From: a virus
Direction: 5' to 3' (one strand)
DNA: 28,048 nucleotides
IMG/VR virus record: IMGVR_UViG_3300045922_000283
Span: 1 to 28,048 of that record
The translations under genes were made by a program, and so were the position numbers. The notes beneath the pieces were generated by a model. It was not told the origin of the DNA. It saw nothing but the letters and a program-made list of their open reading frames with translations, and made no database searches. Of the stretch, positions 1-28,048 are shown piece after piece; position 1 is the stretch's first letter, and each line of letters begins with the position of its first letter.

Positions 1-40
1 ATGAAAAAAATTTCATGCATTTTTATACACTTATGATTTG

Positions 41-96
41 TGTATTCGTGTATTTTGTATCTTGTATTTTGTACCATGCATTTGTATTCTGTATTT
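41..96. repeat. Degenerate heptamer array, consensus TGTATTT
   Basis: TGTAT recurs at 41, 49, 56, 63, 83 and 90, with the variants TGTACCA at 70 and TGCATT at 77. From 49 the units follow each other at 7 nt with a single 6-nt unit, giving seven consecutive degenerate copies. A regular short array upstream of a small terminase gene resembles iteron-like protein-binding arrays (origin or pac site). The function is inference. The alternative is plain low-complexity T-rich DNA. Confidence 0.5.
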
Positions 97-111
97 TTGC
101 GACTTGCGTTA

Positions 112-199
112 GCCGAGCAAGCACCCATTCGTGTGGGCGTCCTGCGGCACCCATACCCATGGGTTCGCGTCCCATGACCCGGGGCCGAGCAAGCACCCA
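112..199. repeat. Pair of 16-bp direct repeats flanking an inverted repeat
   Basis: GCCGAGCAAGCACCCA occurs exactly at 112-127 and again at 184-199, 72 nt apart. A truncated third GCCGAGC lies at 224-230. Between the two copies CATGGG (158-163) pairs with CCCATG (171-176) around a 7-nt loop, and the palindrome ACCCATGGGT lies at 155-164. This could be a protein-binding or packaging element. It has no T-tract, so it is not an intrinsic terminator. Confidence 0.5.
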
Positions 200-332
200 C
201 CCCTACGCGGACCACGAGGGGGTGCCGAGCGCCGTATCGACACCCACACCCCTATAACTCCGACACCCTCTTCACAACCAAACTATACAACTCAAACCAC
301 GCAATTTTCAACCGCACTGCCTTAACTATGTA

Positions 333-345
333 AAGAAGTCTTCTT
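333..345. repeat. Small inverted repeat AAGAAG-T-CTTCTT
   Basis: Six-base arms are separated by one base in the non-coding leader, about 65 nt upstream of the terminase start. It is shaped like a small operator half-site pair. No function can be assigned from the sequence. Confidence 0.3.
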
Positions 346-408
346 CCCTCCCCCCATGTGGACCAAGGCCCCCGGCGCTCTTTCGCTTAGGTTCTGCCGC
401 TTGAAATT

Positions 409-966
409 ATGGAACGTCTCGCGTACTATGGGCGCATGACCAACCTCGTACACTCCAACCGCCGACTTCAGAGTTACGTTGTGCAGTCTGGATTTACTCC
501 GGAAACGCTGTACAACTTTCCTGCGCGTCACATAATTCCAGAACAATACCTGGAAGAAGTGGGCATTCGTCGTATTGCGGAAATGCTTTGTTATGGTGTT
601 AGCATTCGTCATGTAGCTAACTACTTACAAGTAAGTCCGATTGTACTTAAAAAATGGATACGTAGTGATCCAGAAAAGATGGAGTTTTACAATCTGGCGC
701 TTGAAGTAGCGGGCGAGGAGTTCGCTTTTAAGGCATTGGAAGATTTGGAAAACGCCGATATTCACTCAAAAGCGGATGTTGCACGTGCTTCGGCAGTAGC
801 CGAGCATTTACGATTTATGGCGAAGTCGTATAATAAAGAACTGTTTAGTGAGCGAAAGGAAATAAAAGGAACGGCTACAACGCCATTTGTGCTTAACGTG
901 TCTTTCGATAATACGAAGTCTAATCGTACCATAGATTTAGAAGTGGATTCCTACGGTGAAACCTAA
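409..966 (+). CDS. Terminase small subunit (probable)
   Basis: The 185-residue protein carries a helix-turn-helix-like segment at about residues 54-84, with the core RHVANYLQVSPIVLKKWI, followed by a long acidic and basic helical region. This matches small terminase subunits, which recognise viral DNA and regulate the packaging motor. It lies directly upstream of the large subunit and overlaps it by 11 nt, the usual arrangement. The start is uncertain: neither this ATG nor the in-frame ATG at residue 10 has a clear Shine-Dalgarno sequence. The assignment rests on the HTH and the position rather than on strong family similarity. The preceding non-coding repeats could be its binding site. Confidence 0.75.
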   Translation: MERLAYYGRMTNLVHSNRRLQSYVVQSGFTPETLYNFPARHIIPEQYLEEVGIRRIAEMLCYGVSIRHVANYLQVSPIVLKKWIRSDPEKMEFYNLALEVAGEEFAFKALEDLENADIHSKADVARASAVAEHLRFMAKSYNKELFSERKEIKGTATTPFVLNVSFDNTKSNRTIDLEVDSYGET

Positions 967-2434
967 ACACGCTGTAAGCTCCGCTCCAAAAGATAACGTA
1001 ATTAACTATAACGCAACGCCGACTGGTTCCGAATTTCACCGTTCTGATGCTCCGTTTCGATGTTTGATGGGGCCGGTAGGGTGCGGTAAAACAGTTACTT
1101 GCGTTATGGAGTTGCTTTTTCGCGCGCTGAACCAAGAACCGAATAGTAAAAATGTGCGAGAGTTTAAATGGCTTATCGTGCGAAATACATATCCGATGTT
1201 GGAATCGACAACTGTCGAGACGTTCATTCGGTGGATACCTCCAACAATATGTAAAATGACCTACAATTATCCGATCGAAGGTCGAATAAACTGCCCACAT
1301 CCGTCAGGAGATGGAACGATTGTCGATGCGCGGTTTATTTTTATGGCTCTTGACCGGCCTGAAGATGCGAATAAACTTCTTTCATCGGAGTATACTGGTG
1401 CCTGGTTAAACGAGGCATCAGAAATTAACCGTGCGATCTTTGAACGAATATTCACTCGACTGCGGTTTCCTCAGACAGTAAAAGACGCAAACGGTAAAAA
1501 GCTCTATGGTCCAACTTGGACTGGCGTGATCGCCGATACAAACCCGCCAAAAACGAGCCACTGGCTTTACGATGAGTTTGAGAACAAAACACCAGATTTA
1601 AATAAGTCAAGGCTATTTAAATACCCACCTGCGGCTTACTACGACTATGAGTCGAAGTCGTGGAAGGTAAACCCTGACGCAGAAAATCTCTCAAATCTAG
1701 ATGATAACTATTACAAACAACAGTTAGATCGTCTGTCAGAAGACGAGATACGTGTCTATCTTGCTAATGAGTACGGCATGGTAAGGCACGGTTTGCCGGT
1801 GTTTCCCCAGTACTCGGAATCGTTGCATGTATCAAAACAGCCGTTGGTTCCGCATCGTGGACTGCCGTTAATACTTGGTTTCGACTGGGGGTTGAATCCG
1901 GCGATGGTGGCGGCGCAGCTTTCGCCCATGGGGCGGCTGCACTTGCTGGACGAGTTCAGCCCCGAGAACGAGGACTTGGAGTCGTTCCTCGACGACTACG
2001 TGCTGCCGCTCCTTAGAAGCCGCTACAACGGCTTTCGAATCGAGGCCGTGGGTGACCCTGCGGGTCGAGGCCGATCGGCGCTGGACAAGCGCACGCCGCT
2101 CGACGTGGTGCGCTCTAGAGGCATTCTGGTCCGACCCATCGGCGACAACTCCTTCGTCACCCGCAAAGAGGCGGTTGACTACTTCCTGAACAGAACTAAT
2201 GGGCTGTTAATTGACCCAAAACTTCGTATGCTGCGGGAAGCGCTTGCTGGTGGGTACTGTTACGCTAAGCTAAGTAATTCGGCTTCTTACAGAGAAAAGC
2301 CGGATAAACAGAATCCTTACTCGCACATCGCGGATGCGTTGCAGTATTTATGCTTATATGTACGATACGGTCTGTCTGGTGGTACTAAGCAGCCGAAACG
2401 CGAAGAAACCCAACGATCTTACGCATGGGCTTAA
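956..2434 (+). CDS. Terminase large subunit (packaging ATPase/nuclease)
   Basis: This is the packaging motor protein, with an N-terminal ATPase and a C-terminal RNase H-like nuclease. Walker A is GPVGCGKT at residues 39-46. The Walker B/catalytic segment is GAWLNEA at 148-154, with E153 as the likely catalytic glutamate. Nuclease acidic residues fit D310 (GFDWG), D367 (VGDPAGRGRS) and D460 (HIADALQY). At 492 residues it is full length for the family. The start is GTG, overlapping the small subunit and read in another frame. Codons between about residues 310 and 406 are markedly GC3-rich compared with the rest of the gene (about 64% GC at 1921-2160, against about 53% in sampled flanking lines, counted by hand), which suggests a recombined segment. 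Confidence 0.95.
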   Translation: MKPKHAVSSAPKDNVINYNATPTGSEFHRSDAPFRCLMGPVGCGKTVTCVMELLFRALNQEPNSKNVREFKWLIVRNTYPMLESTTVETFIRWIPPTICKMTYNYPIEGRINCPHPSGDGTIVDARFIFMALDRPEDANKLLSSEYTGAWLNEASEINRAIFERIFTRLRFPQTVKDANGKKLYGPTWTGVIADTNPPKTSHWLYDEFENKTPDLNKSRLFKYPPAAYYDYESKSWKVNPDAENLSNLDDNYYKQQLDRLSEDEIRVYLANEYGMVRHGLPVFPQYSESLHVSKQPLVPHRGLPLILGFDWGLNPAMVAAQLSPMGRLHLLDEFSPENEDLESFLDDYVLPLLRSRYNGFRIEAVGDPAGRGRSALDKRTPLDVVRSRGILVRPIGDNSFVTRKEAVDYFLNRTNGLLIDPKLRMLREALAGGYCYAKLSNSASYREKPDKQNPYSHIADALQYLCLYVRYGLSGGTKQPKREETQRSYAWA

Positions 2435-2435
2435 T

Positions 2436-2666
2436 ATGTCGAACGTTGTGAGGCTTTCCGATAAGTATCCGCGCAGTGTGGTTGACTCACTTAGGCAGAT
2501 AATTGAGGATCACGAGAAACAAAACATTAAACTCGAAAGCGCGGTATTGCTTCTCGGACATTCCGATAAGCATTTTTATTATTTGTTAGGAGAGTACTCG
2601 CAACTGTCCACAATAGGTGGACTTGAGCTAGTTAAACGAGTGGTGATGAGCGAGTTTGAACCTTAG
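2436..2666 (+). CDS. Small phage protein of unknown function
   Basis: The 76-residue product begins one base after the large terminase stop. It has a short basic N-terminus, a helix with acidic residues and a hydrophobic core (SAVLLLGHSDKHFYYLLGEY), then a closing helix. Its pattern resembles small alpha/beta proteins often seen beside terminase or replication genes in podoviruses, but I cannot name a family. It ends in TAG, a rare stop in this window. Its C-terminal helix looks complete, so I treat the stop as genuine, although the frame stays open for another 66 codons. Confidence 0.65.
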   Translation: MSNVVRLSDKYPRSVVDSLRQIIEDHEKQNIKLESAVLLLGHSDKHFYYLLGEYSQLSTIGGLELVKRVVMSEFEP

Positions 2667-2868
2667 TTGGTGTGCCGGTTACGCCGTCCGGCGCTACTTC
2701 GTTCTCAACAGGGGAGAGGGGGAGGGTCACTGAGAACTGGCCGAACCGTCGAGGGGGAGGCCGACGGGCCGTGTAGCCGCGTGCCGCAGCCGAGAGTATA
2801 CTCACACCGGACTCCACGTCAACGCCACAACGACTCCGCCGCTTCACAAGTTCGAGCAGATTCATGAT
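2667..2868. other. GC-rich non-coding island with consecutive hairpins
   Basis: These 202 nt are about 63% GC by hand count and separate two otherwise tightly packed genes. Three stems follow one another. 2672-2678 pairs with 2688-2694 (7 bp including one G-U). GTTCTCA at 2701-2707 pairs with TGAGAAC at 2731-2737. CCGTCG at 2746-2751 pairs with CGACGG at 2762-2767. The palindrome GAGTATACTC lies at 2794-2803. The frames open through it on either strand give Arg/Pro/Gly-rich translations that look non-coding. It could be a structured RNA, an inserted element or a protein-binding region. Confidence 0.5.
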
Positions 2869-3177
2869 ATGTCGCCAAACCAGATACGAGAGTGGTGGGA
2901 GTTTTTTGCACAGGCTCCGTTAAGTATTGTGCTGTTGGCGGTTAATCTGACTATATTGTATGGTTTGGTAAAGTTTGTTATACATATAGTCAGAGAAATA
3001 CGAGCAACGATGGACTTAAATTCGACGTTGCGAAGCGACTTAATGTTAACTATAAAAAGACAAGAAACTTATATAGAAGAGCTTGAGGATCTCGTTGAGG
3101 ATTATAGAAATCAGTTAAAAGGTAGAAAAAATGCTACGGACGAGTCAACAAGGTCTCAATTTGATAAAGCACCATGA
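2869..3177 (+). CDS. Single-span membrane protein with coiled coil; holin candidate
   Basis: The 102-residue protein has one transmembrane helix at about residues 16-40 (SIVLLAVNLTILYGLVKFV), followed by a charged, coiled-coil-like helix to about residue 88 and a polar tail. It is the first gene of the lysis cassette and overlaps the lysozyme by 47 nt in another frame. That position and the small membrane-anchored form fit a holin or a lysis-timing partner. It also resembles the one-span coiled-coil proteins found near lysis genes, whose role is unknown. The Shine-Dalgarno sequence is weak. The function is inference. Confidence 0.5.
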   Translation: MSPNQIREWWEFFAQAPLSIVLLAVNLTILYGLVKFVIHIVREIRATMDLNSTLRSDLMLTIKRQETYIEELEDLVEDYRNQLKGRKNATDESTRSQFDKAP

Positions 3178-3844
3178 AGGGCTGCGTCTGACAGCGTACA
3201 AATGCCCCGCTGGCAGGTGGACCGTGGGATACGGCCACACGCGAACCGCGCATGAGGGAATGCGCATTACTGAGGAACAAGCTGAAAACTTACTTGCTCG
3301 TGATATCTCGATTGCGGAGCGGTGCGTTATAGCAAACGTTACGTCGAGAATTAATCAGCCGATGTTTGACGCTCTTGTGAGTTTTGTGTTTAACCTCGGT
3401 TGTGAGAGATTTAAGACATCTACGCTGCTGCGGTTTTTGAATGAGGAGCAGTACCATAAAGCAGCAGAGCAGTTCTCTCGGTGGGTAAACGCCAGAAATC
3501 CGAAAACTGGAAAACTTGAGCCGTTGCCGGGCCTTGTGGCAAGGCGAGCAAAAGAAAGACAGATGTTCGAAAAAGGAATGCTGGAGATTATCGGTTCTAC
3601 TGAAGGCGGTAATCAGCTTCCTCAAGATAATCCTCGATACCCAACTAAATCTACGACAAATGCAGGTCTCGCTGTAACAACTTTGGGAGTCGTAGGAACA
3701 GAAGTGACACAGCTTGCTAACGATGTTAGCCCTCTTGTAGCGTACTCGGATAGTATTAAAACTGTATTTGTGATTTTGACTTTGGTCGGAATCGCTATTG
3801 CAGCTTACGGAAGGTTTAAAGTCTACAAGGAGAAGGGAGTATGA
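3131..3844 (+). CDS. GH24 lysozyme endolysin with C-terminal holin-like membrane tail
   Basis: Residues 1-150 form a T4/P21-type muramidase that cleaves peptidoglycan. The E-8-C-5-T catalytic layout is visible as E16, C25 and T31 (HHEGLRLTAYKCPAGRWTVG). FNLGCERFKTSTLLRFLN is the usual mid-domain helix region. After a Pro/Asn-rich linker, a tail with a strongly hydrophobic helix (about residues 210-227, VFVILTLVGIAIAAYGRF) ends the protein. The 237-residue length exceeds a bare lysozyme. There is no N-terminal signal-anchor segment, so the C-terminal helix would be the membrane element. Similar lysozyme fusions with a C-terminal holin-like domain occur in phages and prophages of Gram-negative bacteria. 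AAAAGG upstream gives a fair ribosome binding site. Confidence 0.88.
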   Translation: MLRTSQQGLNLIKHHEGLRLTAYKCPAGRWTVGYGHTRTAHEGMRITEEQAENLLARDISIAERCVIANVTSRINQPMFDALVSFVFNLGCERFKTSTLLRFLNEEQYHKAAEQFSRWVNARNPKTGKLEPLPGLVARRAKERQMFEKGMLEIIGSTEGGNQLPQDNPRYPTKSTTNAGLAVTTLGVVGTEVTQLANDVSPLVAYSDSIKTVFVILTLVGIAIAAYGRFKVYKEKGV

Positions 3845-4269
3845 ACGCTGTTGCAGCTATTCCTACTGCGTCCAAGATGGCTAAGCTGTGCATTGGCCTC
3901 GCAGTTTTATCGTTTTCAGCGGGTGGGCTAGCAGTTTGGACTTTTCAGGACATTCGCTATGGTGCGCAGCTTGCTGCAAAAGATGCTTTCATAGCAAATC
4001 TTGAGAAGACTATTGCGGAAGAAAAGTCAGCCGTCCTTGAGCGAGTGTCACAAAGAGGTGCGGCTTTGGACCGTAAATATAGCGAACAGTTTGGCGCGTT
4101 GCAGAGGGCTATTCAGAATGCCAAAGTCAGTATATCTACCGATAATCAGCCTCGTTTGCTTACTCCTGACGAGTTGTGCATCTTGGAACAAGCAGAAAGA
4201 ATCGCCAAAGGTGCTGAGTTGTCCGGAAGTTGTGGCAAAGCCAGTATTGCCCTTTCCTCCAGTAAGTAG
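3841..4269 (+). CDS. Rz-like inner-membrane spanin subunit
   Basis: The 142-residue protein has an N-terminal membrane anchor (residues about 13-36, LCIGLAVLSFSAGGLAVWTF) followed by a periplasmic, helical, coiled-coil-like domain. This is the plan of Rz i-spanins, which with Rz1 fuse inner and outer membranes in the last step of lysis of Gram-negative cells. It starts in an ATGA overlap with the lysozyme and has a strong purine-rich ribosome site (AAGGAGAAGGGAG). Its second half contains the Rz1 start in the +1 frame. It stops with TAG. The Rz identity rests on architecture and context, since spanin sequences diverge widely. Confidence 0.8.
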   Translation: MNAVAAIPTASKMAKLCIGLAVLSFSAGGLAVWTFQDIRYGAQLAAKDAFIANLEKTIAEEKSAVLERVSQRGAALDRKYSEQFGALQRAIQNAKVSISTDNQPRLLTPDELCILEQAERIAKGAELSGSCGKASIALSSSK

Positions 4270-4405
4270 TATAAAAACTGATCAAGACGCTATAGTCTTT
4301 TATATCTATGCGGCTGGTGCTTACAGAAGCTGCGTACTCGCGCTTGAGGATTTAGAAAAACGAGCGAACTCACGTTCAAGAGATTCAGATGAGTCAGACA
4401 AGTAA
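4118..4405 (+). CDS. Rz1-like outer-membrane lipoprotein spanin subunit
   Basis: This 95-residue product starts inside the Rz gene in another reading frame and extends past its end, the classic overlapping spanin arrangement. I chose this ATG because AGAGGG lies about 9 nt upstream and because it places a lipoprotein signal at the N-terminus: hydrophobic IISLVCLLL followed by the lipobox LTSC, with C20 the lipidated cysteine. A proline-rich stretch (KPVLPFPP) follows, as in other Rz1 proteins. The open frame reaches further upstream, but that part is not needed. The last 17 bases overlap the portal start. Confidence 0.85.
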   Translation: MPKSVYLPIISLVCLLLTSCASWNKQKESPKVLSCPEVVAKPVLPFPPVSSIKTDQDAIVFYIYAAGAYRSCVLALEDLEKRANSRSRDSDESDK

Positions 4406-6362
4406 CGACGTGTTTAGCGAGTATGAGCGCCAGATGTCGCAGCTTGCGATAGAACGCGCTCTTGGCGAGTATGTTAAGTCTAAGTTTAAGGAAGCGGAGG
4501 ATCACCGCACTGAGACAGGAATCTCAAGGCGGTTGGAAGCGTGCCTTCGTGCCAAGAAGAAGGAATACACTCAAGAAGAACTGCAACTCCATAATGGCAT
4601 CGACATTTATGTCGGTATTTGCGATTTGAAGAGTAAGGGAGCTGAGTCTTGGATTACAGATATTTTGCTCAGTTCGATTGACAAACCGTTTACTCTTAAA
4701 CCCACGCCGATTCCTGAACTGCCTGAGTGGATGAAGGAACAGGTTGTGGACATGCTTGAACAAGAGCTGCAGTCCATAGGAGTTGAAAATCTGTCCGGTT
4801 TGATGGACAGAGCAAAAGAACTTAAAAACATCACGATGAAATACGCTGTTGATAGCGCAGAGCGTGCTGTCGCAGCTATGGAAAAACATATTGAAGATCA
4901 GCTACTTGAAGGCGGCTGGCGCACTGAGTTCGCTTCGTTTATTCACAATTTAACGGTATTTCCTTTCGCTGTTATTCGTGCTCCGATTATTACGTCGCGC
5001 CCTATTGGAGCGTGGGACGGAGACAAGTTTTCCGTAAAACAGCGTCCTGTTTGGTCTGTTAAAGCAGTTTCTCCTTTTGATTGTTTTTGGTCGCCTGATT
5101 CAACTAACCCACAGGATGGCGAGTATTTCATTCAAAGAGCTAGACTAAGCCATTCTGAACTATACAATTGCATCGGCTTGCCGGGGTTTAACGAAGAAGC
5201 TATTCGCCAAGTCCTTGATACCTACCGTCACGGGTATTCCGTGGAAGCACATGGCGATAGCGTTCGAGATGACTTAGAAGAAAAAGATGATACTCTTTTT
5301 AGCGGCAACATTGTAGAAGTGCTCATTATGAATGGGCGCATTCCGGGAGAGTTGCTCGCAGATAATAACGTTATTGTTCCAGACATTCAGCAGCATTACG
5401 AAAGTGAAGTTTGGGTTGTAGACAACATCTGCATTCGAGCTGTATTAAACACACATCCGCTTCTTGTTAGACCGATTTACAGCACATCATTTAGTAAAAT
5501 TCCAGGAACTTTTGCCGGGCAAGGTGTTGTAGATTTAGTAAGAGACATCGAACGCATGGCTAATGCTTCGATGCGTGCTGCGTTACGTAACTTTGCATAT
5601 TCGGCTGGACCGATTGCTGAAGCGGTTGTTGAACGGTTTGAGGCTGGTGAAAACCCTCAAGAAGTGCAGCCGTTCCGTATTTATAGCGTTAAACCTGATT
5701 ATACAGGCCAGAATGGGGATGCCATAAAGTTTAGAATCGTTCCAAACGTCGCAAACCAGCTCATGGAAGCGTTTGCGTACTACATGAAATTAGCGGACGA
5801 TTTTAGCCAAGTTCCTGCGTATGTCCTCGGCAATCCGCAAGTTGCAGGTGCGGGGCGCACTTTAGGCGGGCTGTCAATGCTGATGGGCAATGCGGCAAAA
5901 GGGATTAAGCAGGTTCTACTTAATATAGATAGAGACATCATAGAGCCTCTTGTATACTCGTACTACGTACTTAATATGGCAGTCGGTGATGACGACTCTA
6001 TTAAAGCAGACGCGCATGTCGTAGCTCGTGGTGCATCTGGATTGCTACAGAGAGAGCTTGCTCAAACTAGAACCGTTGAGATTTTGAATTTGTTAACTCC
6101 GTATGTCCAAGCAGGTGCGCTTGATGCCTCCAGCATTAAAATTCTGCTTCGTGAGATACTGAAAACTACAGGCTTGCCTGTGGACGATATTATTCCTGAT
6201 CCTCAAAGATTAAGTGATATTGAGTCCGCTCTGAATCGTGTTGGGCTCGCGAACGGGCTTGCTCGCGGGGTTTCCGATCCTGTACCATTACCGCCACAAA
6301 GCCAGCCGCCGATTCCTGAACCGGCGTTTCCTGTTCCTGTCAACCTTCCTACAGGAGCTTGA
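4389..6362 (+). CDS. Portal protein
   Basis: The 657-residue protein fits the portal, the dodecameric ring at the capsid vertex through which DNA enters and leaves. The N-terminal half has wing-like mixed structure (TVFPFAVIRAPI). The centre has a long helix before GRTLGGLSMLMGNAAKG (from residue 489), typical of podovirus portals. The helical C-terminal part (IDRDIIEPLVYSYYVLNM) fits the crown, followed by a proline-rich tail. Length and position after lysis and before head genes agree. AAGAGA gives a modest ribosome site. The C-terminal PPQSQPPIPEPAFPVPV tail may be flexible. Assignment is by motif pattern, not strict identity to T7 gp8. Confidence 0.88.
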   Translation: MSQTSNDVFSEYERQMSQLAIERALGEYVKSKFKEAEDHRTETGISRRLEACLRAKKKEYTQEELQLHNGIDIYVGICDLKSKGAESWITDILLSSIDKPFTLKPTPIPELPEWMKEQVVDMLEQELQSIGVENLSGLMDRAKELKNITMKYAVDSAERAVAAMEKHIEDQLLEGGWRTEFASFIHNLTVFPFAVIRAPIITSRPIGAWDGDKFSVKQRPVWSVKAVSPFDCFWSPDSTNPQDGEYFIQRARLSHSELYNCIGLPGFNEEAIRQVLDTYRHGYSVEAHGDSVRDDLEEKDDTLFSGNIVEVLIMNGRIPGELLADNNVIVPDIQQHYESEVWVVDNICIRAVLNTHPLLVRPIYSTSFSKIPGTFAGQGVVDLVRDIERMANASMRAALRNFAYSAGPIAEAVVERFEAGENPQEVQPFRIYSVKPDYTGQNGDAIKFRIVPNVANQLMEAFAYYMKLADDFSQVPAYVLGNPQVAGAGRTLGGLSMLMGNAAKGIKQVLLNIDRDIIEPLVYSYYVLNMAVGDDDSIKADAHVVARGASGLLQRELAQTRTVEILNLLTPYVQAGALDASSIKILLREILKTTGLPVDDIIPDPQRLSDIESALNRVGLANGLARGVSDPVPLPPQSQPPIPEPAFPVPVNLPTGA

Positions 6363-6364
6363 CA

Positions 6365-6649
6365 ATGATTTTCGATGGTAGCCCAGTTCTTGTTGGCGAT
6401 TCCGTGTTTGATTTAGCCTACGGTCCTGGAATTGTAGTTGAGTTGAAACCTGTTGAACAGAGGTTTATTGTCCGTTTTGGACAAAGATACGTAGGATACA
6501 CGCTTAGCGGAGTTGGTAATTTTGACAGAAAAACGCTTTACTGGCGCGATCCTGTTTTAAGTTTGCCGGTTCCAAAGTCCTCTGACAAGTGGTCGCTTTT
6601 TACTCAGATTAAGCAAAGCATTCATAACGCTATTTTAGGCTCTAACTAA
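6365..6649 (+). CDS. Small beta-barrel (SH3/Tudor-like) phage protein
   Basis: The product is 94 residues. AGGAG seven bases upstream fixes the ATG here rather than the TTG six bases earlier. The first 60 residues alternate hydrophobic strands and Gly turns (GDSVFDLAYGPGIVVEL, RFIVRFGQRYVGYTLSG), a pattern common in small SH3-like or Tudor-like barrels found in many phages. A helix follows (FTQIKQSIHNAILG). The function is unknown. Lying between portal and fibre genes, it may be a minor structural or assembly protein. Its TAA shares the A of the next ATG (TAATG). Confidence 0.65.
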   Translation: MIFDGSPVLVGDSVFDLAYGPGIVVELKPVEQRFIVRFGQRYVGYTLSGVGNFDRKTLYWRDPVLSLPVPKSSDKWSLFTQIKQSIHNAILGSN

Positions 6650-9189
6650 TGGCGAACGAGATATCTAAAACTCCAACACCATCCTTAGCTTCGGGGCAGT
6701 CCGAAGTTTTGATGGGATCGCATGTTTTTTCTGCTTTAAATCTGACGTCTCCTATTATAGTTGTTGATAGAGAGCCGGTTAAAGTCGTAGTTTTTGGGTT
6801 AACTGGCGATGCTACGGTTACAGTTCACCAAGTTTTTGGCGTCAACGACGATTTAGTATCTGAAGAATACAGGCCCTATCCGCAGGGCCTTGTTTTTAGC
6901 TCAGACAGAAATGAAATAATCTTACAAAGGTCTGGTCGTTACAGACTTGTAGGGGCTGAAATTACGCAAGAAGTTCGCGCCTTTTGGTGGAACTTCTCAA
7001 TGACGCATGAGTGGACGGACATTATTGAAGAGGCATTAAGGTATCTGTGTGCCTGCGTTCGTCCAAATGACGTTGAACTTGTCGCTGGCAATGGCATTTT
7101 AGTTGAAAATCTTGGCGGTGGTACTTGGCGAGTTACTAACACTGCTATTCATACAGCAGTTGATACTGCCACTGTTGACCACCAAATCGTAAGCGGCGTC
7201 TTAAGCTCGCATGTTAAGCTGTCAGAAGACCCGGGCAATGAAATGTTTGCCCGAGATGACGGTTTGTATGCTACGATTTCAGACCCAAATGCTCCGTGTA
7301 ACTTAGGTAATCTTGTACAACCGTTTAATGGGCGAGTTCGTAATGCACGCTTTCTTGTTCTCGATAATCAGGGATGTATTCGTTGGGTGCGTGCACGTTC
7401 GCTTGCAAACTATATTTGCGATTTTGAGTGTGAAGAAGAACCGCCGCCATCGAGTTGTTGTGCTTTAACGTTTACTCACTCGGTCCAAACCATTGAGTCA
7501 GTTGGTGTCGGTACAACTGTTCAAATAACTTTAACTGCTACTGGCTCGAATAGTGCCGCTTGTAGAGCTTTTACAAATAGCCTTGCGTTCTCTCCATTGA
7601 TAGGGCAGAGTGTTAATGGTTGGAGATATGACGGAGTTTCTTTTTCTGGTGCAAACCCATTTACCAACGTAGACTTTAATACAGCTAACATAACCTCTTG
7701 GTCTGCAGTATTTACGTTTGTAGCAACTGAATGTAATTCTAACGGTAGAAATATAAGCTTTACCGCTACAGGTAATTGCCGAAACTCGCTTGGTCAGATT
7801 ATTTCTGGTTCGGAAGTTACGTACCCAGTTTCAGTTACTTTACCTCCGATTACTGAAAATTGTGGAGGTGTCGAACCGCCGCCAAGTTGCTGCGGTTTGG
7901 GTATTTCTATTAGCTATACGCCGCTTTCAGGCCCGGTTGCAGTTGGAGCGTATTTCGACGTTACTGTTCTCTCCGTTTCGTCGCCTTCTTCAAACTGCCA
8001 TGGCAGGCTTTTTCCGAATGACCTGCTCGCTTTGACGCCTGCTGGATGGGTTGTTGATAGCGTTACTAGCACTCCTACGGGCCAAGACATTCGCACAGGC
8101 GTTAACCATAGTATCGCTGGTACCAGCTTTATTACTAACGTTATTCGTCTTCGTGCGGTTGAGTGTGTTCCAGCCGCTTCGCCACCTTTTACTGTAAGCG
8201 GTGCTTGCTTTAATTCATTTGGAAACCAGTTAGTAGATACTTTTGTAAGCGAGACTGCGATTATATCTTTTCCGCAAGTTAATGCAAATTGCGAAGGAGG
8301 CCCGCCTCCCGGAAGCTGTTCGAGTTCGTATTCGCATAGTATATCCTCTATTAGTTCTCCAGTATCTGTTGGAGACACGTTCTATCTTGACGTCACTCTT
8401 ACGGGCACTAATGCGGCTGCAGCAAGAACTAAGAATTTCGCTCTTAATCAACCGGCGTCAATCCCGTCTGGATGGACTTTGCAGTCTATAAATGTCATAG
8501 GGTTGCCGCCAGCGTATGATCCGGTAAATAGCGAAGTAGACTTCCATTTAGCTAATGTTACTTCGTTTACAGTAAGATACACTTTTGTTGCTTCAGCATT
8601 AAATTCTGGAGGCACGTCTAACTTCGTAGTTAGCGCTAGATGCGTGGATAGTTCAGGCAACACGCTTCCCGGCACTATCATAAATTATCCAATAAACATT
8701 CAATTTCCTGCTGTTACCAATACTGGTACTGGTCCCACGCCTACTTGCTGCGGGCTTAGTCTTGATGTCGAAAGCGTCATACCAGTTGGAGGTAAATGCG
8801 AGATTGCAGAAGTTGTTTTCGTCGTAACGTCAAATTCGCCTACGCCAAGTTGTGCAGCTAGAACGGAGCCGTTTGCGCCAACTGTTGGTGGACCAAATGT
8901 TTTCACTATAATTAGTACAGAAACGCTGTTGCTCGACAACTCTCCAGCGCCGTTTGATGCAAGAAACGGTGTTGATTTTAGAACAAGAGGTGTGAGCGGG
9001 TGGAAACTTAGAGTTAGAGCTAGAGCTATCAACTGTGTTGGCGAACCAGAACCGTCCGATATGGCTATAAGCTTTAGCGGCGGATGCGTTAATGAAGCAG
9101 GAAACTATATCGGCGGGTCGCCGTCTAGTTACTCTGCTATCGCTATAATAGGTTCGCCAATCACTAACTGCACTGCAATTTGTAGCTAA
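6649..9189 (+). CDS. Large beta-rich fibre or appendage protein with four Cys-containing modules
   Basis: This 846-residue protein has an N-terminal domain (about 1-264) homologous to that of the next gene (shared VDREPVKVV.FGL, SGRYRL, FSMTHEW). It is followed by four modules of about 145 residues beginning near 265, 410, 552 and 696. Each opens with a Pro-rich linker and a Cys or Cys-Cys (PPPSCCGL, PTCCGLSL) and alternates strands in an Ig-like or DUF11-like way, often with internal Cys pairs. The shared N-terminus probably docks on the tail or head while the modules project outward, as receptor-binding or decoration fibres do. It starts in a TAATG overlap with no strong ribosome site. Function is inferred from architecture. 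Confidence 0.7.
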   Translation: MANEISKTPTPSLASGQSEVLMGSHVFSALNLTSPIIVVDREPVKVVVFGLTGDATVTVHQVFGVNDDLVSEEYRPYPQGLVFSSDRNEIILQRSGRYRLVGAEITQEVRAFWWNFSMTHEWTDIIEEALRYLCACVRPNDVELVAGNGILVENLGGGTWRVTNTAIHTAVDTATVDHQIVSGVLSSHVKLSEDPGNEMFARDDGLYATISDPNAPCNLGNLVQPFNGRVRNARFLVLDNQGCIRWVRARSLANYICDFECEEEPPPSSCCALTFTHSVQTIESVGVGTTVQITLTATGSNSAACRAFTNSLAFSPLIGQSVNGWRYDGVSFSGANPFTNVDFNTANITSWSAVFTFVATECNSNGRNISFTATGNCRNSLGQIISGSEVTYPVSVTLPPITENCGGVEPPPSCCGLGISISYTPLSGPVAVGAYFDVTVLSVSSPSSNCHGRLFPNDLLALTPAGWVVDSVTSTPTGQDIRTGVNHSIAGTSFITNVIRLRAVECVPAASPPFTVSGACFNSFGNQLVDTFVSETAIISFPQVNANCEGGPPPGSCSSSYSHSISSISSPVSVGDTFYLDVTLTGTNAAAARTKNFALNQPASIPSGWTLQSINVIGLPPAYDPVNSEVDFHLANVTSFTVRYTFVASALNSGGTSNFVVSARCVDSSGNTLPGTIINYPINIQFPAVTNTGTGPTPTCCGLSLDVESVIPVGGKCEIAEVVFVVTSNSPTPSCAARTEPFAPTVGGPNVFTIISTETLLLDNSPAPFDARNGVDFRTRGVSGWKLRVRARAINCVGEPEPSDMAISFSGGCVNEAGNYIGGSPSSYSAIAIIGSPITNCTAICS
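6689..6710 (+). promoter_or_regulatory. Start-proximal hairpin with T4, +40 in the large fibre gene
   Basis: CTTCGG (6689-6694) pairs with CCGAAG (6701-6706) around GGCAGT. The stem extends by a G-U and an A-T pair. TTTT follows at 6707-6710. The arm begins 40 nt from the start codon. Confidence 0.5.
6871..6897 (+). terminator. Terminator-like hairpin inside a coding region
   Basis: AGGCCCT (6871-6877) pairs with AGGGCCT (6884-6890) around a 6-nt loop, followed directly by TGTTTTT. It has the shape of an intrinsic terminator but lies about 75 codons into an intact gene, so it may act as an attenuator or be incidental. Confidence 0.4.
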
Positions 9190-9191
9190 TT

Positions 9192-10796
9192 ATGGCAAAT
9201 AAAAAGACTACGCATCCGACACCTACTGTTTGGGCTGCTGGCAACGAACGGCAGCCTTTTTCGATGGTGTTTTCGCCTGCGTCTACTTCTCAGTTTTCGC
9301 AAAATATAAATGTCGATAGAGAGCCTGTAAAAGTCGTAGCTTTTGGGCTTCGTCAAGACGAGTTTATAGAGATACTGCATTTAGCCGGAGAAATGTCCGG
9401 TAGTGCGTTTGAGGCGTATAAACCGTTTGACGGCGCGCTTGTAATAACTTCTGAACAAAATGAAGTTACTTTAGCCCGTTCTGGTCGATACAGACTTCGT
9501 TTTCAAGGCACTCATGGCCAAATGTACTGCTTCTGGTGGCAGTTTAGTATGACCCATGAGTGGATGAACGAAGTTTTAGCGAACGGGCTTAGGCAACTTT
9601 GCGAGTGCTTACAGCCGCCTCCGTTTGAGATAGTCGCTGGAACTGGTATACAAGTAACGCAGCTTAGCCCCATCTTATGGCATATAGCTAATACTTTTGC
9701 GGTTGATGTTGCAGATACCACGACTATAGACCATACTGTTACGACTGTAGCGGGGCTTAGAGTTTTAAGCTCAAATGTACTTGTTTCGCCGTATGCAGGC
9801 AATCTAATACAAGTTCGTCCTGACGGGCTATACGTTAATTTAAGCTCACAGCTAACACCCTGCGGTTTTGGAGCGCTTATTCAGCCTTCTCCAGATAGAA
9901 TGCCGCTTAGGTTATTAGCGCTTAATGAGTTTAACTGCATTACGAGTATTCCTGCTGAAGACGTTGCAAGATATCTCTGCAATGTCGATTGCACACCGAC
10001 GGTTAACCTAAGCGTCGTAAAAACAGCGTCTCCAGAGAATCCACAGTACGGTGAGTTGACAACGTTCACTGTTACCATATCTAATAGTGGACCTGAAGAT
10101 GCCGTTGATCTGCTTGTTAGAGATTCGCTCCCACCGGGATTCTCTAACTTCGAGCCGATTCCCATTACGTACACAGGTGGTGCATATGGGCCACCAAACA
10201 CAACTAGAGTTGGTTTAGCTACGGGGTTTTATTGCGGAATTCCGGCTGGCGGGTCGCTCACTTTTACGGTTCAGGCGTACCCTTGGCAGCTTGGAAGATA
10301 CACGAACACAGTGTTTGTTGAACTTTTGCCTCTCTATATTAATGAAGGCAACAGTTTTGCTACTGTTTCTGGCAATGTCGTTGCTTCCGAAAACGACTTG
10401 TCGATCAAGATTGCGTACCATCCTGAGTACACAGTTGGCGAACCGAACTACGTTATAGTTGAAGTTGCAAATAATAGCCCGGTTCCAGCGCCAAATACTA
10501 ACGTCGCCATGTCAAGGCCACAGCCTATGTTTGATCCGTATCCTGCTCCGGATGGCGCAGTTATTGTTTCGCGTGATTGGACACCCGGTCTTGATGTGAC
10601 TTTCACAGAAAGCGCTTTTGGATTCCCTCATAATTTAGGAACTATACCTCCAGGCGGCAAAGTGTATATTAGGCTTTGGCTCAATCCCGCACTTGCCGAA
10701 GTATATTCTGAATATTTCTCTGTCTACTCTGATTTAATAGAGTCTGATACTATAAACAATACTACCCACTTTCTTGGAACTATCAAGTCCCCATGA
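9192..10796 (+). CDS. Fibre or appendage protein, paralogue of the preceding gene, with DUF11-like repeats
   Basis: The 534-residue protein shares its N-terminal domain (about 1-260) with the preceding gene: NVDREPVKVVAFGL, RSGRYRLRF, FSMTHEWMNEV. The C-terminal part has two different Ig-like modules. Residues about 267-395 are close to the DUF11 pattern (VKTASP, GELTTFTVTISNSGPEDA, RDSLPPGF); residues about 400-534 are a related domain (NYVIVEVANNSPVPAPN, then an IPPGG turn). DUF11/CARDB-like domains occur in surface and adhesive proteins, so a host-facing or decoration role is likely. The same base with exchanged tips is a typical plan for tail-attached fibres. Its TGA overlaps the next ATG. 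Confidence 0.7.
   Translation: MANKKTTHPTPTVWAAGNERQPFSMVFSPASTSQFSQNINVDREPVKVVAFGLRQDEFIEILHLAGEMSGSAFEAYKPFDGALVITSEQNEVTLARSGRYRLRFQGTHGQMYCFWWQFSMTHEWMNEVLANGLRQLCECLQPPPFEIVAGTGIQVTQLSPILWHIANTFAVDVADTTTIDHTVTTVAGLRVLSSNVLVSPYAGNLIQVRPDGLYVNLSSQLTPCGFGALIQPSPDRMPLRLLALNEFNCITSIPAEDVARYLCNVDCTPTVNLSVVKTASPENPQYGELTTFTVTISNSGPEDAVDLLVRDSLPPGFSNFEPIPITYTGGAYGPPNTTRVGLATGFYCGIPAGGSLTFTVQAYPWQLGRYTNTVFVELLPLYINEGNSFATVSGNVVASENDLSIKIAYHPEYTVGEPNYVIVEVANNSPVPAPNTNVAMSRPQPMFDPYPAPDGAVIVSRDWTPGLDVTFTESAFGFPHNLGTIPPGGKVYIRLWLNPALAEVYSEYFSVYSDLIESDTINNTTHFLGTIKSP
9233..9261 (+). terminator. Start-proximal hairpin with T5, terminator-like, +41
   Basis: GGCTGC (9233-9238) pairs with GCAGCC (9251-9256) around a 12-nt loop, immediately followed by TTTTT. 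It has full intrinsic-terminator shape yet sits within the coding sequence 41 nt after the start codon and about 45 nt past the previous stop. It could end part of the upstream transcripts or cause pausing. Confidence 0.45.
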
Positions 10797-10927
10797 TAGA
10801 AAAAATTGGAGTTTTTCTATTTAATGCGTTTACCTTTGGCACTGACTGTCCAACTTGTATTGGTTGGCGAATCGGTTTAGCTCTTTTTATTATGTTTTTT
10901 GTTGGATTTTGCTCAGCTAAGCTGTGA
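10793..10927 (+). CDS. 44-residue single-span membrane peptide
   Basis: This is a short but convincing gene. Its ATG overlaps the preceding TGA (ATGA) and its own TGA overlaps the next GTG (GTGA), so it is coupled on both sides. The peptide begins MIEKIGVFLFNAFTFG, contains a CPTC pair at residues 19-22, and ends in a hydrophobic helix at about 27-43 (IGLALFIMFFVGFCSAKL). One membrane helix is likely. Its place directly before a glycosyltransferase raises the possibility that it is a membrane partner or anchor, but no family is recognised. Confidence 0.6.
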   Translation: MIEKIGVFLFNAFTFGTDCPTCIGWRIGLALFIMFFVGFCSAKL

Positions 10928-11520
10928 TAGATATACACATAATTCGGTACCATTCACTATCAAAACCTGAATGGTTTGATAGGTGCGTAGCTTCAGTTAC
11001 GCATCCTAAAACTGCTGTACATGTTATTAACGGCACCCCGAAACCACATTTTGGAAAACTCCGTGTAGATGCGTTCAAAAAAGGTAGTGGAGAATTTGTA
11101 AGTTTTATAGATGACGACGACTATCTTTTACCGAATGCTGTAGATGTTCAATTAAAGAACATCAAAGATGCAGACTTCATTATATCAGGCTATCTTATAG
11201 AAGGCGGTTTAAAGGCAAGCGTTACCCCTTCAACATTGGATTACAAGATAGCTAGAAAGCGGTTATACTATTTTCAAGGTTTTAAGTTGATTAGACGTAA
11301 AGTTGTTGAAAAGTACTACGATATATTAAAAGATTGCGAAATCTTTGAAGATGCGCTTCTTTGGTGCATTCTTACTAAAAAGCATAAAGGAGTTATAACT
11401 ACAGAACCGCTTCTTTATAGAACAGAGCATTCTGCAAATGTATCAAAAGACAAAGTCGCTACTCGTCTAATGAATCGCAAAACTTTTGAGTATTTTATTT
11501 CGCAGGCCAATAATGTCTAA
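10924..11520 (+). CDS. Small family-2-like glycosyltransferase (GT-A fold)
   Basis: The 198-residue protein shows a compact GT-A layout: an N-terminal strand (IDIHIIRYHS), a region ending with the metal/nucleotide-sugar site FIDDDDYLLPNA (D63-D66 cover the DXD motif), a middle segment, and an acidic helix EIFEDALLWC where family 2 enzymes place the catalytic acid. It would transfer a sugar from a nucleotide donor, but donor and acceptor cannot be read from sequence. It starts with GTG overlapping the membrane-peptide stop and lies between fibre genes, which suggests that virion fibres or a host surface glycan are its target. At under 200 residues it is short for the family. Confidence 0.75.
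   Translation: MIDIHIIRYHSLSKPEWFDRCVASVTHPKTAVHVINGTPKPHFGKLRVDAFKKGSGEFVSFIDDDDYLLPNAVDVQLKNIKDADFIISGYLIEGGLKASVTPSTLDYKIARKRLYYFQGFKLIRRKVVEKYYDILKDCEIFEDALLWCILTKKHKGVITTEPLLYRTEHSANVSKDKVATRLMNRKTFEYFISQANNV
10957..10982 (+). promoter_or_regulatory. Start-proximal hairpin, 10 bp with one bulge, +33
   Basis: CTATCAAAACC (10957-10967) pairs with GGTTTGATAG (10973-10982) around TGAAT, with a single bulged A. It lies 33 nt into the glycosyltransferase gene. Confidence 0.5.
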
Positions 11521-11725
11521 CGCAAGTAACGAAATTTACAGTATACTTAGTTTGACTAATCCAGCTACTCCGCCAGTTAGGTTAGTCAACGGCAAAGCTA
11601 CTTTCTTTGCAGCGGGACTTTGGAACGGTAGCACTTACGATCCTTTGCCGCATGACGTACTTTTTCAAGTCAGGCCATACTTTAATTTTGATGGCAGCCC
11701 TTGGACTAACGTTAATGCCGGCTAG
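11513..11725 (+). CDS. Beta-domain virion-associated protein, ended early by an amber codon
   Basis: The first 70 residues (MSNASNEIYSILSLTNPATP...) end at TAG, but the same frame continues without other stops to TAA at 11870-11872, exactly where the next gene begins (TAATG). The joined 118 residues would form one small beta domain: GKATFFAAGLWNG before the stop and GGEWQVRAVIG after it. This resembles the GRYR-type domains of neighbouring genes. A single C-to-T change from CAG (Gln) would explain the stop. Either the gene is broken, or the host or phage suppresses the codon. The start overlaps the glycosyltransferase end by 8 nt. Confidence 0.6.
   Translation: MSNASNEIYSILSLTNPATPPVRLVNGKATFFAAGLWNGSTYDPLPHDVLFQVRPYFNFDGSPWTNVNAG
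11552..11589 (+). promoter_or_regulatory. Start-proximal hairpin, 10 bp with one bulge, +39
   Basis: TTGACTAA (11552-11559), a bulged T and CC pair with GG (11580-11581) and TTAGTCAA (11582-11589), around a 17-nt loop. The arm begins 39 nt into the gene. Confidence 0.5.
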
Positions 11726-11872
11726 TTTACGGTGCATACTCAGACTGCAAACGGGTTTGCCGCAACAATTTACCTAGGTGGTGAGTGGCAGGTTAGAGCC
11801 GTTATTGGTCCTGTTTGGGCTTCTGGATCGCAGGCTGGAGTTAGCATCGGTGCCTCAGTGGAGAGTAAATAA
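11726..11872 (+). pseudogene. In-frame continuation after the amber codon
   Basis: Forty-eight sense codons in frame with the preceding gene, beginning FTVHTQTANGFAATIYLGG and ending SIGASVESK, then TAA. Composition and codon use look protein-coding and match the strands expected to complete the domain. There is no start codon with a plausible ribosome site, so it would be made only by amber readthrough. Otherwise it is a decaying remnant. Confidence 0.55.
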
Positions 11873-12927
11873 TGGCGATTTCTCAAAAAAATATTATTTA
11901 CGATCCAACTCCTGATTGGAGCGAGATTGAGAACAAACCTACGGCGTTTCCTCCTGAGCCGCATACTCATCCGTTATCTGATATTCAACAATCGGGCGCA
12001 ACGACGGGGCAGGTGCCGCAGTGGGACGGTACTGCGTGGGTGCCCGCAACGGTTAGTGGCGGCGGCTCTCCGGGCGGCAGCGGAACCGAAGTCCAGTACC
12101 GAGTCGACGCAAGCACCTTCGGCGCGATGGCCGGCACCGCCTGGGACAACACCAACCGCACGCTGACGATCACGGGTGCGACAGTCACGACGTCGCAGCC
12201 TCTTCTGAATCTCTCGCAGACGTGGAACGACGCTGCGGTCGATTTCATCGGCTTGCAGTTCAACGCGATAAACACCGCCAGTCATGCAAACAGCCGCTTG
12301 TTGTCTTTAAGCGTCAACGGAGATTTTCAGTTTGGCGTAGGTGTAGACGGGGCGATCGTAACATCAAAAAGTTTTTCGGCTTACGATCTTGTAAGGACTG
12401 GGCGGGTTGGGATTCGCCATGACGGATCGGACAGGCTTCAGTTTGGCGTTGTGTTTGGAGGATCGGTTAGTGGTAGATTTTCAATTCACGTTCTCGAGGG
12501 ATGGTCTGTTGCTCAAGCCGGATACGGCTTTGCGGCAGACGTATCGCTTAGTAGCGTCACTCCTGATCTTTGGCTAAGGCGAGACGCTGCGAACATCCTT
12601 GCCCAGCGCAACGGCACCGCCGCGCAGACGTTCCGCGCGTACAACACGTTCACCAACGCCAGTAACGGAGAATGGCTGTCTATTGGATGGGCGTCGAATG
12701 TCTGCACGATTACGCCGCAAGCTGCCGGAACTGGCACTCTGCGGCCGTTGATTGTCCGGCATCCACCGGTTACGGTGGCTTCGTTGCCGAGCGCGTCGAG
12801 TGTCGGCGCTGGTGCGCGGTGTATGGTCTCTGATGCGTCCGCGCCTGTGTTTGGTGATGTCGTAGCTGGAGGCGGCAGCATTATTGTTCCTGTATATTCA
12901 GATGGCACAGATTGGAGAGTGGGATGA
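11872..12927 (+). CDS. Modular tail fibre protein
   Basis: The 351-residue protein has the hallmarks of exchangeable fibre segments. An N-terminal linker has the His/Asp motif HTHPLSDI followed by GQVPQWDGTAWVPA. A glycine-rich hinge and GTEVQYRVDASTFGAM come next. A central beta-rich domain carries SRLLSLSVNGDFQFGV, and a C-terminal tip resembles sequences seen in many phage fibres (VTVASLPSASSVGAGARCMV, PVYSDGTDWRVG). It probably trimerises. Base composition is patchy: about 12000-12290 and 12590-12660 use GC-ending codons while adjacent stretches do not, as expected if modules were acquired separately. The start shares an A with the previous TAA. Confidence 0.85.
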   Translation: MAISQKNIIYDPTPDWSEIENKPTAFPPEPHTHPLSDIQQSGATTGQVPQWDGTAWVPATVSGGGSPGGSGTEVQYRVDASTFGAMAGTAWDNTNRTLTITGATVTTSQPLLNLSQTWNDAAVDFIGLQFNAINTASHANSRLLSLSVNGDFQFGVGVDGAIVTSKSFSAYDLVRTGRVGIRHDGSDRLQFGVVFGGSVSGRFSIHVLEGWSVAQAGYGFAADVSLSSVTPDLWLRRDAANILAQRNGTAAQTFRAYNTFTNASNGEWLSIGWASNVCTITPQAAGTGTLRPLIVRHPPVTVASLPSASSVGAGARCMVSDASAPVFGDVVAGGGSIIVPVYSDGTDWRVG

Positions 12928-13319
12928 TTACAGTAGTTATTAATGACCGTCGTTTACTTGCTGGTGTTCAGGCTGCGTGGTTAGCAGGACGGCCGCAAGA
13001 TGAGGAAAGCCAGCTTTATTATCCTCGCAGTCCTCAAGAATGGTTACAACAAGTTGTAGAAGCTGCTTGTCGTAGTTATCGCGATCAATACAGTCCAGAT
13101 AAAATTAATGTTGCAGATTTTATTATTCGCGCACCAGACGTTTTTTCTCGTGTAGTGCAAGATTCTTCGAACGATCCTGTATTAACAGCGCTACTTGCGC
13201 GCTTACGATCAGAAGCTTATATATGGCTTGAATCAGATGAAGTTCGGCAAGGTGTTCAATATTTAGTACAGCGGGGCTATATAACTCCGGAGCAGGCGCA
13301 AAATCTACTTGCTTATTAA
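12924..13319 (+). CDS. Helical protein of unknown function next to the tail fibre
   Basis: The product is 131 residues. The ATG overlapping the fibre stop (ATGA) is chosen over an in-frame TTG upstream because of the coupling and the GGAG about 7 nt before it. The sequence is predominantly helical with acidic and aromatic residues (EWLQQVVEAACRSYRDQYS) and ends in RGYITPEQAQNLLAY. No enzyme motif is visible. The location directly after a fibre gene would suit a fibre assembly factor or a minor virion protein, but this is speculation. Confidence 0.6.
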   Translation: MITVVINDRRLLAGVQAAWLAGRPQDEESQLYYPRSPQEWLQQVVEAACRSYRDQYSPDKINVADFIIRAPDVFSRVVQDSSNDPVLTALLARLRSEAYIWLESDEVRQGVQYLVQRGYITPEQAQNLLAY

Positions 13320-13327
13320 GGTGTAGT

Positions 13328-13585
13328 ATGACTCGTAGTATTATTGACATTCGCGATACTACTAAGAATGAGTTTGTAGTTAATCCAGACTCAAAGCAAC
13401 CTGCATTGTTTGCTAGTGATTGTTTGATTCGAGCGTATCTTCGAGAAGTGTCCGGAAATACTGTTCCGTTACTTTTTACTCCTACCGAAATTGCTAATGC
13501 ACGAAATCGTGCTAAAACAAACCCGGAAGATGTCCGCCCACTTGCTTCAAAGTGGAAGCGTATTTTAAGCATTATTTGTGAATGA
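13328..13585 (+). CDS. Small hypothetical protein
   Basis: The 85-residue product is preceded by a good ribosome site (AAGGTG). It contains no recognisable motif: polar N-terminus (MTRSIIDIRDTT), a central hydrophobic segment, then basic helices (NARNRAKTNPEDVRPLASKW). It is part of a run of small genes between the fibre and the scaffold, a position where podoviruses keep poorly conserved accessory genes. Confidence 0.55.
   Translation: MTRSIIDIRDTTKNEFVVNPDSKQPALFASDCLIRAYLREVSGNTVPLLFTPTEIANARNRAKTNPEDVRPLASKWKRILSIICE
13335..13362 (+). promoter_or_regulatory. Start-proximal inverted repeat, 7 bp, +7
   Basis: GTAGTAT (13335-13341) pairs with ATACTAC (13356-13362) around 14 nt. It lies closer to the start than the other hairpins of this window and within the initiating ribosome footprint. 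Confidence 0.35.
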
Positions 13586-13586
13586 T

Positions 13587-13859
13587 ATGATTAAGCGCGG
13601 AAAAGAAACTTTTTCTGGCTACAACAAGCCTAAACGCACGCCTAATCATCCAACTAAATCACACGCAGTTCTTGCGAAAGTTGGAGATAAAGTTAAGCTA
13701 ATTAGGTTTGGTCAGCAAGGTATTAAAGGTTCGCCAAAGAAATCTGGTGAATCTGAATCTTATCGAAAACGACGTGAAGCTTTTAAAGCTAGGCACGCTA
13801 AAAACATCAAAAAAGGCAAAATGTCAGCTGCATATTGGGCTGACAAGGTGAAATGGTGA
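13587..13859 (+). CDS. Conserved small basic phage protein (KRGKETFSGYNKPKRTP type)
   Basis: The product is 90 residues, very rich in Lys and Arg. The stretches KRGKETFSGYNKPKRTPNHP, LIRFGQQGIKGSPKKSGES and ARHAKNIKKGKMSAAYW are characteristic of a small protein found widely in marine and freshwater phages; its role is not established, as far as I know. The charge suggests nucleic acid binding. Either this ATG or the GTG nine bases upstream could be the start, since neither has a clear ribosome site. I prefer the ATG because the family usually begins at about this point. Confidence 0.75.
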   Translation: MIKRGKETFSGYNKPKRTPNHPTKSHAVLAKVGDKVKLIRFGQQGIKGSPKKSGESESYRKRREAFKARHAKNIKKGKMSAAYWADKVKW

Positions 13860-14272
13860 TGTCAATTATAGGTCAGATCGTGACTGCACTACCAGATAAT
13901 TCGCTATACGCGCCTTCAGAAATCCTTAATGGAGATTCTCGAATCTTATTTGGACCGGACTCGGTTGACGACAAGTCCGCAGTTTTTGTCGTACTTAATC
14001 GACCGTATACGATTCGAGCGTTTAATTTGATTTCTGGAGAAAGTGTAAGCATTGAAATGGTAGCTGGTCCGGGGTCCGGAACCATGTTTGCTCAGGCGGT
14101 GACGCCGGAGGGCAATCCTGTTGTCTTGACTCCGGGCAGGCCGTCGTATACGCTGTTCATCGCAGGCCGCTATAGAGCGCGGCTTAACGGTAGAGTTGGA
14201 GAGGTTTACGTCGATACCTTCCCAACTGATCTGTTGCGTACAAGTGGGTATTCAACTAACTACGGGACTTAA
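13859..14272 (+). CDS. Small GRYR-domain protein, paralogue of the fibre N-terminal domains
   Basis: The 137-residue product starts at the ATG sharing its A with the previous TGA (TGATG), with AAGGTG 8 nt upstream. An ATG six bases earlier leaves almost no space after that site. The core (LNRPYTIRAFNL, GESVSIEMVAG, AGRYRARLNGRVGEVYVDTF) aligns with VDREPVKVVAFGL and SGRYRL in the two large fibre genes, so it is a stand-alone copy of the same beta domain. It may form part of the same appendage or cap it. Function is inferred from homology within the window only. Confidence 0.65.
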   Translation: MSIIGQIVTALPDNSLYAPSEILNGDSRILFGPDSVDDKSAVFVVLNRPYTIRAFNLISGESVSIEMVAGPGSGTMFAQAVTPEGNPVVLTPGRPSYTLFIAGRYRARLNGRVGEVYVDTFPTDLLRTSGYSTNYGT

Positions 14273-14274
14273 AT

Positions 14275-14430
14275 ATGAAATACTCTGAAAAACGTAAAAC
14301 TGGTAGCCGTGGTATGGCTGGTCATGCTACTGAGCATAATCGTTCACTGTTTGCGCATAAACAAGCAGAGTCTAAGCTTCATGCGATGAAAACTAGCGGA
14401 TGCAAGACTTGCGGAAAGCGTAAAAAATGA
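14275..14430 (+). CDS. 51-residue basic protein with C-terminal Cys pair
   Basis: A short gene fills the gap between its neighbours: it starts two bases after one stop, and its TGA overlaps the next ATG (ATGA). The peptide begins MKYSEKRKTGSRGMAGHATE and ends SGCKTCGKRKK, with a CKTC pair and a strongly basic tail. This could bind a metal or nucleic acid. It has no recognised family. Spacing and coupling make it a credible gene despite its size. Confidence 0.6.
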   Translation: MKYSEKRKTGSRGMAGHATEHNRSLFAHKQAESKLHAMKTSGCKTCGKRKK

Positions 14431-14621
14431 ATGATAAGGAAAAGAAGCTGATCGAAGAGCTTCGACGGTCTCCTTTGCTTAAACAGTTTCTTGAGTACAT
14501 TCACGAAAAGGAAGCTGCGCTTGATGTTTGGAAATATGTGAGTGAAGACAATCTCAAGCGAATTCAAGGAAAAGCGCAGCTTATTGACGAAATTAAACGG
14601 GACTTAGCAAATGGCCGGTAA
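14427..14621 (+). CDS. Small helical protein upstream of the scaffold
   Basis: The 64-residue, highly charged, helical protein (EKKLIEELRRSPLLKQFLEY) overlaps the previous stop (ATGA) and overlaps the scaffold start by 11 nt. Small acidic/basic helical proteins are common just before podovirus scaffold genes. Its role is unknown, possibly a head-assembly accessory. Confidence 0.6.
   Translation: MNDKEKKLIEELRRSPLLKQFLEYIHEKEAALDVWKYVSEDNLKRIQGKAQLIDEIKRDLANGR
14444..14463 (+). promoter_or_regulatory. Start-proximal inverted repeat, 6 bp, +17
   Basis: GAAGCT (14444-14449) pairs with AGCTTC (14458-14463) around an 8-nt loop. A modest stem that chance could explain. Confidence 0.3.
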
Positions 14622-15585
14622 ACCAGCATCAATCAAAAACATGCGGACGCTTCCGCCTATGAACCCGGAAGCGCCTTCGTCAGCGGTGGTTAATGCCGTT
14701 ACTTCGGAAGAGGTTAACCAAGCTGTTGAACAAGACGTTTCCGAAGCTAACGAAGATCCGTGGGCCATTGCTGAAGCCGCTCAAGTTTCCGACAGTACAG
14801 AGAACTTTCAGCCGAGCCAACCCACAGTTCCGGTTCATGCGCCTTCTAATGAAGTTGCTAAAGTTCCTGATTATGTAGCTGAGCTTGAAGAACAGCGCCG
14901 TAAAAACAGAGAACTTACTGAACTTGTACTTGAGTTAAACGAAAAACTTGATAGGTTGGCCGCTAGTCAGCAAGCTAAACCGCAAGCTCCGTCTACGCTT
15001 AATATTGATGAGAAAGACTTAGAACTTTCTCCTAACGAACAAGAAGTTTATAAAGAGTCGCTTCCGGTTATTGAAAAAGTTGTTAAGAGGCATCTTAAAC
15101 AACTTGAAAATGTTTTGACTAATCGTATCGAAGAAGTTAAGACTGTTTCAGCTAAGAACGACCTTTCTTCTTTCGTTAACGCAGTTCAACTTCGTGTTCC
15201 GAATGCTAGAGCTTTAACTAAAGATCCGTCTTTTATTCGCTACCTTAGCGAAAGAATTCCAGGAACGGGGTTGACTAGAAAACAGATTTTTGATTTAGCG
15301 CACGAGAATAGAGACCTTGAAGCGGTTGTTAGCATTTTTGAAGGGTTTTCAGACAAGCCAGATGCAACCGCTTCCATGAAGGCTCCAAGTTCAGTTGCAG
15401 CTAATCCACAAGTTACAGCCCCTACTCGTTCGACTCAGGGGCGTAAGCCTGTTTTTAAAGAGTCGGATAGTAAGAGGCTGAGTGAGGATTTTAGAAGTGG
15501 CAAAATCTCGTTAGATGTTTATAAAAAGCGCCGTGCTCTTTTAGAAGAGGCGGTTCGTGAAGGTCGTATTATCAGAGGTAAATAA
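14611..15585 (+). CDS. Capsid scaffolding protein
   Basis: The 324-residue protein shows the usual scaffold plan. A long acidic, low-complexity, Pro-containing N-terminal half leads to a coiled coil at about 86-118 (VAELEEQRRKNRELTELVLE). Helical segments follow, then a basic C-terminal helix (VYKKRRALLEEAVREGRIIR), where scaffolds contact the coat protein. It lies immediately before the major capsid gene. It would form the internal core on which the procapsid assembles and be removed before packaging. No protease motif is visible. Confidence 0.85.
   Translation: MAGKPASIKNMRTLPPMNPEAPSSAVVNAVTSEEVNQAVEQDVSEANEDPWAIAEAAQVSDSTENFQPSQPTVPVHAPSNEVAKVPDYVAELEEQRRKNRELTELVLELNEKLDRLAASQQAKPQAPSTLNIDEKDLELSPNEQEVYKESLPVIEKVVKRHLKQLENVLTNRIEEVKTVSAKNDLSSFVNAVQLRVPNARALTKDPSFIRYLSERIPGTGLTRKQIFDLAHENRDLEAVVSIFEGFSDKPDATASMKAPSSVAANPQVTAPTRSTQGRKPVFKESDSKRLSEDFRSGKISLDVYKKRRALLEEAVREGRIIRGK
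14648..14673 (+). promoter_or_regulatory. Start-proximal hairpin, perfect 8 bp, +37
   Basis: CGCTTCCG (14648-14655) pairs with CGGAAGCG (14666-14673) around a 10-nt loop, 37 nt into the scaffold gene. Confidence 0.5.
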
Positions 15586-15595
15586 GGAGTAAATT

Positions 15596-16522
15596 ATGAT
15601 TCCTGCTGCAAGTGGCTACCCCCAACTTACAAACGTTTTTACTGATCCAGTCTACGTCGATAAATTCCTCGACTTGACTTATTGCGCGACGATCTATCCC
15701 AATATTTCGGAAACTCGCGCGGAGCTTAGCGATTGCGGTACTCAGGCTATTTTCCGTCGTGAACCGGATGTTGAGATTCGTCCGTATGTCAAGAATCAAC
15801 AGCTTGAGCATACAACTCCGGATACGTCCACCGTCGTGATGAATATTGACCAGAGCTATTACTTCTCGGTCAAGATCGACGATGTGGACATGAAGCAGAT
15901 TTGCAATTCGTCTCAGTTGACGGATGCAATCTTCCGACGCGCAGCTTATAAGATCGGCGTTACCATCGACGAGCAAGTCATGGGTACGCAGTTTACTGAA
16001 GCTGCTCCGGAAAATCAGGGTCCAAACGCTGGTGTTAGATCCAGAGCCTATAATCTTGGTGAAGTTGGCAACCCGTTCCCTCTCGACAGCGAAAACATTC
16101 TCGCTTTTCTTCTGTCGATGAAGATGGTGCTCAAGGAAGCGTGCATTCCGGAAGACGACCTTTTCGTGGTTGTTCCTCCGCGAATAGAACTTCTTTTGAT
16201 GACCTCAGAACTTTCTAACTGCTTTACCACCTGCACTACTTGGTCGCCATTAATTGAGGGCTATACGCCTCCAAAAGTGGCAGGCTTTGAGGTTTATGTT
16301 TCCAACCACGTTCCGTCTGTTGTTGACGCTGGCGTTAATCAGCAGGCGTGGTGGATCATTGCAGGTTCTAAATCGGCTACTGGTTTCGTTGCGCAGTTAG
16401 ACAAAACTCGTGATGCAACTAGCGCTGATTTCTTTGGCGTCCTTTTCCAAGGCTTGGCTCTTTGGGGTACTAAAGTTCTCTACCCTGAGCGCCTTGCTGT
16501 TGGTTACGTTTACGCGGCCTAA
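15596..16522 (+). CDS. Major capsid protein
   Basis: The 308-residue protein is the likely HK97-fold coat protein. It follows the scaffold and has one of the clearest ribosome sites in the window (AAGGAG six bases before ATG), consistent with very high expression. It has a long N-terminal region, a central strand/helix part (FSVKIDDVDMKQI, FRRAAYKIGVTIDEQVM), a domain with FVVVPPRIELLLMTS where HK97-type coats carry the A-domain, and a C-terminal strand region (GTKVLYPERLAVGYVYAA). Codons are somewhat more GC-ending than in neighbours. A second in-frame stop (TAATAG) follows the first. Confidence 0.9.
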   Translation: MIPAASGYPQLTNVFTDPVYVDKFLDLTYCATIYPNISETRAELSDCGTQAIFRREPDVEIRPYVKNQQLEHTTPDTSTVVMNIDQSYYFSVKIDDVDMKQICNSSQLTDAIFRRAAYKIGVTIDEQVMGTQFTEAAPENQGPNAGVRSRAYNLGEVGNPFPLDSENILAFLLSMKMVLKEACIPEDDLFVVVPPRIELLLMTSELSNCFTTCTTWSPLIEGYTPPKVAGFEVYVSNHVPSVVDAGVNQQAWWIIAGSKSATGFVAQLDKTRDATSADFFGVLFQGLALWGTKVLYPERLAVGYVYAA

Positions 16523-16536
16523 TAGGAGATAGTTCC

Positions 16537-17136
16537 ATGGCAACCCACGAACTTTATATCGGCGGTCCAGCCAATACAAGCCTGCCTGTTGGGCAGATGT
16601 TCCCTAAACCTACGTTTAGTAACGCTGTGCCTTCAGCGGTTGCTGGACATAGAGGATCCGCTGTTTTTAGCTTAACTCGCGATCTTCATTTTGATAAGAC
16701 TCGCGAAGGTGGCCCAAGTGTTCTTCAGTATTTTGATAACAACACCGTTGTTGTTGGAGATCGGCTTGGCCTTGTCATCATTCCAGCTAAGACCATCCTT
16801 TTAGCTATTCATGTGGATGTTGTTGGCACCGCTTCTGGAGTTCAGTTCACGCTTGCTCTTAGAAACGGCAATGACTTCCCGAATAATAGCTACCACATGG
16901 ACGTTGTCAATTCCTTCGTTCTTAATGCTTATGGCGAAGTTATTGGCGATGCTTACGGCAGCGGTGATATGTATTCGGCTGATGGGTGTTGTCCGCGTTA
17001 TTTCGAGCAATCAAATATGCTCGACCTTATCATCGTCAGCACTCCAGGTAACAATGAGATCGCGGGCACGTTTACTAGAGATACTAGGATTCGCATTTCC
17101 CCGATTGTCATTAATCCGTTAGCCGGTACTCCGTAA
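16537..17136 (+). CDS. Probable head decoration or minor capsid protein
   Basis: The 199-residue, beta-rich protein directly follows the coat gene and has a good ribosome site (AGGAG eight bases upstream). The segment VVVGDRLGLVIIPAKTILLA followed by IHVDVVGTASGVQFTLALRNG matches a pattern common in proteins encoded just after podovirus coat genes (a polyvalent VPAGT-like beta sandwich). It probably decorates the capsid surface. Two adjacent Cys (DGCCPRYF) are notable. A 5-bp inverted repeat (CTGCC/GGCAG) lies 45 nt into the gene. Confidence 0.65.
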   Translation: MATHELYIGGPANTSLPVGQMFPKPTFSNAVPSAVAGHRGSAVFSLTRDLHFDKTREGGPSVLQYFDNNTVVVGDRLGLVIIPAKTILLAIHVDVVGTASGVQFTLALRNGNDFPNNSYHMDVVNSFVLNAYGEVIGDAYGSGDMYSADGCCPRYFEQSNMLDLIIVSTPGNNEIAGTFTRDTRIRISPIVINPLAGTP

Positions 17137-17330
17137 TGAAACTTGTAAAAGGTGTTCAGTACGTTAAAGTGCTTTCGAGTGGCCTGATTTATCAGGCCAC
17201 TCCGGCTTTACTTAAAAAGCCTGGTGTAGTCGCTTTTGTTTATGACGGTTCAGATGTGGCCAAAGTCGAAGTCACTGTCGATAAAAAGCCGCAAGAACTC
17301 AATAAAATTGAAATTCCAAAGATTAGCTAA
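17136..17330 (+). CDS. Small hypothetical protein after the decoration gene
   Basis: The 64-residue product starts in a TAATG overlap. It is short, beta-rich and basic (KGVQYVKVLSSGLIYQATP), and ends KIEIPKIS. Small KOW- or SH3-like proteins of this kind often lie between capsid and connector genes. No defined role can be given. The early part of the gene contains a perfect 11-bp hairpin. Confidence 0.55.
   Translation: MKLVKGVQYVKVLSSGLIYQATPALLKKPGVVAFVYDGSDVAKVEVTVDKKPQELNKIEIPKIS
17177..17202 (+). promoter_or_regulatory. Start-proximal hairpin, perfect 11 bp with tetraloop, +41
   Basis: GAGTGGCCTGA (17177-17187) pairs exactly with TCAGGCCACTC (17192-17202) around TTTA. It is one of the strongest inverted repeats in the window, lying about 40 nt after the stop of the decoration gene. 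No T-tract follows, so RNA processing or transcript stabilisation is more likely than termination. Confidence 0.6.
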
Positions 17331-17344
17331 TATGGGACTCTCTC

Positions 17345-18055
17345 GTGCTCCTTCGCGAGTTAATAAAGTACGTTTCGGAGCAGCTTAACGACCAAGAGCC
17401 GGGATACGAATACACCCGCTGGTCTAAACAACTTCTTGTTAACTACTATAACGACGCTTTATCTGCTCTGGCAAGTTTTAGGCCGGATGCAATAAGCGTC
17501 GTTTCTTTTTTCACTCTTGTTCCTGGAAGATTACAACAACTTCCGCCTTCTATGGGCGAGTTTGTCGCTATCGTTGATGGCGGTGATGGTAGAAAAGTGA
17601 GGACTGCTGATAGCGTTTTGGCTTCTTCATATAACAAGAATTCATGCTGCCCTGTTCCAACAAGGTTAGATTGTAATGGTAACCCACTTCCTTACGTGGT
17701 TACTAGTGTCACTTTTGATAGAGACGATCCAGATACGTTTTTTGTCTGGCCTCCAGTACCTATAGGAGTTTCGCCTACTGTTAAGGTGCGGCACAGGCCG
17801 ATAACGCTTAATTTTACTCTTTCTGATTGGGACAACCCAGTTGTCTTTGATCTAAAATACTTAGCTCCTATAGTGAGTTATATGTTAAAACGTGCAAATG
17901 AGCTTGATATGGAGTCTCAAGCGTCCGTTGCTGCGGCGCGTGATTACATGAGAGAGTTCTTGCTACTTATGGATGCTGAATATAGACAGCGGTCCAGAGC
18001 CAATAGTGGGTGGTTTGGTGGTCAAAAAGGTGACCCAAAAGCTAGAGTGCAGTAA
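17345..18055 (+). CDS. Head-tail adaptor-like protein
   Basis: The 236-residue protein starts with GTG; GGGA about seven bases upstream is the only weak ribosome site. The N-terminal helices (WSKQLLVNYYNDALSALASF) and strands with FFTLVPGRLQQLPP and FFVWPPVPIGVSPTVKVRH match a recurrent podovirus connector/adaptor family that binds below the portal. It would seal the packaged head and attach the tail. The 18-codon frame from ATG 17332 overlaps its start, but I do not call it a gene. TGCTCC at the start can pair with GGAGCA about 30 nt on. Confidence 0.65.
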   Translation: MLLRELIKYVSEQLNDQEPGYEYTRWSKQLLVNYYNDALSALASFRPDAISVVSFFTLVPGRLQQLPPSMGEFVAIVDGGDGRKVRTADSVLASSYNKNSCCPVPTRLDCNGNPLPYVVTSVTFDRDDPDTFFVWPPVPIGVSPTVKVRHRPITLNFTLSDWDNPVVFDLKYLAPIVSYMLKRANELDMESQASVAAARDYMREFLLLMDAEYRQRSRANSGWFGGQKGDPKARVQ

Positions 18056-18648
18056 TGGACTCCGTCATATTTATTTCAACTCCTACAAAAACTTACGCGG
18101 ACATTCTTCCGTTAGTTCTGCCCTTTGCTAACACTTTGCCTGAAGAACTAGCTATCGAACTTATTAGACAATCTACTATTGAGTTTGCTAGACAGACAGG
18201 TGTTTTGAGGGATATTGCTGTAATAAATGCGGAACCGAATGTACTGAATTATAACGTCTACACCACAGATAATTACAATATAGATAGAGTTGTTGGAGTC
18301 GTATTTTCAAAAGACTGTATAAATCCAAAAGTTGTTTTCAAACCTCCGCATCATATTGAGCTTTCAAGAAGCGTTGGTAAAAAACAGCACGGTCAAGTTG
18401 AGCTAATAGTAGTTCCGAATCAGTCTTGCTTTTATATAGAAGACGCTCTTTATGAGCTTCATGCAAAAGATATCGCTGCTGGCGCTTTAGCAGAAGCGCA
18501 TAAAATTCCGGATCAGCCGTTTACTTCGCCAGACATGGCAATCATACGTTCTAGAGAATTTCGAGCTGGAATCAATAATGCGCGCACTCGCGATCTGAAA
18601 CGTGGTAGTGAGCGATCTATGCACATGACTGCGCCGAGGTTTGTGTGA
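18055..18648 (+). CDS. Second adaptor or tail-connector protein (probable)
   Basis: The 197-residue protein is coupled to its neighbours on both sides (TAATG before, GTGA after). The N-terminal helical part (ELAIELIRQSTIEFARQTG) followed by strands with DRVVGVVFSK and a C-terminal basic region resembles adaptors that follow the first connector protein in podoviruses (helical bundle plus beta insertion). It lies where the neck is usually encoded. The assignment is by position and general architecture. Confidence 0.5.
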   Translation: MDSVIFISTPTKTYADILPLVLPFANTLPEELAIELIRQSTIEFARQTGVLRDIAVINAEPNVLNYNVYTTDNYNIDRVVGVVFSKDCINPKVVFKPPHHIELSRSVGKKQHGQVELIVVPNQSCFYIEDALYELHAKDIAAGALAEAHKIPDQPFTSPDMAIIRSREFRAGINNARTRDLKRGSERSMHMTAPRFV

Positions 18649-19052
18649 TACGTAGATACACAATTCCTAGAGTAACTAAGCGTACTATGCGGTTATGTAT
18701 TACGCTCGCTATGCGCAATATGCCGCCCAGTACGGAGGGGCCTTCGCAAGTTTGCGAAAACATTTTTTGCCAAGACGAAGAAGTAGCTTTGTTTATTCAT
18801 AAGTTTGCTCCAAAAGGTTGGAAAATTCCACACCCGATTATTAAGTATTCACAGTATACTCTTGATGGTGGAACCCTTTGTTTTCCGATAGATGACTTAC
18901 TTTTTCAACAACCATACGGGCGCTATCAAGGTAAAGTTTATAAGGGGTCTCTGCTAGTTGGGTACGTAGAATTTGATTACGACGAGTCGATGGATGCCAT
19001 CGACATGCGTGTTGAAAATAGTGAAGCACCTATTTGTGCAGCATGTGAGTAA
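18645..19052 (+). CDS. Hypothetical protein of the neck/fibre region
   Basis: The 135-residue product starts with GTG overlapping the previous TGA. A basic N-terminus (IRRYTIPRVTKRTMRLCITL) is followed by a beta-rich region (GGTLCFPIDDLLFQQPYGRY, LLVGYVEFDYDE) and a C-terminal CAACE. No family is recognised. Context between adaptor and fibre suggests a minor virion or assembly protein. Confidence 0.55.
   Translation: MIRRYTIPRVTKRTMRLCITLAMRNMPPSTEGPSQVCENIFCQDEEVALFIHKFAPKGWKIPHPIIKYSQYTLDGGTLCFPIDDLLFQQPYGRYQGKVYKGSLLVGYVEFDYDESMDAIDMRVENSEAPICAACE
18743..18768 (+). terminator. Hairpin and T6 tract, terminator-like
   Basis: TTCGCAA (18743-18749) pairs with TTGCGAA (18752-18758) around a 2-nt centre. 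T6 follows at 18763-18768 after AACA. It lies inside a small gene, about 98 nt from its start. Because of the gap before the T-tract it may be weak. Confidence 0.35.
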
Positions 19053-19054
19053 TT

Positions 19055-20518
19055 ATGTACAAGTTTATACCATTGTTTTCTTCTAAGTTAGTAGCCCCGC
19101 TTGCGAGCGGGGCTACGGCTATGCAGATACAGGCTGCTGATGCAGCTTTTTTGGCTACGGAGCTTGCTGGAGGAAAGTGGACTTACGTAGCATTTGCTGA
19201 TGATTCTTACCGCGAGGTTGTGCGAATCACCGGAATTAGTGGTACTTTCGCATCTATAGTTAGAGGGCTTGATGGCACCACTGCGAGAGCGTGGAATGCA
19301 AACGATTGCTTTACTTCTGTATTAGGGCCTAGTGCTATCTTTGATTTAGTTACTCAAGCGGCTGTCGATACGAGTTTAAGTATTACTGGAGCGGGCGCTG
19401 TTACTGTATCACAACCGAGTCCTCGCAATTATGTTATTTCTGCTCCGGCTACTAATGTACAGGCTTGTACCGATAATGCTATCGAAGTTTTAGGTAGCTT
19501 TCCTAACTTTACTATCTGTATTGATAGAGCAGCTCTTGGAACTGGCTGCACTGTTTCATCTCCGCCAAGTTTGCCCATGCCAGATGCGGGCGAGTTAATA
19601 GTAGGCGGAGGGATTATTGATGTAGTTTATGACGACACTATAGGAGTTTACTCTATATCGGCGCCGCCAGTTACTATTACAGGCGGAACGCACATTTCTG
19701 TAACAGGCTCTTACCCTAACTTTACTATAGATTATACTGGTCCCATTGGTGGAACCGGTACAGTTACGAGCGTCTCTGCTGGTTCAGGCATAGTCATTAC
19801 CGGAGTTCCTTCAGTTACGCCAGTAGTTAATCTTACAAACACTGGAGTTGTTTCTGGAAACTATGCAGGTTTTCAGGTCGATGCACAGGGGCGCATATCT
19901 AGCATACCAGTGACCCCTGGTCCGCATTCTGGACCTATAATGGTGTACGACCTGTTTAGTGATATAGAAACAACTAACGCTCTATCATTATCTCGTTCTG
20001 GCCATGCGGTTACGTTGCAGGCGCACCCGGCTTCGACAGCGGTGGACGGGTGGGGCGTAATCCGCCTTGCGCCGCCTACGGCGGCGGAATCTCGGGATGC
20101 CGGGGACAGCCTACGGGCTGTGTCGCCTGCGGGCCTAGACGCTGTTCTGAACGCTTTTGGCGCGGGTGTGACGCAGGGCACGCTTGGAGCGGCTTCAGGA
20201 GAGGCGGCGGCCTCGTATTCGATTACTGCGGCTTCGACAGTTGTTACTGTTCCGGCGGGGCAGGCTTTGTTTTTACTTGCCAACACTGTAGCAACTCATT
20301 CGACTACACCAACAACGTCAGTTGCGGATTACGGAATAGGCATTTTTGTTGATAGTTCGCTTGTTGCAGGAACAAGAATTGTTCCAGGAAATACTCAAAC
20401 ATTAATGGCACGAGTTACAGGCTCTGGGCCTAGAGTTGTAGAACTTAAGCATACAGCGCTTCCAAGTGGTTTTTCTCTCACTACTTCTCAGTTAAGTTAC
20501 CTATTGGTTAAAGCATAA
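19055..20518 (+). CDS. Tail fibre or collar fibre protein with fibre-type C-terminal module
   Basis: The 487-residue protein begins with a compact N-terminal domain (YKFIPLFSSKLVAPLASGAT, IVRGLDGTTARAW) that probably attaches it to the virion. Repetitive beta segments rich in Gly, Thr and Ser follow (ITGGTHISVTGSYPNF, GTGTVTSVSAGSGIVITG). The fibre motif GWGVIRLAPPTAAESRD / RAVSPAGL comes next, seen in many tail fibres. The C-terminal part may form a tip. The motif segment (20025-20215) is strongly GC-rich compared with the rest. It lies directly before the nozzle, fitting a fibre at the neck or tail. Confidence 0.8.
   Translation: MYKFIPLFSSKLVAPLASGATAMQIQAADAAFLATELAGGKWTYVAFADDSYREVVRITGISGTFASIVRGLDGTTARAWNANDCFTSVLGPSAIFDLVTQAAVDTSLSITGAGAVTVSQPSPRNYVISAPATNVQACTDNAIEVLGSFPNFTICIDRAALGTGCTVSSPPSLPMPDAGELIVGGGIIDVVYDDTIGVYSISAPPVTITGGTHISVTGSYPNFTIDYTGPIGGTGTVTSVSAGSGIVITGVPSVTPVVNLTNTGVVSGNYAGFQVDAQGRISSIPVTPGPHSGPIMVYDLFSDIETTNALSLSRSGHAVTLQAHPASTAVDGWGVIRLAPPTAAESRDAGDSLRAVSPAGLDAVLNAFGAGVTQGTLGAASGEAAASYSITAASTVVTVPAGQALFLLANTVATHSTTPTTSVADYGIGIFVDSSLVAGTRIVPGNTQTLMARVTGSGPRVVELKHTALPSGFSLTTSQLSYLLVKA
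19091..19116 (+). promoter_or_regulatory. Start-proximal hairpin, perfect 11 bp with tetraloop, +36
   Basis: GTAGCCCCGCT (19091-19101) pairs with AGCGGGGCTAC (19106-19116) around TGCG. Very GC-rich and stable, it begins 36 nt into the fibre gene and has no T-tract. Confidence 0.6.
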
Positions 20519-22374
20519 TGGCTTCCATTCGTTTAACTAGTTTTAGTGGTCTTAGACCAAAAGCTAGCCCAAAATTATTATCAAACAATGAAGCTCAAAT
20601 TGCGCGAAACGTTGAGTTACGCGACGGTAAGTTGCGCCCTAGTTATGACTGGATACTTATTAGACCTGGTAGTTTTACAACTTTAATAGGCTCATCTCTT
20701 AGTTATTTAGGTGCTTCTAGTCGGCAAGAATGGTTTCTTTATGAAAATGATTTAGGACTTAGCAGCACTAAAATAAATGGTTCTAATGTTATTCAGAGAA
20801 CAGTACCGCCATCTGTGGCACCAAAACCTGTTCCATTAGTTTACCCACCAGGTTTTCTTAATTTTGGTTTTTACTGGGCATTTATTATTTCTGAAAATCG
20901 TGTTCAAAGATCTCTAACTACAACTCCTATTGCAAGAACTTATGCCATAACTTATCAAAATCGCGATGGCGAGTCCCCTCCCATAATCTTAGATGTGGAA
21001 GTTGGGTCGGCTGGAATACCTTTTTATGAAGGAGATATCTTACAGTTAGAGATAGGTCTTAGAGGCGAGCTTTTCACTTACGAAACACCATACTTTAAGA
21101 TATATAGAACTATTTCAAAACCTCATACTGGAGAGAAATTAGACTATAATTTTGAAACGGATTTTTTACTCGTAGCAGAGATACAGCCGTCGCAGATAGT
21201 TCAGATTACTCCCACCGCCAGAAAATTTACTTTTATAGACGACTTCTTTGATAGAGACCTAAAGCACAAGTCTATAACGTCTTTCGATAATATCGGCCCT
21301 TGTGGAACTTTCTCCCATTTGGGGCGCTTAGAAAGCGGCAGATACTGGCTTTATGGAGTTTCTGAACATGCCAATGCGTATGAATTAGATACTCTCTGTG
21401 TTTCAAAATTAAATAATAAATACGCCTGGCCAGTAGCTAATAAAATAAGGTTGAATAAGAACCCAAGAATACCTAGTATAGATTTACGATTTCCTAATAC
21501 AGGCACATTGTTCGCTAACGATGTCGTGTCTTTTAAAAATAGCGTAATTTTTGGCACTAGCGAAAAACCTATAGTTGTAGAAGTTGTTGAGACTGAGTCA
21601 GGCCCACAGTTTAAGCAAACTATAGTAGATTTAGATGAACCGTGTATTCGCGGTACGCTATGTGCGACTGAATTTGGCGCTGTATACATGAGTTTAAATG
21701 GCATAGTAGCTATTAATGGTACGCAAGCAACTATGCTTACCAAAGAAATGTTTGAATTTGGTAACGTTTTTTGGAGGCCAGAAGTAAATCAAACCCAACC
21801 ACGTTACGCATTTTACTGGGACGGTAGGTACTATATTGTCGGGCTTTTAAGTAGAACAGAAGGTCTGTGTCTACAAATAAACCCCAATGCACATTCAGTG
21901 GATTTCGGCCCTTTAACTACTTTTACTCACCCGCCTTTAACTTACCATCCTTCTCCATACAGAGCTTTAGAGTACCCACTATTTGCTACAGCTCTCTTTG
22001 ATGAAGGAATTTTTGTTCTACCTAGAAATTCAAGTTTTGTTGGAACTTCTTTTCAACCGCCTTTTAATGTTCTTAGACCCACTTTCAAAAACTATCTGTG
22101 GCGTTCTAAAAAATTTATAATGCCTGGCTTGACATCATTTGCTGCTGCTAAAGTAGTTCATGACGCCTCTGGCCCACTTGCTGTGAACTTTTATGTTGAC
22201 GGAAAACTTGCTTTTAGTCGGGACATAGATCACAGCGAGCCGTTTAGAATTCCACGTAGTCGCAGAGGCATTGAGTGGGAGATTGAGCTTTGCGGTAGCT
22301 CTGTTGTTGAAGAAGTTCATCTGGCTACGAGTATGGCAGAATTAACGGAGTCTTACAATAATGACGCTGAATGA
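20518..22374 (+). CDS. Tail nozzle / tail hub protein (tail tubular protein B type)
   Basis: The 618-residue protein starts SFSGLRPKASPKLLSNNEAQ, the conserved opening of podovirus nozzle proteins (T7 gp12 and P22 gp10 relatives). A beta-propeller-like body follows (GNVFWRPEVNQTQPRYAFYW, with many YF/W-rich strands). SVIFGTSEKPIVVEV and SLNGIVAINGTQATMLTKEM agree with the family. It would form the distal tube that closes the tail until infection. It starts in a TAATG overlap and ends 14 nt inside the next gene. The family call is confident; the exact subtype is not. Confidence 0.85.
   Translation: MASIRLTSFSGLRPKASPKLLSNNEAQIARNVELRDGKLRPSYDWILIRPGSFTTLIGSSLSYLGASSRQEWFLYENDLGLSSTKINGSNVIQRTVPPSVAPKPVPLVYPPGFLNFGFYWAFIISENRVQRSLTTTPIARTYAITYQNRDGESPPIILDVEVGSAGIPFYEGDILQLEIGLRGELFTYETPYFKIYRTISKPHTGEKLDYNFETDFLLVAEIQPSQIVQITPTARKFTFIDDFFDRDLKHKSITSFDNIGPCGTFSHLGRLESGRYWLYGVSEHANAYELDTLCVSKLNNKYAWPVANKIRLNKNPRIPSIDLRFPNTGTLFANDVVSFKNSVIFGTSEKPIVVEVVETESGPQFKQTIVDLDEPCIRGTLCATEFGAVYMSLNGIVAINGTQATMLTKEMFEFGNVFWRPEVNQTQPRYAFYWDGRYYIVGLLSRTEGLCLQINPNAHSVDFGPLTTFTHPPLTYHPSPYRALEYPLFATALFDEGIFVLPRNSSFVGTSFQPPFNVLRPTFKNYLWRSKKFIMPGLTSFAAAKVVHDASGPLAVNFYVDGKLAFSRDIDHSEPFRIPRSRRGIEWEIELCGSSVVEEVHLATSMAELTESYNNDAE
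20537..20567 (+). promoter_or_regulatory. Start-proximal bulged hairpin, +19
   Basis: CTAGTTTT, a bulge and GGTC pair with GACC, AAAA and CTAG (20537-20567) around TTA. About 12 paired bases with two interruptions, mostly A-T, so weaker than its counterparts. Confidence 0.3.
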
Positions 22375-22855
22375 CCCCAACGTTAAACACGTCGCTTTAA
22401 TTGGCGCTGCGCGTGAAGTCGCTATGAAGTACCTTCAACCTCAAGAACTTCGCGAAGATGCAGCTTATATGGCGGATGCTGTAGCTGCGACCGAAGTTTG
22501 GGTGCAGGTTACTGTCATAGCCAAAGCATTTATGGAACCTACGAAGGCGAACGTTAGATCAGCGCTTATGTATGTTCTGTGCGGAGTAATGGCTGACAAC
22601 ATTTTTTGGAGAAAGGCTAATCCGATTATTAGCCCTGTATTAGCAAACGCGCTTTTAAAAATGTGCGAAGGATACGCTCTTGATGCAGATTTTCCAAACA
22701 AAAACGAGCTTACAGAGGAGTTAGCGGCTGCTAGTAAATACGCCATACTTGACGTCTACGGCGTGATTCTGTACGCTTTAGGCGGGTACTCGATGGCGAC
22801 TTCAAGTGCTGTCGAAGCTAAGAAAGAAATGGCAAAATTACTGTTTGGTGCCTAA
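22361..22855 (+). CDS. Helical protein of the ejection module
   Basis: The 164-residue protein is nearly all helical, with Ala-rich stretches (EDAAYMADAVAATEVWVQVT, AAASKYAILDVYGVILYALGG). It overlaps the nozzle end and is coupled to the following gene by TAATG. It has the profile of small internal virion proteins (T7 gp6.7 or gp14 position) rather than an enzyme. No named family is recognised. Confidence 0.5.
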   Translation: MTLNDPNVKHVALIGAAREVAMKYLQPQELREDAAYMADAVAATEVWVQVTVIAKAFMEPTKANVRSALMYVLCGVMADNIFWRKANPIISPVLANALLKMCEGYALDADFPNKNELTEELAAASKYAILDVYGVILYALGGYSMATSSAVEAKKEMAKLLFGA

Positions 22856-23571
22856 TGGGCGTTGACGCTAGCTTCATTATAGCTGCTGAAGTAGCCGCTG
22901 CCACAGCAGCGGTACTTACTATTGACGAGTCGATGGACATGGCCCGCGTATCTAAACGATATGCGGATATATACAAAGAAAAAGACGACCACTATTTCAC
23001 AATTTTTAGAAATAACTCTGAGTTAGTTTTTATAAATGAGATCTGGTCGTTACCGATACCTGCATACGATTTTGTTGGGCAGAGAAATAGAATACCTTTT
23101 AACCCGTTTATAGGGGCAATGCCTGGCGGTGCAGGAATAAGTTCACCTATATCGGCTTATTTATATTCTGAATTGACGATTTTGCAAGGAGCAATATTTG
23201 CTGATATCGGTAACTACTTATTTGCTTTTGAAAAAGAGCGTGTTCGTATTGAAGATGATCGTCGATTTGAGTATCGTCTGAACGTCGTAAATACAGGGTT
23301 AGGATTGGCGAATGATGTTCGCGAACGCTTGAGTAATTCTCTTGCGATGCTCGAAGATGCGACCAATAATAAAGCAGATAATTATGCTAGTTTAAGTAAC
23401 GAAATTTTTCAAATCTCTGGTTTCAGAGATAGGTTAGCACAAGAACCAATTCCACCTTCAATCCGGTTTGACGCTCCAGTGGTTGGAAGAAGCCCGGCTA
23501 GCGTATTAGATATTCAATTTGAAAGAAACCAGATAGGCGTTGTTAGCAGACTTTCGGATATAGATTCGTGA
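22855..23571 (+). CDS. Internal virion protein, possible channel component
   Basis: The 238-residue protein opens with a hydrophobic, Ala-rich segment (SFIIAAEVAAATAAVLT) that could insert in a membrane, followed by charged helices (RVSKRYADIYKEKDDHYFTI) and a long helical region. This fits small ejection proteins such as T7 gp14 in plan, which enter the host envelope with the genome. The next gene appears to be a distant paralogue (Y-D-I-K spacing followed by a NE[IV] motif). The function is inferred from position between nozzle and lytic transglycosylase. Confidence 0.55.
   Translation: MGVDASFIIAAEVAAATAAVLTIDESMDMARVSKRYADIYKEKDDHYFTIFRNNSELVFINEIWSLPIPAYDFVGQRNRIPFNPFIGAMPGGAGISSPISAYLYSELTILQGAIFADIGNYLFAFEKERVRIEDDRRFEYRLNVVNTGLGLANDVRERLSNSLAMLEDATNNKADNYASLSNEIFQISGFRDRLAQEPIPPSIRFDAPVVGRSPASVLDIQFERNQIGVVSRLSDIDS
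22895..22912 (+). promoter_or_regulatory. Start-proximal hairpin, 6 bp, +40
   Basis: CCGCTG (22895-22900) pairs with CAGCGG (22907-22912) around CCACAG, 40 nt into the gene. A G-U pair can extend it. Confidence 0.4.
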
Positions 23572-24218
23572 ATAATACCAGCCAATTTGTTGTTAACGGC
23601 GCTAGAATGAATCGCGTTGAACGCGCTTCATTTGGTGGCCTCCATCTTTGGGGCTATGCTATTGCGACTGCTGCTGAAATAAGAGTTATACGTGAGCAAC
23701 GTAGAACTATAGAAACTTATTACGACATTGCTAAAAGAGACCATGATTTTTGGAAGATTAACTATCGTTCTAAAGAAGTAGATCTACGCAATGAAGTTTT
23801 TTCTGTATTTCCAGCTACACCTAATTACAGAGAAAACTCTGGATTAGAAGTTTTTGATATTCCTAAAATCCTTAAAGCTCAACACCAACTGGAAGAAGTA
23901 ACTCCAGAATGGCAGAGTGGTCTTAGGTATAAAATAGCCGTTGAAAGTGCTAAAAGACAGATGCTTGCTAGAGCAGCAGGTTTCGTTCTTGCTTATAGAT
24001 ATAACTACGCATACGCTGAAAGAGAGAATATTAAACGTATTGCACGTAGGCAAGCCGTCGTTAATTTGGGCATTCGTGCTGGTAATATAGCGAGTGCTGG
24101 TTTAGGTCAGATGACTGCGCGTGCGGTAAGTTCGTTACGTCAAGTGCAAGGGACTTTTGGCGCACTGCGTCAAGATTTTGGTCGTGCTGCTGGATTCTTA
24201 GATAGACTGAGGGCTTAA
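23568..24218 (+). CDS. Internal virion protein, distant paralogue of the preceding gene
   Basis: The 216-residue, very basic, helical protein starts with GTG overlapping the previous TGA. Residues about 40-80 (ETYYDIAKRDHDFWKINYRS, then LRNEVFSVFP) align with RYADIYKEKDDHYFTIFRNN and NEIWSLP of the gene before. The C-terminus is Gly/Ala- and Arg-rich. It most likely belongs to the DNA-ejection complex. There is no enzymatic motif. Confidence 0.55.
   Translation: MNNTSQFVVNGARMNRVERASFGGLHLWGYAIATAAEIRVIREQRRTIETYYDIAKRDHDFWKINYRSKEVDLRNEVFSVFPATPNYRENSGLEVFDIPKILKAQHQLEEVTPEWQSGLRYKIAVESAKRQMLARAAGFVLAYRYNYAYAERENIKRIARRQAVVNLGIRAGNIASAGLGQMTARAVSSLRQVQGTFGALRQDFGRAAGFLDRLRA
23606..23632 (+). 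promoter_or_regulatory. Start-proximal hairpin, 11 bp with one mismatch, +38
   Basis: AATGAA-T-CGCGT (23606-23617) pairs with ACGCG-C-TTCATT (23621-23632) around TGA; only T/C in the middle fails to pair. It begins 38 nt into the gene. Confidence 0.55.
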
Positions 24219-24220
24219 CG

Positions 24221-25528
24221 ATGAGCCGAAATGTTTTCGCTACTCCTTTTAGCAGCTATCTTACTGGTTATTTAGCTGCTGATGATATGCTTCGACAGAA
24301 TAAGGAACTTAAGTCGCGGCTTCAAAGTGAAGAACTTAACCGTAGGCTTAGTGAACAGGCATATCGTCTTAATGAAGAGCTAAATCCACTTAAAATAAGC
24401 GCTGCTAGAAACGCAAATAATTTAAACCTTTATATGCACGGTGACGAAGGGGTGCTTCCAGCAAACGCGCCTATCGTTCGTGATGTGATGGCAGGTATTT
24501 TACAAAAAGAGTTTGGAGCGTCTCAGTTAGAGCTTGACGATGCCGCAAACCGCTACGCGCAGTTTGGTGATCCAAGCGGCTATGTTCAGATGTTTGCCCG
24601 TAGAGGAATGCAAGCTGTACCAAGTTCTGACGGTCTCACTATAACTTCTGCTGATGGAAGCACGTCGTTTCTTAAATGGGAAGACTTAGCTAGAGGAAAT
24701 CCGGTTTATTTTAGCCGAGCTTTGGATATCGCAAAAACTCGCGATAGGCCCTCTAGCTCAATGGGTATGCCGACTATTTCTAGCTTTTTTGGTATAGGTG
24801 GCGTTCCTCAGTCTACTAATCAGACTTTAAACGAAACCGCTAACCAACCTTCTAATGAACTTACTGCTCCACCTAACTCGCGTGGTTCGTCGCCTAAGCA
24901 AAACAGCCGAGTTCCAGAATTATCCAGACAGATAGACAATTATTTTCTGAAGTTTTATGGCACCACTTTAAACGACGGCTCGAATAATTTAACTACAGAA
25001 GATGTAGACAGGTGGAGTCCGTATATTCGACAGAGTAATAACCAGCAAAACAGCTTTAATCCTGATTATTTAAAGAAAGCTATAATCTCTATCGAATCTT
25101 CTGGAAACCCAAATGCTGTTAGTCCAAAAGGCGCTATCGGTTTGATGCAAGTTAAACCCACAACAGCGATGAATCCTGGGTTCTATGAATATGGCGCCCG
25201 AGACGTGTTTTCAGTTGCTGATGAATTAGGTATTCCTTATTCGGCTCGCACTGAACAAGAAGCCGCTCGTTTATTGTTTATTCCTGAAATTAACGAACGT
25301 GTAGGTTGGAGCTATTTTACAGCGCTTTTAAATAGATTTGGAAGTGTAAACGAAGCGCTTGCGGCGTATAATATGGGTGCTGGAAATCTTCAAGAACATC
25401 TTAGAAGAAATGGCGGTCTTAACTTAGACAAATTACCGCGTGAAACCAGAGAGTACATTCCAAAAGCTCTTGCTGCCTTAAACGATATTATACGTAGCGA
25501 AGAGTCTAGCGCTTTAATGGCGTATTAA
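24221..25528 (+). CDS. Virion lytic transglycosylase (SLT domain)
   Basis: The 435-residue protein has a helical, charged N-terminal region, a Ser/Asn/Pro-rich linker (about 176-230) and a C-terminal SLT domain from about residue 275. The domain motifs are clear: ISIESSGNPNAVSPKGAIGL with catalytic E292, LMQVKP, and AAYNMGAGNL at 381-390, with a late Tyr (REYIPK, Y412). It cleaves peptidoglycan without hydrolysis and, as a virion component, would open a local hole for DNA entry. Position among ejection proteins supports this. It is separate from the lysis endolysin at the other end of the cluster. Confidence 0.9.
   Translation: MSRNVFATPFSSYLTGYLAADDMLRQNKELKSRLQSEELNRRLSEQAYRLNEELNPLKISAARNANNLNLYMHGDEGVLPANAPIVRDVMAGILQKEFGASQLELDDAANRYAQFGDPSGYVQMFARRGMQAVPSSDGLTITSADGSTSFLKWEDLARGNPVYFSRALDIAKTRDRPSSSMGMPTISSFFGIGGVPQSTNQTLNETANQPSNELTAPPNSRGSSPKQNSRVPELSRQIDNYFLKFYGTTLNDGSNNLTTEDVDRWSPYIRQSNNQQNSFNPDYLKKAIISIESSGNPNAVSPKGAIGLMQVKPTTAMNPGFYEYGARDVFSVADELGIPYSARTEQEAARLLFIPEINERVGWSYFTALLNRFGSVNEALAAYNMGAGNLQEHLRRNGGLNLDKLPRETREYIPKALAALNDIIRSEESSALMAY
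24251..24280 (+). promoter_or_regulatory. Start-proximal hairpin, perfect 8 bp, +30
   Basis: AGCAGCTA (24251-24258) pairs with TAGCTGCT (24273-24280) around a 14-nt loop, 30 nt into the transglycosylase gene. Confidence 0.5.
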
Positions 25529-25537
25529 GGTGTTAAA

Positions 25538-25867
25538 ATGGACTACACCAAACTATATGGCGATGTTCCTCTTAGTGAGGCAGCTAAAGAACATCGAGAG
25601 TTTTACGAAGATGCCGTCGCCAATGCTCTTGCCGACGACGATTCGGTTATGCGCTATGAAGCTAGCGAAGAGTACACAAAACCAAAGTACAAAGAACCGT
25701 CCGTAATAGCTAAGTACGGTTTAGATAAAATGGGCCTAGTGCTTGACCCGGATGGAGAAACTTATGTAGCATACAACCCGTCGGAGTATCAGCCGAAAAC
25801 TGATATTTTTCCGATCGACCGTATGCGCCTTCGTCAGTTTCTTCGTGACTTACTGGATGCCGTCTAA
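25538..25867 (+). CDS. Small acidic hypothetical protein
   Basis: The 109-residue acidic protein (pattern YEDAVANALADDDSVMRYEA) is preceded by AAGGTG, a fair ribosome site. Its C-terminus is helical and basic (RMRLRQFLRDLLDAV). It is coupled to the large ejection gene (TAATG). No family is known; it may be a partner of the large protein. Confidence 0.55.
   Translation: MDYTKLYGDVPLSEAAKEHREFYEDAVANALADDDSVMRYEASEEYTKPKYKEPSVIAKYGLDKMGLVLDPDGETYVAYNPSEYQPKTDIFPIDRMRLRQFLRDLLDAV
25561..25596 (+). promoter_or_regulatory. Start-proximal hairpin, perfect 8 bp with inner stem, +23
   Basis: CGATGTTC (25561-25568) pairs with GAACATCG (25589-25596). Within the loop, CCTC (25568-25571, sharing base 25568) can pair with GAGG (25577-25580) as an alternative. 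It begins 23 nt into the gene. Confidence 0.45.
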
Positions 25868-28048
25868 TGATTCGCCCACCTTTTGACCCGCTTACTTTGT
25901 ATCCTGAACTTGAGGTTAACACCGCACCTCAGCAGTTTGTGCAGCCTGTTAGTATAGTCCCATTCCCGACTTATGCTAAAGAGTGGCTAACTAAAAGTGG
26001 GTACACTACTCCAGAAAGTATTAAGTCGTTTGTTGAAAGCCAAGAATTTGACAATCTTTTTGCAACTTACGTTCGCGACGTAGGTTCTGGAACTCTTGCT
26101 AAAACTTTTAATACTACTCAGGCTGATATAGCGAATCGTGCGCTTTCAGAGTGGCATACATTCGGGCGTGCTGCAGCGGCTAACACGCTTCTTAACGAGT
26201 TTAATGCCGCCAGAACAGCGGATTCTCAAGAAGACGAAATCGAAAAGACAATAGACAACTTCGGCGTTACGTCACAAGCCGGAGCTTTTTTGCGTGGGTT
26301 AGGTAAAGGTGTAGCCTCGACAGCAGGCGGGCTTGTTGGTTTAGTATCTCCAGAATCTGGCGCGGCTGTAGAAAATTTTGGCGAGCAGCTTTTTGATTAC
26401 AGCGATCCGCTTATTCGCGCCGCTCGCGATCAGGCGTGGCAGCGTGCAATAGAAGAGTTTGATGCTGGCAATTACGGAGTTGCGGCTAAAACAATCTTAA
26501 GCAACCCGATTACCCGTAGTGAACTTGCGGGTATGGGTGTTTCGTTTTTAGGCACTGGTGCTGCCGTTCGTGGTGCGCTTTCAGTTTTAGGTAGAGTTAA
26601 AGCTGCTGGAGGTGTTGCAAACGCACTTAAAGCGCGTACTGGAACGATTACTGCAGGAATCGAATCCGCGTCGATTCCTGGTATGGCGGCTAATGAGGCT
26701 TATCAACGTGCTACAGAAGCTGGAGCGTCTTCTGAGGAAGCTGAGCGCATTGCACGTGAAGCGATGACTAGCAAGGAAGCATTAGGCGCAGCAGCTATTG
26801 GAGTTGTTCCGATAGCTGAAACTGTGATGAATACTGGACGCGCTGCGATGCGCGGTAATGCACTTGCGCGAAGCCTTAAAGTTGGTGCAGCTAAAGTGCC
26901 GTTAGAGGCCGCGCAAGAAGCTGCTCAGGAATATGGAGAAGCAAAAGCTGTTCAAAACGCTCTTATAGGAGCAGGGCCGCAGTACGCTGATCAAGCGTCA
27001 GATATTCGCCCTGGGTTTAATGCACTTATCGGCGGTATTGCTGGCGGGCTTGCTGGTGGAGTAGCTGGCGGAGTTCAAGGAGCACTTAGTCCAGAAGCGC
27101 CTGCGGAGAATCCATTACTGCGTGGTGCTGCGGGCCAACCTGCGGGCCAGTCTGCTACGGGCCAGCCCGCCATGAGTCCGACTGCGGGCCAGTCTGCTAC
27201 GGGCCAGCCCGCCATGAGTCCGACTGCGGGCCAGTCTGCTACGGGCCAGCCCGCCATGAGTCCGACTGCGGGCCAGTCTGCTATGGACCAGCCCGCCATG
27301 AGTCCGACTGCGGACCAGTCCGTCGCGGATTCAGCTACTCGTGTTAATCCGCTCATACGGCAACCAGTTGAAACTGTCGAACAACTTGCAGACGTTATTG
27401 CGTCTCGTAGATCGTTAATTGAGCGGCTTCCGTTAAGTATTACTAAGCAAGAAGTTTTAGCTCAATTACAAAATATTCAGAGCGGGCTTCAAGAATATGA
27501 AAATGTAATCAATCAGCTAAACATTCGTTCTAAAGGTATTGTAGGACCTCCTATTTCTAGTGAACTAGCTATTGTTAGAGCTTTTAATAGACGTCCTCAG
27601 TCCGCAAATCTTAAAGTTTTAGAAGCTATTGCTCAGTCTGAAATGACTAATCGCATAGCTTCTGCAGCTGAACGACTTTCTAAAACTCCTGAGTTCATTT
27701 TAGATGAAGACGTTGCTTTAGTTTCTAAAGCGCTTGGCGTTCCTCAACAAAAAATTTCCGATACGCCAAGAGGCAAAGCAACTCAGCTTGCCAATATTGT
27801 CGCTACATATAGAGAAGCAGTTAAGAATACCCAAACCGAAAGACAAGATATACTTCGGAGACTGCAACGGGCTAGAGTAACGAATCCGTTAGTTACATCA
27901 CAAGCCGCTCCGCAGGCCGCTCCGCAAGCTGCCCCGCAAGCTGCCCCGCAAGCTGCCCCGCAGGCCACTGCTTCGCAGAACGTCTTACAGGCTGCCCCGC
28001 AGGCCGCTTCAGCCGCTCCGGTCGCTCCGCAGGTTGACACGCAGGTCA
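25867..28048 (+). CDS. Very large internal virion (DNA-ejection) protein, partial at the 3' end
   Basis: The frame stays open for 727 codons and continues past the window, so only the N-terminal part is seen. It begins MIRPPFDPLTLYPELEVN. A helical region leads to a glycine-zipper hydrophobic segment at about 386-407 (IGGIAGGLAGGVAGGVQGAL), then four 14-residue repeats (GQSATGQPAMSPTA) from about residue 426, more helices, and a QAAP repeat from about 679. Size, Ala-rich helices and position after the transglycosylase match giant podovirus ejection proteins that enter the host with the genome. No polymerase or protease motif is visible in this part. Confidence 0.7.
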   Translation, partial: MIRPPFDPLTLYPELEVNTAPQQFVQPVSIVPFPTYAKEWLTKSGYTTPESIKSFVESQEFDNLFATYVRDVGSGTLAKTFNTTQADIANRALSEWHTFGRAAAANTLLNEFNAARTADSQEDEIEKTIDNFGVTSQAGAFLRGLGKGVASTAGGLVGLVSPESGAAVENFGEQLFDYSDPLIRAARDQAWQRAIEEFDAGNYGVAAKTILSNPITRSELAGMGVSFLGTGAAVRGALSVLGRVKAAGGVANALKARTGTITAGIESASIPGMAANEAYQRATEAGASSEEAERIAREAMTSKEALGAAAIGVVPIAETVMNTGRAAMRGNALARSLKVGAAKVPLEAAQEAAQEYGEAKAVQNALIGAGPQYADQASDIRPGFNALIGGIAGGLAGGVAGGVQGALSPEAPAENPLLRGAAGQPAGQSATGQPAMSPTAGQSATGQPAMSPTAGQSATGQPAMSPTAGQSAMDQPAMSPTADQSVADSATRVNPLIRQPVETVEQLADVIASRRSLIERLPLSITKQEVLAQLQNIQSGLQEYENVINQLNIRSKGIVGPPISSELAIVRAFNRRPQSANLKVLEAIAQSEMTNRIASAAERLSKTPEFILDEDVALVSKALGVPQQKISDTPRGKATQLANIVATYREAVKNTQTERQDILRRLQRARVTNPLVTSQAAPQAAPQAAPQAAPQAAPQATASQNVLQAAPQAASAAPVAPQVDTQV
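25911..25931 (+). promoter_or_regulatory. Start-proximal hairpin, 6 bp, +44
   Basis: TGAGGT (25911-25916) pairs with ACCTCA (25926-25931) around 9 nt, 44 nt into the large gene. A G-U pair can extend it. Confidence 0.4.
27142..27320 (+). repeat. 42-bp tandem repeats, four copies plus a partial fifth
   Basis: Units begin at 27142, 27184, 27226 and 27268. The first three are identical and the fourth differs at two bases; a partial unit follows at 27310. The frame is kept (14 residues per unit: AGQSATGQPAMSPT). The repeats are GC-rich in an otherwise moderate-GC gene, and their identity implies recent expansion. This is a coding minisatellite, not CRISPR: there are no spacers. Confidence 0.95.
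27901..27960 (+). repeat. 12-bp coding repeat (QAAP)5
   Basis: Five in-frame units of CAAGCTGCCCCG-type sequence give Gln-Ala-Ala-Pro repeats; further related units follow to the window end. This is a flexible linker typical of large structural proteins. Confidence 0.85.

Follow-up and report, generated by a model that had tools for sequence, protein, structure and literature searches.

A conserved membrane micropeptide gene directly precedes a family-2 glycosyltransferase gene among the fibre genes of a podovirus-like phage clade

A gene for a predicted membrane micropeptide and the gene for a GT-A family-2 glycosyltransferase that follows it are kept in the same order, among fibre-like genes, in all four phage records that span the region, representing three lineages of one clade. 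Both genes were studied in the window, the whole stretch of DNA analysed here, which is an entire virus record of 28,048 bases. Glycosyltransferases among phage virion genes are already known, and the enzyme and its setting are ordinary; what is new, judged by sequence, is the peptide, whose TDCxxCIGWR motif and membrane-type helix match none of the families or named phages tested. To explain the pair we favour late glycosylation of two fibre-like proteins, A and B, on their conserved shafts or base, over an action on the glycans of the host envelope, and assign this explanation a probability of roughly 40%.

Results

The phage records compared are fragments, and four of them span the region: the window, G003 (loci L002, L005 and L013), G001 (L003, L006 and L011) and G002 (L012). 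Because the enzyme rows of L002 and L003 are identical and the corresponding peptides differ by one residue, these records count as three lineages; L009 and L010, in which the head gene is present and the record ends before the region, were left out of the counts. By its gene content the window looks like that half of a podovirus-like phage genome which carries the virion genes. A terminase gene (956–2434) is followed by a lysis set (2869–4269), in which a small ORF stands before an endolysin and an Rz-like spanin (3131–4269) assigned from PHROG matches, and by a portal/head–tail adaptor gene (4389–6362; phrog_332, E 8e-32) whose nearest portal matches are in Rhizobium phages, at 30%. The Rz-like spanin match points to a Gram-negative host. 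Fibre-like protein A (6649–9189, plus strand, 846 aa) is a provisionally named ORF product with no PHROG match, and fibre-like protein B (9192–10796, plus strand, 534 aa) carries a DUF11 domain (Pfam PF01345, E 2.6e-14) and is 62% identical to its counterpart in L002; the N-terminal ~260 residues of A are common to both proteins, with 40% identity over ~264 aa. The micropeptide gene (10793–10927, plus strand, ATG start, 44 aa) and the glycosyltransferase gene (10924–11520, plus strand, GTG start, 198 aa) come next. Downstream of the enzyme on the same strand lie a gene for a small conserved protein (11513–11872), interrupted in the window by an in-frame TAG at 11723–11725 and uninterrupted in L002 (6585–6935) and L012 (4769–5122), and a variable fibre or tip gene (11872–12927, GC 0.564) with weak tail-fibre PHROG matches such as phrog_23676 (E 4.8e-4). 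Further on, a putative scaffold gene (14611–15585) directly precedes the major head protein gene (15596–16522; phrog_267, E 5e-34). Rfam gave zero matches within the window, and scans for promoters and terminators returned counts close to shuffled expectation (15 versus 12.7 and 14 versus 10.9).

A preliminary description of this DNA had reported a 44-residue peptide that shares overlapping stop and start codons with both neighbours and adjoins an enzyme with a DDDD motif. Both ORFs are confirmed, with DDDD at enzyme residues 63–66, and so are both overlaps in the window: the stop codon of fibre B overlaps the peptide start in ATGA (10793–10796), and GTGA (10924–10927) holds both the stop of the peptide and the start of the enzyme. 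The 4-nt overlap between peptide and enzyme is present in every lineage, and L012 has a 2-nt gap between the fibre stop and the peptide start. As a sign of coupling specific to this pair the overlaps lose their force, however, for 22 of the 33 window junctions overlap, 7 of these by exactly 4 nt, in an ORF list that omits three doubtful short ORFs and takes 11513–11872 as one gene. The peptide and enzyme genes are both low in GC (0.348 and 0.358 in the window, 0.356 and 0.395 in L013, 0.363 and 0.401 in L012), with higher values in their neighbours in these three lineages, which lends weak support to the arrival of the two as one piece.

Conservation of the peptide alongside the enzyme elsewhere, a further expectation of the preliminary description, holds in all four spanning records, within this clade. 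Distant relatives of the enzyme occur at nine loci (L004 and L023–L030), and a six-frame profile search found the peptide at none of them; nor was a peptide look-alike seen directly upstream of the enzyme there. L004 has hydrophobic short ORFs upstream, in an AT-rich stretch, that lack the conserved core. Because of these nine loci we read the pairing as a clade trait kept by descent. As an account of gene order within this clade, where the adjacency is constant, the proposed two-gene unit is fair, but it does not extend to the distant enzyme loci, and sequence comparison does not show peptide and enzyme to be a functional unit.

Searches for further relatives added none. Scanning viruses with the alignments of peptide and enzyme returned no others, and genomes scanned with the enzyme or with the major head protein gave 0 relatives among 20 and 114 pattern matches, respectively; because these scans begin from short exact patterns, distant copies may escape them. 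Comparison of phage records with the enzyme (E ≤ 0.01), with the fibre B protein and with the first 25 kb of the window (megablast) also yielded no new relatives. A plasmid search produced one E. coli plasmid glycosyltransferase (28.6% identity over 78%) within a polysaccharide gene set in which no such peptide is annotated, and we found no published peptide–enzyme pair of this kind in the literature searched.

Sequence and predicted structure identify the enzyme as a GT-A family-2 glycosyltransferase encoded by a genuine gene, and the earlier claim of a GT-A enzyme between fibre genes is upheld by its Pfam match, fold matches and catalytic landmarks and by the fibre-like genes on either side. 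The window enzyme narrowly passes the curated cut-off of Pfam PF00535 (24.3 bits against 23.3), with a match that begins at profile position 55, and the cut-off is passed in all four records. PHROG matches are phrog_19440 (unknown function, E 2.4e-7) and phrog_14775 (glycosyltransferase, E 1e-6), and NCBIfam matches are all sub-threshold, including that to the PglI-type family NF050050 (E 5.9e-6, but 25.9 bits against a cut-off of 500). A profile of the four enzyme rows, in which the three other copies are 61%, 61% and 51% identical to that of the window, finds TarP (6h1j; E 8.4e-4, residues 47–172) as the closest solved relative among the matches listed, in an alignment that pairs the ED motifs. 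The best of five structure models built from the four-row alignment (pLDDT 73.5, pTM 0.74; the other four 60.2 to 37.4) is usable, not strong. Its top Foldseek matches are TarS (5tzi, E 7.4e-7), TarP and RmlT, and VIA-align aligns 181 residues to PcManGT (6yv7) with Z 13.7 and rmsd 3.2; identity to TarP and TarS is 16–20%. Because many GT-A enzymes fall within 1 to 2 Z units, the comparisons settle the GT-A fold and not the subfamily, and statements on family cover the matches listed by VIA-align and Foldseek, with further families possible.

The landmarks defined for GT-A enzymes (DxD, G-loop glycine, xED and C-His; PMC7185993) are all kept in the four enzyme rows, two of which are identical: D63–D66 (DDDD), G119, E142–D143 and H169, with G119 and H169 assigned as G-loop and C-His by order and spacing, without superposition. 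Their retention makes it probable that the enzyme is active and inverting. Family-2 glycosyltransferases usually have an acidic residue where strand 2 ends, and in the four-row alignment this residue is absent at positions 36–37. The enzyme has zero predicted membrane spans, and one family-2 glycosyltransferase was found in each of the four partial records.

The micropeptide ORF is likewise a genuine gene. The peptide is 44 residues long in all four rows, with 73, 70 and 61% identity to the window copy in the three other records, and its invariant residues are K4 I5 G6 V7, N11, F13 T14, G16 T17 D18 C19, C22 I23 G24 W25 R26 I27, L29, F35 and G38 F39; C40 is present in three of the four rows, with Y in L006. 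Between the window and L005, 42 nucleotide differences are distributed as 10, 6 and 26 over codon positions 1, 2 and 3 (pS 0.85, pN 0.16), a pattern that indicates strong purifying selection, and we omit a dN/dS ratio because synonymous sites are saturated. The 32 of 44 residues identical in this comparison were reached in 0 of 20,000 simulations under a model of uniform random substitutions (null mean 18.5, maximum 28). An antisense ORF over the peptide (10783–10953) is open and has 27 of 43 residues identical between the window and L005, yet we rejected it as a gene and regard it as a by-product of the sense gene because the third codon positions of the two frames fall on the same nucleotides.

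One membrane-type span is predicted at about residues 19–41 of the peptide, with a best 19-residue Kyte–Doolittle mean of 1.86 in the window copy and 2.16 in L012. The predicted model (pLDDT 69.4, pTM 0.40) has a hydrophobic N-terminal helix at residues 2–14 and a second helix at 20–43, a fold that we consider tentative. Hydrophobic codons alone depress the GC content of the peptide gene. No match to the peptide was found in Pfam at E ≤ 1, GtrA included, in PHROGs or NCBIfam at 0.1, or among 50,697 phage records (tblastn, E ≤ 10).

The block of fibre, peptide, enzyme and tip genes is an insertion or expansion of this clade, because the spacing between portal and head genes is far shorter in relatives. 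RHph_TM3_14A, vB_Pun_Y3 and BcepC6B, named relatives by portal or terminase, have portal/adaptor-to-head distances of 1.7, 1.2 and 1.4 kb, a stretch in which neither fibre nor glycosyltransferase genes are annotated, as against 9.2 kb in the window; the annotation of a fourth relative, Pmp11, stops at the adaptor. Between the window and L012 the head protein is 92% identical, the fibres 48–49%, the peptide 61% and the enzyme 55%, and the counterparts of the tip gene are unrelated except for their first 12 residues. Exchange of the tip beside a pair that persists suggests an acceptor that is itself constant, for example fibres A and B, and is not the tip.

Discussion

We propose that the two genes are expressed late, in a podovirus-like phage with a Gram-negative host, and, as their position suggests, would be co-transcribed with the virion genes. 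The enzyme would take a host nucleotide sugar and transfer it with inversion to a hydroxyl acceptor, most likely in the conserved shaft or base regions of the two fibre-like proteins (A and B), and the appendages would leave the cell glycosylated, with masking, stability or binding as possible consequences. The micropeptide would be a distinct small protein of the inner membrane, produced by coupled translation of the shared transcript; it may hold the enzyme at the membrane, which fibre glycosylation would not need. Glycosylation of the fibres is favoured because the pair sits among fibre-like genes in every spanning record, because the enzyme, with its landmarks intact, is the sole family-2 glycosyltransferase found per record, and because there is precedent in the gene placement of phage GodonK and in mycobacteriophages, whose own glycosyltransferases are described as acting on capsid and tail-tube proteins (PMC12363180). 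Glycoproteins were also detected by proteomics for phage XacN1 (PMC5852040). Nucleotide-sugar genes of the NTP_transferase family number zero in all four records, in a search whose control was positive in 14 of 14, and this points to a donor sugar supplied by the host; given also the single family-2 enzyme per record, we expect from these partial records that at most one sugar is transferred, from the host nucleotide-sugar pool.

Virion proteins are synthesised in the cytosol, and an enzyme anchored in the membrane would be poorly placed to reach them; the conserved membrane peptide beside the enzyme fits fibre glycosylation less well than it fits action on the host envelope. Fibre glycosylation is further weakened because envelope glycans are the substrates of the PDB sequence relatives listed and of the top Foldseek matches. 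The envelope-glycan enzymes meant are TarP, PglI-type enzymes, TarS and RmlT, a weak argument in a family as broad as family 2.

A substantial, if tentative, alternative is that, late in infection, the enzyme acts at the cytoplasmic face of the inner membrane to modify a host envelope glycan, whether O-antigen, capsule or a lipid-linked precursor, with the micropeptide as anchor or as recruiter of a membrane partner, so that new virions avoid sticking to lysed-cell debris or superinfection is blocked. A conserved membrane peptide directly upstream, the constant 4-nt overlap with the enzyme, the enzyme's own lack of a predicted span and the envelope-glycan character of its sequence relatives (TarP, and NF050050 far under its cut-off) all agree with such a role, and the podovirus Kapi1 is described as modifying its own O-antigen receptor (PMC8787464). 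However, known phage seroconversion sets come mostly from temperate phages (PMC12619734), and the ten G001 early proteins scanned, a part of its early set, showed no integrase. The enzyme also keeps the xED aspartate that is absent from DPM/GT2-DP polyprenyl-phosphate transferases as described in PMC7185993, and is therefore unlike GtrB. We rejected a GtrAB-type seroconversion set as the identity of the pair on the basis of D143 in all four rows and a 44-aa single-span partner with no GtrA match.

It is rather unlikely that the two genes are mere neighbours by descent and that the micropeptide acts alone, for example by hampering host polysaccharide polymerisation or tuning lysis. All copies belong to one clade with an inherited arrangement and no independent co-occurrence, the distant enzyme loci lack the peptide, short overlaps are frequent in this genome, and a phage inhibitor of the O-antigen alpha polymerase exists (iap of epsilon15; PMC8787464), but the low GC common to both genes relative to their neighbours looks like that of one piece, and the lysis set at 2869–4269 makes a lysis role for the peptide unnecessary. 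Glycosylation of phage DNA as a base hypermodification is very improbable: DNA-modifying phage glycosyltransferases are known (PMC12619734, PMC5852040), but the enzyme gene lies among virion genes, away from replication genes, and base-making genes of the thymidylate-synthase type are absent from all four records, with a control positive in 9 of 14 genomes. A Tet/JBP search was empty and its control matched nowhere either, hence it is uninformative on a DNA acceptor.

Any role given to the peptide is a guess. We hold it improbable that the peptide founds a new viral membrane-micropeptide family, binds the compact soluble family-2 enzyme and makes it membrane-associated. Were this so, the pair would be a viral equivalent, encoded by two genes, of the anchored envelope enzymes of bacteria, and its place beside the fibre genes would let one transcript alter both the receptor-binding proteins and the surface they meet. 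A peptide that controls or places the enzyme would be a very small example of recruitment of a soluble glycosyltransferase to the membrane, and would tell which glycan target, virion or host, a fibre-linked phage enzyme serves. Otherwise, the clade is one more phage lineage with a glycosyltransferase in its virion cluster, together with a conserved 44-residue family unmatched in the Pfam, PHROGs and NCBIfam models tested.

Comparison with known systems places the phage enzyme in glycosyltransferase family 2, with which it shares the PF00535 cut-off pass, fold and landmarks, and from which it differs in its compact length of 198 aa. TarP and TarS, among its top Foldseek rows, are S. aureus wall teichoic acid N-acetylglucosaminyltransferases; TarP is longer (345 aa) and acts on a Gram-positive polymer, whereas the window phage has an Rz-like spanin. 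The mycobacteriophages Che8, Corndog and Myrna likewise encode GT-A-type enzymes, and that of Che8 (Q855A2, 391 aa) ranks 27 among the BFVD structural matches listed for the phage enzyme. We know of no micropeptide beside the virion glycosyltransferases of mycobacteriophages. Virion glycosylation in those phages has been shown experimentally (PMC12363180), whereas in the window phage it is a prediction. The preliminary description had held that phage glycosyltransferases usually lie near replication or modification genes, but a place among virion genes is not exceptional in itself, as comparable placements in two other phages show. Gordonia phage GodonK carries two annotated glycosyltransferases, gp81 and gp82, between head and tail genes with a 4-nt mutual overlap, and gp81 matches the L012 enzyme (E 4e-4 over 42%); it differs in having two enzymes, no annotated membrane micropeptide and another phage type. 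ORF326 of XacN1 resembles the enzyme and overlaps a preceding ~9.9-kb ORF by 4 nt. The phage gtrAB(C) cluster is alike in setting a family-2-like enzyme beside a membrane protein, but in the window the partner is single-span without a GtrA match, the enzyme keeps the xED aspartate, and the setting is one of virion genes.

Three genes of the virion cluster in the window appear, from comparison of their products, to encode a common N-terminal domain. Fibre-like protein A (6649-9189) and fibre-like protein B (9192-10796) match at ~40% over ~264 aa at their N-termini, and B matches relatives of the 13853-14272 product at 34% over 90 aa. Such a domain, if common to all three, would possibly be a joint virion-attachment domain.

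The tip gene (window 11872-12927; 6932-7480 and 5122-6174 in the related loci L002 and L012) is GC-rich in the window (GC 0.564) and encodes a protein in which the first 12 residues are alike between lineages and the remainder is unrelated. L002 and L003, loci of a single lineage, differ by 128 nt within the gene, which looks like a receptor-binding region under fast exchange. Separately, the L012 tip protein, read from translation, contains repeated TVGGG/NTASG-type motifs.

Between the glycosyltransferase and tip genes lies a small conserved gene (11513-11872) with a reading frame broken in the window by an in-frame TAG (11723-11725) and uninterrupted in L002 and L012; the TAG may have arisen by mutation or from an error in sequencing, or it may be read through. 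On the minus strand, a frame at 10783-10953, overlapping the membrane micropeptide gene, stays open in each of the three lineages with partial conservation, which is accounted for by its third codon positions coinciding with those of the peptide frame.

The portal-to-head interval (6362-15596) comprises 9.2 kb of fibre genes, compared with a portal-to-head distance of 1.2-1.7 kb in the relatives RHph_TM3_14A, vB_Pun_Y3 and BcepC6B.
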